Assembly: GCF_913776855.1 (NCBI RefSeq)
Contig: NZ_CAJYQD010000006.1
Span: 45,758 to 109,757 of the forward strand
DNA length: 64,000 bases
Direction of reading: 5' to 3'
Source: an uncultured Sphingomonas sp.
GTDB taxonomy: Bacteria; Pseudomonadota; Alphaproteobacteria; Sphingomonadales; Sphingomonadaceae
Below the pieces are notes generated by a model. It saw only the letters and a list, made by a program, of their open reading frames with translations. It did not search any database and was not told where the DNA came from. Shown here one piece after another: positions 1 to 64,000 of this stretch. Numbering within the stretch: position 1 is the first letter of the stretch; every line of letters starts with the position of its first letter. The position numbers were made by a program, and so were the translations under genes.

Positions 1-905
1 AGGGCGGTGATGAACGACGACACCGGATTGCCCGGCAGGCCGAGGACGGCGGCATCGCGCAACCGGCCCGCCAGCATCGGCTTCCCCGGACGCAGCGCGA
101 TCCGCCAGAAATCGAGTTCGCCGCCTGCCGCCGCGAGGGCGGGGCGGACAAGATCGTGGTCACCGACCGACGCGCCGCCGGTGGTGACCAGCAGGTCACA
201 ATCGACCGAGGCGAATGCGTCGACCAGCGCGTCCATCCGGTCAGGCAGGATGCCCAGATCGATGCGGTCGACCGGCAGATCGGCGAGCAGCCCGGCCAGC
301 ATCAGGCCGTTGGATTCGGGGAGCTGGTCTTCGCGCAAAGGCTGTCCGGCAGGCACCAGTTCGTCGCCGGTGGCGGCGATGGCGATGCGCGCCCGGCGAC
401 CGACCGACAGCGTGCCGTGGCCGGCGATCGCGGCGAGTGCGGCGCGGGCAGGCGTGATGCGCTCACCAGCGGCGATCAGCAGGTCGCCTTCGCGGAAATC
501 GAGGCCGGCGCGGCGGACATTGCCGCCGCGGACCGGGCCTTCGCCCGACAGGTGCAGGCGGGTGCCGTCGCGGGTCGCCTCTTCCTGCACCAGCACGCAG
601 TCGGTGCCGGCCGGCATCGCCGCGCCGGTGAAGATGCGGGTGGCCTGACCGGCGATGACGGTGCCGGGGAAGGACGCGCCCGCCGCGCTCTCGCCGATCA
701 CGTCCCACGGGCCGGGCAGGTCGTCGAAGCGGATGGCGTAGCCGTCCATCGCGGACAGGGGGCGGGCGGGCTGGGTGCGCAGCGCGCGGACGTCGGTCGC
801 GGCGTAGCGGCCGAGCGCTTCGGTCAGGGAGAGGGTTTCGGGCGTGACGGGGCGGGCGAGCGCGAGAACGCGGGCCTGCGCTTCGGCGACGGGGAGAAGG
901 GGCAT
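1..905 (-). CDS. moeA: Molybdopterin molybdenumtransferase MoeA (C-terminus truncated by window start)
   Basis: Minus-strand reading from ATG at 905: MPLLPVAEAQARVLALARPVTPETLSL...SAMDGYAIR...IFTGAAMPAGTDCVLVQEE...TTGGASVGDHDLV...LPGNPVSSF, typical MoeA motifs; next to moaC. Confidence 0.92.
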   Translation of the reverse strand, partial: MPLLPVAEAQARVLALARPVTPETLSLTEALGRYAATDVRALRTQPARPLSAMDGYAIRFDDLPGPWDVIGESAAGASFPGTVIAGQATRIFTGAAMPAGTDCVLVQEEATRDGTRLHLSGEGPVRGGNVRRAGLDFREGDLLIAAGERITPARAALAAIAGHGTLSVGRRARIAIAATGDELVPAGQPLREDQLPESNGLMLAGLLADLPVDRIDLGILPDRMDALVDAFASVDCDLLVTTGGASVGDHDLVRPALAAAGGELDFWRIALRPGKPMLAGRLRDAAVLGLPGNPVSSFITA

Positions 906-981
906 GGTGGGGCCTTTGCCAGAACTAGTGCGGGGTCTTCGGTAGCAGGCGTGACGGATGAGCGATCAACGTCCTTAGCAT

Positions 982-1075
982 CGTCATTACCGCGAAGGCG
1001 GGAACCCATATACGCTGGCGGTCGTGGCTTTCAGTGGCGTTGCGTCTATGAATCCCCGACTTCGCGGGGATGACG
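982..1075. repeat. Intergenic imperfect inverted repeat (REP-like, CCCGCGAAGGCGGG core)
   Basis: Left arm CGTCATTACCGCGAAGGCGGGAACCCAT (982-1009), right arm reverse complement CGTCATCCCCGCGAAGTCGGGGATTCAT (1048-1075). Confidence 0.8.
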
Positions 1076-1087
1076 ATAAGGGGGGAT

Positions 1088-1555
1088 TCAATCCCGCGCC
1101 CAGTCACCCGACTTGCCACCCTGTTTTTCCAGCAGGCACACGCCCTCGATCGTCATCGCCTTGTCAATTGCCTTCGCCATGTCATAGATGGTGAGGAGTG
1201 CGGCCGAAGTCGCTGTCAATGCTTCCATTTCCACGCCGGTCTTGCCATCGGTCGCGGCTGTTGCGGTGACGCGGATGGCATCGGCTTCGAACGCGAACTC
1301 GACCGATGCCTTGGTCAGCGGCAGGGGGTGGCACAGCGGGATCAGGTCGCTGGTGCGCTTGGCCGCCATGATGCCGGCGACGCGGGCGACGGCGAGGACG
1401 TCGCCCTTCTTGACCAGCCCGTCGCGGATCGCGGTCAGTGCTTCGGCTGCCATTACGATGCGGCCGGTGGCGATGGCCTGGCGGCGGGTTGCAACCTTGC
1501 CGCCGACATCGACCATGCGCGCGCTGCCATCGGCGTCGAGATGGGTGAGGCTCAA
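1088..1555 (-). CDS. moaC: Cyclic pyranopterin monophosphate synthase MoaC
   Basis: [20 protein letters not shown]...[16 protein letters not shown]...[23 protein letters not shown]. Confidence 0.96.
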
Positions 1556-2328
1556 GCGATCATCGCCCGCGTCGCCGCCTCGACATCGGCGTGACGCATC
1601 AACGCCTCGCCGATCAGGAAGCAGCGGACGCCGCGCTCGGCCATCGCATCGAGGTCCGCGCGGGACGTCAGGCCGCTTTCGGCGACGAAGGTGCAGCCGG
1701 CAGGGGCGTGGGCGACCAGTTCATAGGTCCGCTCAAAACTGACCGTGAAGTCCTTCAGATTGCGGTTGTTTACGCCGATCAGGCGCGACTGTAGTGCTAG
1801 CGCGCGGTCCAGTTCGGCGCGGTCGTGGACCTCGACCAGCACGTCCACGCCACGTTCGATGGCGGCGGCCTCGATCTCCGCCATTTGCGCGTCCGACAGC
1901 GCGGCGACGATGATGAGGATCGCGTCGGCGCCCAGCGCGCGGGCCTCGGCCACCTGCCACGGATCGACGTTGAAGTCCTTGCGCAGGACGGGCAGGTCGC
2001 ACGCGGCACGGGCGGCGACCAGATAGTCGTCGGCGCCCTGGAAATAGTCGATATCGGTCAGGACCGACAGGCACGCCGCACCACCCGCCTGATAGGCGCG
2101 GGCATGGGCAGGGGGATCGAAATCGGCGCGGATCAGCCCCTTGGACGGGCTGGCCTTCTTGATCTCGGCAATCAGCGCATGGCCGGGCTTGGCATCGAGC
2201 GCGGCGCGGAAGCCGCGCGGGGCGCTTCGTTCGCTGGCGCGGGCGTCGAGGTCGGCAATGCTGCCGCGGGCGCTGCGAGCGGCGACTTCGGCGCGCTTGG
2301 TGGCGAGGATGGTGTCGAGCATCGTCAT
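1552..2328 (-). CDS. trpC: Indole-3-glycerol phosphate synthase
   Basis: [18 protein letters not shown]...[19 protein letters not shown]...[12 protein letters not shown]...[12 protein letters not shown]; overlaps trpD stop. Confidence 0.96.
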
Positions 2329-3317
2329 GAATAGGCGATCCATTGGTCGAGCAGGCGGTCGGCGGCGCCCGAATCGATGACCTCGGCGGCGCGTTCCGCG
2401 CCATCGCGCAGGTCGGTGGCGGTATCGGCGATCAGCAGCGCAGCGGCAGAATTGAGCAGCACCGCGTCGCGATAGGGACCCTTCTGACCGCGCAGCAGGG
2501 CGCGCAGGGCGGCGGCGTTATGTGCGGCATCGCCGCCGCGGATCGCGCTGATCGGATGGCGGGTGAGGCCGGCATCCTCGGGCACGATGCGGTCGGCCAT
2601 GGTCATGCCGACGGGCACGACGATGGTGGGGCCGGCGCCGGAGATTTCGTCCAGCCCCTCCTCGCCCGACACGATCAGCGCGGTTTCGGCGCCGAGCAGC
2701 TCCATCGCCTCGGCATAGACGGTCGCGTAATCGGGGCGGGCGATGCCGATCAGTTGGCGGGTGGTGCGCGCGGGATTGGCGAGCGGTCCCATCAGGTTGA
2801 AGATGGTGCGGCGCCCGATCCGCTGGCGGATGGGGGTGATGCGCTTCATCGCCGGATGATGGTTGGCAGCGAAGAGGAAGGCGATGCCGATGTCGTTGAG
2901 CGTCGCTTCGGCCATCGCGCCGGCCAGACCCATATCGAGGCCGAGGGCTTCGAGGGTGTCGGCGGCCCCCGCCTTGCTGGAGGCGGCGCGGTTGCCGTGC
3001 TTGGCGACGGGCACGCCGCTGGCGGCGACGACCAGGCTGACGGCGGTGGAGACGTTGAGGGTATGGTGCCCGTCTCCGCCGGTGCCGCACACGTCGATCG
3101 CGCCGGCCGGGCCGTCGATCGGGATCATCCGGTGGCGCAGCGCGCGGGCGGCCTCGGCAATCTCGATGCTCGTCTCGCCGCGAATGGCGAGGTCGGTCAG
3201 GAAGGTCGCGATGGCGTCGTCCGACACCGTGCCGTCGAGGATCGCGGCGAACGCTTCGGCAGCACTCTGGTGGCTGAGCGGCGTCGACGGATCGGGGAGC
3301 AGGGTGGTGACGGTCAT
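2325..3317 (-). CDS. trpD: Anthranilate phosphoribosyltransferase
   Basis: [52 protein letters not shown]. Confidence 0.97.
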
Positions 3318-3898
3318 GCCGGCATCGTCGCGGAAAGGCCCGCGTCCTTCAGGAAATTGGCGAGCATGGCGTGGCCATGTTCGGTGGCGATGCTTTCCGG
3401 GTGGAACTGCACGCCGTGGATGGGCAACTCACGGTGGCGGAAGCCCATGACGCTGCCGTCCGACGCAGTGGCGTTGACCGCCAGCACCTCCGGAATATCG
3501 GTCACGATCAGCGAGTGATAGCGGGTCGCGGTGAACGGCGAGGGGAGGCCGGTAAAGACGCCGGTGCCGTCATGCTCGATCGGCGACGTCTTGCCGTGCA
3601 TCAGCCCGCCGCGCACGACCCTTCCCCCGAAATGCTGGCCGATCGCCTGATGACCGAGGCAGACGCCGAGCAGCGGGCGCCGTGCTTCGGCGCAAGCGGC
3701 AACGAGGTCGAGCGAGATGCCGGCCTCGGTCGGGGTGCAGGGGCCGGGGGAGATCAGGAATCCCTGTGCATTGCTGGCCAGCGCGTCCGCCGCGGTCATG
3801 CCGTCGTTGCGTTCGACGCGGACCTCCACGCCCAGTTCCATCAGGTAATGGACGAGGTTCCAGGTGAAGCTGTCGTAATTGTCGATGACGAGGATCAT
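3314..3898 (-). CDS. trpG: Anthranilate synthase component II (glutamine amidotransferase)
   Basis: [19 protein letters not shown]...[12 protein letters not shown]...[15 protein letters not shown]...[13 protein letters not shown]. Confidence 0.96.
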
Positions 3899-4009
3899 GG
3901 CACCGCCATAGCGTCCTGTCGGCAGGGTGCAACGGCAGGAAATCTTCGCGCGTTCATGTCGTGGTCATCGGTGCGGTCGCGTATGGACGGCGGATCAGGA
4001 GTTACGACT

Positions 4010-4417
4010 ATGGCGCGTTGGGGTTTGGCGGGACTTGCTCTGGCGGTAGCGGCGCCCGCGCTGGCGCAGGACACGCCGCCCGAACCGCCGCCGCAGCGGG
4101 TGCGCAACGCCACCGTCTATGGCGAGGAAGCCTGTCCCAAGCCCGACAGCGACGACGAGATCGTGGTCTGCGCGCGCCTAGGCGAGAATGAACGCTATCG
4201 CATTCCCAAGCGGTTCCGCAATCCGCCCGACAAGTCGTCGGCGGGCGCAAGCTGGGCGGTCAGGGCCGACAGCGCGATGGAAGAGGCCCGTGTCGGGCGG
4301 CCCAACAGCTGTTCGGTCGTGGGAACGGGCGGGCAGACCGGCTGTACCCAGGCGATGCTGCGGAACTGGTTCGCATGGCGGCGCGACCAGGAGGCGCAGC
4401 AGCGCGACATTCCCTGA
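4010..4417 (+). CDS. Secreted hypothetical protein with CPxxxxDEIVVCA/RYRIP motif
   Basis: Signal peptide MARWGLAGLALAVAAPALAQ; EEACPKPDSDDEIVVCARLGENERYRIPKRFRNPP; codon frame open from upstream. Confidence 0.75.
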   Translation: MARWGLAGLALAVAAPALAQDTPPEPPPQRVRNATVYGEEACPKPDSDDEIVVCARLGENERYRIPKRFRNPPDKSSAGASWAVRADSAMEEARVGRPNSCSVVGTGGQTGCTQAMLRNWFAWRRDQEAQQRDIP

Positions 4418-4462
4418 AGGCGCATGATCGGGGCTGTCGGTGCCAAGGGGCCGGCAATCGGG

Positions 4463-4612
4463 TCAATTCCCCTTACCGGTCCGTCGGCAGCGGTCGGAGC
4501 AGTAGACGACATTGTCCCAGTCGCGCGCCCATTTCTTGCGCCACGCGAACGGACGGTCGCATACCGGGCAGACCTTCGTCGGCAGGTCGCGCTTGGCGAC
4601 CCCCTGCGGCAT
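4463..4612 (-). CDS. DUF2256-like small Cys-rich protein
   Basis: [54 protein letters not shown] overlap with aroB stop. Confidence 0.85.
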
Positions 4613-5712
4613 CAGCGCGGCTGCCGATCGAGGAAGGCGGCGACCTGTCCCAGATCGACCGAGCGGTCCAGATAGGTCTGGCCGATGCCGCGGGCGAGGA
4701 GGAAGGGCAGCGTGCCGCCCTCGCGCTTCTTGTCGTGCAGCATATGGCCGACCAGCGTCTCGCCAGAGGCAGTGGTGCCGGCGGCGGCAAGGCCGTCGGG
4801 CAGTCCGGCGTTGCGCAGATGGGCGGCGACCCGTTGCGCGTCCTCGGCGCGGCACAGCCCCTGTTCGGCGCTATAGGCAAAGGCCAGCGCCATGCCGGCC
4901 GCAACCCCCTCGCCGTGCAGCAGCGATCCGTCGAAGCCGGCCTCCGCCTCCAGCGCATGGCCGAAGGTGTGGCCAAGATTGAGCAGCGCGCGCGTGCCGG
5001 TCGTCTCGCGTTCGTCGGCGCCGACGATCCGCGCCTTGGCGCTGACCGAGCGGGCGATGGCGTGGGTGCGGGCCGCCGGATCGCCGAGCAACAGCGCGGT
5101 GCCGTGCGATTCGCACCACGCAAAGAATTCGGGATCGTCGATCAGCCCGTATTTCACGACCTCGGCATAGCCGGCGCGGACTTCGCGGGGGGCAAGCGTG
5201 TCGAGCGTCGTCGGATCGATCAGCACCAGTGCGGGCTGATGAAAGGCGCCGACGAGGTTCTTGCCGGCGCGGGTGTTGATCCCGGTCTTGCCGCCGACCG
5301 ACGAATCGACCTGCGCGAGCAGCGTCGTCGGCACCTGTACGAAGCCGCAGCCGCGCTTCAGGATCGCGGCGGCAAAGCCGACCAGATCACCGATCACCCC
5401 GCCGCCCAGCGCAACGATATGGTCTCCGCGCTCCACGCCCAGCGCCAGCAGCGAATCAAGCAGCGATTCGAGCGTGGCCCAGCTCTTGGACCCTTCCCCC
5501 GCCGGAATCTCGATCGCCTCGCTCACGACTCCGCACGCGGTCAGGGAGTCGCGCAGGGTGGCGACGTGCATCGACACCTGCGCATCGGCGACGATCACCA
5601 TCCGCCGCCCGCGTGCGATCGGACCCAGATGGTCGCCGGCGCGCGCCAGTACGCCGTCCTCGATCACGATGTCGTAGCTGCGGGTGCCGAGGTCGACGGG
5701 GATGACGGTCAT
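4612..5712 (-). CDS. aroB: 3-dehydroquinate synthase
   Basis: [50 protein letters not shown]...[22 protein letters not shown]. Confidence 0.97.
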
Positions 5713-6260
5713 TGGCCGATGGCTTTCAGGATGGCGGAGACGGTGGCGTCGTGCGGCGCGTGCTGGCTGACGACATGGATCGGCGCAAGCGCATAGACCG
5801 GGTTTCGGACGCGGGCGAGTTCGGTAAGCACCTTTTGCGGGTCCTTCCCGCGCAACAGCGGCCTTGTGTCGCGGCGGCGCACCCGGTCGGCCAATACGGC
5901 TGGCGACGCGTCGAGCCAGATCGCCAGCGCCTGTCCCAGGATCAGGTCGCGGGTGTCCGCCTGCATGAAGGCCCCGCCACCGGTCGCGATGATCTTTGGC
6001 GTGCCATCGATCAGCCGGGCGATGACACGGCGTTCGCCGTCGCGAAAATGGTCCTCGCCGAAGCGTTCGAAGATTTCGGCGATGGTCATGCCGGCGGCAT
6101 GTTCGATTTCATTGTCGGCATCGACGAAATCGAGCTTCATCCGCTGCGCCAGGCGGCGGCCGACCGTGGATTTGCCGACGCCCATCAACCCGACCAGCAC
6201 GATCGGGCGACCGGTCCAGCGGGGGGTGGGTTGGGGCAAGGAGTCTTGAATTTGCAGCAT
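5709..6260 (-). CDS. aroK: Shikimate kinase
   Basis: PIVLVGLMGVGKSTVGRRLAQRMKLDFVDADNEIEHAAGMTIAEIF...ATGGGAF. Confidence 0.95.
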   Translation of the reverse strand: MLQIQDSLPQPTPRWTGRPIVLVGLMGVGKSTVGRRLAQRMKLDFVDADNEIEHAAGMTIAEIFERFGEDHFRDGERRVIARLIDGTPKIIATGGGAFMQADTRDLILGQALAIWLDASPAVLADRVRRRDTRPLLRGKDPQKVLTELARVRNPVYALAPIHVVSQHAPHDATVSAILKAIGQ

Positions 6261-6352
6261 TGCGGGAGGGGCTATACAGCCGCCCCGCCGATCGGGCAAA
6301 AGGCCCGTCGCCGTATTTTTCCTGGCCCATCGTATTCGGGACGATCTGATCC

Positions 6353-6490
6353 ATGTCGCGTTCGCTTGTCATTCTCCTCGTCGTCCTCGTCGCGCTGGTC
6401 GCGGGCATGTTCGTTCTGGCGGGACGGTCGACCGAGCAGCAGCCGACCCAGATCGAAAAGGCGGTTTCGCTTGAAAACCTCGCCAACTGA
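6353..6490 (+). CDS. 45-aa single-TM small membrane protein
   Basis: MSRSLVILLVVLVALVAGMFVLAGRSTEQQPTQIEKAVSLENLAN; overlaps the proposed start of the next CDS. Confidence 0.6.
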   Translation: MSRSLVILLVVLVALVAGMFVLAGRSTEQQPTQIEKAVSLENLAN

Positions 6491-8294
6491 CCGGTTGCGC
6501 GTCGGGATCGCCGCCGCCGCGCTGATCGCGGTCGCGGTGCCGGCGATCGGACAGGACGTACCCGAATCGCTGTTGCCGCCCGGTTTCGGCGACGCGCCGG
6601 CGCCGGCCCCCACGCCGACCCCGCGGGCGAGCGGCCGACCGGCGGCGCCCGCCGCGCCGGGCACCCCGAATTTCGCGCCGGCCGCGCCGATCGTGCAGCC
6701 GTTGCCCGGTGTTCCCGCCGTTCCGGGGGGTGAGCCGTCGCCGGTGCCGAGCGCGACCGCTACCCCGACGCCGATCAGCCCCGAAGCGCTGCGCCAATAT
6801 GAACTGCCCGATTATGCGCGGCGGTCGACCGCCAGCATCGGCATCGCCGGGCAGGGTGGTGCGTTCGGCGGCAATGCGTTCGGCGACAGTGACGGGCCGT
6901 GGTTGCAGCGGGTCATGCGCGCGCTCGACGCGCCGGTCGTGTCGCGCTGGGTCTCGATCGGACTGCGCCGGGCGCTGGTGTCCGACATCGCCACCCCCAG
7001 CGGCGTCGACGGTGCTGATTTCGCCGCCGAGCGCGCGTGGCTGCTGGTGCGGATGGGCGAGGCGGCACCGGCACGCGCGCTGGTCCAGTCGGTCGACATC
7101 GACAATTATACGCCCAAACTGTTCCAGATCGCGATGCAGGCGATGCTGGCGACCGGTGATCCGGGCGGTCTGTGCCCGTTGACCCAGCCTGCGATGCGCG
7201 TGTCCAACGAACGCGGTTGGCGGCTGGCCAACGCCATCTGCCTTGGCCTGTCGGGCGAGGCGGCGCAGGCCGGTCGGATCGTGGATCAGGCACGGCGCGC
7301 GGCACCGGGCGGCGGCGCGATCGACGTGGCGCTCGCCGAAAAGCTGGTCGGCAAGGGCGCACAGGGGCGCCGTGCCGCGACGATCGAATGGGACGGCATC
7401 GACCGGCTGACCGCGTGGCGATACGGCATGGCCGCCGCCAGCGCGACGCCGGTGCCCGCCGGCCTGTTCGGGGGGGTGGGGCCGCAGGTCCGCTACTGGC
7501 ACGCGACCGCGCCGCAATATGCGCCGAACGTAAGGCTGGCCGATGCCGACCTTGCTGCAGCGCAGGGCGTGTTGTCCAGCGAGGCGCTGGTCGACCTGTA
7601 CGCTCAGCTGACGACCGATGAGGATGCGACCAGTACGCAGACGGCGCTGGCCAGCGACCTGCGCACCGCCTTTACCGGCAGCGATGCCGACCGGCTGGCG
7701 ATGCTGCGGCAGTTCTGGGAACCGGCGATCACCACGCCGCTCGGCTATGCGCGCCGCGTGCTGACCGCGCGGGCGGCGGCGATGATCGCGCCGGTCGCCG
7801 ATCATGCCGGCGATGCCGATCAGCTGATCGCGTCGATGCTGACCGCCGGGCTGGACCTGCCGGCGCTGCGCTGGCGCGGGGTCGTGCCGGTGGGGAGCGA
7901 TGGCTGGGCGATGCTGACCGTCGCCGATCCGATGGGCCGATCGGTCACGGCGGGAGCGGTGTCGGACTATGCCGGGCAGAATGCGCGCAAGGGCCAGTTG
8001 CTGTTCGCGGCGCTGGCCGGACTTGGCCGCCTGCCGCGCGATCAGGTGCAGGGCATGGCGCGCGAGCTGAACGTCGCAGTCGGTGCGCGCAACGCGTGGA
8101 CCGATGCGATCGACCGGGCGGGCGTAAACGGCGAGGGCGGCACCGTCCTATTGCTGGCGGCCACCGGAATGCAGACCTCCGATTGGCGCGGGGTGCCGGC
8201 CGAGGCGTTGTTCCACATCGTCGCGGCGCTGCGTGCGGCAGGACGCGAGGGCGAGGCGCGGATGATCGCGGCGGAAGCGATCGCGCGGTCGTGA
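6471..8294 (+). CDS. Uncharacterised exported protein (start codon uncertain, TTG 6471 or TTG 6495)
   Basis: Frame of ORF 5712..8294; signal-like RLRVGIAAAALIAVAVPAIGQ then Pro/Ala-rich linker and long helical-looking body; TGA overlaps xerD ATG. Confidence 0.75.
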   Translation: MKTSPTDRLRVGIAAAALIAVAVPAIGQDVPESLLPPGFGDAPAPAPTPTPRASGRPAAPAAPGTPNFAPAAPIVQPLPGVPAVPGGEPSPVPSATATPTPISPEALRQYELPDYARRSTASIGIAGQGGAFGGNAFGDSDGPWLQRVMRALDAPVVSRWVSIGLRRALVSDIATPSGVDGADFAAERAWLLVRMGEAAPARALVQSVDIDNYTPKLFQIAMQAMLATGDPGGLCPLTQPAMRVSNERGWRLANAICLGLSGEAAQAGRIVDQARRAAPGGGAIDVALAEKLVGKGAQGRRAATIEWDGIDRLTAWRYGMAAASATPVPAGLFGGVGPQVRYWHATAPQYAPNVRLADADLAAAQGVLSSEALVDLYAQLTTDEDATSTQTALASDLRTAFTGSDADRLAMLRQFWEPAITTPLGYARRVLTARAAAMIAPVADHAGDADQLIASMLTAGLDLPALRWRGVVPVGSDGWAMLTVADPMGRSVTAGAVSDYAGQNARKGQLLFAALAGLGRLPRDQVQGMARELNVAVGARNAWTDAIDRAGVNGEGGTVLLLAATGMQTSDWRGVPAEALFHIVAALRAAGREGEARMIAAEAIARS

Positions 8295-9199
8295 TGGCGC
8301 CCGGCGGTGACCGGGTGCTGATCGACCGCTTTCTGGAGATGATGGCGGCGGAGGCGGGCGCGGCGCGCAACACGCTGTCCGCCTATCGTACCGACCTGTC
8401 GCTGGCGTCCGAGGCGTTGGGCGGACGGCTGGCCGGGGCGGATGCGGTGGCGATCGGGCGGCTGGCCGATGGCTGGGCCGACCTTGCCAAGGCGACCGTC
8501 GCGCGCAAGGCGGCGGCGCTCCGGCGGTTCTTCGCGTTTCTGGCGGAGGAAGGGTTGCGGGCGGACGATCCCGGCGCGGCGCTGCCCCGGCCGGGAACGT
8601 CGCGCGGGCTGCCGAAGACGCTGTCCAGTCGGGACATCAATGCGATGTTCGCCGCGATCGATGCGCGGACCCAAAGGGAACCGCCCGATCGCAACGACCT
8701 GCGCCTCTCCGCGCTGTTCGAACTGCTGTACGGATCGGGGCTGCGCGCGACCGAACTGGTGTCGCTGCCGCGCGGGAGCATCGCGTCGGACCGGCCGTAC
8801 ATGATCCTGAAGGGCAAGGGCGGGCGCGAGCGGATGGTGCCGCTGTCCGATCGGTCGCGGGCCGCCGTGGCGCGCTGGCGGGCGCATGTGCCGGGTGACA
8901 GCGTCTGGCTGTTCCCGTCGGGCAAGGGGCATTTGTCGCGGATGCGGCTGTACCAGATCGTCCGGGCGCTGGCCGGGGAGGCGGGGATCGCGCCCGACAG
9001 GATCAGCCCGCACGTGCTGCGCCATGCGTTCGCGACCCACCTGCTGGAGGGGGGTGCGGACCTGCGCGCGTTGCAGGCGATGCTGGGCCATGCCGATATC
9101 GCCACCACCGAAATCTATACCCATGTCGATGCGTCGCGGCTGGTGCAGCTGGTGAACGAACGCCACCCGCTGATTGACGAAGGGCGGACACGGCCATAG
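8294..9199 (+). CDS. xerD: Site-specific tyrosine recombinase XerD
   Basis: [16 protein letters not shown]...[12 protein letters not shown]...[39 protein letters not shown] (R-HxLR-H-Y catalytic set). Confidence 0.95.
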
Positions 9200-9210
9200 G
9201 GCGCGGAACC

Positions 9211-10158
9211 ATGGCTACCTTCCTTGATTTCGAAAAACCCATCGCCGAGCTGCAGGCGCGTATCGACGAACTGCGCGATACCGCCGCCGATGGCGAACTG
9301 GACATCGCGACCGAGATCGGGCGATTGCAGACCAAATCGGACCGGCTGCTGCGCGAAACCTATGCGAAGCTGACCCCGTGGCAGAAGACGCAGGTCGCCC
9401 GCCATCCCGAACGGCCGCATTTCAAGCATTATGTCGCCGGCCTGGTGGAAGATTTCATGCCGCTGGGCGGCGACCGCGCCTTTGCCGACGACCAGGCGAT
9501 CCTCGGCGGGATCGGGCGGTTCCGTGGACGCAAGGTCATGGTGATCGGCCATGAAAAGGGCGACGATACCGCGACGCGGCTGCGCCACAATTTCGGCATG
9601 GGCAAGCCCGAGGGCTATCGCAAGGCGATCCGCCTGATGCAGCTGGCCGACCGGTTCGGGCTGCCGGTCGTGACGCTGGTCGATACGTCGGGCGCGTTTC
9701 CCGGTATCCAGGCCGAGGAGCGCGGCCAGGCCGAGGCGATCGCGCGTTCGACCGAGGCGGCGCTGAATTTGGGCGTGCCGATGGTGTCGGCTATTCTGGG
9801 TGAAGGCGGCTCGGGCGGCGCGATCGCGCTGGCGGCGGGCAACCGGGTGCTGATGATGGAACACGCGGTCTATTCGGTGATCTCTCCCGAAGGCTGCGCC
9901 TCGATCCTGTGGCGGACGGCCGACAAGGCGCCAGAAGCAGCCGAAGCGATGCGGGTGACGGCGCAGGACCTGAAGGCGCTGGGCGTGATCGACCGGATCG
10001 TCGCTGAACCTCTGGGCGCGGCGCATCGCGACCCGGCGGGTGCGATAGCGGCGCTGGGCGATGCGATCGATGGGGAGCTGAACGCGCTGTCCGCGCAGGA
10101 CGGCGCGGCGCTGCGCCAGTCGCGGCGCGCGAAATTCCTGGCGATGGGTCGCCTGTAA
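9211..10158 (+). CDS. accA: Acetyl-CoA carboxylase carboxyltransferase subunit alpha
   Basis: [22 protein letters not shown]...[27 protein letters not shown]...[11 protein letters not shown]. Confidence 0.97.
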
Positions 10159-10206
10159 CCGGGCGGCGTGCCGCGGAGGGGGCCGGCGATGCCGGTGTTC
10201 GCGGAC

Positions 10207-10246
10207 AAAAAAATGGGGCGGCGGAACCCCCGTCCCGCCGCCCCAT
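10207..10246 (-). terminator. Intrinsic terminator downstream of the Flp pilin gene
   Basis: ATGGGGCGGCGG / CCGCCGCCCCAT 12-bp stem; run of seven A on + strand (T run on minus) next to it. Confidence 0.8.
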
Positions 10247-10263
10247 CGGTCGTGGCTTACGCC

Positions 10264-10443
10264 TTACGACGCCTTCATGTTGGCAGTGACGTTGCCGAAG
10301 GTCAGCTTCAGCTGGTTGCCCAGACCCTGCATGGCGGCGATGGCGGCGACGGCGATCAGCGCTGCGATCAGGCCGTATTCGATCGCGGTGGCACCCTTGC
10401 TGTTCTTCAGGAAGGTACGGATCTTCTGCATAATCTGCTCCAT
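10264..10443 (-). CDS. Flp/Fap-type pilin
   Basis: MEQIMQKIRTFLKNSKGATAIEYGLIAALIAVAAIAAMQGLG; GATAIEYGLIA pilin motif. Confidence 0.9.
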   Translation of the reverse strand: MEQIMQKIRTFLKNSKGATAIEYGLIAALIAVAAIAAMQGLGNQLKLTFGNVTANMKAS

Positions 10444-10560
10444 GGTTCTGCGTGCTTCAATTCCCGGCCGTTCGAAACCAGGTTCCGTTCGACTGGGGCA
10501 AAGTAACGGGAGCGCGGTTGACAAAAGTTTAAAGGAATCGTGGAGGAACCATTATGATGG

Positions 10561-10752
10561 TTAACCGCGCGGTCCGTTCTGCGTAACGTTCAGGGTCACG
10601 CCGTTCCACATGTCGCTGGTCACCTTGCCCAGGCTGGACACGGCCGCGATCAGGCCGATCACGATCAGCGCGAGGATCATCCCGTATTCGATGGCGGTAC
10701 CACCACGCTGGTCCCGCCACAGGCTGCGCAAGGGGCGCAGGAATGAACGCAT
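10561..10752 (-). CDS. Flp/Fap-type pilin (second copy)
   Basis: MRSFLRPLRSLWRDQRGGTAIEYGMILALIVIGLIAAVSSLGKV. Confidence 0.85.
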   Translation of the reverse strand: MRSFLRPLRSLWRDQRGGTAIEYGMILALIVIGLIAAVSSLGKVTSDMWNGVTLNVTQNGPRG

Positions 10753-10787
10753 GACGGCTGGCTCCTGATGAACGTACACCAATCCCT

Positions 10788-11222
10788 ATGTCGAGCGAGG
10801 TTAACAAAGTGTCGTCCACCCCGGTCCCGATTTTACTGGTAACCGCCGCCGCGATGATCGACGGGGATGGCCGCGTACTGGTGCAGCAGCGTCCGCCGGG
10901 CACGTCCATGGCCGGGCTGTGGGAATTTCCCGGCGGCAAGGTCGAGGCGGGCGAAACGCCGGAGGCAGCGCTGGTGCGCGAACTGGACGAGGAACTGGGC
11001 GTCGTGGTCGATCACCAGTGCCTGGCCCCGGCGGCCTTTGCCAGCGAGGCGCTGGGCGAGCGGCATCTGTTGCTGCTGCTCTATGCGCTGCGCAAGTGGC
11101 AGGGAATTCCGGCCGCGCGCCACGCGACGGCGCTGCAATGGCTGCGGCCGGTGCAGCTGCACGCGCTGCCGATGCCGCCCGCCGACCGGCCACTGATCGG
11201 ATTGCTGGAGGCGCTGGTCTAG
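10788..11222 (+). CDS. mutT: NUDIX hydrolase, MutT-like 8-oxo-dGTP diphosphatase
   Basis: GLWEFPGGKVEAGETPEAALVRELDEELGV Nudix box. Confidence 0.92.
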   Translation: MSSEVNKVSSTPVPILLVTAAAMIDGDGRVLVQQRPPGTSMAGLWEFPGGKVEAGETPEAALVRELDEELGVVVDHQCLAPAAFASEALGERHLLLLLYALRKWQGIPAARHATALQWLRPVQLHALPMPPADRPLIGLLEALV

Positions 11223-12052
11223 GTGGGCGGGCGCAGCGTGTCGGCGAGCGAGGCAGTGGCGCTGCCGCGACGCGCCGGTTGCGGCTGGCTGGGGGCGGGT
11301 GCCCAGCCGGTCAGGTAGATGACCTCGAACGCTTCGGCGGTGCGGCCATCGGCATCGGCCCGGTCGGCAAAGGCCGATGCGGCGGCGACCAGCCCGGCGC
11401 GGCCCAGCGGTGCCGGTTCCAGCAGGCCGGTCGCGCCCATGCCGCGCAGATCGTCGACCAGCTTGCCCAGCCCCGCATAGCGCACGGTCAGCGTTTCCGA
11501 ATCGGCGACCGGGAGCGCGAAGCCGGCGCGCACCAGCAGGTCGCCGGCAGAGCGCAGGTCGATCTGCGGATGGACGCGCCCCGCCGGGCGATCCGCCTCC
11601 GCCGCCAGCAGCGACTGGCGCAGCGTGGCGAGCGTGCGGCCCCCGGTGAAGGCGGCGAGGAACAGGCCGTCGGGCCGCAGGCTGCGGCGGATCAGCGTCA
11701 GCGCGCCGGGCAGGTCGTTCACACTGTCCAGCACGCCGACCGACACCACCAGATCGAACGCGCCATCGGCGAAGGGCAGCCGGTCCTCATCGCCCTGTAC
11801 CCCGCCCGCCGCACGGGCAAAGGCAAAGCCGGGGTCGAAGCGCACCACCCGCGCGCCGGGCGGCGGGGTGAAGGCGGCATCGGCGCAGCCCAGGTCGAGG
11901 ACGTCGGAAAAGCTGCGCGTCACCGCCTGCAACCGGTCCTCGATCCCCTCCAGCATGTAGCGATGCAGGAAGTCGGCGCGGGCGAAGTCCGGCTGGGCGC
12001 GGTCGCGGTGCAGGCGGCGGCGCGGGCGGGCGAAGAGATCGGGAGCGGTCAC
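11219..12052 (-). CDS. SAM-dependent methyltransferase (BioC/NDUFAF5-like)
   Basis: FSDVLDLGCADAAFTPPPGARVVRFDPG...LPFADGAFDLVVSVGVLDSVNDLPGAL. Confidence 0.85.
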   Translation of the reverse strand: MTAPDLFARPRRRLHRDRAQPDFARADFLHRYMLEGIEDRLQAVTRSFSDVLDLGCADAAFTPPPGARVVRFDPGFAFARAAGGVQGDEDRLPFADGAFDLVVSVGVLDSVNDLPGALTLIRRSLRPDGLFLAAFTGGRTLATLRQSLLAAEADRPAGRVHPQIDLRSAGDLLVRAGFALPVADSETLTVRYAGLGKLVDDLRGMGATGLLEPAPLGRAGLVAAASAFADRADADGRTAEAFEVIYLTGWAPAPSQPQPARRGSATASLADTLRPPT

Positions 12053-12096
12053 GCCGGCCTTGTGCCGGGCGGCGGGCGCGGCGACAAGGGTATGCG

Positions 12097-12828
12097 ATGC
12101 GCCTTGCCCGCTTGCCTATCGCCGCGATCGCGCAACTCGTCGCCCTGGCGATCCCCCCGCGCTGTCCCGGATGCGGGACGGTGGTGGAGGCGGACCATCG
12201 CTTCTGTGCGACCTGCTGGGCGGGATTGCGGTTCCTTGGCGACCCGGCCTGCGCGGCCTGTGGTATGCCGATGGCGATCGATCAGGGACCGGGGATGCGG
12301 TGCGGGCCGTGTCTCGTCCGGCTGCCGGTGCATGACGGGGTGCGGGCGGCGGTCGCCTATGGCCCGGTGGCGCGCGACGTTGCGCTCAAGCTGAAATATG
12401 GGGGGCGGCTGGCGCTGGCCACGACGATGGCGCGGCTGATGCTCCGGCACTTGGCGGCGGATGCGACCTGCCTGGTCCCGGTACCGCTGCATCGGCGGCG
12501 GCTATGGACGCGGGGATATAATCAGTCGGTGCTGATCGCCGCGGCGCTGGGACGGATGCGCGGCGTGCCGATGCTGCGTGATGCCCTGCGCCGGACCCGC
12601 GCCACGCCGCCGCTCAGGGGCATGAACGGGCGCGCGCGGGCCAAGGCGGTGCGCGGGGCGTTCGTCGTCAGCGATCCGGCGACGGTCGCCGGGCAATCGG
12701 TGGTGCTGGTCGACGATGTTCATACCAGCGGCGCGACGGTCGACGCCTGCGCCGCGGCGCTCCGCCGGGCGGGCGCGGCGCGGGTCATGGTCCTGTGCTG
12801 GGCACGGGTCGTCGGTGCGGATGATTGA
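12097..12828 (+). CDS. comF: ComF family protein (phosphoribosyltransferase)
   Basis: CPGCGTVVEADHRFCATCW...CAACGMPM...LVPVPLHRRRLWTRGYNQSVLIA...VVLVDDVHTSGAT. Confidence 0.93.
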   Translation: MRLARLPIAAIAQLVALAIPPRCPGCGTVVEADHRFCATCWAGLRFLGDPACAACGMPMAIDQGPGMRCGPCLVRLPVHDGVRAAVAYGPVARDVALKLKYGGRLALATTMARLMLRHLAADATCLVPVPLHRRRLWTRGYNQSVLIAAALGRMRGVPMLRDALRRTRATPPLRGMNGRARAKAVRGAFVVSDPATVAGQSVVLVDDVHTSGATVDACAAALRRAGAARVMVLCWARVVGADD

Positions 12829-12859
12829 CAAGGGGCCGAAGCGGACACAACTGAACGGC

Positions 12860-13117
12860 ATGGCAAGCATCATCATCTATACCAAGGCATTCTGCCCCTA
12901 TTGCACGCGCGCCAAGCGGCTGCTCGACGAGAAGGGCGCCGCGTATGAAGAGATCGACATCAGCATGGGCGGCCCGAAGCGGCAGGAGATGCTGGCGAAG
13001 TCGAACGGCCGGACCACCGTGCCGCAGATCTTCATCGGCGAAACCCATGTCGGCGGGTCCGACGACCTTGCCGCGCTGGAGCGTGAAGGCAGGCTGGACG
13101 CGTTGCTGACGGCATGA
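12860..13117 (+). CDS. grxC: Glutaredoxin 3
   Basis: IIIYTKAFCPYCTRAKRLLDEKGAAYEEIDI...GRTTVPQIFIGETHVGGSDDL. Confidence 0.95.
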   Translation: MASIIIYTKAFCPYCTRAKRLLDEKGAAYEEIDISMGGPKRQEMLAKSNGRTTVPQIFIGETHVGGSDDLAALEREGRLDALLTA

Positions 13118-13938
13118 AGCTTGCGCTGCTCCAGATGACCGCCGGCATCGATCCCGATGCCAATGCGGCGGTGCTGGTGGACGCGATCGAGCGGGCGTCG
13201 GCGGAGGGCGCGGCGATCCTGTTCACACCCGAAATGTCCGGGCTGATCGATCGGGACCGTGAACGCGCCGCCGCGTCGATCGCGACCGAGACGGACGATC
13301 GGGTATTGCGGGCGGTGCGGGATGCAGCGGCGCGGGCCGGTATCTGGGTCCATCTGGGATCGTTGGCGATTCGGCGCGACGATGGTCGGCTGGCCAACCG
13401 CGGCTATGTGATCGATGGCGATGGCGGGGTTCGTGCGACGTACGACAAGCTGCATCTGTTCGACGTAACGCTGCCGAGTGGCGAAAGCTGGCGTGAATCG
13501 GCGAGCTATGTGCCGGGCGATCGCGCCTGTGTGGTCGCCACGCCCGCCGGAGCGATGGGGCTGTCAATCTGTTACGACCTGCGCTTTGCCGACCTGTTCC
13601 GCGCGATGAGCGATGAAGGGGCGACGATCCTGTCGGTGCCGGCCGCTTTCACCGTGCCGACCGGACAGGCGCATTGGCACGTGCTGTTGCGTGCCAGGGC
13701 GATCGAGGCGGGGGCGTTCGTCGTCGCGGCGGCGCAGACCGGGGTCCATGCCGATGGCCGTGCGACCTATGGCCATTCGCTGGTGATCGATCCGTGGGGC
13801 AAGGTTCTGCTCGACATGGGCGAGGCGGCGGGGATCGGCATGGTCGAGATCGACCCGGCACAGGTCGCGGCGGTGCGCGCGCGGGTGCCGGTGCTGGACC
13901 ATCGCCGCCCGGTCCCGTCGGTCGAGGTCGTGGCGTGA
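13114..13938 (+). CDS. Carbon-nitrogen hydrolase (nitrilase superfamily)
   Basis: MKLALLQMTAGIDPDANAA...YDKLHLFDVTLPSGESWRES...LSICYDLRFADLFRAMS. Confidence 0.93.
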   Translation: MKLALLQMTAGIDPDANAAVLVDAIERASAEGAAILFTPEMSGLIDRDRERAAASIATETDDRVLRAVRDAAARAGIWVHLGSLAIRRDDGRLANRGYVIDGDGGVRATYDKLHLFDVTLPSGESWRESASYVPGDRACVVATPAGAMGLSICYDLRFADLFRAMSDEGATILSVPAAFTVPTGQAHWHVLLRARAIEAGAFVVAAAQTGVHADGRATYGHSLVIDPWGKVLLDMGEAAGIGMVEIDPAQVAAVRARVPVLDHRRPVPSVEVVA

Positions 13939-14363
13939 TCGTCTTCGACCTGCGTTGCGGCAATGCCCATGTGTTCGAAGCGTGGTTCGCGTCGAGTGAT
14001 GCCTATGCCGACCAGCGCGAACGCGCGCTGATCCGTTGTCCGATGTGCGACGATGCGAGGATCGCCAAGGCGGTGATGGCCCCGAACATCGCCCCCAAGG
14101 GCGACCGGCCGGCGGGACCGCCGCCCGAGGCGATGAAGGTTGCGCTGGCCGCGCTGGCCAAGGCGCAGAAGGAGGCGCTGTCGGGCAGCGAGTGGGTCGG
14201 CCGCGCCTTTGCCGATCGCGCACGGGCGATGCACATCGGCGATGCCGATCACGCCCCGATCCATGGGCAGGCCACGCGCGAGGAGGCGAAGGCACTGGTA
14301 GACGAGGGCGTGCCGATCGCGCCGCTCCCGCTGCCGGTCGTTCCGCCCGAGCGGGCGAATTAG
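13935..14363 (+). CDS. DUF1178 family protein
   Basis: GTG start overlapping previous stop; MIVFDLRCGNAHVFEAWFASSDAYADQRERALIRCPMCDDARIAKAVMAPNI. Confidence 0.88.
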   Translation: MIVFDLRCGNAHVFEAWFASSDAYADQRERALIRCPMCDDARIAKAVMAPNIAPKGDRPAGPPPEAMKVALAALAKAQKEALSGSEWVGRAFADRARAMHIGDADHAPIHGQATREEAKALVDEGVPIAPLPLPVVPPERAN

Positions 14364-14396
14364 TCCTCAACCCTCCTACAATGCCAACCCGTTTGC

Positions 14397-14500
14397 TTCG
14401 AGCGCAGGTTCGAGCTTGTCGAGAACCGACGTCGAGAAGGGCGTGCCTCGAACACAGGGTTCTCGACTGTCGCTTCTCGACAGGCTCGAAGCTGCTCGAA
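14397..14500. repeat. Intergenic imperfect inverted repeat (TTCGAGCxTGTCGAGAA family)
   Basis: Left TTCGAGCGCAGGTTCGAGCTTGTCGAGAACCGACGTCGAGAA; right reverse complement TTCGAGCAGCTTCGAGCCTGTCGAGAAGCGACAGTCGAGAA. Confidence 0.8.
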
Positions 14501-14522
14501 CCGAACGGAGTATTGGGGAAGG

Positions 14523-14599
14523 CTGGTGGCCTCGGAGGGACTCGAACCCCCGACGCCCGCTTTAGGAAAGCGGCGCTCTGTCCAGCTGAGCTACGAGGC
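14523..14599 (-). tRNA. tRNA-Arg (anticodon CCT)
   Basis: Reverse complement GCCTCGTAGCTCAGCTGGACAGAGCGCCGCTTTCCTAAAGCGGGCGTCGGGGGTTCGAGTCCCTCCGAGGCCACCA; cloverleaf with encoded CCA. Confidence 0.95.
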
Positions 14600-14646
14600 C
14601 AGGCGCCCGCTCTAGAATGCCTGTGGCCGCGACGCAATCGGGTCGA

Positions 14647-15195
14647 TCAGCTGCCGCATTCCCAACGGCCGTCGCGATAGATGCGCTCGCCGCCATCGGC
14701 GGTCCGCATGGTCAGCGTGGCGGGCCATTGCCGCGTCGAATCCGACGCTGGGTCCGTATTGGCGGCCGGGCGATCGACGGCGAACGACACCTTGTCCCCT
14801 GCCAGGATGCCGCCGCTCTGGATCGCCTCGCGGCCCGGCGTCGCGGCGGTGATGCGGCGCAGGCGCTTGTCGAACTTGACCAAGCCGTCGCCCTGGTCGC
14901 GGACCAGCAACAGGACCGGCCCGCGCGGCACGGTGCGGAACGAACAGCCGGAGCCGAGCAGGTCCCTGTCCTTGAAATCGGCATAGACCATCGGTTGTAA
15001 TTCAGGTGCTTCGTGCGGTTCGGGCGTATCGGGCAGGCCACGGGCCACCGCCGGCAACGGCGTGGGTGCGGGCGCCACGCCACCGACCGATCCCACCGGG
15101 CGCGCGGCATCGGTTGCATCGGCGGCGGCGGGTGGTTCGGCGGAGCAGGCGGTGACCGCCGCTGCGGCGAGGAGGCAGGCGAGGGGACGGATCAT
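14647..15195 (-). CDS. Putative lipoprotein, hypothetical
   Basis: MIRPLACLLAAAAVTACSAEPPAAAD lipobox-like LTACS region. Confidence 0.7.
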   Translation of the reverse strand: MIRPLACLLAAAAVTACSAEPPAAADATDAARPVGSVGGVAPAPTPLPAVARGLPDTPEPHEAPELQPMVYADFKDRDLLGSGCSFRTVPRGPVLLLVRDQGDGLVKFDKRLRRITAATPGREAIQSGGILAGDKVSFAVDRPAANTDPASDSTRQWPATLTMRTADGGERIYRDGRWECGS

Positions 15196-15230
15196 GGCGT
15201 TGCAACGTCCCGCGCGCCGCCGCCGTTCCG

Positions 15231-15854
15231 TCACCCGCGTGCGATCAGCGACAGCACTTCCTTGCGGCTGCGTTCATCGTCGCGGAACACGCCCATCATC
15301 CGGCTGGTCGTCATGGTGACGCCCGGCGTGCGCACCCCGCGCGAGGTCATGCAGCCATGGGTCGCCTCGATCACGACCGCCACCCCGCGCGGGCGCAGGC
15401 CGTTCCAGATGCAGTCGGCGACTTGCGCCGTCAGTCGCTCCTGTACCTGCAACCGCCGGGCATAGCCGTGCAGGACACGGGCGAGCTTCGAGATGCCGAC
15501 GACATGGTCCTTCGGCAGATAGGCGATATGCGCCTTGCCGATGATCGGCGCCATATGGTGTTCGCAATGCGATTGGAACGGAATGTCGCGCAGCAGCACG
15601 ATCTCGTCATAGCCGCCTACTTCCTCGAACACGCGGTCGAGGTGATGGGCGGGGTCCTCGGCATAGCCCTGCGTATATTCCTTCCACGCGCGCGCGACGC
15701 GGAGTGGCGTATCGAGCAGTCCTTCGCGATCGGGATCGTCGCCGGTCCAGCGGATCAGCGTGCGGATCGCGTCCGCAACATCGTCGGGAACCGGAATTTT
15801 GGGCGCGGGGCCGACCAGTTCGCCGCCATCGGCATCGTCGTTCGCATCACACAT
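15231..15854 (-). CDS. folE: GTP cyclohydrolase I
   Basis: [54 protein letters not shown]. Confidence 0.96.
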
Positions 15855-15963
15855 CGTCGTGTTCCATTCCCGATCTTCGACTTTTCATGGACGACCGGGG
15901 CGATCCCCTGCGCCGCCGCAACTGTGGCTTCCATACCCGTTCGCCGATGAAAGCGTGCCGTTG

Positions 15964-16019
15964 ATGCAGGTTGCCCGTTGACGCGGGATAGATGCTTCGT
16001 CACCAAATGCAACCTGCAT
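15964..16019. promoter_or_regulatory. 11-bp perfect inverted repeat upstream of TonB receptor
   Basis: ATGCAGGTTGC (15964-15974) and GCAACCTGCAT (16009-16019), 34-nt spacer. Confidence 0.55.
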
Positions 16020-16057
16020 AGCCGGACCATATCGGCAGCTGAGGAAGAGGGGATGCC

Positions 16058-18721
16058 ATGAAGAAGTTCCACCTGCTGACCGCGACAGCCCTGTCGATGG
16101 TCGCGGGCGCCGTGCCGGCGCTGGCGCAGACCACGCCGACCGCTTCCGCCGAAACGCCGACGGCGCCGGCCGCGCCCGGTGCCGCTACGGCACAGGGCGA
16201 CGATGATTGGGGGAACGAGATCATCGTGACCGCCAACCGCCGCGCCGAAACGATCCAGAACGTGCCGATCGCGGTGACCGCGGTGAACGCACAGCTGCTC
16301 GACGATGCCGGCGTGCGCGACATTCGCGGCCTGGAACAGCTGGCGCCCTCGCTCCAGACGACCACCGGCCAGTCCTCGGCAGTGTCGACCTCGCTGTCGA
16401 TTCGCGGGGTTGGCACGGCGGGCGACAATCCCGGCTTCGAACCGGCGGTCGGCGTGTTCATCGACGGCGTGTTCCGTTCCCGGGCGGGCATCGCCATCGC
16501 CGAATTGCCCGAGATCGAGCGCGTCGAAGTGCTGCGCGGGCCGCAGGGGACATTGTTCGGGCGCAATACCTCGGCAGGGGCGCTGTCGGTGACCACCGCG
16601 ATGCCGAAGTTCGACCTGGGCGGTTATGTCGAGGGCGAATACGGCAATTTCAACGCGTACGAACTGAAGGGCGCGCTGACCGGGCCGGTCAGCGAACAGC
16701 TCGCGCTGCGCATCGATGGCGGCTATCGCAAGCGCGACGGCTATATCGAGGACGTCAATTCCGACCGTGCGTTCAACGACATCAACCGCTGGTACGTCCG
16801 CGGCCAGGCACTGTACGACACCTCGGCATTCAGCTTCCGCCTGATCGGCGATTACTACAAGACCGACGAGCAGTGCTGCGGCGTGGTCAGTGGGACGCGC
16901 GGGTCCACCGCGGCCGCGATCCAGGCGATCGCGTCGCAGCAGGGCCGCACCGGCATCTACACCGGCGCCCCGTCGGACCGGAAGATGGCGGCATCGCCGA
17001 ACCGCGATTATGGCGAGGCGGTGCGCGACTGGGGTATCTCCGGCGAGATCAATGCCGATGTCGGCGCGCTGAAGCTGACCTCGATCAGCGCCTATCGCGA
17101 CTTCCGCGTGCTGCGGAACCAGGACATCGATTATTCGGGCATCGATCGCGCCTATCGCGACGGGTACCGCTCCGCGCTGCGCGACATCACGCAGGAAGTG
17201 CGGTTGCAGGGGCAGCTGTTCGATGGGAAGCTCGATTTCCTCGTCGGCGGCTTCTACCTCAACGAGAAGCTGAACCTGCGCGACACGGTGCGGCTGGGCA
17301 ACGACGCCAACCGCTATGTCGACACGCTGCTGGCGGGCGTGCTGGGCGCGCCGCCCTCGGCGGGCGGTATCGGGCGTCAGGCGCAGTTCTTCGGCAGCTT
17401 CAACGTGCCGACCTTTACCCAGCTGGTGACGTCGCTGCGCGGCGGCGCGGCGCTGCCGACCGGTACGGTGCCGCTGTTCGGGCAGCTGCTCTATGCACAG
17501 AGCGCGGCGTTGCAGCAGGCGGCCCCTCCGGGATCGGCGCTGTTCAATTATCTGAACACGCCGCTGACCCCGAACGTCGCCGGACAGGGCAACAATAACG
17601 ACGATTTCCAGGTCGATACCAACGCCTTCGCGCTGTTCACGCACAACATCATCAACTTCAACGACAAGCTCTCGCTGACGCTGGGCCTGCGCTACAATTA
17701 CGAGCGCAAGGAGCTGGCGGCGTCGATCAACAGCAATCCGGCGGCGTGCGGCTTCTTCCTCGGCAATGATCCGCGGGCGGTTACCTATCGCAACCTGATC
17801 CGCCAGGCGAGTCCGGCGTTGTTCCAGAACCTGTTCCTGCTCAGCTGCAATCCGGCGGTGTCGAGCGAGTTCAACGGCAATTACAGCCACAAGCGGTCGG
17901 AAAGCCGCCTGACCGGCACCGCCAAGCTCGCCTACAAATTCACGCCCGACGTGCTGGGCTATGCCAGCTATGATCGCGGGTTCAAGTCGGGCGGTTACAA
18001 TCTCGACCAGGCGAGCTTCAACACCACGGTGCTGGGCGGCGACGGCGCGCAGGCGACCGATCTGGAATTCGGGGCGGAGACGGTCGACAGCTACGAACTG
18101 GGCCTCAAGACCAGCCTGACGCGGCAATTCTCGTTCAACGCGGCGTTCTTCTACCAGAAGTTCAAGGGGCTTCAGTCGCTGATCTTTGCCGGGAACAGCT
18201 TCGTCGTGCAGAATGTGCCCAAGTCGACCGCGAAGGGTATCGAACTGGAATCGCTGATCCAGCCGATCCGCGAACTGAGCTTCCGCCTGGGCTATACGCT
18301 GCTCGATGCGTCGTATGACGCGAGCAACAACTTCACCGGCACGCCGCTGCAGAACCAGAATGGCCGCCAGTTCCTGAACCAGCCGCGCAACGTCGTCACC
18401 GTTGCCGCGACCTGGACCCCGCGCCTCACCAGCACGCTGAACGCGCTGTTCCATGTCGACATGCGCTACAACAGCGACGTGTCGATCGTCCGCGACGGCA
18501 CCGGGGCGACGGCGGTCGGCAATGACGGCTATCCGCTGCTGAACGGCAAGATCGGCGTGGCGACCGAGGATCGCAGCAAGCAGCTGGAGTTCTTTGTCGA
18601 GAATATCACGAACCAATATTACAACATCTCGGGCTTCGCGATTCCGGAACAGACCGGCACCTACGGCGTCTATCCCGCCATGCCGCGTTTCTACGGGGTA
18701 CGTGCCCGGTTCGGTTTCTGA
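16058..18721 (+). CDS. TonB-dependent receptor
   Basis: Signal peptide ending LAQ; ...EIIVTANRRAETIQNVPIAVTAVNAQLL TonB/plug; RVEVLRGPQGTLFGRNTSAGALSV; C-terminal YGVRARFGF. Confidence 0.95.
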   Translation: MKKFHLLTATALSMVAGAVPALAQTTPTASAETPTAPAAPGAATAQGDDDWGNEIIVTANRRAETIQNVPIAVTAVNAQLLDDAGVRDIRGLEQLAPSLQTTTGQSSAVSTSLSIRGVGTAGDNPGFEPAVGVFIDGVFRSRAGIAIAELPEIERVEVLRGPQGTLFGRNTSAGALSVTTAMPKFDLGGYVEGEYGNFNAYELKGALTGPVSEQLALRIDGGYRKRDGYIEDVNSDRAFNDINRWYVRGQALYDTSAFSFRLIGDYYKTDEQCCGVVSGTRGSTAAAIQAIASQQGRTGIYTGAPSDRKMAASPNRDYGEAVRDWGISGEINADVGALKLTSISAYRDFRVLRNQDIDYSGIDRAYRDGYRSALRDITQEVRLQGQLFDGKLDFLVGGFYLNEKLNLRDTVRLGNDANRYVDTLLAGVLGAPPSAGGIGRQAQFFGSFNVPTFTQLVTSLRGGAALPTGTVPLFGQLLYAQSAALQQAAPPGSALFNYLNTPLTPNVAGQGNNNDDFQVDTNAFALFTHNIINFNDKLSLTLGLRYNYERKELAASINSNPAACGFFLGNDPRAVTYRNLIRQASPALFQNLFLLSCNPAVSSEFNGNYSHKRSESRLTGTAKLAYKFTPDVLGYASYDRGFKSGGYNLDQASFNTTVLGGDGAQATDLEFGAETVDSYELGLKTSLTRQFSFNAAFFYQKFKGLQSLIFAGNSFVVQNVPKSTAKGIELESLIQPIRELSFRLGYTLLDASYDASNNFTGTPLQNQNGRQFLNQPRNVVTVAATWTPRLTSTLNALFHVDMRYNSDVSIVRDGTGATAVGNDGYPLLNGKIGVATEDRSKQLEFFVENITNQYYNISGFAIPEQTGTYGVYPAMPRFYGVRARFGF

Positions 18722-18750
18722 ACCGGTCGGAGCTGGAAATAGCGGTCGAT

Positions 18751-18854
18751 GGGGGAATTTCGTGGGATTGACGGTACGGTTTGTCGCAATTCCCCCGCGA
18801 CAAGCGGTTCGGAACCTTGCATAACCATCGACCTGCCGCGCTGAAGAAGCGCGG
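18751..18854 (+). promoter_or_regulatory. Candidate switching RNA leader upstream of SWIB gene
   Basis: GGGGGAATT(18751-18759)/AATTCCCCC(18788-18796) overlaps TTGTCGC-AATTCCCCC-GCGACAA (18781-18803); further hairpin CCGCGC/GCGCGG (18836-18854). Confidence 0.4.
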
Positions 18855-18880
18855 TTCGCAGGGGGATTAGGAGGAATAAT

Positions 18881-19153
18881 ATGGCCAAGGAAACCACGAC
18901 GACCGGCGGCGCCCGGGGCGGAATCGCGAAGCCGGTGACGCCGTCGGCCGATCTGGCGAAGATCACCGGGTCCGACCCGCTGCCCCGCAGCGAAGTCGTC
19001 AGCAAGATGTGGGAATACATCAAGAAGCACGACCTGCAGAACCCGAAGGACAAGCGCGAAATCCTGGCGGACGAGACGCTGGAAAAGCTGTTCGGCAAGA
19101 AGTCGTGCTCGATGTTCGAAATGAACAAGCTGCTGAGCGCGCACATGAAGTAA
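18881..19153 (+). CDS. SWIB/MDM2 domain-containing protein
   Basis: ITGSDPLPRSEVVSKMWEYIKKHDLQNPKDKREILADETLEKLFGKKSCSMFEMNKLLSAHM. Confidence 0.93.
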   Translation: MAKETTTTGGARGGIAKPVTPSADLAKITGSDPLPRSEVVSKMWEYIKKHDLQNPKDKREILADETLEKLFGKKSCSMFEMNKLLSAHMK

Positions 19154-19191
19154 CCGATCGGTGCCGTTACCGGCGCCGTTTGTTCAGCGAT

Positions 19192-19230
19192 ACGCCGTCC
19201 GGAGGAGTGCCTTCGGACGGCGTTTTCGTT
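19192..19230 (+). terminator. Intrinsic terminator after SWIB gene
   Basis: ACGCCGTCCG/CGGACGGCGT 10-bp stem followed by TTTCGTTT. Confidence 0.8.
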
Positions 19231-19369
19231 TCGTAACAAAGCGTTGCCGCGGCAAATTTCGGAACGTGCATCGTTTCCCATCGGTTATGTACGTATCGGA
19301 CAAATGTCCGGAACGGTCACCGGCCAGCATGGGCCGGGGCCGACCGCAGCAGGATACAGGAGAGAAGGG

Positions 19370-19816
19370 ATGGCATTCGGATTGGTCGGGCTGTTGCTGG
19401 GGGCGACGATGCTCGCGCCGCAGGGTGGCATGGCGCACAGCGCGCGGATCGATCACCGCACCGGCACGGTACAGACGGATTACACTGCCGATGTGCAGGT
19501 AACCCATCAGCAGATCGGGACGGTGGGTGCCGGCGGGCGGCCGTCGACGCTGCGCTGTTTGTGGCGGGCGGGTCTGGTCGTCGAACGACAGGCACGGCAC
19601 GCATCGGGATCGACGTTGGCGCGGTCCTTTATCCAGGACAGGATCGTCGAGGGAAGCCGACCCGGCTGGTGCAGCACGCAGAAGACGGCGATCGCCGATG
19701 AGGTCGCCCGCCGCAGCGACATGCTGCAGGCACGATTGGTGCAGCTGGCGCAGGAAGATCACCCGGTGCTGCACGCCGAAATCGACCGGATGCATGGGAC
19801 GATGCAGGCAGGATGA
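19370..19816 (+). CDS. Hypothetical exported protein
   Basis: MAFGLVGLLLGATMLAPQGGMAHSARIDHRTG...; ATGA-coupled to next CDS. Confidence 0.65.
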   Translation: MAFGLVGLLLGATMLAPQGGMAHSARIDHRTGTVQTDYTADVQVTHQQIGTVGAGGRPSTLRCLWRAGLVVERQARHASGSTLARSFIQDRIVEGSRPGWCSTQKTAIADEVARRSDMLQARLVQLAQEDHPVLHAEIDRMHGTMQAG

Positions 19817-20544
19817 TCGGACGGATCGCATTCGGCGTCATGTCGCTGCTGGTGACGGCGGCGGCGCAGGCGCAATCCTTGCCCTCGGTCGGGGTGGAGG
19901 CGACGACGGACGAACGTCGTCGCGGGTTGAGCTGGAGCGAGGGGCGGGCGTCGATCTCTGGCGATGCGGCGCTGACGCTGGGCGCGTTCGAACTGGATGC
20001 CCGCGTGGCGGCCCTGCGCGGATCGGTACGGCAGGACGGGGCGGACGCGGTGGCCGATCTGGGCATCGCCTTCGTTCGCGATGTCGGGGCGTTTCAGCTG
20101 CGTGCACGGGCGATCGGGCATGTGTTTGCCGGCGCGGCGCGGGGCACGGACTATGCCGAGTTCGGCGGCGATGCGCGCTATACGCTGGGACCGGTCGAAC
20201 TGACTGCCGGTGCGCTCTATGCCCCGCCGCAACAAGCGATCGGGGGCAGCAACCTGTATCTGTCGGCGCAGGCGGTGGCGGGCATTCCGATGACCCCGTT
20301 CACGCTGGTCGGCGGGATCGGGCGTTCGTCGGGCGCGGTCGACGATGCCGCACGTGCCGATCGGCTGCGACCGGGGGGACGCTATGTCGACTGGCGGTTG
20401 GGCGTCGAGCATGTGACGGGGCCGCTGACGCTGGCACTCGACTATGTCGGGACCGATCTGAACGACGATCGCGTGGTGGCGGCGATCGGCGACCGGCGGC
20501 ACAGCGGCGACCGGATGTTGGGACGGGCGCGCGTCGCCTTCTAG
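19813..20544 (+). CDS. TorF-like putative porin
   Basis: Signal peptide ...AAAQAQS; ATTDERRRGLSWSEGRAS; LGIAFVRDVGAFQLRA; LYAPPQQAIGGSNLYLS; resembles the 53124 CDS. Confidence 0.75.
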   Translation: MIGRIAFGVMSLLVTAAAQAQSLPSVGVEATTDERRRGLSWSEGRASISGDAALTLGAFELDARVAALRGSVRQDGADAVADLGIAFVRDVGAFQLRARAIGHVFAGAARGTDYAEFGGDARYTLGPVELTAGALYAPPQQAIGGSNLYLSAQAVAGIPMTPFTLVGGIGRSSGAVDDAARADRLRPGGRYVDWRLGVEHVTGPLTLALDYVGTDLNDDRVVAAIGDRRHSGDRMLGRARVAF

Positions 20545-20571
20545 CGACGTAGTCGCGCTTTGCACCGCCGC

Positions 20572-22347
20572 CTATGCCGGGTCGTCGATCCGGCGCAGGC
20601 GGCGGATGCGGGGTTCGCGTTCCAGATCGGCCTGTTCGCGGATCGTCTGACGCAGTTCGTCGCGCTTTTCATGGATCGACGCGATCACAGGCCCCATCGC
20701 GACGCCCAGGTCGACCAGTACCGCTTCCGACAATTGCAGCGAGCTTTCGAGCGTTTCGGGCACCGCGTCGCTGACTCCGGCGGCATAGAGTTCAGCGGCG
20801 TGGGTCGCATCGCGCGCGCGGGCGAGGATGGTCAGGTTGGGCACCCAGCCGCGCACCCGCCGGGTCAGGCGGACGGTCAGCACCGGATCGTCCATCGTCA
20901 GCACCAGCGCCGATGCCCGGCCCAGGTCGAGTCGGTCGACCAGTTCGGAACGGGAGACGTCGCCGAACAGGATCGGATGTCCCTCCGCCCGCGCCATCGC
21001 GACATTGTCGATGTCGGAATCGACCGCGATATAGCTTTTGCCGTGGGTCTTGAGCATCTCCGCGACGAGGCGCCCGACCCGGCCGAAGCCGATGATGACG
21101 ACGCGCGCGCCGACGGCATCCAGCGGTGCTTCCTCCGGCGATCCCACCCGATGCTCGATCCGCCGGGAAGCGCGCTTGCCGAGCGTCGCCAACAGCGGGG
21201 TGATCGTCAGGCCGATGGCGGTGACCGTTTGCCAGAAAGCGGCGGTCGAAGGCTGGATCAACTGCGCCTGCGTCGCGGCCGTCAGCACGATCAGCGTTGT
21301 TTCCGACGGGCTGGACATCAACAGGCCGGTTTCGGTCGCCGTGCCGGGGCGCACCCCGTTGAACCAGAGCAGGCCGCCGGTCACTACCGCCTTCAACACG
21401 ACCACCCCGGCGATCGCGCCCAGTAGTTCAGGCCAGTTGTCGACGATGGTCCCGAGGTCGAGGCTCATGCCGACCGTGATCAGGAACACACCGAGCGCCA
21501 GCCCCTTGAACGGCGCGGTGATGACCTCGACCTCGCTGTGATATTCGGTTTCGGCGATCAGCAGCCCGGCAAGCAGCGCACCGACGATCGGCGACAGGCC
21601 GGCAGCGGTGGTGACGAGGCTGGCGACGATCACGACCAGCAGGCTGGCCGACAGGAACAGTTCGGGGCTTTTCGTCCGCGCGGCCTGCGCGAACAGGCGC
21701 GGCAGGAACAGCCGGCCGGCGGCATAGAGGCCGACGACGCTCAACCCGCCCCACATCGCGGTGTTGGCAAGGCCCGCCCAGCCTTCGTCGGCCGCGGTCG
21801 GGGCGAGGGCGCCCAATGCGAAGATGATCGGGACCAGCGCCAGATCCTCGAACAGCAGCATCGAGAAGGCGGTACGTCCGACGGGGCCGGTGGTCCCCGC
21901 CATCGGCAGCACCAGCGCCGTCGACGACAGTGCGAGCGCAAGGCCCAGGCCGATGGCGCCGGTCGACGCCTGACCCAGCACCATCAGTGCCGCGCCGATC
22001 AGCAACGCCGATCCGAACAGTTCCGCGGCGCCCAGCCCGAACACCTGCCGCCGCATCGCCCATAATCGCTTGAACGACAGTTCGAGGCCGATCGAAAACA
22101 GCAACAGCACGATGCCGAACTCGGCAAAGGGTTCGATCGAATGCCGGTCGGTAATGGTGATGTGGAACAGCCACGGCGCCCGGTCGACCAGCGCGCCCAG
22201 CCCGAACGGGCCGACCAGCACCCCGACCAGGATGAACCCGATCACCGGATTGACGCGAAAGCGGGCAAAGGCAGGAATGACGAGGCCCGCGGCCCCCAGG
22301 ATGACCAGCGAATCGCTGAACGGCGTCGAATCAATCGGCAATGGCAT
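20572..22347 (-). CDS. CPA2 monovalent cation:proton antiporter with TrkA-N domain (YbaL/KefB-like)
   Basis: GFILVGVLVGPFGLGAL...; C-terminal ARVVIIGFGRVGRLVAEMLKTHGKSYIAVDSD. Confidence 0.92.
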   Translation of the reverse strand: MPLPIDSTPFSDSLVILGAAGLVIPAFARFRVNPVIGFILVGVLVGPFGLGALVDRAPWLFHITITDRHSIEPFAEFGIVLLLFSIGLELSFKRLWAMRRQVFGLGAAELFGSALLIGAALMVLGQASTGAIGLGLALALSSTALVLPMAGTTGPVGRTAFSMLLFEDLALVPIIFALGALAPTAADEGWAGLANTAMWGGLSVVGLYAAGRLFLPRLFAQAARTKSPELFLSASLLVVIVASLVTTAAGLSPIVGALLAGLLIAETEYHSEVEVITAPFKGLALGVFLITVGMSLDLGTIVDNWPELLGAIAGVVVLKAVVTGGLLWFNGVRPGTATETGLLMSSPSETTLIVLTAATQAQLIQPSTAAFWQTVTAIGLTITPLLATLGKRASRRIEHRVGSPEEAPLDAVGARVVIIGFGRVGRLVAEMLKTHGKSYIAVDSDIDNVAMARAEGHPILFGDVSRSELVDRLDLGRASALVLTMDDPVLTVRLTRRVRGWVPNLTILARARDATHAAELYAAGVSDAVPETLESSLQLSEAVLVDLGVAMGPVIASIHEKRDELRQTIREQADLEREPRIRRLRRIDDPA

Positions 22348-22393
22348 GGGGGCATTGTTGCGGATGCGGCACGGACGCGGCAACCGCTTAACG

Positions 22394-22427
22394 CAAAAAC
22401 GGCGCCCATCGGTTCGGATGGACGCCG
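22394..22427 (-). terminator. Intrinsic terminator downstream of icd
   Basis: Minus strand GGCGTCCATC-CGAACC-GATGGGCGCC then GTTTTTGCG. Confidence 0.8.
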
Positions 22428-22453
22428 CTTGCGAGATCGATCGGCGGTAGGGT

Positions 22454-23674
22454 TTAGCCCTGCGCACCCATCGCGGTTTCGAGGTTGACGCGGACCTGTT
22501 CGAAGAACTGCTCGGTGGTCATCCACGGCTGGTTCGGGCCGATCAGGATCGCGAGATCCTTGGTCATATGGCCGGCTTCGACGGTTTCGATGCAGACGCG
22601 CTCCAGCGTCTCGGCGAACTTGGTCACCTCGGGTGTATCGTCGAACTTGCCGCGATACTTCAGGCCGCCGGTCCATGCGAAGATCGACGCGATCGGGTTG
22701 GTCGAGGTCGCCTTGCCCTGCTGATGCTGGCGATAGTGGCGGGTGACGGTGCCGTGCGCGGCTTCCGCCTCGATCGTCTTGCCGTCCGGCGACATCAGGA
22801 CCGACGTCATCAGGCCCAGCGAACCGAAGCCCTGCGCGACCTGATCCGACTGGACGTCGCCGTCATAGTTCTTGCAGGCCCAGACGAATTCGCCGTGCCA
22901 CTTCAGGGCCGACGCGACCATGTCGTCGATCAGGCGGTGCTGATATTCGATGCCGGCGGCCTGGAACTGGTCCTTGAACTCGGTCGCGAACACTTCCTCG
23001 AAGATGTCCTTGAACCGGCCGTCATAGGCCTTGAGGATCGTGTTCTTGGTCGACAGATACACCGGCCAGCCGCGACCAAGGCCGTAGTTCATCGACGCGC
23101 GGGCGAAATCGCGGATCGATTCGTCGAGGTTGTACATGCCCATCGCGACGCCGGCGGCGGGGAAGTCGAACACTTCCTCCTCGATCACCTGGCCATCGGT
23201 GCCTTCCCACTTCATGGTCAGCTTGCCGGCACCCGGCACCTTGAAATCAGTCGCCTTGTACTGATCGCCGAACGCATGGCGGCCGACGACGATCGGCTTG
23301 GTCCAGCCCGGAATAAGGCGCGGCACGTTCGAGATGACGATCGGTTCGCGGAAGACGACGCCGCCCAGGATGTTGCGGATCGTGCCGTTGGGCGACCGCC
23401 ACATCTTCTTCAGGCCGAATTCCTCGACGCGGGCTTCGTCTGGGGTGATCGTGGCGCACTTCACGCCGACGCCGTATTTCTGGATCGCCTTTGCGCTGTC
23501 GATGGTGATCTTGTCGTCGGTTTCGTCGCGCTTCTCGACACCGAGGTCGTAATATTCGAGGTCGATGTCGAGATAGGGGAGGATCAGCCGTTCGCGAATC
23601 CATGCCCAGATGATGCGGGTCATTTCGTCGCCGTCGATCTCCACGACCGGGGTTTTGACCTTGATCTTCGCCAT
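22454..23674 (-). CDS. icd: NADP-dependent isocitrate dehydrogenase
   Basis: [47 protein letters not shown]... Confidence 0.97.
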
Positions 23675-23795
23675 GCGCCTGCTCTCGATATAGTTGCGGT
23701 TGGGCTGGGCCTTACGGGGTCGTTGCCGTGGGATCAACCGCGCGGGCAGAGCAGGGCGGTTGTCAGCACGGCCCGCCTTGGCTACACCACGGTTC

Positions 23796-24527
23796 ATGGC
23801 ATCGCTCGAAAAGCCCGCGGTCGGCACCACGACCGTCAAGTGGCGCTGGCCCTCGGTTCATCCCGAAGGGCGCAAATACGTCCTCATCGCCGCCGTCATC
23901 ACCGCCTTCTTCGCCTTCATGGCGTGGGAGACGCTGGCCTGGCCGATGGGGCTGGTGACGCTGTGGGTCGCATCGTTCTTTCGCGATCCGGTCCGCACCA
24001 CGCCGCAGGGCGAGGGGCTGATCGTAGCACCGGCCGATGGGCTGGTCACGATGATCGAGCGGGTCGAGCTGCCGCCGGAACTGCGCGGACCCAACGGCCT
24101 AGGCGATCGGCCGCTGGTACGCGTATCGATCTTCATGTCGGTGTTCGACGTGCATATCAACCGGACGCCGATTGCTGGAACGATTCGGCAGGTCGTCTAT
24201 ATCTCGGGCAAGTTCCTGAACGCCGATCTCGACAAGGCGAGCGACGAGAATGAGCGCCAGCACGTCGTGGTCGAAGGTCTTGATGGCCAGCGCGTCGGGT
24301 TCACGCAGATCGCGGGCCTGGTCGCGCGCCGGATCGTCAGCTTCGTGAAGCCCGGCGATTTCACCGCAGCGGGTCAGCGCGTCGGCCTGATCCGGTTCGG
24401 CAGCCGGGTCGACGTGTTCCTGCCCGAAGGGGTCGAGGCGCAGGTCGCACTGGGCCAGCGCAGCGTTGCCGGGGAAACCATCCTGGGGCGTCCCGGCATC
24501 GCCGCCGCCGCCGGCATCGCGCAATAA
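23796..24527 (+). CDS. psd: Phosphatidylserine decarboxylase
   Basis: [22 protein letters not shown]...[17 protein letters not shown]...[11 protein letters not shown]. Confidence 0.95.
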
Positions 24528-25294
24528 TGCGCCGCCCGCTTCCGGTACGGGGTATCCCGCTGCGCGCCCTTGCGCCGAATGCCGTAACGGCGCTCGCGCT
24601 GTGTTCCGGCCTGACCGGCATTCGCTTTGCCATTGGTGGCGAGTGGGAACGTGCCGTCCTGATGGTGCTGCTCGCCGGTGTTCTCGACGGACTGGACGGG
24701 CGGGTCGCGCGTCTGGTTCGCGGGGAGAGCAAGTTCGGGGCGGAGCTGGATTCGCTGTCCGACGCAATCTCGTTCGGCGTGTCGCCCGCGCTCATCATGT
24801 ACCTGTGGGCGCTGCTGGCCGAACCGCGTATCGGCTGGATCGTCTCATTGGTCTATGCCGTGTTCACCGCGCTGCGGCTGGCCCGCTTCAACGCCCGCAT
24901 CGATGCCGACGATCAGCCGCACAAGTCGGCGGGGTTCCTGACCGGCATTCCCGCACCGGCCGGCGCCGGCCTTGCCATGTTGCCGCTCTACGTGTGGATC
25001 TGGTCAGGCGAGGAGCTGTTTCGCTCGCCATGGCTGGTGGCGCCATGGGTCGCGTTCGTCGCCTTCCTGATGGTGTCGAGCCTTGCCACGTACAGCTGGT
25101 CGTCGCTGAAACTGCGCCGGAACATCCGGTTCGAGGCGATCGTGGGCGTGGTGATCGTCGCGGCGGCCCTGGTATCTGCCCCATGGCAGACGCTGACGGT
25201 GGTTTGCGCCGCCTATCTGGCGACGCTCCCGTTCAGCATTCGCAGCTATGCCCGGATCAGGCGGCAGCGCGAAGAGGCTGCACAGCGACCGTAG
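24527..25294 (+). CDS. pssA: CDP-diacylglycerol-serine O-phosphatidyltransferase
   Basis: VLLAGVLDGLDGRVARLVRGESKFGAELDSLSDAISFGVSPA CDP-alcohol phosphotransferase motif. Confidence 0.96.
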   Translation: MRRPLPVRGIPLRALAPNAVTALALCSGLTGIRFAIGGEWERAVLMVLLAGVLDGLDGRVARLVRGESKFGAELDSLSDAISFGVSPALIMYLWALLAEPRIGWIVSLVYAVFTALRLARFNARIDADDQPHKSAGFLTGIPAPAGAGLAMLPLYVWIWSGEELFRSPWLVAPWVAFVAFLMVSSLATYSWSSLKLRRNIRFEAIVGVVIVAAALVSAPWQTLTVVCAAYLATLPFSIRSYARIRRQREEAAQRP

Positions 25295-25481
25295 CCGCCC
25301 GCTGGCGGATCACACCGCGCCGCGAGGTCAGATGTACCGGCGGAAGGGGATCGATCGTCAATTCCGGCCCGCGCTGCAGCAGGCGCAGGATGCGATCCTT
25401 CGCGGGCAGGATCGTGGCAACGATAGTTGCCATGGCGACGACGAGACCGAAAGCGAACAGTGCGGAAACCAACAGGGCCAT
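25257..25481 (-). CDS. Small membrane protein, hypothetical
   Basis: MALLVSALFAFGLVVAMATIVATILPAKDRILRLLQRGPELTIDPLPPVHLTSRR; convergent overlap with pssA end. Confidence 0.55.
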   Translation of the reverse strand: MALLVSALFAFGLVVAMATIVATILPAKDRILRLLQRGPELTIDPLPPVHLTSRRGVIRQRAATVAVQPLRAAA

Positions 25482-25735
25482 CTCGAAACTCCCCGATCAT
25501 GCGACCATGAAATCGCAAGCCCCCTCAACATGTTAAGGGATTACTTGTTCCATGATCCGTGTCTGGGCCGGTTATGTTCTCATATCGTTCCATCGTCAAG
25601 CCTTGATCGTTCGCTCACGTTGGGCTAAAGGCCGCCGCCTCAACCCCACATGGGAAGCGCACATACCGGTGCCCGGGCCTTTGGCCTGACAAAGGGTTCC
25701 TGCTTCCCAGAGGATCAACCGGAAGGAATTATCCT

Positions 25736-26515
25736 ATGGCGGCACCCGTCGTCACCATGCAGGCGCTGCTCGAATCGGGCGCGCACTTCGGCCACCAGAC
25801 CCACCGCTGGAACCCGAAGATGAAGCCGTACATCTTTGGCGATCGTAACGGCGTCCACATCCTCGACCTGTCGCAGACCGTGCCGCTGTTCGCGCGCGCA
25901 CTGGAATTCGTGTCGTCGACGGTCGCTTCGGGCGGCAAGGTCCTGTTCGTCGGCACCAAGCGCCAGGCGCAGGAGCCGATCGCGGAAGCGGCGCGCAAGT
26001 CGGGCCAGCATTTCGTGAACCACCGCTGGCTGGGCGGGATGCTCACCAACTGGAAGACGATCAGCAACTCGATCAAGCGCCTCAAGGCCCTTGAGGAGCA
26101 GCTGTCGGGCGACACGCACGGCCTGACCAAGAAGGAAGTGCTGAACCTGACCCGCGAGAAGGACAAGCTGGAGCTGTCGCTCGGCGGTATCCGCGATCTG
26201 GGCGGCATTCCCGACATCATGTTCGTGATCGACGCGAACAAGGAAGAACTGGCGATCAAGGAAGCCAACACGCTGGGTATCCCGGTCGTCGCGATCCTCG
26301 ATTCGAACGTGTCGCCGGACGGCATCGCGTTCCCGGTGCCGGCGAACGACGACGCCAGCCGTGCGATCCGCCTGTACTGCGAAGCGATCGCGATCGCCGC
26401 GACCCGTGGCGGGCAGCAGGCGATGGCCCATTCGGGCCGCGACCTGGGCGCGATGGACGAGCCGCCGGCAGAAGAGGCGCTGACCGCCGAGCCGGAAGCC
26501 GCTGTCGAAGCGTAA
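25736..26515 (+). CDS. rpsB: 30S ribosomal protein S2
   Basis: [42 protein letters not shown]. Confidence 0.98.
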
Positions 26516-26605
26516 GCTGTCACGGAACTGACGTGCGGGCGGGGCAGGGCGAAACACGCGCTGCCTCGCCCGCAAGCATATCGAACACCAATCAGGAGCC
26601 TGATC

Positions 26606-27535
26606 ATGGCAGAAGTTACCGCCGCCGCCGTCAAGGAACTGCGTGAGCGCTCGGGCGCCGGCATGATGGACTGCAAGAAGGCGCTGTCCGAAAACAACGG
26701 CGACATGGAAGCCGCCGTCGACTGGCTGCGTACCAAAGGCCTCGCCGCCGTTGCCAAGAAGTCGAGCCGCACCGCGGCCGAAGGTCTGGTCGGCGTTGCC
26801 GTCGCCGGCACCAAGGGCGTCGCGATCGAAGTGAACAGCCAGACCGACTTCGTCGCCAAGAACGACCAGTTCCAGAGCTTCGTTCGCGACGTCGTCGCGA
26901 TCGCATTGGAAAAGGGCGATGACGTCGAGGCGCTGAAGGCGCAGGCGATGCCGAACGGCGGCACCGTCGAGGACGCGCTGGTTGCCAACATCTCGACCAT
27001 CGGCGAGAACCAGGTGCTGCGCCGCGCGAAGTCGGTCGACGTCGCCAAGGGCGCGGTGATCCCGTACGTCCATAACTCGGCGGGTCCGGGCCTGGGCAAG
27101 ATCGGCGTGCTGGTCGCGCTGGAATCGGATGCCGGTGTCGACGTGCTGGAGCCGCTGGGCAAGCAGATCGCGATGCACATCGCCGCTGCTTTCCCGCTGG
27201 CGCTGGACGAGAGCGGTCTCGATCAGGACATCCTGGAGCGTGAGCGCCAGATCGCGACCGAAAAGGCCGCCGATTCGGGCAAGCCGGCCGACATCATCGC
27301 CAAGATGGTCGAAGGTTCGGTGAAGAAGTTCGCCAAGGAAAACGCGCTGTTGAGCCAGCCGATCGTGATGGACGGCAAGACCCCGGTCGCCGACGTCGTG
27401 GCAAAGGCGGCCAAGGACGCCGGCACGACGATCGTGCTGAAGGACTATGTTCGCTTCCAGCTCGGTGAAGGCATCGAGAAGGAAGAGAGCGACTTCGCCG
27501 CCGAAGTCGCCGCCACGGCCGGTCTGACCAAGTAA
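26606..27535 (+). CDS. tsf: Elongation factor Ts
   Basis: [43 protein letters not shown]. Confidence 0.98.
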
Positions 27536-27559
27536 GGTCGTCCGCCGAAAGGCAGTCCG

Positions 27560-27596
27560 CAGGGGCCGCAGGCGCGACATGCGTTTGCGGCCCCTG
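27560..27596 (+). terminator. Hairpin terminator after tsf
   Basis: CAGGGGCCGCA/TGCGGCCCCTG perfect 11-bp stem; no strong U tract. Confidence 0.6.
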
Positions 27597-27695
27597 TCAT
27601 GTCCGGCGCACCCCGCCCGGCAATGCCCGCTTGGCTTTGCGGGCGGTCGCGGCTAGGGTCCGGCGCGCTTCCGATAGACCAACTTTGCAGGTTCC

Positions 27696-28418
27696 ATGAC
27701 CCGTCCCCGCTTCAACCGTATCCTCCTGAAACTGTCCGGCGAAGTGCTGATGGGTTCCGGCCAGTTCGGCATCGATCCCGCGATGTGCGAGCGCGTCGCG
27801 CGCGAGATCAAGGCCGCACGCGGTGAGGGACATGAGGTGTGCGTGGTCGTCGGCGGCGGCAATATCTTTCGCGGTGTCGCCGGTGCTGCGCAGGGCTTCG
27901 AACGCGCCAGCGCCGATTATATGGGGATGCTTGCGACCGTCATGAACGCGCTCGCCATGCAGAATGCGCTGGAGCAGATCGGCGTGGAGACGCGGGTGCA
28001 GTCGGCGATCCCGATGGCATCGGTGTGCGAACCCTATATCCGCCGTCGCGCCATGCGCCACATGGAGAAGGGTCGCGTCGTGATCTTCGCCGCCGGCACC
28101 GGCAGCCCGTTCTTCACCACCGACACCACCGCCGCGCTGCGCGCCGCTGAAATGGGCTGCGAGGCGCTGTTCAAGGGCACCAGCGTCGACGGCGTGTATG
28201 ATGCGGACCCGAAGAAGGTGCCGACCGCAACCCGCTATGACACGCTGGGCTTCGGTCGCGTGCTGGCCGACGACCTCAAGGTCATGGACGCGTCGGCCGT
28301 GGCGCTGTGCCGTGACAACAATATCCCGATCGTCGTCTTCAACATCCGTGACGAAGGCAACCTGGCCGCCGTGCTGGCGGGTGAGGGCGTGTCGACGATC
28401 GTCCAGAACAACGCTTGA
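27696..28418 (+). CDS. pyrH: UMP kinase
   Basis: [16 protein letters not shown]...[11 protein letters not shown]...[15 protein letters not shown]. Confidence 0.97.
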
Positions 28419-28436
28419 TTCAGAAGGAAGTCGGTT

Positions 28437-28994
28437 ATGGCCGCATATAACAAGGCCGATCTGGAGCGCCGGATGGCCGGTGCCGTGGAATCGCTGAAGG
28501 GCGACCTGAGCGGCCTGCGCACCGGTCGCGCGTCGGTGTCGCTGCTCGATCCGGTGACGGTTGAGGTCTATGGCGCGCACATGCCGCTGAACCAGGTCGC
28601 GACCGTCTCCGCGCCCGAACCGCGCATGTTGTCGGTGCAGGTGTGGGACAAGTCGAATGTCGGCCCGGCCGACAAGGCGATCCGATCGGCGGGCCTCGGC
28701 CTCAACCCGATCGTCGATGGCCAGACGCTGCGGCTGCCGATTCCCGACCTGACCGAGGAGCGTCGCAAGGAACTCGCCAAGCTGGCCGGCAAGTACGCTG
28801 AATCGGCGCGCATCGCGGTGCGCAACGTTCGTCGCGACGGCATGGAAGGCCTGAAGACCGACGAGAAGAAGGGCGTCTATTCGGAGGACGAGCGCAAGAA
28901 GCTTGAAACCGAAGTGCAGAAGATGACCGACGCGACGATCGCCGATATCGATTCCGCGGCGGATGCTAAGGAAAAGGAAATCCTCGGCAAGTGA
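28437..28994 (+). CDS. frr: Ribosome recycling factor
   Basis: [48 protein letters not shown]. Confidence 0.97.
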
Positions 28995-29755
28995 CGTCGT
29001 TCGCCGCGCGCGCTCCGGTATCGGCGGCTGATCCTGCCGAACCGGGCCTGCCCCCTTCCGCAACCATTCCCCGCCATGTGGCGATCATCATGGACGGCAA
29101 TGGCCGCTGGGCGAAGGCCCGGCGCCTGCCGCGCGTGGCTGGCCACCGGCAAGGCGTGGAAGCGGTGCGACGGATCACGCGGGCGGCGCGCGAACAGGGG
29201 ATCGAGGCGTTGACGCTCTACGCCTTCTCCTCGGAGAATTGGCGCCGGCCGGAAGAGGAAATCGGCGACCTGATGGGGTTGCTGCGCCATTTCCTGAAGA
29301 ACGAGATCAAGGAACTGACGCGCGAGGGTGTGCGGCTGCGCATCCTCGGCAATTACCGTGCATTGAAGGCCGATCTGGTCGAGTTGATCGACGATGCGGT
29401 GGCGCGGACGGCGACCAATACCGGGCCGATCCTCGCCATCGCGCTGAATTACGGTGCGCAGGCGGAACTGGTCGCGGCAACGCGGCGGCTGGCGGAAAAG
29501 GTCGCGGCCGGGATGCCGGTATCGGCGATCGACGAAGCAGCGATCGACCGCGAACTCGATACCGATGGCTTGCCGCCGCTCGACCTGATGATCCGCACGT
29601 CGGGCGAGCAGCGCCTGTCGAACTTCCTGTTGTGGCAGGCGGCCTATGCCGAATTGCTGTTCGTCGACACGTTGTGGCCCGATTTCGATGGCGACGCACT
29701 GGCGGAAGCCATTGCGGCCTATGGCAGGCGGCAGCGCCGGTTCGGCGGCCTGTGA
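28991..29755 (+). CDS. uppS: Isoprenyl transferase (undecaprenyl diphosphate synthase)
   Basis: [27 protein letters not shown]...[13 protein letters not shown]...[19 protein letters not shown]. Confidence 0.97.
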
Positions 29756-30555
29756 CGCCCGATCCCGCCGCCGATCCGGTTGCGCGGCGCAAGTCGGACC
29801 TGGCTACGCGCACGCTGGCCAGTGTCGGGATGATCGCGGTGGCGGCTACGGCATTGTGGCTGGGGGGCTTCGTCTTCTGGCTGCTGGTCGCGATCGGCAC
29901 CTTGTTCATGATGGCCGAATGGGCCGACCTGCACAAAGTATCGCGCCAGCATAAGCGTCTGGCCCAACTGGCGCTGACCGTGCCGCTCGCGATCCTGTCA
30001 CCGCTGGCGGCGGGGGCGAGCTTCCTGGCGCTGGGGTTGATCGTGGGCGCGGCGTTCTTCGTCGTCATCACCACGCGACTGTCGGGCCTGGCGCGTGGCA
30101 TCCTTTATTGCGGGGCGCCGGCGCTGGCGGTCGTGTTCCTGCGCGAGCAGGGAGATGGGCTGCTGCTCGCCTTCTGGGCGATGGCGCTGGTATGGGCGTG
30201 CGATATCGGCGCCTATTTCGCCGGCCGGTCGATCGGCGGGCCGAAGCTGGCGCCGACGATCAGCCCGAACAAGACCTGGGCCGGGCTGATCGGCGGCGTC
30301 ATCGCCGCATCGGTGCTGGCGGGGGTGCTGCAATATGCCGGATTGGCGCTGCACCTCGTGCTGGCGACGCCGCTGCTGGCCGTGCTGGCGCAGATGGGCG
30401 ACCTGTATGAGAGCCAGATGAAGCGCAAGGCCGGGGTCAAGGATTCGGGCAACGTCCTGCCCGGCCATGGCGGCGTGATGGATCGTTTGGACGGACTGGT
30501 TCCCGTCGCGCCCGCTGCGGCGCTGATGGTATTGGCGGGGCTGTATCTGGCATGA
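29752..30555 (+). CDS. cdsA: Phosphatidate cytidylyltransferase
   Basis: CDIGAYFAGRSIGGPKLAPTISPNKTWAGLIGG...KRKAGVKDSGNVLPGHGGVMDRLD. Confidence 0.96.
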   Translation: MTPDPAADPVARRKSDLATRTLASVGMIAVAATALWLGGFVFWLLVAIGTLFMMAEWADLHKVSRQHKRLAQLALTVPLAILSPLAAGASFLALGLIVGAAFFVVITTRLSGLARGILYCGAPALAVVFLREQGDGLLLAFWAMALVWACDIGAYFAGRSIGGPKLAPTISPNKTWAGLIGGVIAASVLAGVLQYAGLALHLVLATPLLAVLAQMGDLYESQMKRKAGVKDSGNVLPGHGGVMDRLDGLVPVAPAAALMVLAGLYLA

Positions 30556-31709
30556 AGCGGGTTAGTATTCTGGGCGTGACCGGATCGGTCGGGTCGTCGA
30601 CGCTCGACCTGATCGAGCGTGCGCCGGACGCGTTTGCGGTCGAGGCGATGACCGCGCACCGCGACGTCGGCAAACTGGCTGCGGCCGCGCGACGGGTGGG
30701 TGCGAAGCTGGCGGTAGTTGGTGACGAGGCCTGTCTGCCGGCCTTGCGCGAGGCGCTGGCCGGGAGTGGGGTCGAAGCGGCGGGTGGTGCGCAGGCCGTG
30801 GTCGAAGCGGCGGCGCGGCCGGTCGACTGGACCATGGCGGCGATCGTCGGCACGGCGGGGCTGAAGCCGGTGATGGCCGCGCTCGCCCGCGGTGGCGCGG
30901 TGGCGCTGGCCAACAAGGAGGCGCTGGTATCGGCGGGCGAGGTGATGATGGCGGCGGCAGGCCAGGCGGGCACGACGCTGCTGCCGGTCGACAGCGAGCA
31001 TAATGCCGTCTTCCAGTGCCTCGACGATTGCCCGCCCGAACGGATTCGCCGGATCATCCTGACCGCGAGCGGCGGGCCCTTCCGCGAACGTTCGCTCGAC
31101 GAAATGCGTGGCATCACGCCCGAACAGGCGGTGGCCCATCCGAACTGGTCGATGGGCGCCAAGATCTCGGTCGATTCGGCGACGATGATGAACAAGGGCC
31201 TCGAACTGATCGAGGCCTATCACCTGTTCCCGGTGACGCCGGAACAGCTCGACGTACTGGTCCATCGCCAGTCGGTGATTCATTCGATGGTCGAATATGT
31301 CGACGGGTCGACGCTGGCGCAGCTGGGGTCGCCCGACATGCGCGTGCCGATCGCGCACGCGCTGGCATGGCCCGACCGGATGGAGACGCCGTGCGAGCGG
31401 CTCGATCTGGCGCGGATCGGTCGGCTGGATTTTGAAGCGCCGGACATGGTGCGCTTTCCCGCATTGGCGCTGGCCCGTGCCGCATTGTCGGCGGGCGGCG
31501 GGCGGCCGGCGATATTGAACGCGGCGAACGAGGTGGCGGTGGCGGCGTTTCTCGAGCGCCGGATCGGCTTCCTCGAAATTGCCGCAATCGTCGCGGATGT
31601 TCTCGACCGCTTCGATCCGCCGAAGCCGCAGACGATCGATGCCGTGCTGACCATCGATACGGAGGCACGGGCATTGGCGGGCGAGCGTGTGAAGGACAGC
31701 GTCGCTTGA
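30552..31709 (+). CDS. dxr: 1-deoxy-D-xylulose-5-phosphate reductoisomerase
   Basis: MKRVSILGVTGSVGSSTLDLI...LANKEALVSAGE...VDSEHNAVFQ...NWSMGAKISVDSATMMNKGLE. Confidence 0.97.
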   Translation: MKRVSILGVTGSVGSSTLDLIERAPDAFAVEAMTAHRDVGKLAAAARRVGAKLAVVGDEACLPALREALAGSGVEAAGGAQAVVEAAARPVDWTMAAIVGTAGLKPVMAALARGGAVALANKEALVSAGEVMMAAAGQAGTTLLPVDSEHNAVFQCLDDCPPERIRRIILTASGGPFRERSLDEMRGITPEQAVAHPNWSMGAKISVDSATMMNKGLELIEAYHLFPVTPEQLDVLVHRQSVIHSMVEYVDGSTLAQLGSPDMRVPIAHALAWPDRMETPCERLDLARIGRLDFEAPDMVRFPALALARAALSAGGGRPAILNAANEVAVAAFLERRIGFLEIAAIVADVLDRFDPPKPQTIDAVLTIDTEARALAGERVKDSVA

Positions 31710-32839
31710 TCGAATCCCCCGGACTGTTGATGACGATCATCGCGTTCCTGCTGGTGCTGGGGCCGTTGGTGTTCCTTCACGAGCTGGGCCATTATGCTGC
31801 CGGGCGCTGGTTCGGGGTGAAGGTCGATGCGTTCTCGGTCGGGTTCGGACGGGAGGTCGCAGGCTTCACCGACCGGCATGGCACCCGGTGGAAGTTCGGC
31901 TGGCTGCCGCTGGGCGGCTATGTCCGCTTTGCCGGCGACATGAACCCGGCGTCGCTGCCCGATGCCGAATGGCTGCAACTGCCCGCGCACGAACGCGCCC
32001 GGACGTTCCAGGCAAAGCCGGTGTGGCAGCGGGCGATCATCGTCGCCGCCGGGCCGGCGGTGAACCTGTTGCTCGCGGTCCTGATCCTCGGGGGTTTTGC
32101 CGCTGCTTATGGCGTTGACCGTACGCCGGCGACGGTCGGCGGCGTGGTGCAGGGAAGTGCTGCGGATCGCGCCGGGCTGCAGCCGGGCGACCGGATTGTT
32201 TCGCTGGACGGGCGATCGATCGATACGTTTTCCGACCTGTCGTTCTTTACCGCGCTGCACCCCGGTGAGCGGGTCACGGTCGACTACGTGCGGGGCGGAG
32301 CGATGCGTGCGGCCGACGCAGTGATCGGGTCGGTCGTGCAGCGCGACCGGTTCGGTAACGAGGCGAAGATCGGCCGCTTCGGCATCGAACGCGGCGATCC
32401 GGTCTATGCTCCGCTGCCGCTATGGCAGGCGCCGGCCGAGGGCGCGCGCATGGTCGGTTCGATCCTGCGCGGTACCGTCGATGGCCTGTGGCAGATCATT
32501 ACCGGCAGGCGGTCGGTCAACGAAATGGGCGGGCCGCTGCGCATTGCCAAGGCTTCGGGGGAACAGCTGTCGCTTGGCTGGCCGGCGCTGGTGACGTTCG
32601 TGGCCTTCGTTTCCATTAATCTGGGATTCATCAACTTGTTGCCAGTTCCGATGCTGGATGGCGGCCACCTGTTCTTCTACGCCATCGAAGCGGTGAAGCG
32701 CGGGCCGGTCAGCCCGCAGACGATGGAGTGGGCGTTTCGCGGCGGATTGGCGCTGTTGCTGGCATTGATGATATTCGTCACGGTGAACGATCTGGGGGCG
32801 TTCGGTGTATGGCGTGGGCTGGCCGGCTTGATCGGCTGA
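31706..32839 (+). CDS. rseP: RIP metalloprotease RseP (start TTG 31706 or ATG 31730)
   Basis: LVFLHELGHYAAGRWFGVKV (HExxH), PDZ region, GFINLLPVPMLDGGHLFFYAIE. Confidence 0.95.
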   Translation: MIESPGLLMTIIAFLLVLGPLVFLHELGHYAAGRWFGVKVDAFSVGFGREVAGFTDRHGTRWKFGWLPLGGYVRFAGDMNPASLPDAEWLQLPAHERARTFQAKPVWQRAIIVAAGPAVNLLLAVLILGGFAAAYGVDRTPATVGGVVQGSAADRAGLQPGDRIVSLDGRSIDTFSDLSFFTALHPGERVTVDYVRGGAMRAADAVIGSVVQRDRFGNEAKIGRFGIERGDPVYAPLPLWQAPAEGARMVGSILRGTVDGLWQIITGRRSVNEMGGPLRIAKASGEQLSLGWPALVTFVAFVSINLGFINLLPVPMLDGGHLFFYAIEAVKRGPVSPQTMEWAFRGGLALLLALMIFVTVNDLGAFGVWRGLAGLIG

Positions 32840-32891
32840 CGCGGTTAGGGCAGGGCGCAATCGTCCTGTTTGGAAAGTTCCTCCGGTTGGG

Positions 32892-35660
32892 GTGGGTTTG
32901 GTGACGGCAAGCAAGTTTTCGATTTACGGCGCACATGGCGTGGCGCTGCTCGCGGGCACGATGCTCTCGGGCACGGCGGCCTCCGCACAGACGCGCCCGG
33001 CCGCCGCTGCTCCGGCAGTCCAGTCACCCGCCGCAGCGGCACCGGCAGCGCCCGTCGTGCCGACCCGCACCATCCGCTCGCTTCGGGTCGAGGGGGCGCA
33101 GCGCATCGAGCCGGACACGGTGCTGTCCTATACGAAGCTGCGCGTCGGCATCCCCTACACCGCCGAAACGCTTGATCAGGCGATCAAGGACCTGTACGCG
33201 TCCGACCTGCTCGCCAATGTCGAGATCGAGGGCGCCGAGACCAGCGACATCATCGTTCGGGTGCGCGAGAACCCGATCATCAACCGCGTGGTGCTGGAGG
33301 GCAACAAGCGGCTGAAGGACGACAAGATCACCAAGGAGATCAAGCTCGCCCCGCGGCAGATATTCACCCGCACCGCCGTGCGTGCCGATGTAGCGCGCAT
33401 CGTCGAACTGTATCGCCGCCAGGGCCGGTTCGCGGCGAACGTCGAGCCGAAGATGGTCATGCTCGACCAGAACCGCGTCGACGTGATCTTCGAAATCCAG
33501 GAAGGCCCGAAGTCGAAGGTCCGCCAGATCAACATCCTCGGCAACGAGGTGTTCAGCGACAGCGAACTGCGCGGCGAGATGGCGACCAAGGAATCGCGCC
33601 CGTGGCGGATCTTCAGCTCGAACACGAGCTATGACCAGGACCGCCTGGCCTATGACCAGCAGAAGCTGCGCCAATTCTACCTGACCAACGGCTATGCCGA
33701 TTTCCGCGTCATCTCGGCGGTTGCCGAACTGACGCCGGACAAGGAAGACTTCATCATCACCTATGTGGTGGAGGAAGGTAAGCGGTACAAATTCGGCGAC
33801 GTGGCGGTGGAAAGTGCGATCCGCGATTTCGACAGCGCCGCGCTGACCAAGACGCTGCCGATGAAGAAGGGCGACTGGTACAACGCCAAGCTGTCCGAGG
33901 ACGCGATCGACCAGCTGAGCGAATATGCCGGCCTGTTCGGCTATGCGTTCACCGACGTCCGCCCAGAATATCAGCCCGATCGTGAGAAGCTCACGATGGG
34001 GATCACCTTCTTCCTGAACGAAGCGAACCGGACCTATGTCGAAAAGATCGACATCACCGGCAACACGCAGACGCAGGACCGCGTCATCCGCCGCGAATTC
34101 CGCGTCGCGGAAGGCGATGCGTTCAACGCGTTCCTGATCAAGCGGTCGCAGGATCGCATCAATTCGCTCGGCTATTTCCAAGAAAAGTTCGAGATCGAGC
34201 GCAAGGAAGGCTCCTCGCCCGATCGGATCATCCTGGCCGCGAACGTCGAGGAAAAGTCGACCGGCGAACTGACCCTGTCGGCCGGCTTCTCCAGCCTCGA
34301 ACGCTTCATCATCCAGGCGTCGATCCGGCAGCGGAATTTCCGGGGCAAGGGGCAGGACCTGCAGGCGTCGGTCAATTATTCGACCTATCAGAAGTCGGTC
34401 GAGCTGGGCTTCACCGAACCCTATCTGTTCGACAAGAACGTGGCGCTGGGCGGCACGATCTTCCGCCGCGATTTCAATTCGTTCAACTTCCTGGGCACCG
34501 GGCGCAACTCGCTCTATTCGCAGGTGTCGACCGGCGGGCAGATCGTCGCCAGCGTGCCGCTGACCGAATTCTGGACGTTGTCGGGCCGCTATCAGCTGAG
34601 CCAGGACAATGTGGGCCTGGACAAGAACACCTATTTCACCAACGACGTCTGCGACCCGATCAAGGCCGGACGCTATCTGTGCGATTCGATCGGGAACCGC
34701 CTGTCGAGCATCGTCGGTGCGAACCTGATCTTCGACAATCTGAACAACCGCCTGCGCCCGTCGCGCGGCCAGCGGTTGGTGACCGGCGTCGATTTCGCAG
34801 GGTTGGGCGGCGACGTGCGCTATGCCCGCGTACGCGGTGATTTCGACAAATACTGGAACCTCAGCGGGTTCGTCCTGTCGGCAGGGATCGAGGGCGGCTA
34901 TATCCACGGGCTGCAGAAGAGCCCCGGCGAAGGGATCGATCCGGTCCGCATCGTCGACCGCTTCTACCTGGGCGAGCCGCAGTTCCGCGGCTTCGACATT
35001 CGCGGCGTCGGCCCGCGCATCCAGCGCCAGCGCTATACCGGCTCGGTCGCCGGCGGCGATCAGGCACTGGTTACGGCGCGCGACCAGGTGCTGAACGATC
35101 CGCTGGGCGGCAAGGCCTATTATCTCGGCAAGCTCGAACTCGAGCCGCCGCTGGGGTCTGGCATCGCGGAGCTGGGCCTGCGTCCGTCGATCTTCATCCA
35201 GGCCGGTGCGCTGTTCGGCGTCACCCGCCCGCTGCCGACCGTGCGTTTCCAGCAGGCGAAGAACGCCGACGGCACGCTGCAGTTCAACAAGGACGGGTCG
35301 CCGTCGCTGTTGCCGTTCACGACCAATACGACGGTCAATGGCCAGCAGGTGTATAACAACCAGTTCACCGACGCGTCCGGCGCGCCGGCGTTCCGCCAGA
35401 CGACCTGTTCGGTCGGTTATTCGGCGACGATCGGCGGCACCTGCGCCGGCGGGGAAACCAACACCATCGCCACGTCGACCACCGATCCGTTCCTCGAACA
35501 GTTCCTGGGCGATTCGGCCAAGCCGCGCCTGTCGATCGGTGTCGGGGTGAACTGGAATTCGCCGTTCGGGCCGCTGCGCATCGACCTTGCCAAGGCGTTG
35601 CTGAGCCAGCCGGGCGACGACAAGAAACTCATCACTTTCAACGTAGGAACCCAATTCTGA
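32892..35660 (+). CDS. bamA: Outer membrane protein assembly factor BamA
   Basis: POTRA repeats; LYDKN-type FTEPYLFDKNVALGGTIF; FRGFDIRGVGPR (VRGF loop motif); LSIGVGVNWNSPFGPLRIDLAKAL. Confidence 0.97.
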   Translation: MGLVTASKFSIYGAHGVALLAGTMLSGTAASAQTRPAAAAPAVQSPAAAAPAAPVVPTRTIRSLRVEGAQRIEPDTVLSYTKLRVGIPYTAETLDQAIKDLYASDLLANVEIEGAETSDIIVRVRENPIINRVVLEGNKRLKDDKITKEIKLAPRQIFTRTAVRADVARIVELYRRQGRFAANVEPKMVMLDQNRVDVIFEIQEGPKSKVRQINILGNEVFSDSELRGEMATKESRPWRIFSSNTSYDQDRLAYDQQKLRQFYLTNGYADFRVISAVAELTPDKEDFIITYVVEEGKRYKFGDVAVESAIRDFDSAALTKTLPMKKGDWYNAKLSEDAIDQLSEYAGLFGYAFTDVRPEYQPDREKLTMGITFFLNEANRTYVEKIDITGNTQTQDRVIRREFRVAEGDAFNAFLIKRSQDRINSLGYFQEKFEIERKEGSSPDRIILAANVEEKSTGELTLSAGFSSLERFIIQASIRQRNFRGKGQDLQASVNYSTYQKSVELGFTEPYLFDKNVALGGTIFRRDFNSFNFLGTGRNSLYSQVSTGGQIVASVPLTEFWTLSGRYQLSQDNVGLDKNTYFTNDVCDPIKAGRYLCDSIGNRLSSIVGANLIFDNLNNRLRPSRGQRLVTGVDFAGLGGDVRYARVRGDFDKYWNLSGFVLSAGIEGGYIHGLQKSPGEGIDPVRIVDRFYLGEPQFRGFDIRGVGPRIQRQRYTGSVAGGDQALVTARDQVLNDPLGGKAYYLGKLELEPPLGSGIAELGLRPSIFIQAGALFGVTRPLPTVRFQQAKNADGTLQFNKDGSPSLLPFTTNTTVNGQQVYNNQFTDASGAPAFRQTTCSVGYSATIGGTCAGGETNTIATSTTDPFLEQFLGDSAKPRLSIGVGVNWNSPFGPLRIDLAKALLSQPGDDKKLITFNVGTQF

Positions 35661-36268
35661 TGCGTAGCTTCACCAAGGCGGCGGTTGCCGCATTCGTCTT
35701 CGCGCTCCCGACCGCTCCGGCATTCGCCCAGGCGCTGCCCGACGCCAAGATCGCCGTCGTCGATTCGGAGCGGATTTTCCGCGACTGCACCGCGTGCAAG
35801 GCGGCGACCACCCAGCTGCAGGCGCAGCGCACGCAGCTGCAGTCGCTGGCGACCTCGCTCGGCCAGCCGCTGCAGACCGAAGCACAGTCGCTGCAGACCG
35901 CCGTCACCGCCGCCAAGGGCAACCCGGACGCCGCGCTCCAGACCCGCATCCGCACCTTCGAGCAGCGACAGCAGCAGGCGCAGCAGCAGATCGGCCAGCA
36001 GGAACAGCAGGTCCAGCGCAACATCGCCTATGTCCGCGAACAGATCGGCACGAAGCTCGGCCCGATCATCACGCAGGTCGCGCAGCAGCGTGGCGCGACG
36101 CTGGCCGTCGACAAGGGCAACAGCTTCTACAACGCGCCGGCGACCGAAATCACCGATGCGGTGCTGAGCGCCCTCAACGCGCAGCTGCCGAGCGTCAGCG
36201 TGACCGCCCCGGCACAGGCCGCCCCGGCCGCTGCGGCGGGCGCGCGTCCGGCTCCGGCGGGCCGCTGA
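35660..36268 (+). CDS. OmpH/Skp family periplasmic chaperone
   Basis: Signal peptide; LPDAKIAVVDSERIFRDCTACK...; coiled-coil Q-rich; position after bamA. Confidence 0.9.
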   Translation: MRSFTKAAVAAFVFALPTAPAFAQALPDAKIAVVDSERIFRDCTACKAATTQLQAQRTQLQSLATSLGQPLQTEAQSLQTAVTAAKGNPDAALQTRIRTFEQRQQQAQQQIGQQEQQVQRNIAYVREQIGTKLGPIITQVAQQRGATLAVDKGNSFYNAPATEITDAVLSALNAQLPSVSVTAPAQAAPAAAAGARPAPAGR

Positions 36269-36271
36269 TCG

Positions 36272-36742
36272 ATGGAGGGGGAAGCGACCTCGATCGGACC
36301 GCTTGACATCACGCGTGTGATGGCGGCGATCCCGCATCGCTATCCCATGTTGCTGGTCGACCGTGTCGCGGAGTTGATCCCCGACCGGTCGATCACCGCG
36401 ATCAAGGCAGTGACGATCAACGAAGGCTTCTTCCAGGGACATTTCCCTGGCCGCCCGATCATGCCGGGCGTGCTGATCGTCGAGGCGCTGGCGCAGGCCG
36501 CCGGCATCCTCGCGGTCGAAAGCCTCGGCCTCGCCGGATCGGGCAAGCTGGTGTATTTCATGTCGATCGACGGCGTGAAGTTCCGCAAGCCGGTGGAGCC
36601 GGGCGTCCTTCTGACGCTGGAGGCCGAATTTGTGCAGAAGCGCGCGCGCGTCTGCAAGTTTGCGGGCAAGGCCAGGATCGACGGCGAACTGGCGGCGGAA
36701 TGCGAATTCACCGCCATGATCGCTGATCCGCCAAAGGCGTAA
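36272..36742 (+). CDS. fabZ: 3-hydroxyacyl-[acyl-carrier-protein] dehydratase FabZ
   Basis: [21 protein letters not shown]...[26 protein letters not shown]. Confidence 0.97.
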
Positions 36743-36836
36743 GCCGACACGATCATTGCTATTATGGGCGCGTCCGTGTACGGGCGCGCCTTACCTTTTC
36801 CAGGCTGGTCGGAACCAGCCGTGACGGAGACGACCG

Positions 36837-37067
36837 ATGAAGAAAGACACGCACCCCGACTATCACACCATCAAGGTCCAGATGACCGATGGCACCGTGT
36901 TCGAAACCCGTTCGACCTGGGGCAAGGAAGGCGATCTGATGACGCTGGACATCGATCCGCTGGCGCACCCGGCATGGACCGGCGGCCGTGGCCAGATGCT
37001 GGATTCGGGTGGTCAGGTCGCACGCTTCAACAAGCGTTTCGGCGGTCTCTCGCTCGGCAAGAAGTAA
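36837..37067 (+). CDS. rpmE: 50S ribosomal protein L31
   Basis: [33 protein letters not shown]...[28 protein letters not shown]. Confidence 0.97.
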
Positions 37068-37102
37068 CGCGCGCGCGGCCGCGTGCCGCGTCGTACGCTA
37101 CG

Positions 37103-37143
37103 AAAAGGGCCGCGTTAGCATTTGCTACCGCGGCCCTTTTTCT
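37103..37143 (+). terminator. Intrinsic terminator after rpmE
   Basis: AAAAGGGCCGCG ... CGCGGCCCTTTT with inner TAGCA/TGCTA, followed by T-rich tail. Confidence 0.9.
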
Positions 37144-37150
37144 TACGGGA

Positions 37151-37233
37151 ACCGTATCCCGCGCAGGCGGGGGTCCAGGGTTACGCAGCGCGACGATTGC
37201 GGCCCTGGACACCCGCCTGCGCGGGGGTACGGT
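37151..37233. repeat. Intergenic imperfect inverted repeat (CCCGCGCAGGCGGG core)
   Basis: Left ACCGTATCCCGCGCAGGCGGGGGTCCAGGG; right reverse complement ACCGTACCCCCGCGCAGGCGGGTGTCCAGGG. Confidence 0.85.
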
Positions 37234-37245
37234 TCGAGGGGATAT

Positions 37246-39555
37246 TTACCGCCCGCGATTGTCGAGCGTGGCCGGCGCGATCCGCGCCGTCGCACGCTGC
37301 GCGATGTCGGTCGCGGAATGCGCCAGCAGCAGCTGGTAATCGCCACCGGCAATGGTCCAGCCGCGCGTCTTGCTGTCGAACGTCGCCAGCAGTCGCGGAT
37401 CGACGGTCAACGTCACGCTCCGGCTTTCGCCCGGTGCTAGATCGACCTTGGTAAAGCCGCCCAGCCGCTTGGGCGATTCCCAGCCGTTGCCTGCGACATA
37501 GAGCTGGGCCAGTCCCTTGCCGCGGACCTTCCCGCTGTTGGTGATGGTGAAGCTTGCCTGCACGCCCTTACCCTGCGGCGTGGCGGTCAGCCTGCCCAGC
37601 GTGAAATTCGTGTAGGACAGGCCGTAGCCGAACGGGAACAGCGGCTTGGCGCCGGTCTTGTCGAACCATTTATACCCGACCGCAGCCCCTTCGATGTCGT
37701 AATTGCCCATCGGGTGCGAGTCGCGGTCGAGCTTCGGATCGCCCTCGATCACCGGGCGGGGCAGCTGGGCGAGCGAGGAGGGGAAGGTCGCTGGCAGGTG
37801 GCCCGACGGATTGACCTCGCCGGTCAGGACGCGGGCGATGGCTTCGCCGCCCGAGGTGCCGGAATACCACGCCTCCAGCACCGCGCCGACCCTGGGCAGC
37901 CACGGCATCAGCACCGGGCCGCCGGTTTCCAGCACGACGACGGTCCGCTTGTTGGCGCGGGCAACGGCGTCGATCAGCGCGTCCTGATTGCCCGGCAGGT
38001 TCAGGTTCGGCGCGTCGATCGATTCGCCGGTCCATTGTTCGCCGAACACGATGACGACATCGGCCTTGCGCGCAGCGGCGGCGGCGGCCTTCGCGTCCTT
38101 GCCGTCGAGATAGGTGACCGTGGCACGGGTGCGGGCCTGCAACGCCTTCATCGGCGAGGAGGGGTGGTAGAGCTTCGGTCCCGGAAAGCCGCTGGGGAAT
38201 TCGTCCGGCACGGCAAGGCCGTTCACCGGGCCGCCATGGGGATAGACCTGGCTTGATCCGCCGCCCGACAGGACGCCGACATCGGCGTGGGCGCCAATCA
38301 CGAGGATCGACTTCGCAGCGCCGGACAGCGGCAGAAGTCCCGGCGTGTTCTTGAGGAGGACGATGCCTTCCTCCGCATCGGCGCGGGTGACGGCGGCGTG
38401 GGCGGCATAATCGATCGTCGTCGCGCGGTCGCCCGCTACTTGCCGGTCGAACAGGCCATTGTCGAACATCGCCCACAAGACGCGGCGGGCCATGTCGGTC
38501 GCGCGTGCTTCTGGAACATAGCCGTTATTGACCGCTTCGCGCAGCGCGTCGGCGAAATAGGGCGAGCGATCGAATGCCCAGCCCGATTGCTGATCGAGGC
38601 CGGCATTGGCCGCCTGCGTCGTCGAATGGGTGGCGCCCCAGTCGGACATGACGAAGCCCTTATAGCCCCAATCCTGCTTCAGCGTCCTGTTGAGCAGCCA
38701 GTCGTTCTCGCACGCATAGAAGCCGTTGACGCGGTTGTAGGCGCACATCACGGAACCGGGATTGCCGGTTTCCAGCGCGATCTCGAATGCCAGCAGGTCG
38801 GACTGGCGCGCGGCCTGCTCGCCGATCCGATGGTCGATGTTGAAGCGGTTCGTTTCCTGCCCGTTGAAGGCATAATGCTTCATCGTCGAGATGACGTTCT
38901 GCGACTGGATGCCCTTGATTTCATGGCCGGTGATGATCCCGGCGAGCAGCGGATCTTCGCCGCCATATTCGAAATTCCGCCCGTTACGCGGTTCGCGCAT
39001 CAGGTTCATGCCGCCCGCAAGCTGGACGTTGAAGCCCGACAGGAACGCCTCGTTCCCGATCATCGCACCGCCGGCCTCGGCCAGTTCGGGGTTCCACGTC
39101 GCGGCAGTGGCGATGCCGGAGGGGAGCGAGGTGCGCAGGCGCGGGGTGGGGGTGCGCTGGCTGGCGACACCGACGCCGGCGTCGGTTTGCCACTGGCTGG
39201 GGATGCCGAGGCGTGGGATGCCGGGGACGATGCCGGCCGAATCGGGCAGCCCGTCCTTGGGCATCTGCCAGTTCTTGATCGGCGTGCGCTGCCATTCCGC
39301 CTTCGTCGAGAAATAGCCGAAGGTCAGCTGCAGCTTTTCATCGAGCGTCATCTCCTTCAGCAGCAGCTCCGTCCGTGTCGCCGCGTCGAGCGCGGTGTTC
39401 ATCCACGGGCGCTCGGCCGGGCCGGCGGTCGGGCCGGTGGCAGCTTGCGGTGCGTTGTTGGTCGTCTGCGCCAGCGCGGGCGAAGCGAGCGCGCTACCGG
39501 CGAGCAGGGTACCGCCCAATAGGCGCAGCAGGGCGGTTCGGGTGAAGGCGGACAT
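37246..39555 (-). CDS. Glycoside hydrolase family 3 protein (beta-glucosidase-like), secreted
   Basis: Signal peptide MSAFTRTALLRLLGGTLLAGSALASPALAQ; KGFVMSDWGATHS nucleophile motif; C-terminal fibronectin-III-like domain. Confidence 0.93.
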   Translation of the reverse strand: MSAFTRTALLRLLGGTLLAGSALASPALAQTTNNAPQAATGPTAGPAERPWMNTALDAATRTELLLKEMTLDEKLQLTFGYFSTKAEWQRTPIKNWQMPKDGLPDSAGIVPGIPRLGIPSQWQTDAGVGVASQRTPTPRLRTSLPSGIATAATWNPELAEAGGAMIGNEAFLSGFNVQLAGGMNLMREPRNGRNFEYGGEDPLLAGIITGHEIKGIQSQNVISTMKHYAFNGQETNRFNIDHRIGEQAARQSDLLAFEIALETGNPGSVMCAYNRVNGFYACENDWLLNRTLKQDWGYKGFVMSDWGATHSTTQAANAGLDQQSGWAFDRSPYFADALREAVNNGYVPEARATDMARRVLWAMFDNGLFDRQVAGDRATTIDYAAHAAVTRADAEEGIVLLKNTPGLLPLSGAAKSILVIGAHADVGVLSGGGSSQVYPHGGPVNGLAVPDEFPSGFPGPKLYHPSSPMKALQARTRATVTYLDGKDAKAAAAAARKADVVIVFGEQWTGESIDAPNLNLPGNQDALIDAVARANKRTVVVLETGGPVLMPWLPRVGAVLEAWYSGTSGGEAIARVLTGEVNPSGHLPATFPSSLAQLPRPVIEGDPKLDRDSHPMGNYDIEGAAVGYKWFDKTGAKPLFPFGYGLSYTNFTLGRLTATPQGKGVQASFTITNSGKVRGKGLAQLYVAGNGWESPKRLGGFTKVDLAPGESRSVTLTVDPRLLATFDSKTRGWTIAGGDYQLLLAHSATDIAQRATARIAPATLDNRGR

Positions 39556-39685
39556 CGGTTGCTTTCTGATGGAGGAGCGATGCAGCGGGCAGGATGCCGG
39601 GGCGAAGTGAACGTTCACAATGACGCTGAACTGCGCCGTTGTCGATACCGGCATATTCGTCCTCTCCCCGCCTGGCGTGTCGCCG

Positions 39686-39736
39686 CCCGTACTGCTGCTA
39701 CGGGTACTGATAGCGTTGTCAGGGCCAACGGTGCAA
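39686..39736 (-). promoter_or_regulatory. Putative GH3 promoter with LacI-family-like operator
   Basis: Minus strand TTGCAC-N18-TATCAG (39736-39707); TGATAGCGTTGTCA (39708-39721) overlaps -10; CCCGTA/TACGGG palindrome 39686-39704. Confidence 0.45.
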
Positions 39737-39739
39737 CCG

Positions 39740-40321
39740 TCAGTCAATCGTTGGACGGTCGCCGTCGAACAGCGCATAGCGTTCGCGCCAGGCTGCGACT
39801 TCCGGTGCCAGCGCGGCGGGCGGCGGCGTGTTGGACAGGATGTGACGGGCGACGTCGGCGGCGGGATGCATCAGCATCTTTTCCTGCCCGTCGCTGAACC
39901 ACACCGGCACCAGCTCCTCGCACAGCCGGTCGAGGATGGCGGCGGCCATGCCGTTCCGGATCGCATCGCTGCCGGGCAACATCCGGATGTTGATCGACAC
40001 CGCCTCGAGGCAATTTCCCGGCTGGTCGACGAAGTTGAGGGAAATCAGCAGCCCCGACCGGTCCGGCCGCGCCGCATCGGGCAGGTCGCCGCACCGCCGC
40101 CAGACACAGAACCATGTCCGGCAGATATGCGGCCGCACCGCATGAATCGCGCAGCCGCCCGGCGTCAGATGGCTGCAGGGAATGCCCGCCGGCTTGGCGA
40201 AGTCTGGCGAGTTGACCGTCAGGTGGGTGCAACAGGCTGTGCAGTCGCCGCAATCGCGCGTCGGCATCACTGGTCCGATCAGCATCGTTTCCAGATCGGG
40301 ATCGGTCTTCGCGCGGTTCAT
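39740..40321 (-). CDS. YkgJ family cysteine cluster protein
   Basis: RDCGDCTACCTHLTV...GIPCSHLTPGGCAIHAVRPHICRTWFC. Confidence 0.85.
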   Translation of the reverse strand: MNRAKTDPDLETMLIGPVMPTRDCGDCTACCTHLTVNSPDFAKPAGIPCSHLTPGGCAIHAVRPHICRTWFCVWRRCGDLPDAARPDRSGLLISLNFVDQPGNCLEAVSINIRMLPGSDAIRNGMAAAILDRLCEELVPVWFSDGQEKMLMHPAADVARHILSNTPPPAALAPEVAAWRERYALFDGDRPTID

Positions 40322-40433
40322 GCCGGCGGCTATACCGCCTGCGTCCGGCGTGGCCAAATCGTCCGCGCGTGCTGGCTTGGCCGGTGGTGTTTCCGGTATA
40401 GCCGGCGCCTGTCGCCGAAAGGAAAATGCCGCC

Positions 40434-41108
40434 GTGAAGCTGTTGCTTGTCGAAGACGACCGCGAATTCGCCGCAACGATGCGGACCGAGCTGGAAACGC
40501 TGTCGCATGACGTCACGGTCGCGGGCACGGGGCCGGAAGCGCTGGCGCTGGTCGGGGCGGAGGCGTTCGATGCGATCGTGCTGGATTCGATGATCCCGCT
40601 GCTCGACGGTCCGACGGTGGTGCAGCGATTGCGCGAACGGGGACACCGCCTGCCGGTGCTGATGCTGACCGCGCTGGGACTGGCCAGCGACAAGGTAGGC
40701 GGGCTGGAGGCGGGGGCGGACGATTATGTGGTGAAGCCGGCAGCGGCGATCGAAATCGATGCCCGGCTGCGCGCGCTGATCCGGGCACGGGGATGGCGCG
40801 ACGACGTGGTGGAGACGCTGCGCGCCGCCGACATCACGCTGCATCCCGGCCCGCATCGCGCGTGGCGCGGCGAGCGGCCGCTGCATCTGTCCAACCTGGA
40901 ATTCAAGCTGCTTGCCGAACTGGTGCGCCATGCCGGTGGCTATGTGACGCGCGCGATGCTGATCGAACGGGTATGGGGATATGACTTCGAACCGTCGACC
41001 AATATCGTCGACGTGCAGATCCGTGCGCTTCGCCGCAAGCTGACCGCCGCTGACGAGGACGATCCGATCCTGACGAAGCGCGGCATCGGCTACAGCCTGC
41101 GCGCCTGA
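40434..41108 (+). CDS. OmpR-family response regulator
   Basis: MKLLLVEDDREFAATMRTELE...VLDSMIPLLDG...ADDYVVKP; winged-helix VWGYDFEPSTNIVDVQIRALRRKL; GTG start. Confidence 0.93.
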   Translation: MKLLLVEDDREFAATMRTELETLSHDVTVAGTGPEALALVGAEAFDAIVLDSMIPLLDGPTVVQRLRERGHRLPVLMLTALGLASDKVGGLEAGADDYVVKPAAAIEIDARLRALIRARGWRDDVVETLRAADITLHPGPHRAWRGERPLHLSNLEFKLLAELVRHAGGYVTRAMLIERVWGYDFEPSTNIVDVQIRALRRKLTAADEDDPILTKRGIGYSLRA

Positions 41109-41109
41109 C

Positions 41110-42432
41110 ATGCTGCGGCTGCGCACGCTGACGGCGATATTCCTGAGCGCCTTTGCGGGCGTCACAGCGTTGACCGGCTATGCCACCTTTCATGCGTCGC
41201 GTTCCGCGATCGTGTCGCTGGTCGACCGGCGAATCGATGCGGTGGCCGATGCGCTGCTGGAGGATGTCGCGCCCGGTGACGAAGCCGCGATCCTGCGCCG
41301 GATCGTCGCCTTTTCCAGTCGTCGCGACAGTGGCGATATCGGGTTCGAGCTGGAGGACGCCGCCGGCCGTCGGCTGGGCGGCAATGTCGTGCTGACGCGT
41401 CCGCTCCGCCGCGGCTTTTCCGACGTCACCCGGCAGGATGGCATCACCGGGTTGAGCGAAGGGCGTGCCGAAGCACGGCCGGTCGGGGGCGGCATGACGT
41501 TGATTACCGTTGCCGAGACCGAACCGATCGACGGCTATGACGCGATCCGCCTTCGCAACTACCTGATCGGGTTCGGGCTGATCGCGGCGGTGGTGCTGGC
41601 GGGGACCGTCACCTTCGGACTGGTCGTGCGGCGGCGAATCGAGGCGACGCGGACCACCGCGCTGGCGATCATCGACGGCGACCTGTCGCACCGCGTGCCG
41701 GTGGCGCCCGGCGGCGGGGTGTTCGCGGCGCAGGCGCAGACGATCAACCACATGCTGGACCGGATCGCGACGCTGGTCGATGGGTTGCGCCATGTCGCCA
41801 ACGATGTCGCGCACGATCTGCGCACGCCGCTCTCCCGGTTGCGCAGCCGGCTGACCATCATCGCCGACGATGCGCCATCGGCGGAACTGGATGCGGCGAT
41901 CGATCAATGCGACGAACTGCTCGCGATATTCGCCGCGATCCTGCGCATTGCGGAAATCGACACGGGGGACCGGCGCGGCGCGTTCGGCAGCGTGGCGCTG
42001 GACCAGCTGGCCGCCGAAGTCGTCGAGACACTGGCGGCGGTTGCCGAAGAGGAGGGGCGGCGGCTGGTAGCCGAGACGTTGCCGGCGATAACCCTGGCGG
42101 GCGATCGGCAGTTGCTCAGCCAGGCATTGTTCAACCTGGTGGAGAATGCGCTCAACCATACCCCAGCGGGAACGGTGGTGACGGTTTCGCTGTCGGTCGA
42201 TGCGGGCGAGCTTTCGCTGCGCGTCGTCGATACCGGTCCGGGCATCGCCACCGCAGACATGGCCGTGGCCCGGCGACGCTTCGGGCGGCTGGAGGCCAGC
42301 CGGCATCGTCCGGGCCACGGGTTGGGCCTGCCGATCGTGGACGCGATCGCGCGGCTCCACGGCGGCAGGCTGGTGTTGGAGGATGCGCGGCCGGGGTTGT
42401 CGGCCGCGCTGGTCCTGCCGGTCAGAAGTTGA
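41110..42432 (+). CDS. Sensor histidine kinase
   Basis: HAMP; HVANDVAHDLRTPLSRLRSRL H-box; NLVENALNHTPAG; DTGPGIATADM; GHGLGLPIV. Confidence 0.94.
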   Translation: MLRLRTLTAIFLSAFAGVTALTGYATFHASRSAIVSLVDRRIDAVADALLEDVAPGDEAAILRRIVAFSSRRDSGDIGFELEDAAGRRLGGNVVLTRPLRRGFSDVTRQDGITGLSEGRAEARPVGGGMTLITVAETEPIDGYDAIRLRNYLIGFGLIAAVVLAGTVTFGLVVRRRIEATRTTALAIIDGDLSHRVPVAPGGGVFAAQAQTINHMLDRIATLVDGLRHVANDVAHDLRTPLSRLRSRLTIIADDAPSAELDAAIDQCDELLAIFAAILRIAEIDTGDRRGAFGSVALDQLAAEVVETLAAVAEEEGRRLVAETLPAITLAGDRQLLSQALFNLVENALNHTPAGTVVTVSLSVDAGELSLRVVDTGPGIATADMAVARRRFGRLEASRHRPGHGLGLPIVDAIARLHGGRLVLEDARPGLSAALVLPVRS

Positions 42433-45007
42433 TCAGCCCCTCCACGCCGAAGGTGCGCGGCGCGTTGAAGTTGCCATAGTCACCCAGCACGTTGTTGATG
42501 CTGCCCGAACTGACATTGGTCGTCGGTGCGCCCGGCAGACTGTTCGACGGATCGCGGCGATAGACATATTGTTCGTCGAACAGGTTGCGACCCCACAAGG
42601 CGACGGTCAGCTTCTGATGCCCTTCGCCAAGGGCGATGTCGGCCAATGCGACCCGGCCGTTGACGATGAACGACGCGTCGTTCTTCGTTGCGAACTGGTC
42701 GAACGCCTGCGTCGCCTGCGCATAATTGCCGTCGAGGTGAAAGCGCAGCTTGTTGCCGCTGTCGAGCGGCAGGGCATAGTCGATCGACCCGCTGGCCGCG
42801 TTGCGGGGCGTGAAGACGATGTAGAAATTCTGGTAGACCTGCGTGGCTGTCGTCACCCCGGCGGCGTTGGTCACGCTGCTGGTAATCAGCACCGGCGGGA
42901 TGCGGGTATAGGTATAGGCGTAGGAGGCGTTCAGCGTCAGGTTATCGATCGGCTGGACGGTCAGTTCCGCCTCGATCCCGCGGATCTTGGTGGTGCCCGG
43001 CGCATTGATCGTGACCAGGTTGTTGAAATTGCCGGTCGCGGTCGACTGGATCGAGCTGATGTCGACCTGGCTGTCCTTGCGATCCATGATGTAGGCGGCA
43101 AGGTTCAGGCGCGCGCGCTTGTCCCAGAAGTCGGACTTCATGCCGACTTCGTACGACTTCACGTCCTCCGGATCGAACGCCTGATAGTTGGACGTGCGCG
43201 AGCTGGCGCCGCCCGCGCGGTAGCCGGTGGCGTACTTCGCGTAGACATGTACGTTGTCCGCCGCGTCATAGGCGAGGGTGACCATCGGGTTGAAGCGGTT
43301 CCACGTCGCATCGAGCGGGGTATAGCCGTTGCGAGCCGCAGCCGCGGTGTTGGTGTCGTAGTTGATATTGCGCGAGAAATGCAGCTCGCCACGCTTGGTA
43401 TCATGGGTGTAGCGGCCCCCGGCGGTCAGGTGCAGCACGTCGGTCGCGTTCCACGTGACCTGACCATAGGCCGCATAGCTTTTCGACCAGACTTCCGAAG
43501 CGCGATCGATCGACCGGCAGCCGGGTTGCGATCCGGCCGGCGAGGTGGTGCCGCCGACAGGCAGGTTGTTGACGACGGTGAAGCCGGTGGTGACGGTCGC
43601 GCACGGGTTGACGATGCTGATCCGCCCGGTCGCCGCGTTGTAGAAGTTCGAATTGGGCGTCGCGGCGTCGTCGCTGACATGTTCGTTGAAATAGAACAGC
43701 CCCGCAACATAATCGAGCCGGTCGACGGTGCCGACCGCCTGGAATTCCTGGCTGAACTGGCGTTGGCGCAGGTCGGCCAGCGAGTAGCGGCTGAACAGCT
43801 GACCGTTATACAGCGCGCCGTCGATCACGACGTTGCCGGGGTTGAAGACCGGCACGCGGTGCGCGCCGCCCGAATTGTCCCACTGGGTCGCATCGACGCC
43901 GCGCCATGCGGTGATCGAGCGCAGTTCGATCTCCGGCGACAGCTTGTATTTCAGCAGGTTGGTGAAGCCGTGGGTCTGATCGACGCTCGGCTGCTGCGGC
44001 ACGCCAATGTCGGCGGTCTTCATCCGGCTGGTCCCGTTGACGACGACGCCGGGCATCAGCGGCTTCACCGTGCCGGTCAGCGTCGTGTATGCGGTGCCGG
44101 GCAGGGTGCAGGCGGGAACCGCCGATTGCGCCCCGGCGACACAGCCATTGGGGTTGTAGTTCAGCAGCTGACTGTAGAAGGGCGAGTTCTTGTCGATGCC
44201 GTAATCGTAGGAGAAATCCTCGGTCAGGCCGTCGATCGGCGCCCAGCGGACGGCGGCGCGGGCGCCACGACGATCGAAATAGTTGAAGCCGGTCTGGCCC
44301 GCGAGCGGGTTCTTGGTGGTCGGCCCCTGATACTGGACGATGCCGTCCAGCTTGACGCTGACATTCTCGTACGCCGGCAGGTCGAGGTGCAGTTCGCCGT
44401 TATAGCCGCCATAGTTGGCGATACCGGCACGGACGCGGCCCTCGAACTCGCCCGAGGGGGCGCGAGTGACGATGTTGAGCGCGCCACCTTCGGTATTGCG
44501 GCCGAACAGCGTGCCCTGCGGACCCTTCAGCACCTCGATCCGCTCGACATCGAACAATGCGGCGTTCAGCCCGTGCTGACGCCCGAGATACACGCCATCG
44601 ACATAGATGCCGACGCCCTGTTCGCGCGCCGGCTGGTTCGCGTCCAGCGGCACGATGCCGCGAATGCCGACGGTCAGTGCGCTCTGCCGCGCTTCGAACG
44701 TTGCGACGCGCAGCGACGGGACCGCGCCATCGGCCAGGTCGTACAGGCTCTGTACGTGGCGGTCGACGAGGGCAGGTGCGCCCAGCACGCTGATCGCGAC
44801 GGGGGTCTTTTGCAGGTTCGTCTCACGCCGGGTCGCGGTCACCACGATGTCGGGGATCGAAGAGGCATCGTCTGCAGCCGGTGCTTCCGGCGCGGCAGTT
44901 ACCGGCGCTATGACGGCGCCTTCCGGTGCGGCCTGTGCGGCGACCGGCACCAGCAATGCGGCGACACCCACGAGAAGGCGTGCGCGCACACCCGAACGAA
45001 CGATCAT
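42422..45007 (-). CDS. TonB-dependent receptor
   Basis: SSIPDIVVTATRRETNLQKTPVAISVLGAPALV; RIEVLKGPQGTLFGRNTEGGALNIVTRAPSGEFEG; C-terminal PRTFGVEGLINF. Confidence 0.95.
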   Translation of the reverse strand: MIVRSGVRARLLVGVAALLVPVAAQAAPEGAVIAPVTAAPEAPAADDASSIPDIVVTATRRETNLQKTPVAISVLGAPALVDRHVQSLYDLADGAVPSLRVATFEARQSALTVGIRGIVPLDANQPAREQGVGIYVDGVYLGRQHGLNAALFDVERIEVLKGPQGTLFGRNTEGGALNIVTRAPSGEFEGRVRAGIANYGGYNGELHLDLPAYENVSVKLDGIVQYQGPTTKNPLAGQTGFNYFDRRGARAAVRWAPIDGLTEDFSYDYGIDKNSPFYSQLLNYNPNGCVAGAQSAVPACTLPGTAYTTLTGTVKPLMPGVVVNGTSRMKTADIGVPQQPSVDQTHGFTNLLKYKLSPEIELRSITAWRGVDATQWDNSGGAHRVPVFNPGNVVIDGALYNGQLFSRYSLADLRQRQFSQEFQAVGTVDRLDYVAGLFYFNEHVSDDAATPNSNFYNAATGRISIVNPCATVTTGFTVVNNLPVGGTTSPAGSQPGCRSIDRASEVWSKSYAAYGQVTWNATDVLHLTAGGRYTHDTKRGELHFSRNINYDTNTAAAARNGYTPLDATWNRFNPMVTLAYDAADNVHVYAKYATGYRAGGASSRTSNYQAFDPEDVKSYEVGMKSDFWDKRARLNLAAYIMDRKDSQVDISSIQSTATGNFNNLVTINAPGTTKIRGIEAELTVQPIDNLTLNASYAYTYTRIPPVLITSSVTNAAGVTTATQVYQNFYIVFTPRNAASGSIDYALPLDSGNKLRFHLDGNYAQATQAFDQFATKNDASFIVNGRVALADIALGEGHQKLTVALWGRNLFDEQYVYRRDPSNSLPGAPTTNVSSGSINNVLGDYGNFNAPRTFGVEGLINF

Positions 45008-45072
45008 ATTCCTGAATTCCCCTACCGGCCGTTGTGGCTTGCAGGGGCCGATAGTACGATTCGAAGGCTGTC

Positions 45073-45124
45073 CGGTGACGGATCGGTGACAGCCGAAGAC
45101 GTCGATATTTCATCTTCGCTTCAT
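45073..45124 (-). promoter_or_regulatory. Candidate OmpR-family binding sites upstream of TonB receptor
   Basis: CGGTGAC at 45073 and 45084 (11-bp period); TTCAT at 45109 and 45120 (11-bp period). Confidence 0.4.
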
Positions 45125-45205
45125 GTTCACGGAATGGAAGGGTTGGGAAGCATTGTCCGCAATCCTGCCATGCATTGTGGAAGATGTTGTCGCCTCTGTT
45201 CGCGT

Positions 45206-45892
45206 TCAGCAATCCGTTCGCAATCGATAGCCGACGCCAAGTTCATTGGCGATAACGCTGCCGACCGGATCAGGTGCTTCCAGCTTCTGCCGCAGATTAC
45301 GGATGACGATACGAAGATATTCGATACGCGGGTCTTCATCACCGCCCCAGCAGGAGGTGAGCAGTCGTTCGTGCGTCACGATCCGACCGATATGGCGGGC
45401 GAGCAGTGCCAGTACGTCATGTTCCTTGCGCGTCAGATGAATTTCGATTCCGCCGCGGAACACCGTCCGCCGGTCGAGATCGATGCGCAAATCGCCGCGA
45501 TCGACGATCTGTGGCGCGGGATCGTTCGCGCGGCGGTGGCGCAGGGCTACGCGCAGACGGGCGAGCAGTTCATCGGTGTCGAACGGCTTGGTCACAAAAT
45601 CATCGGCACCAAGGTCGAGCGCCGAGACCTTTTCCTCCACCGCGTCGCGCGCCGATACGACCAGCACGACGGCATCGCCATGGGTGCGCAGCAGCGGGAG
45701 GAGGCTGAGGCCATCGCGGTCGGGCAGGCCCAGGTCGAGCAGGATCGCATCGGGCCGCTCCACTGCCGCCGCGTGCAGCGCGTCGCGGCCATTTCCGGCC
45801 TCCACCACCGTATAGCCGGCGCGCAGCAGCGTGTTGCGCAGCAGGCGACGGATGGCGGCTTCGTCGTCGACGATCAGGATCTTGGCCGGCAT
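45206..45892 (-). CDS. kdpE: KDP operon response regulator KdpE
   Basis: AKILIVDDEAAIRRLLRNTLLRAGYTVVEAGNGRDAL...; downstream of kdpD with TGATG overlap. Confidence 0.94.
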   Translation of the reverse strand: MPAKILIVDDEAAIRRLLRNTLLRAGYTVVEAGNGRDALHAAAVERPDAILLDLGLPDRDGLSLLPLLRTHGDAVVLVVSARDAVEEKVSALDLGADDFVTKPFDTDELLARLRVALRHRRANDPAPQIVDRGDLRIDLDRRTVFRGGIEIHLTRKEHDVLALLARHIGRIVTHERLLTSCWGGDEDPRIEYLRIVIRNLRQKLEAPDPVGSVIANELGVGYRLRTDC

Positions 45893-48567
45893 CAGTCCGC
45901 GCTCCCCGCCGCCAGGTCCCGCAGCAGCAGCGCGGGCGGGAACACCAGCGAGAAGATCGCGCCTTCGCCGTCGGGCCGGTTGGCAGCGGTGACGCTCAGG
46001 CCCATCGCCTCGGCAAAGGCCTTGACGATGGCGAGGCCCAGCCCGGTGCCGCCGACCGAACGGTCGGTGCCCTCCAGCCGGGTAAAGGTATCGAACACGC
46101 GTGCCTCCTGTCCGGGGGGCAGGCCCGGTCCCTGATCACGCACCGACAGGCTGATCTCCCCATAGCGGTTGCGCCCCTCGATTACGATCGCGGTCCCCGG
46201 ATTGGCATAACGCCCGGCATTGTCGAGCAGATTGAGCAGGCAGTGGTGCAGCAATTGCGGATCGACCCGGACCAGCGGCAGGTCGGGCGGCACGTCCAGC
46301 CGGACGTCATGCCCCTCCAGCGCGCCGCGCGCGTCGTGCGCCGCGCCAGCCACCGCGTCGCTGAGGTCGGTTGCCTCGACCTTCAGCCGGATCGCGCCCG
46401 CTTCGACGCGGGCCATGTCGAGCAGGTTGGAGACGAACCGGTTGAGCCGGGCCGATTCCGACCGGATCGTGCCGATCAGTTCGGGAGTGGTACCCTGGGC
46501 CAGTTGATCGGCGGCGACCATGACGGCGGTCAGCGGGGTGCGCAGGTCATGGCTGACCGACGACAGCAATGCGGCGCGCAGCCGGTCGCGGGTGCGGACC
46601 GCATCGACGTCGCGCATCTCCGCCTGCAGCCGGAGGCGTTCGAGGACGAGTGCGGATTGATCGGCAAGGCTGGTGAGCAAGGGCAGCTGGTCGGGCCGGA
46701 CGGGGTTCCCCCCGGCGTCGTTCGCCACCGCCAGCACGCCGACCATGCGTTCCCCGGCCTTTAGCGGATGGAAGAGCCATTCCGACGCGGTGAGCGTCCC
46801 CGATCCCTTGCCCGCCGGGGTGCCGGTGTCGAACGCCCAGTTGGCGGCGGCATGGTCCATGGTGTCCAGCCGATAGGCGGGATCGGTTGCGGCGAGGATG
46901 GCTACATCGCTGCCGCCATCTGGCCCGAGCAGCAGCACCTGTACGCCGAGCAGCCGGCGAACATCGTCGCATATCATCTGTGCCGCGACATCGATGTCGT
47001 TCACGCTCGCGATCTGGCGGAGGAAGCCAGCCAGCGTCGCGTTGGTGCGCGCGCTGGCGGCGGCGAGATCGGCCTGTGCCCGCACCCGTGACGTCAGCTG
47101 GCTGGTCACCACCGCCACCCCGAACAGCACGACGACCGACACGATGTTTTCCGGATTGCTGATGCTGAGCGTGCCGACCGGTGGCAGGAAGAAGAAGTTA
47201 TAGGCGAGGCTGGATGCCAGTCCGGCGAACAGCCCGGTGCGCAGGCCATGCAGGCTGGCAGCGACCATCACCGGCAACAGGTACAGCATCCCGATATTGC
47301 CGAGTTCGAGGATGTGGAACAGTGCGCTGGCGATCGCGGTGATGCCCGCAACCATCGCCGTGGTGATCGCATAGCCGGTGGCGCTGCCCCAGTCCTGCGC
47401 CGGCCGCGGCCGTCCGCCTTCGCGCGTCGCCTCACCGGTGACGGGCAGGACGTGGACCGTTACGCCCGGCGTATCGCGGACCAGCCGGTCGACGACCGAC
47501 CCGTGGCGCAGCTCGAACCAGCGTGACCGGTTCGATTTGCCCAGCACCAGCTGCGTCGCGCGGGCGTCGGTCAGGAAACCGCGTATCCCGTCCACGACGT
47601 TCGGAGCGGGTACGGTTGCGACGGCCGCGCCGAGTTGCGTCGCCAGCGTCATCGTCGCAGCGACGCGGGCGTGCTGCGCCGCGCTGAACGCGGCGGTGCG
47701 CGGGGTTTCGACGAACAGCGCAGTCCATGGCCCGTGCAGGCCATCGGCCACCCGCTTGGCCGCGCGGACCAGATTGTCGGCGCCGGGCAGTTCGTTGATC
47801 GCGACGACGATCCGGTCGCTGCCCGCCCACGTCCCGCCCAGCCCCAGTGCCCGCACGTCGTCGAGCATCCGCGCATCGACCGCCTGTGCCGCACGGCGCA
47901 GCGCCAGTTCGCGGAGCGCCGACAGGTTGGATTTGGAAAAGAAATGGTCGAGCGCCCGCGTCGCTTCCTGCGGCAGATAAACCTTGCCCGCCTTCAACCG
48001 GTCGATCAGCTCGTCGGGCGGAATGTCGACCACTTCCAGCTCGGCGGCCTCGAGGATACTGTCGGGCACGGTTTCGCGGACGCGGACGCGGGTGAAGCTG
48101 GCCACCACGTCGTTGAGGCTTTCGACATGCTGGATGTTGAGCGTCGAATAGACCGAGATGCCGGCGGCGAGCAGTTCCTCGACATCCTGATAGCGTTTGG
48201 GATGGCGGCTGCCCGGCGCATTGGTGTGGGCGAGTTCGTCGACCAGTACGAGGCGGGGGCTGCGCACGAGGATGGTGTCGATATCCATCTCGCCCAGGGT
48301 CCGGCCTTCATAGGCGATGTCGCGGCGGGCGATGATCTCGTGGCCGCGCGTCAGTGCCTCGGTCTCGATCCGGCCGTGCGTTTCGACGACGCCGACCACC
48401 ACGTCGACGCCGTCGCGTTTGCGCGCCGCCCCTTCGGAGAGCATTTCATAGGTCTTGCCGACCCCCGGCGCCGCGCCGAGGAATATCTTCAGCCGCCCGC
48501 GCCCTTCCTGCGCAGCGGTGCGCAGCAGGGCGTCGGGGTCGGGACGGTGCGGGTCGGCTGGTGGCAT
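45892..48567 (-). CDS. kdpD: Osmosensitive K+ channel histidine kinase KdpD
   Basis: GRLKIFLGAAPGVGKTYEMLSEG...VDELAHTNAPGSRHPKRYQDVEELL...SVSHDLRTPLTAV. Confidence 0.97.
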   Translation of the reverse strand: MPPADPHRPDPDALLRTAAQEGRGRLKIFLGAAPGVGKTYEMLSEGAARKRDGVDVVVGVVETHGRIETEALTRGHEIIARRDIAYEGRTLGEMDIDTILVRSPRLVLVDELAHTNAPGSRHPKRYQDVEELLAAGISVYSTLNIQHVESLNDVVASFTRVRVRETVPDSILEAAELEVVDIPPDELIDRLKAGKVYLPQEATRALDHFFSKSNLSALRELALRRAAQAVDARMLDDVRALGLGGTWAGSDRIVVAINELPGADNLVRAAKRVADGLHGPWTALFVETPRTAAFSAAQHARVAATMTLATQLGAAVATVPAPNVVDGIRGFLTDARATQLVLGKSNRSRWFELRHGSVVDRLVRDTPGVTVHVLPVTGEATREGGRPRPAQDWGSATGYAITTAMVAGITAIASALFHILELGNIGMLYLLPVMVAASLHGLRTGLFAGLASSLAYNFFFLPPVGTLSISNPENIVSVVVLFGVAVVTSQLTSRVRAQADLAAASARTNATLAGFLRQIASVNDIDVAAQMICDDVRRLLGVQVLLLGPDGGSDVAILAATDPAYRLDTMDHAAANWAFDTGTPAGKGSGTLTASEWLFHPLKAGERMVGVLAVANDAGGNPVRPDQLPLLTSLADQSALVLERLRLQAEMRDVDAVRTRDRLRAALLSSVSHDLRTPLTAVMVAADQLAQGTTPELIGTIRSESARLNRFVSNLLDMARVEAGAIRLKVEATDLSDAVAGAAHDARGALEGHDVRLDVPPDLPLVRVDPQLLHHCLLNLLDNAGRYANPGTAIVIEGRNRYGEISLSVRDQGPGLPPGQEARVFDTFTRLEGTDRSVGGTGLGLAIVKAFAEAMGLSVTAANRPDGEGAIFSLVFPPALLLRDLAAGSAD

Positions 48568-49148
48568 CAGCGCGGGGCAGGGGCCATGCGGTCCAGCGCC
48601 CGGTTGAGCGCAAGGACGTTGACGGTGGGGTCGCCAAGGATTGAGTCATCGGTCTGGCGTTCGATCAGGGCGCGGACGGCCTCGACCCCGATCCCACGCA
48701 CGCGAGCGATGCGTGGGGCCTGTGCCAGCGCGGCGGCGGGCGACAGATCGGGGTCGAGGCCCGACCCGCTGGCGGTGGCCAGATCGGCGGGCAGGGCGCC
48801 GTTCACCCCTTCCGCCCGCTGCTTCGCCACATGGGTCGTGACCCGATCCAACAGTGCCTTCGACGTCGGCCCGAGGTTCGATCCGGACGAGGCAAGGCCG
48901 TCATAGCCCTTGCCGGCGGCCGAGGGACGGGTCTGGAAATAGCGGTCGGTAGTGAACGCCTGTCCGACGACTTCCGACCCGATCACTTGGCCGGCTTCGT
49001 CGCGGACTAGGCTGCCATTGGCCTGTGCCGGGAACAGCGTCTGTCCGATCCCGGTCATCGCCAGCGGATAGCCGATGCCCAGCAGCGCGGCGAACAGCAG
49101 CGTCATCATGATGGCCGGCCGCAGCGCGGAGGAGAAATCTTTACCCAT
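48567..49148 (-). CDS. kdpC: K+-transporting ATPase subunit C
   Basis: LRPAIMMTLLFAALLGIGYPLAMTGIGQTLFPAQANGSL...YFQTRPSAAG. Confidence 0.95.
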   Translation of the reverse strand: MGKDFSSALRPAIMMTLLFAALLGIGYPLAMTGIGQTLFPAQANGSLVRDEAGQVIGSEVVGQAFTTDRYFQTRPSAAGKGYDGLASSGSNLGPTSKALLDRVTTHVAKQRAEGVNGALPADLATASGSGLDPDLSPAAALAQAPRIARVRGIGVEAVRALIERQTDDSILGDPTVNVLALNRALDRMAPAPR

Positions 49149-49159
49149 GTCAGTCTTCC

Positions 49160-51196
<2,037 letters not shown>

Positions 51197-51207
51197 GATG
51201 GGCCCCC

Positions 51208-52911
51208 TTAGAAGGATTGACCGCGGATCATCGCGAGATGATCGGCGATGGGACCGAGCGCGAGGCTCGGCAGGAAAGTCAGGCCGCCCAGCACCAAGAT
51301 GATGCCGACCAGCAGCCCCACCCACAGCGCGCCGGTCGTCGGGAAGGAGCCTGCGCTTTCCGGCGTGTATTTCTTGGCGGTGAGGCTGCCGGCGATCGCC
51401 AGCATCGGCACGATCACGAAGAACCGGCCCAGCCACATCGCGACGCCCAGCATCCCGTTATACCAGGGGGTGTTGGCGGTAAGGCCCGCAAAGGCCGACC
51501 CGTTGTTCGCGACCGCACTGGTAAAGGCGTAGAGGATTTCGCTGAAGCCGTGCGGCCCCTTGTTGAGCGGTCCGGCCAGCCCCTGTTCCAGCACCGACGA
51601 CAGTGCGGTGAGACCGAGGATCGAGAGGGGGAGGACGGCGATGGCCAGCACCGCCAGCTTCACTTCGCGCGCCTCGATCTTCTTGCCGACATATTCGGGC
51701 GTGCGCCCGACCATCAGGCCGGCGACGAACACCGCGAGGATCGCGAACAGCAGGAAGCCATAGATGCCCGCGCCGACGCCGCCGATCACGACCTCGCCCA
51801 GCTGCATATTGAACAGCGGGATCAGGCCACCCAGAGCGGTGAAGCTGTCATGCATCGCATTGACCGCCCCGCACGACGCGGCGGTCGTCACGACCGAAAA
51901 GAGTGCGCTGGCAGCGATGCCGAAGCGGACTTCCTTGCCCTCCATATTGCCGCCCGCAACGCCCAGCTGGTGGAGCAGCGGGTTGCCCGCCGCTTCCGCC
52001 CAATAGGTGACGGTGGTGCCGGCGAGGAACAGGATCATCATGGCAGCGAGGATCGCCCAACCCTGACGCGGGTTGCCGACCGCCTTGCCGAAGGTCCAGG
52101 TGAGGCCGGTGCCGATGACGAAGATCGACAGCATCTGGATGAAATTGGTCAGCGCGGTCGGGTTTTCGAACGGATGGGCCGAATTGGCGTTGAAGAACCC
52201 GCCGCCATTGGTGCCGAGCATCTTGATCGCTTCCTGCGAAGCGACGGGTCCGAGCAGGATCGACTGGCGCGCGCCCTCCAGCGTCTGGACATCGACCACG
52301 CCGGCCAGTGTCTGCGGCACGCCGCTGGCGATGTAGAAGATCGTCAGCGCGATGCAGAGCGGGAGCAGCAGGTAGAGCGTGATGCGGGTGACATCGGCCC
52401 AGAAATTGCCGATCGCCTTTGCTTCCCGCCGGGCAAAGCCGCGGAACAGCGCGAAGGCGAGCGCGATACCGGTCGCTGCCGACAGGAAGTTATGGATCGT
52501 CAGCCCCAGCATCTGGGACAGATTCGACATTGTGCTTTCGCCACCATAGCTCTGCCAATTGGTATTGGCGGTGAAGCTGATCGCAGTGTTGAACGACAGA
52601 TGCTCGCCGACCGCCGCCAGCCCTTGCGGATTGCCCGGTAGCACCGCCTGCAGGCGCAGCACGGCATAGGTGAAGAACATCAGCACGGCGTTGAACACGA
52701 GCATGTGGACGGCATAGCGCCGCCAGCCCTGTTCCTGCGCCGGGTCGATGCCGGACAGGCGGTAGAAGCCGCGCTCGACGGGGCCGAGGACGCGGTGGAG
52801 TGGGGTGTCGCGCCCTTCGTACAGCGCGTGCAGCCAGAGGCCCATCGGCTTGGCGAGTGCCAGCAGAATGCCGACAAAGCCAAGGATCAGGAGCCAGCCC
52901 TGAATGGTCAT
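51208..52911 (-). CDS. kdpA: K+-transporting ATPase subunit A
   Basis: [54 protein letters not shown]. Confidence 0.97.
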
Positions 52912-52924
52912 GGTTCCGCTCCCT

Positions 52925-53014
52925 TCAGAAGCGTTCGGGGCGGATCAGCACCGCCACGAGATAGATGAGCAGCCCGAGCGCGGTGATCGCGGCGAGCCAG
53001 AGGTCGAGGGTCAT
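52925..53014 (-). CDS. kdpF: K+-transporting ATPase subunit F
   Basis: [29 protein letters not shown], read directly from the minus strand; below the ORF-track length cutoff. Confidence 0.85.
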
Positions 53015-53024
53015 CGCCGCCCCC

Positions 53025-53108
53025 TCACGCATTGTCGCACAGGCGGACATAGGCGAGCGTCAGCGCGACCAGTCCGACCATGATGCCGACCCAAAGCAGA
53101 TCCTGCAT
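53025..53108 (-). CDS. 27-aa hydrophobic microprotein upstream of kdpF
   Basis: MQDLLWVGIMVGLVALTLAYVRLCDNA; intact ATG/TGA between torF and kdpF. Confidence 0.5.
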   Translation of the reverse strand: MQDLLWVGIMVGLVALTLAYVRLCDNA

Positions 53109-53123
53109 GGCTGATTTCCTCGA

Positions 53124-53981
53124 TCAGAAAGCTGCGGTCAGCGCGACGACGACCGTCCCGCCGGCGATGTTGCCGGTCCCGTCCTGCCCCCGGCTGAAGC
53201 TGGGGCGCAGATACGCGGCGTCGCGGTTGGAAATGTCGGTGTCGACATAGCTGACGTTCAGGGTCAGGTTGCGATACGTCGCATCCGCCCCGACCGACCA
53301 GTCCCAATAGCTGCCGGTCGGCGACACGGCGGTGGCGTTCGGGCCCAGGCCATCCTGCCCCCAGCTATGGCCGATATGCGCCTTGGCGGTGATCGGGCTG
53401 CCGGTGACGGGCAGGGCGGCATCGCCCCACAGGTACAGATTATCGTCCTTCGCGCCCGGTCGGGTATAGACGCCGCTGGCCGCATCGGCACCGGTCGCAT
53501 ACCATTTGCCGATCGCCTGCTGCTTGGGTGCATAGGCGACTCCGGCGGTCAGGGACGCCGGGCCGGCGGTGCCGGTCAGCTTGGCATAGGGTTCGGCAAA
53601 GTCGGTCTTGTCCGCGCCACCGGGATAGACATACCAGGTCAGCCCCAGGTCGAGCGTCGCGCCATCGGCGATCGCGGTCTTGAAGCCGGCGATCAGGTCC
53701 AGTTCCATGTTCGCGCCGCCGAACGTGCCCCAACCGGCCAGGTTCGACGCCCAGGTGCCGATATAGGCGCCGCTGTCATGCGCGATGGTGATGCCGCCCT
53801 GCACCGCCATTTCCTGATCCGACTGCGACACGCCACGGAAGCGATAGTCGGAGGCGATCGCGGCCGATCCGCTGACGGTAACGGCGGCTGGCGGTTCGGT
53901 AGGCTCGGGTGCGGCCTGTGCGTGCGCGGTGGCCGGGAATGCTGCCAGCGCGACGGCGATGGCGGCAGGACGGAAGTTCAT
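53124..53981 (-). CDS. TorF family putative porin
   Basis: Signal peptide ...TAHAQ; GSAAIASDYRFRGVSQSDQEMAVQGGITIAHDSGAYIGTWASNL. Confidence 0.92.
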   Translation of the reverse strand: MNFRPAAIAVALAAFPATAHAQAAPEPTEPPAAVTVSGSAAIASDYRFRGVSQSDQEMAVQGGITIAHDSGAYIGTWASNLAGWGTFGGANMELDLIAGFKTAIADGATLDLGLTWYVYPGGADKTDFAEPYAKLTGTAGPASLTAGVAYAPKQQAIGKWYATGADAASGVYTRPGAKDDNLYLWGDAALPVTGSPITAKAHIGHSWGQDGLGPNATAVSPTGSYWDWSVGADATYRNLTLNVSYVDTDISNRDAAYLRPSFSRGQDGTGNIAGGTVVVALTAAF

Positions 53982-54067
53982 GGTTGCTACCCCTATGGCG
54001 CGGCACGTCCATGCGACGGTGCCTTACGGGGTGGGCGATTAGGCCCATGGAACATAGCAATTCGAGA

Positions 54068-54085
54068 GCGATTCCGGCCAATCGC
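54068..54085. promoter_or_regulatory. 18-bp inverted repeat in divergent torF-kdp / nasT intergenic region
   Basis: GCGATT-CCGGCC-AATCGC. Confidence 0.4.
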
Positions 54086-54156
54086 ATAGTGCCGGCGTAT
54101 AGTGGCGGCGTGTCGGGACTGGATGCCGTGCGGCTTTCGGGTTAGTCGATCCGCCC

Positions 54157-54738
54157 GTGAGGATCGCGATCATCGACACCAGCACGACCCGCGCGGCGAT
54201 CATCGCCGAAGGTCTGCGTGAAGCGGGGCTGGACGATCAGGTCGTGATCGATCCCGCCGGGCCGATCGTCCGCCAGATCGAGGCGTGTGCGCCCGAGGTC
54301 GTCCTCATCAATCTCGAAAATCCCGGTCGCGACCTGCTGGAGGATTTCTTTGCGATGTCGCGCGCGCTTGACCGGCCGATCGCGATGTTCGTTGACCAGT
54401 CGGACGGTGACAGCGCGCTGGCGGCGGTTGATGCCGGGGTATCGGCCTATGTCGTCGATGGCCTTGCCAAGCAGCGGATCAAGCCGGTGCTGGATGTCGC
54501 GATCCGCCGGTTCCAGGCGTTTTCGCGGCTGCAGGCGGAATTGGCCGAAGCGAAGACCGCGCTGGCCGATCGCCAGACGATCGACCGGGCGAAGGAGATC
54601 CTGATGCGGCGGCGCGGGATTGACGAACCGGCCGCCTACGCGCTGCTGCGCGGGCACGCGATGCAGTCCAACCGCCGCATCGCCGAAGTGGCGGAGGCGA
54701 TCGTTACCAGCGACGCGCTGATGGGAGACCTGCCGTGA
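54157..54738 (+). CDS. nasT: ANTAR-domain response regulator NasT
   Basis: GTG start; receiver-like N-term; C-terminal ALADRQTIDRAKEILMRRRGIDEPAAYALLRGHAMQSNRRIAEVAEAIV ANTAR motif. Confidence 0.93.
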   Translation: MRIAIIDTSTTRAAIIAEGLREAGLDDQVVIDPAGPIVRQIEACAPEVVLINLENPGRDLLEDFFAMSRALDRPIAMFVDQSDGDSALAAVDAGVSAYVVDGLAKQRIKPVLDVAIRRFQAFSRLQAELAEAKTALADRQTIDRAKEILMRRRGIDEPAAYALLRGHAMQSNRRIAEVAEAIVTSDALMGDLP

Positions 54739-55946
54739 GCCTCGAGCGTTTCCGCATCGGTTTCCTGCCGCTGGTCGATGCCGCGCTGCCGATCCTGGCG
54801 CACGAACTGGGCTTTGCCGAGGAACAGGGCGTCGGCATCGATCTGGTCCGCGACGTGACCTGGGCTGCGGTGCGCGACCGGCTGCTCTATGGCCATACTG
54901 ACGCCGCGCACATGGTCGCCCCGCTCGCCATCGCGGCAAGCCTGGGCCGCGACCGGCCGGCGGTGCCGATGGCGGTGCCGTTCGTGCTGGGATTGAACGG
55001 CAACGCCATCACGTTTTCGATGGCGCTTGGTGCGGCGTGCGGGCTGGGCGGCGAGCTGGGCGATCCGGTGACGGTCGGTGCGGCGCTGAAGGCGGTGGCC
55101 GATGCCCGTGTGGCGGCGGGTCGACGGCTGCGCTTCGGCGTGGTGCATCGCTATTCCAGCCACAATTACATGCTGCGTGACTGGCTGGCGGGGATCGGTA
55201 TCCGCCCGGACATCGACGTGGAGATCGTCGTGACCAGCCCGCCCTTTGCGGCTGACGCCCTGGCGGCGGGCGAGGTGGACGGCATCTGCGTGGGGGAGCC
55301 GTGGAACTCGATCGCGGTGGATCGCGGGGTCGGCCGGATCGCGCTGGCGACCGCGCAAATCTGGCGGCGCGGCGTCGAAAAGGTGCTGGCGATGCGCGCC
55401 GACACCGCCGCCGAACGCAGCGATGCGACGCTGCGGCTGATCCGCGCACTGCACGCCGCCGCGGCCTATTTCGTCGATCCCGACACGGTCGGACAAAGTG
55501 CCGCGATCCTCGCCCGGCCCGCGTATCTCGACGCGCCGGTCGATGCGATCCTGCGCGCGATCACCGATCATATCCGCGTGGTGCCGGGCGGGGTGCCGGT
55601 CCATTATCCCGACTTCATGTTCCAATATCGCGAGGCGGCGAACTTCCCGTGGCGCAGCCAGGCGGCGTGGCTGTATGCCCAGATGACGCGCTGGGGCGAA
55701 CGACCGTTCGATGCGGGAGAGGCAGCGATCGCAGCCGGGACGTTCCGCCCCGACCTGTACCGCGCCGCGCTGGCTGGATCGGATGCGCCGCTGCCCGGAG
55801 CGAGTTCCAAGCTGGAGGGGGCGTTGGGCGGGCCGATCGGCGTAGGATCGACGCAAGGACGGTTGATGCTGGGCAGCGACCGGTTCTTCGACGGGCGGTC
55901 GTTCGATCCCGACGACATTCCGGCGTATCTGTCCGGCCTGCCCTGA
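54735..55946 (+). CDS. nasS: NasS-type nitrate sensor / CmpA-NrtA-like periplasmic-binding-fold protein without signal peptide
   Basis: SLERFRIGFLPLVDAALPILAHELGFAEEQGVGIDLVRDVTWAAVRDRLLYGHTDAAHMVAPLAIA; 4-nt overlap with nasT. Confidence 0.92.
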   Translation: MSLERFRIGFLPLVDAALPILAHELGFAEEQGVGIDLVRDVTWAAVRDRLLYGHTDAAHMVAPLAIAASLGRDRPAVPMAVPFVLGLNGNAITFSMALGAACGLGGELGDPVTVGAALKAVADARVAAGRRLRFGVVHRYSSHNYMLRDWLAGIGIRPDIDVEIVVTSPPFAADALAAGEVDGICVGEPWNSIAVDRGVGRIALATAQIWRRGVEKVLAMRADTAAERSDATLRLIRALHAAAAYFVDPDTVGQSAAILARPAYLDAPVDAILRAITDHIRVVPGGVPVHYPDFMFQYREAANFPWRSQAAWLYAQMTRWGERPFDAGEAAIAAGTFRPDLYRAALAGSDAPLPGASSKLEGALGGPIGVGSTQGRLMLGSDRFFDGRSFDPDDIPAYLSGLP

Positions 55947-56012
55947 ACACTATTTTGCTGCGCTTGCGAAAGGGGCTTGTGTCCGACCGGCGAATCAGGC
56001 AGCTTGATCGCA

Positions 56013-56071
56013 GCCCGGCAATGGCGTCGGGCACGACATAGCAGCGACATGCCTCTCCAGCGTCGGGGAGG
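56013..56071 (+). ncRNA. ANTAR-target antiterminator leader (two hexaloop hairpins P1 and P2)
   Basis: P1 GCCCGGC-AATGGC-GTCGGGC (56013-56032); P2 CCTCTCC-AGCGTC-GGGGAGG (56052-56071); both loops have A at position 1 and G at position 4. Confidence 0.8.
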
Positions 56072-56121
56072 TTCCCGCTGAGCGATAACGGGCACCGGCC
56101 CGTCGTCCGACACAGGCAACG

Positions 56122-56170
56122 AAGCCGCCAGAACGCGCCCGCAATGGGCCGCCGTTCTGGCGGCTTTTTT
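56122..56170 (+). terminator. Leader terminator before nitrate transporter
   Basis: AAGCCGCCAGAAC/GTTCTGGCGGCTT perfect 13-bp stem then TTTT, 25 nt before ATG. Confidence 0.93.
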
Positions 56171-56194
56171 CGTTTCCGGCTCTGGGAGGCAGGA

Positions 56195-57439
56195 ATGGCA
56201 ACGGCATACTGGCAAGACGCGCAGGAACGACCTGAGACGACCGACAGCTTCTGGAACAGCGGGCACCGGCCGACGCTGATCGCAGCGTTCCTGTATTTCG
56301 ACCTGGCGTTCATGGTGTGGGTGCTGCTGGGGCCGCTCGCCCCGGACATCGCGCTGACGCTGGGGCTGTCGCCTGCGCAAAAGGGGCTGATGGTCGCGGT
56401 GCCGACGCTGGCCGGGGCGGTGTTGCGCGTCGTCAACGGGCTGGCGGTCGACCGGATCGGGCCGAAGCGGGCGGGCGCGATCAGCCAGATCATCGTGATC
56501 GCTGGCTTGTTAGCGGCATGGCTGCTGGCGGTCGACAGCTTTGGCGGCACCTTGGCGCTGGGCGTGATCCTGGGCTTTGCCGGGGCGTCGTTCGCCATCG
56601 CGCTGCCGCTTGCCAGCCGCTGGTATCCGCCGGAGCATCAGGGCAAGGCGATGGGCCTTGCCGGCATGGGCAATTCGGGTACGGTGCTGGCCGCGCTGTT
56701 CGCGCCGGCGCTGGCCAGAGTGTTCGGCTGGAACACGGTGCTGGGGCTGGCGTGCCTTCCGCTGACCCTCGTCTTCTTCGCCTATATGGCGATGGCGAAG
56801 GACGCGCCGAACGCGCCCGCGCCGCGCTCGCTGACCGCGTATCTCAGCCCGCTGCGTCAGGGCGATGCGTGGTGGCTGATGGCATTCTATGCTGTCACTT
56901 TCGGCGGTTTCGTCGGGCTGGCGGCCAGCCTGCCGGTCTATTTCACCGATCAGTTCGGGCTGTCGACCATCACGGCGGGCTATTGCACAGCCGCCTGCGT
57001 CTTTGCCGGGTCGCTGGTGCGGCCGATGGGCGGGGCGCTCGCCGACAGGATCGGCGGGGTGAAGGCGCTGACCGTCGTGTTCGTCGTCGCCGCGCTGGCG
57101 CTGGTCGGGGTGAGTGCGGCGGGCAGCGTCGAGGTGGCGCTGGCGCTGTTCGTCCTGGCGATGCTGGCGCTGGGCGTCGGTAACGGATCGGTGTTCCAGC
57201 TGGTCCCGCAGCGCTTCGCCGCCGAGATCGGCGTGATGACCGGGCTGGTCGGCATGGCCGGCGGGGTCGGGGGCTTCTACCTCGCCTCCTCGCTCGGCCT
57301 CGCCAGGCAATGGACCGGCAGCTTCGCGCCCGGCTTCCTGATCTTCGCTGCGCTGTCGCTGCTCGCGCTAGCCGGGCTGACGCTGGTGAAGGCCCGCTGG
57401 CGTCGCCGCTGGGCGACTGCCGATGGCGTGCGGATCTGA
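56195..57439 (+). CDS. narK: MFS nitrate/nitrite transporter (NarK/NasA type)
   Basis: FYFDLAFMVWVLLGPLAPDIALTLGLSPAQKGLMVAVPTLAGAVLRVVNGLAVDRIGPK; GASFAIALPLASRWYPPEHQGKAMGLAGMGNSG. Confidence 0.93.
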   Translation: MATAYWQDAQERPETTDSFWNSGHRPTLIAAFLYFDLAFMVWVLLGPLAPDIALTLGLSPAQKGLMVAVPTLAGAVLRVVNGLAVDRIGPKRAGAISQIIVIAGLLAAWLLAVDSFGGTLALGVILGFAGASFAIALPLASRWYPPEHQGKAMGLAGMGNSGTVLAALFAPALARVFGWNTVLGLACLPLTLVFFAYMAMAKDAPNAPAPRSLTAYLSPLRQGDAWWLMAFYAVTFGGFVGLAASLPVYFTDQFGLSTITAGYCTAACVFAGSLVRPMGGALADRIGGVKALTVVFVVAALALVGVSAAGSVEVALALFVLAMLALGVGNGSVFQLVPQRFAAEIGVMTGLVGMAGGVGGFYLASSLGLARQWTGSFAPGFLIFAALSLLALAGLTLVKARWRRRWATADGVRI

Positions 57440-57452
57440 CCCTCTTCCACGG

Positions 57453-59942
57453 ATGACCTCCATGCAATATGAACCCATCTCCGCGGCCCAAGGCGATACC
57501 CGCGAACATCTGATCGTCATCGGCAACGGCATGGCCGGGTGCCGCGCGGTCGAGGAACTGCTGGCGCGCAACGCGGACCGTTACCGGGTCACGATCTTCG
57601 GCGCCGAACCGCTGGTGAACTATAACCGGATCATGCTGTCGCCGGTCCTGGCGGGCGAGAAGACGTTCGACGAGATCGTCATCAACGGCCTCGACTGGTA
57701 TGCCGATAACGGCATCACGTTGTTGAGCGGCGATCCGGTGGTCGCGATTGACCGGGCCGCGCGGACGGTGACTAGCCGCAGCGGGCTGACGCTCAACTAT
57801 GACCGGCTGCTGATCGCGACCGGTTCCGATCCGTTCGTCATCCCGGTGCCGGGCAGTGACCTGCCCGGCGTCATCAGCTTCCGCGACATGCAGGATGTCG
57901 AGCATATGCTGGCGGCCGCCGATCGCGGCGGTAGCGCGGTGGTGATCGGCGGCGGGTTGCTGGGACTGGAGGCGGCGCATGGCCTGTCGCTGCGCGGCAT
58001 GACGGTGACCGTGCTGCACATCATGCCGACACTGATGGAGCGGCAGCTGGACGAGGCGGCCGGCTGGTTGCTGAAAACCGCACTGGAGGCGCGCGGACAG
58101 GCGATCCTGACCGGGGCCGACACGGCGGCAATCGTCGGCGATGGCCGGGTAGAGGCACTGCATTTGAAGGACGGGACCGTCATTCCCGCCGATCTGGTGG
58201 TGATGGCGGTCGGCATCCGCCCCTCGGTCGCGTTGGCGCGTGCGGCGGGGCTGGACGTCGGACGCGGGATCAAGGTCGACGACCACATGGTCACCTCCGA
58301 CCCCGCGATCCTCGCGGTCGGCGAATGCGTCGAGCATGACGGGCAGGTCTATGGTCTGGTTGCGCCGCTGTGGGACATGTGCCGGGCATTGGCCAATGGC
58401 CTGGTCGAGACGCCGAGCGGCTACAAGCCCGCCCCGACCGCGACCAAGCTGAAGGTCGCCGGCCTCGACGTATTTTCGGCCGGCGACTTCAGCGGTGGCG
58501 ATGGCGCGGAGGACATCGTGCTGCGCGATGCGTCGCGCGGCATCTACAAGCGGGTCGTGATCAGGGACGACCGTATCGTCGGCGCGGTGCTGTACGGCGA
58601 TACTGCCGATGGCAACTGGTATTTCGACCTGTTGAAGAAGGGCGAGAGCGTCGCCGACATTCGCGACGCCCTGATCTTCGGCCAGTCCTTCGCCTCGGGA
58701 GGGGGGCAGGCGGACCCTAACGCGGCCGTTGCGGCGCTTTCCGACGATGCGGAAATCTGCGGCTGCAACGGCGTGTCCAAGGGCAAGGTGCTGGCGTGCA
58801 TCGACGGTGGTGCGCACAGCCTCGACGCGGTGCGATCGGGGTGCAAGGCTTCGGCAAGCTGCGGCTCCTGCACTGGCATCGTCGAAAGCCTGCTGGCGCT
58901 GCGGCTGGGCGGTGAGGTCGATGCGGGGCCGAGGACGATGTGCAGATGCACCTGCTTCGGCCATGACGATGTCCGCCGGGAAATCGTTGCGCAGGACATG
59001 CGCTCGATCCCCGAAGTGATGCAGAAGCTGCACTGGTCGACGCCCGATGGCTGTTCGTCCTGCCGCCCGGCGCTCAACTATTATCTCCTTTGCGCACTGC
59101 CCGGCGATTATAAGGACGACCAGCAGAGCCGCTTCGTGAACGAGCGGATGCACGCCAACATCCAGAAGGACGGCACCTATTCGGTCGTGCCGCGCATGTG
59201 GGGCGGCCTGACCAACCCAAGGGAACTCCGCGCGATCGCCGATGTCGTGGAGAAGTTCAATGCGCCGATGGTGAAGGTCACCGGCGGCCAGCGGCTCGAC
59301 ATCTTCGGGATCAAGAAGGAGGACCTGCCCGCCGTCTGGGCCGATCTGAACGCGGCAGGGATGGTGTCGGGCCACGCCTATGGCAAGTCGCTGCGCACGG
59401 TGAAGACCTGTGTCGGCAGTGAATGGTGTCGCTTCGGCACGCAGGATTCGACTGGCCTCGGCGTGAAGATCGAGCGCGCTACCTGGGGCAGCTGGATGCC
59501 GCACAAGTTCAAGATCGCCGTATCGGGCTGTCCCCGCAATTGCGCCGAGGCGACGATCAAGGATTTCGGCATCGTCTGCGTCGACAGCGGCTACGAACTG
59601 CATGTCGGCGGCAATGGCGGGATCAAGGTCCGCGCCACCGACCTGCTGTGCAAGGTCGCGACCGAGGCGGAGGCGATGGAGATGTGCGCCGCCTTCATCC
59701 AACTGTACCGCGAAGAGGCCCGCTATCTGGAGCGGACCGCGCCGTGGATCGAGCGGGTCGGCCTTGGCTATGTCCAGTCGCGGCTGCTGTCTGACGCGGA
59801 GCAGCGTGCGGCATTGGCGGGCCGCTTCTGGTTCTCGCAGCAATTCTGCCAGGACGACCCCTGGGCGGCGCGGGTCGCCGGGGCCGAACGCGAAATCCAT
59901 GCGCCGATGGCGCGCTTTCAGCCCGTGGAGGAACTAGCATGA
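57453..59942 (+). CDS. nirB: Nitrite reductase (NAD(P)H) large subunit
   Basis: EHLIVIGNGMAGCRAVEEL...; BFD CGCNGVSKGKVLACI...CGSCTGIV; siroheme/4Fe4S VGSEWCRFGTQDS...VSGCPRNCAEATIKDFGIV. Confidence 0.96.
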   Translation: MTSMQYEPISAAQGDTREHLIVIGNGMAGCRAVEELLARNADRYRVTIFGAEPLVNYNRIMLSPVLAGEKTFDEIVINGLDWYADNGITLLSGDPVVAIDRAARTVTSRSGLTLNYDRLLIATGSDPFVIPVPGSDLPGVISFRDMQDVEHMLAAADRGGSAVVIGGGLLGLEAAHGLSLRGMTVTVLHIMPTLMERQLDEAAGWLLKTALEARGQAILTGADTAAIVGDGRVEALHLKDGTVIPADLVVMAVGIRPSVALARAAGLDVGRGIKVDDHMVTSDPAILAVGECVEHDGQVYGLVAPLWDMCRALANGLVETPSGYKPAPTATKLKVAGLDVFSAGDFSGGDGAEDIVLRDASRGIYKRVVIRDDRIVGAVLYGDTADGNWYFDLLKKGESVADIRDALIFGQSFASGGGQADPNAAVAALSDDAEICGCNGVSKGKVLACIDGGAHSLDAVRSGCKASASCGSCTGIVESLLALRLGGEVDAGPRTMCRCTCFGHDDVRREIVAQDMRSIPEVMQKLHWSTPDGCSSCRPALNYYLLCALPGDYKDDQQSRFVNERMHANIQKDGTYSVVPRMWGGLTNPRELRAIADVVEKFNAPMVKVTGGQRLDIFGIKKEDLPAVWADLNAAGMVSGHAYGKSLRTVKTCVGSEWCRFGTQDSTGLGVKIERATWGSWMPHKFKIAVSGCPRNCAEATIKDFGIVCVDSGYELHVGGNGGIKVRATDLLCKVATEAEAMEMCAAFIQLYREEARYLERTAPWIERVGLGYVQSRLLSDAEQRAALAGRFWFSQQFCQDDPWAARVAGAEREIHAPMARFQPVEELA

Positions 59943-60277
59943 TCGGCGAATGGCTCGACATCGGCTGGGTCGATGAAATTCCCCTGCGTGGCAGCCGCAC
60001 GGTGCAGGTCGATGGCGGCGACGACATCGCGGTGTTCCGGACTGGCGAGGGCAAGGTCTTCGCGCTGCGCGACCGCTGTCCGCACAAGCATGGCAAGCTG
60101 TCGCAAGGGATCGTTCATGGTGGCGCGGTGGCCTGCCCGCTGCACAATTGGCGAATTTCGCTGACGACCGGTGAGGCGCTGGGCGAGGATCGCGGTTGCA
60201 CGCCGACCGTGCCGGTAAAGGTAAACGGGGGGCGGGTGCTGATCTGTCGAGCCTCAATGCTGAAGGCGGCGGCGTGA
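59939..60277 (+). CDS. nirD: Nitrite reductase (NAD(P)H) small subunit
   Basis: MIGEWLDIGWVDEIPLRGSRTVQV...DRCPHKHGKLSQGIVHGGAVACPLHNWRI Rieske motif. Confidence 0.94.
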   Translation: MIGEWLDIGWVDEIPLRGSRTVQVDGGDDIAVFRTGEGKVFALRDRCPHKHGKLSQGIVHGGAVACPLHNWRISLTTGEALGEDRGCTPTVPVKVNGGRVLICRASMLKAAA

Positions 60278-60305
60278 CGGGCGTTGTGAAAGCCTTCGCC
60301 CCAAG

Positions 60306-60386
60306 TGGGAGGGGGGCAGGTGTCTCACCGAGCCTTGCGCTCGCGGAGACGCCCCTCTCCCAACCCTCTCGCCTTTTGGGAGAGGG
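60306..60386 (+). promoter_or_regulatory. Competing hairpins in nirD-nasA spacer; second sequesters nasA SD
   Basis: A: TGGGAGGGGGGC..GGTGTCTC with GAGACGCC..CCTCTCCCA (60306-60362); B: CCCTCTCCCAA(60353-60363)/TTGGGAGAGGG(60376-60386), 4 nt before nasA ATG. Confidence 0.5.
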
Positions 60387-60390
60387 CTAG

Positions 60391-62979
60391 ATGGCTATCC
60401 GAACCACCTGCGCCTATTGCGGGGTCGGCTGCGGCATTCGCGCGACCGTCACCGGCGAACGCAGCGTCCGGATCGAGGGCGATCCCGACCATCCCGCCAA
60501 TCGTGGACGGCTGTGTTCGAAGGGCACCCATCTGGGCGAGACGGTCGGGCTGGAAGGGCGCCTGCTTGTGCCCATGATCGGCAAGCGCCGCGCCAGCTGG
60601 GACAAGGCGCTCGATCTGGTCGCGCGGCGCTTTCGCGATACGATCGAACGCTACGGTCCGGGCAGCGTCGCCTTCTACGTCTCCGGCCAGTTGCTGACCG
60701 AGGATTACTACGTCGCCAACAAGCTGATGAAGGGCTTTATCGGTTCGGCGAACATCGACACCAACTCGCGACTTTGCATGTCCAGCGCGGTGGCCGGGCA
60801 TATGCGTGCGTTCGGGGAGGATGTGGTCCCGGCGTCGTATGACGACCTCGACGCCGCCGACCTGATCGTGCTGGTCGGGTCGAACACCGCCTGGTGCCAT
60901 CCGATCGTCTATCAGCGAATCCGCGCGCGCTGCGATGCCGGGGCAAAGCTGGTCGTGATCGATCCGCGCCGCACCGAAACCGCCGAACAGGCCGACCTGC
61001 ACCTCGCCATCCGGCCGGGCAGCGACGTCGCGCTGATGAACGGGCTGCTCGCATGGTGTCGGGAGACGGGGGCGATCGATGCGGCGTTCCTGCGCGATCA
61101 TGTGACGATGCCCGACGATTTCTGGGCGCGTACGGGTGAGGGTAGCGACCTGTGGTCGGTCGCGCGCACCTGCGACCTGGCCGCCGCCGACCTGCGCCGC
61201 TTCTACGAATGGTTCGCCGCGACCCCGCGCACCGTGACGATGTTCAGCCAGGGTGTAAACCAGTCCCTGACCGGCACCGATCAGGTCAATACGATCCTCA
61301 ACGTCCACCTTGCCACCGGCCGGATCGGCAAGCCGGGTGCGCAGCCCTTCTCGATCACCGGACAGCCCAATGCTATGGGCGGTCGCGAAGTCGGCGGTCT
61401 CGCCTCCACGCTGGCCGCGCATATGGACTTTGCCGAGCGGAACCGCGCCATCGTCCAGCGTTTCTGGGCTTCCCCGACGATGGCGGCCAAGCCGGGGCTG
61501 AAGGCGGTCGATCTCTTTCGCGAGCTGGGGCACGGCCGGATCAAGGCGCTGTGGGTGATGGCGACCAACCCCGCCGTGTCGATGCCCGATGCCGGCCGCG
61601 TACGCGAGGCGCTGGCGGGCTGCCCCTTCGTCGTGGTCAGCGACGTGATCGCCGACACGGATACGAGCGTTCACGCCCATGTCCGCCTGCCCGCCGCCGC
61701 ATGGGGGGAAAAGGACGGGACGGTCACCAACAGCGACCGCACCGTCAGCCGCCAGCGCGCGCTGTTTCCCCTGCCCGGCGAGGCGAAGCCCGACTGGTGG
61801 ATCATCAAGGAAGTCGCCCGGCGCATGGGGTGGAAGACCGCCTTCGCCTATGATCGTCCCGCCGAGATCTGGCGCGAGCATGTCCGGCTGTCGGCCTATC
61901 GCAACGATGGCGCGCGGCTGTTCTCGCTGGCCGGGCATGGTGCCGGGGGCAATGCCGATTACGATGCAATGGCACCGTTCCGATGGGGTGGGACCCCCTT
62001 TTCCGATGGACGTTTCCCGACCCCCGATGGTCGTGCGCGGATGGTCCCGGTGGTGCAGAGGCCGCTGGCCGCGCCGCTGAACGATTGGCCGCTGACGCTC
62101 AATACCGGGCGCTATCGCGACCATTGGCATACGATGACCCGTACCGGCCTGGCTCCAAGGCTTGCCCGGCACCGGGAGGAACCGCTGGTCGAGGTGCATC
62201 CCGACGACGCCAAGCGGCTGGCGATCGGCGATGGCGGTCTGGCGCGGGTGACGACGCCGCAGGGTGACAGCCTCTATCGGGTGCGGGTGACCGACAGCCA
62301 GCGGCCGGGTGAGTTGTTCGCCCCGATCCACTGGACCGATCGCACATCGAGTGGCGGGCGGACCGGGCTGCTGCCGCGCCCGCTGACCGATCCAATCTCC
62401 GGGCAGCCGGGGTTCAAGTCGACGCCCGCTGCCATCGCCGCCGTCGAGACGCGCTGGCGCGGGTTCCTGATCGTTGCCAAGAAGCTGGATTGCCGTCCCG
62501 AATGCTTGTGGGCGACCCGTGTCGCGGTTCCGGCGGGGACCCTGTGGGAGCTGGCCGGCAATGGCGACGCCGCGCGGCTGGATGCATGTTTGCCTGCTGG
62601 CGAGCGGATCGAGGCGATCGACCGGGCGCGCGGCACCCGGCGGATTGCGGTGCTGGCCGATCGGCGACTGGTGGCGGCGCTGCTCCTGACCGAAAATGGC
62701 GAACTGCCTACGCGCGACTGGCTGATCGCGCAGTTGGGCGAGGCGCAGGCAGCGCCGACCGTGCTGGCCGGGCGGGCACCCGGCGCAGCGGTCGATCGCG
62801 GACCGATCATCTGCAGTTGTTTCGACATCGGGATGCGCACCATCGTCGCGGCGATCCGCGACCAGCGGCTGGCCGATGTCGCCGCGATCGGCGCCGCGAT
62901 CGGCGCCGGCACCAATTGCGGGTCGTGCCGCCCTGCGCTCGCCCGCCTGCTTGCCGAGGAGAAGACCCATGCCGCATGA
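60391..62979 (+). CDS. nasA: Assimilatory nitrate reductase catalytic subunit with C-terminal BFD-like [2Fe-2S] domain
   Basis: TTCAYCGVGCGIRATV...GRLCSKGTHLGE...; C-term IICSCFDIGMRTIVAAIRDQ...GTNCGSCRPALARLL. Confidence 0.96.
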   Translation: MAIRTTCAYCGVGCGIRATVTGERSVRIEGDPDHPANRGRLCSKGTHLGETVGLEGRLLVPMIGKRRASWDKALDLVARRFRDTIERYGPGSVAFYVSGQLLTEDYYVANKLMKGFIGSANIDTNSRLCMSSAVAGHMRAFGEDVVPASYDDLDAADLIVLVGSNTAWCHPIVYQRIRARCDAGAKLVVIDPRRTETAEQADLHLAIRPGSDVALMNGLLAWCRETGAIDAAFLRDHVTMPDDFWARTGEGSDLWSVARTCDLAAADLRRFYEWFAATPRTVTMFSQGVNQSLTGTDQVNTILNVHLATGRIGKPGAQPFSITGQPNAMGGREVGGLASTLAAHMDFAERNRAIVQRFWASPTMAAKPGLKAVDLFRELGHGRIKALWVMATNPAVSMPDAGRVREALAGCPFVVVSDVIADTDTSVHAHVRLPAAAWGEKDGTVTNSDRTVSRQRALFPLPGEAKPDWWIIKEVARRMGWKTAFAYDRPAEIWREHVRLSAYRNDGARLFSLAGHGAGGNADYDAMAPFRWGGTPFSDGRFPTPDGRARMVPVVQRPLAAPLNDWPLTLNTGRYRDHWHTMTRTGLAPRLARHREEPLVEVHPDDAKRLAIGDGGLARVTTPQGDSLYRVRVTDSQRPGELFAPIHWTDRTSSGGRTGLLPRPLTDPISGQPGFKSTPAAIAAVETRWRGFLIVAKKLDCRPECLWATRVAVPAGTLWELAGNGDAARLDACLPAGERIEAIDRARGTRRIAVLADRRLVAALLLTENGELPTRDWLIAQLGEAQAAPTVLAGRAPGAAVDRGPIICSCFDIGMRTIVAAIRDQRLADVAAIGAAIGAGTNCGSCRPALARLLAEEKTHAA

Positions 62980-63958
62980 CGACTTTCCCGCCGGATCGGT
63001 CTGGCTGGTCGGGGCGGGGCCGGGTGATCCGGACCTGCTGACGCGCAAGGCCGCGCGGTTGATCGCGGCGGCGGAGATCGTGTTCTACGACGCGCTGATC
63101 GGGCCGGGGGTGCTGGACCTGATCGCGACAGGCGTGGAGCGGGTGAGCGTCGGCAAGCGATCCGGCCGCCATTCGAAGGATCAGGCTACGATCGACACGC
63201 TCATCGTCACCGCCGCGCTTGCCGGCAAACGGGTGGTACGCCTGAAGGGGGGCGACCCCGCGATCTTTGGCCGGACGGCCGAAGAGGTCACCGCCTGCAG
63301 CGCAGCCGGTGTTCCCGTGCGCATCTGCCCCGGCATTACCGCCGCCAGCGCCGCCGTCGCTTCGGCCGGGAGCAGCCTCACGCTGCGCGGTGTTGCCCGA
63401 CGGCTGACCTTCGTCACCGCCCATGGGCAGGCCGGGCAGCCGATCGACCTCGATTGGAATACGCTGGCAGCGCCGGCTGCGACCTTGGCGATCTATATGG
63501 GCCGGGCGGCGGCGGCCTGCGTTGCGCAGCAACTGATTGCGGCCGGGCGCGCGGCGGATACGCCGGTGCTGGTCGTGGTCAACGCATCGCTGCCCGACGA
63601 ACGGGTCATTCGCGGGCGCCTGTCGGCGCTGGCTTTTCTGGTCGAAGCGATCAGCGCCACCGACCCCGCGGTGCTGATCGTGGGAGAGGCGGTGGCGACG
63701 GATTCCATCATTTTCCCCCGCGCGGCCGGGGTGATTCCATCATTTTCCCCCGCGCGGCCGGGGTTGAGGGGAGCGCGCGGAGTGGTTCGAGATGGGAGCG
63801 ATTCCGGCAATCGATCAGGCCGAACCGCGAATATGGAACTTTTTTGCGAAAGTTTGTTGACAGTAAAGTTTCGCCCCCGTAGAGGGCTGTTCACCGGACG
63901 GGGCGAGTTACTCGCTTCTGCTGAGACACTGAAAAGGCGAAGCAGGCGCCCTTCCTAA
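62969..63958 (+). CDS. cobA: Uroporphyrinogen-III C-methyltransferase (C-terminal tail altered by tandem repeat frameshift)
   Basis: SVWLVGAGPGDPDLLTRKAARLIAAAEIVFYDALIG...VRLKGGDPAIFGRTAEE...CPGITAASAAVA; core ends near AVLIVGEAVATDS. Confidence 0.9.
   Translation: MPHDDFPAGSVWLVGAGPGDPDLLTRKAARLIAAAEIVFYDALIGPGVLDLIATGVERVSVGKRSGRHSKDQATIDTLIVTAALAGKRVVRLKGGDPAIFGRTAEEVTACSAAGVPVRICPGITAASAAVASAGSSLTLRGVARRLTFVTAHGQAGQPIDLDWNTLAAPAATLAIYMGRAAAACVAQQLIAAGRAADTPVLVVVNASLPDERVIRGRLSALAFLVEAISATDPAVLIVGEAVATDSIIFPRAAGVIPSFSPARPGLRGARGVVRDGSDSGNRSGRTANMELFCESLLTVKFRPRRGLFTGRGELLASAETLKRRSRRPS
63701..63764. repeat. 32-bp perfect tandem duplication inside cobA 3' end
   Basis: GATTCCATCATTTTCCCCCGCGCGGCCGGGGT at 63701-63732 and again at 63733-63764. 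Confidence 0.97.
63829..63885 (+). promoter_or_regulatory. Putative strong (rrn-type) promoter
   Basis: A/T-rich upstream stretch AATATGGAACTTTTTTGCGAAAG, TTGACA (63857-63862), N17, weak -10 TAGAGG (63880-63885); window ends in boxA-like TGTTCTTT. Confidence 0.45.
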
Positions 63959-64000
63959 AGAGGGGTAGCGGAGCGACGCCGGTTTCTTTGTCTGTTCTTT

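Follow-up and report, generated by a model that had tools for sequence, protein, structure and literature searches.

Among described ANTAR antitermination systems, a hexaloop overlapping the terminator is needed in eut and is also present in nasF and amiE (PMC3369931). The ANTAR dimer has been modelled as binding successively, i.e., recruitment and then antitermination, and an open point of the field is how the dimer uses two hexaloops that cannot be bound at once (PMC8934654). In eut the linker between hexaloops is 5–12 nt long, and function is abolished when it grows to 14 nt or gains 20 nt (PMC3369931, PMC8934654). In Paracoccus, nitrate or nitrite splits NasS–NasT, after which NasT forms oligomers and associates with the nasA leader (PMC3795266).

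Here we analyzed a 64,000-nucleotide stretch of a contig from an uncultured Sphingomonas sp. (the whole stretch is referred to as the window), for which a sequence-only reading had proposed a NasS–NasT pair and, before transporter–nirBD–nasA–cobA, its cognate ANTAR-type leader with a terminator. This proposal was supported: nasT, nasS, a hexaloop leader, a terminator and then the ATG of a NarK-type transporter are all present (Table 1). Apart from NasT, no ANTAR protein turned up in the window’s own genome, which is 85% complete, and a single credible leader was found there, upstream of transporter–nirBD–nasA–cobA; the next independent leader match (E 0.001) falls within a long ORF, looks like chance and was rejected. 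The NasT protein was matched by phmmer to the structures of Rv1626, EutV, NasR and AmiR. On homology only, the relatives of NasS are NrtA and the regulatory domain of NrtC, and no signal-like N-terminus was seen in the NasS sequence. Among relatives collected by NasS and NasT, the gene order nasT–nasS–(leader)–transporter–nirBD–nasA–cobA is widely kept, and each of the 109 nasS loci whose downstream sequence was available carries a leader (directly after nasS in 105, displaced in 4). Five leader matches in one genome (G588) were dropped, the cluster examined (L179) being without upstream hexaloops. In a scan of Rfam, which may lack such a model, no match reached the gathering score and none of the weak matches was to an ANTAR-type family.

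Table 1 Features of the nasT–nasS locus, its leader and the downstream genes (A1 and G4 counts refer to 37 non-redundant leaders)
Feature	Position in window	Strand	Evidence
nasT, ANTAR antiterminator with receiver-like N-terminal domain	54157..54738	+	GTG start; Pfam ANTAR 68.7 bits
nasS, nitrate/nitrite sensor related to NrtA, cytoplasmic-looking	54735..55946	+	NMT1_2 201 bits
Conserved motif TGCTGCGCTTGCGAAA upstream of leader promoter, possible activator site	55956..55971	+	leader alignment
Promoter-like TTGTGT-17-CAGCTT, ends 7 nt before P1	55977..56005	+	TTGNNN-17-CANNTT conservation
P1 hexaloop hairpin GCCCGGC-AATGGC-GTCGGGC	56013..56032	+	5/7 pairs change on both sides; A1 and G4 31/37
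Lower P2 stem CAGCG with CGCTG	56042-56046 with 56076-56080	+	MFE fold
P2 hexaloop hairpin CCTCTCC-AGCGTC-GGGGAGG	56052..56071	+	5/7 pairs change on both sides; A1 and G4 37/37
Pc spacer hairpin ACGGGC-ACCG-GCCCGT between P2 and P3	56088..56103	+	paired in nearly all clade leaders
P3 hexaloop hairpin GGC-AACGAA-GCC on terminator 5′ arm	56115..56126	+	invariant GGCAANGA; A1 and G4 37/37
Intrinsic terminator, 14-bp outer stem and inner hairpin, T6	56122..56170	+	14 continuous pairs, 56122-56135 with 56153-56166; T6 to 56170; dG -36.3; covariation in helix 3
NarK-type nitrate/nitrite MFS transporter	56195..57439	+	TIGR00886 278.8 bits, under model cut-off 311.7; ATG preceded by GGGAGG
nirB	57456..59942	+	TIGR02374 918 bits
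nirD	59939..60277	+	TIGR02378 86.3 bits
nasA, assimilatory nitrate reductase, C-terminal BFD-like [2Fe-2S] domain	60391..62979	+	Pfam/NCBIfam
cobA, uroporphyrinogen-III C-methyltransferase	62966..63958	+	TIGR01469 267.2 bits

P1 and P2 have the sequences given by the sequence-only reading, each with a 7-bp stem including one G–U pair and a loop with A at position 1 (A1) and G at position 4 (G4). Its description of a two-hexaloop leader was right about these two hairpins and wrong about the number: a third hexaloop, P3, overlaps the terminator, which P1 and P2 do not, P2 ending 50 nt upstream of it. Also overlooked were the spacer hairpin Pc, the lower P2 stem and the promoter-like elements (55956–56005). 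The hexaloops proved to be conserved in related genomes. Per 300 nt downstream of nasS, we counted 1.67 hexaloops vs 0.09 in shuffled sequence under the same loop rule, and in the 115 nt before P3 the count was 1.51 vs 0.034 shuffled, with other loop classes at 0–0.16 (37 non-redundant relatives). Since these counts are far above the shuffles, chance is excluded for the hexaloops. In the 37 non-redundant leaders, the stems of P1, P2 and the terminator are 95% paired, and both partners vary in 13 of 28 pairs. Such both-side changes occupy 77 cells vs 21.7 in shuffles, with 0/500 shuffles reaching 77 and slid versions of the stems failing; related sequences can exceed shuffles even without structure, but given the sliding control and the match to the known motif this is unlikely here.

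The hallmark of ANTAR antitermination, i.e., a last hexaloop that overlaps the terminator 5′ arm, is found in P3 and not in P2. Specifically, the 3′ arm of P3 is itself terminator sequence, the GCC (56124–56126) that forms the basal part of the terminator 5′ arm, and closure of P3 costs the terminator its AAGCC/GGCTT base. In folding calculations, P3 belongs to the best fold until the terminator 3′ arm has been transcribed and costs 8.2 kcal/mol afterwards, as would be expected if a protein has to keep the hairpin closed for a short time. P3 has 3 pairs in the window (4–6 in several relatives), and because there are only 3 it would need a protein to outcompete the terminator. The P3 stem is invariant within the clade and shows matched changes between lineages (GGC/GCC, AGC/GCT, TGGC/GCCA, CAGC/GCTG).

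Computation establishes the genes, the conservation of three loops, covariation in the stems of P1, P2 and the terminator, and the overlap between P3 and the terminator. We consider it probable that this leader is the cis half of a NasS–NasT nitrate switch, in which P1 and P2 recruit NasT and P3 antiterminates. When nitrate and nitrite are absent, NasS would hold NasT, the leader would fold into the terminator and transcription would stop before the transporter. When either is present, freed NasT would bind the hexaloops as they emerge from RNA polymerase, P1 and P2 first for recruitment, with P3 as the last stop and the antitermination hairpin. Holding P3 closed would remove the AAGCC/GGCTT base next to the U-run, and the polymerase would read into transporter–nirBD–nasA–cobA. 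We infer that NasT binds here and in this order, and that nitrate itself gates the operon.

A variant of this explanation, which we regard as possible while leaning against it, is that the functional pair is P2 and P3, as in standard dual-hexaloop leaders, and that P1 is an extra with a minor effect. P1 is the least conserved and most variable of the three loops, A1 and G4 both being present in 31/37 leaders compared to 37/37 for P2 and for P3, and the closing pair of P2 is an invariant C–G in these leaders. The sister clade has just P2 and P3, and many other proteobacterial NasT leaders carry one upstream hexaloop, ~20 nt before P3; the sister clade averages 0.92 further hexaloops upstream of P3 and 22 further leaders average 0.73, compared to 1.51 in the window’s clade and a shuffle level of about 0.02–0.03. 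However, the P1 stem covaries (5/7 pairs) at a fixed distance from P2, from which it follows that P1 is under selection, and three-hexaloop leaders recur elsewhere (L135, L148 and L149, and L191 and L197 from outside the class; L181 is a further case). A third hexaloop is thus a recurrent option elsewhere and the rule in the window’s clade.

Spacing, on the other hand, fits P1 and P2 alone as the NasT target, with termination stopped at a distance (for example by a modified polymerase or by sterics) and P3 as mere terminator sequence: loop-to-loop distances are nearly fixed between P1 and P2 (36–39 nt across the clade, with few exceptions) while varying from 44 to 64 nt between P2 and P3, and the 19-nt P1–P2 linker falls within the 2–25 nt used for ANTAR RNAs in an actinobacterial survey (PMC8164766). 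We nevertheless judge this explanation unlikely. The 5′ arm and first loop letters of P3 lie outside the terminator stem, yet GGCAANGA is invariant in 37/37 leaders, GGCAANG being constant throughout except at loop position 3. The edge of conservation is sharp at the P3 5′ arm, and the bases immediately upstream are variable. Moreover, P1 varies most among the loops and is missing from the sister clade, and a hexaloop of the A..G type is met repeatedly at the terminator base throughout the class: it was found in 22 of 40 further regions downstream of nasS (most of them from other alphaproteobacteria, plus a second sphingomonad NasT lineage), where the 15 other letter pairs occurred 0–3 times each.

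The leader also appears to be a unit tied to the transporter. Just before P1, TTGNNN-17-CANNTT is present in 35/37 leaders of the window’s clade vs 0/12 in the sister clade and 0.3% of shuffles, and we propose this element as the leader’s own promoter; it gave no match to the sigma-70 consensus, which is enterobacterial. In the four displaced leaders (L003, L043, L059 and L066), about 1–1.7 kb of other DNA parts nasS from the leader, L003 and L059 carrying the same insert and that of L043 having its best-looking reading frame on the minus strand. As these leaders stay with the transporter, and TGCTGCGCTTGCGAAA stays with the leader, the leader would belong to the operon and probably be transcribed from a promoter of its own. 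It is very improbable that a long outer stem, P0 (CUUGUGUC with GACACAGG), is the real switch element and competes with P3: P0 is in the minimum-energy fold of 55944–56200 (z −3.7) and its 3′ arm has bases in common with P3, but the aligned bases mismatch in relatives, where the stem is not kept, and its 5′ arm would precede the start of the transcript, provided that the promoter has been read correctly. Least credible of all is an ordinary nasS terminator with an unrelated, downstream promoter for transporter–nirBD–nasA, which would suit the position after nasS; against it stand the mere ~24 nt between T-run and ATG, the conserved hexaloops, and the leader’s staying whole with the transporter where an insert parts nasS from the operon.

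For the preferred explanation, in which P1 and P2 recruit and P3 antiterminates, three observations count against it: P3 has just 3 pairs in the window, the 43-nt gap between P2 and P3 stands against the linker limits of eut, and in Paracoccus activity required only HI, while HII seemed to help attenuation. The 43 nt enclose Pc and the lower P2 stem. The sequence of Pc diverges widely, with pairing kept in nearly all leaders of the clade; its mean z is −1.33, with 24/37 leaders below −1, vs a sister-clade mean of 0.04 and only −0.5 in the window itself. Folding of Pc may shorten the P2–P3 gap, although this is a guess.

In alignment with EutV, and using its numbering, the window’s NasT keeps the RNA-contact residues Arg142, Lys149, Glu160, Tyr164 and Met172, and has Asn at the expected phospho-acceptor, where EutV has the Asp of ‘LMD’. 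As a class, the NasT proteins of NasS–NasT systems are controlled through NasS and not through phosphorylation. In EutV, Arg142, Lys149, Glu160 and Tyr164 contact G4, and Lys143 makes a cross-chain contact (PMC8934654). The Lys143 position is Gln in the window’s NasT, and Lys or Arg occupies it in 0 of 112 NasT of the window’s lineage (many closely related, with a few repeats of one locus) vs 76 of 76 others. Because many of these sequences are closely related, the loss was probably one evolutionary change. We make no claim that it is linked to long P2–P3 spacing; some lineages with the Lys are also long-spaced. The Lys143 equivalent does not define the ANTAR domain, and in EutV the K143A/K147A double mutant lowers affinity only about 5-fold (PMC8934654). 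A tentative and rather doubtful extension of the preferred explanation is a three-station relay, in which freed, oligomeric NasT would load onto P1 and P2 and be passed on to P3 over the folded spacer; in this sphingomonad lineage the protein would have lost the EutV-type cross-reaching lysine, protein and RNA would have changed together, and the published rule on linker length would fail.

We found no earlier description of three hexaloops in an ANTAR antitermination leader in the accessible papers, which give two; resting on these papers, this is a weak negative. The RNA binding the mycobacterial ANTAR protein PdtaR has three predicted hairpins and is a titrating RNA, not a terminator leader (PMC8131098). 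A natural three-hexaloop leader with a nearly fixed P1–P2 and a variable, folded P2–P3 interval makes it possible to test a recruiting vs a terminator-blocking loop, and distance vs folding. In addition, searches tuned to two loops and a short linker, like the sequence-only reading, can choose the wrong pair.

Taken together, the switch belongs to the known NasT/ANTAR type. The NasS–NasT systems of Paracoccus denitrificans, Bradyrhizobium and Azotobacter have the same nasT–nasS directly upstream of the nitrate operon, a similar leader (that of nasA) of ~200–250 nt with hairpins and a terminator, and likewise an ANTAR protein, NasT, that nitrate/nitrite releases (PMC3795266, PMC5424462, PMC6759348), a release that would also take place here. 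Published NasT leaders have HI/HII or a two-hairpin motif, whereas the window’s leader has three hexaloops and a spacer hairpin, and the window’s NasT, unlike published NasS–NasT systems, is without the EutV Lys143 equivalent. Klebsiella oxytoca NasR/nasF likewise combines nitrate-responsive antitermination, presumed here, with the same loop type in a two-hairpin motif (PMC7496416), but NasR is a one-component NIT-ANTAR sensor acting on two hairpins, in contrast to NasS–NasT and three hexaloops in the window. The eut system of Enterococcus faecalis shares the A1/G4 hexaloops, the C–G closing pair and the last hexaloop on the terminator 5′ arm (PMC3369931, PMC8934654); it differs in having two hexaloops and a 5–12 nt linker, compared to three with 19- and 43-nt linkers in the window, and in the dependence of EutV on phosphorylation, where the window’s NasT has Asn at the phospho-acceptor position.

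Upstream of the nas leader, the RNA between nasS and the nitrate transporter, lies a conserved motif, TGCTGCRNNTGCGAAA, for which only two exact copies were found in the window's own genome. One precedes the nas leader; the other (locus L182, G000:C20:58865) sits immediately upstream of TTGACC and precedes a mannose-1-phosphate guanylyltransferase-like gene. At both places, the motif is possibly a common activator site.

Features of the nas locus in the window
Feature	Position	Strand	Remark
Conserved motif TGCTGCRNNTGCGAAA	55956-55971		upstream of nas leader
Gcw_chp-family protein	53124-53981	minus	family match; function unknown; divergent from nasT
nasT	54157-54735		

Among relatives, four loci (L003, L043, L059, L066) have nasS and leader split by an insertion of other DNA with long reading frames, and despite this insertion the leader and promoter-like motif remain beside the transporter. 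Many relatives (L035, L041, L046 and others) also carry ~1.2 kb between transporter and nirB, enough for one more gene; this stretch is missing from the window. In one genome of the sister clade, whose leaders lack hairpin P1 (L180, G265:C1:2112500-2121000; L186), NasT-type leaders lie separately upstream of the transporter, upstream of nirB and downstream of nasS, a set that constitutes a predicted small NasT regulon.

A second NasT lineage within the same family (L139, L140, L142-L149), with NasS ~45–50% identical, has hairpin P3 of the type CAGC-AAAGCC-GCTG or CAGC-AGAGCC-GCTG and retains the lysine at the position of Lys143 in EutV, the ANTAR protein of Enterococcus faecalis. In alignment, this lysine is gone from the window NasT and throughout its lineage (Q/A/T/E/H/G/D; 112 sequences), while all the other proteobacterial NasT compared (76/76) carry K/R there.
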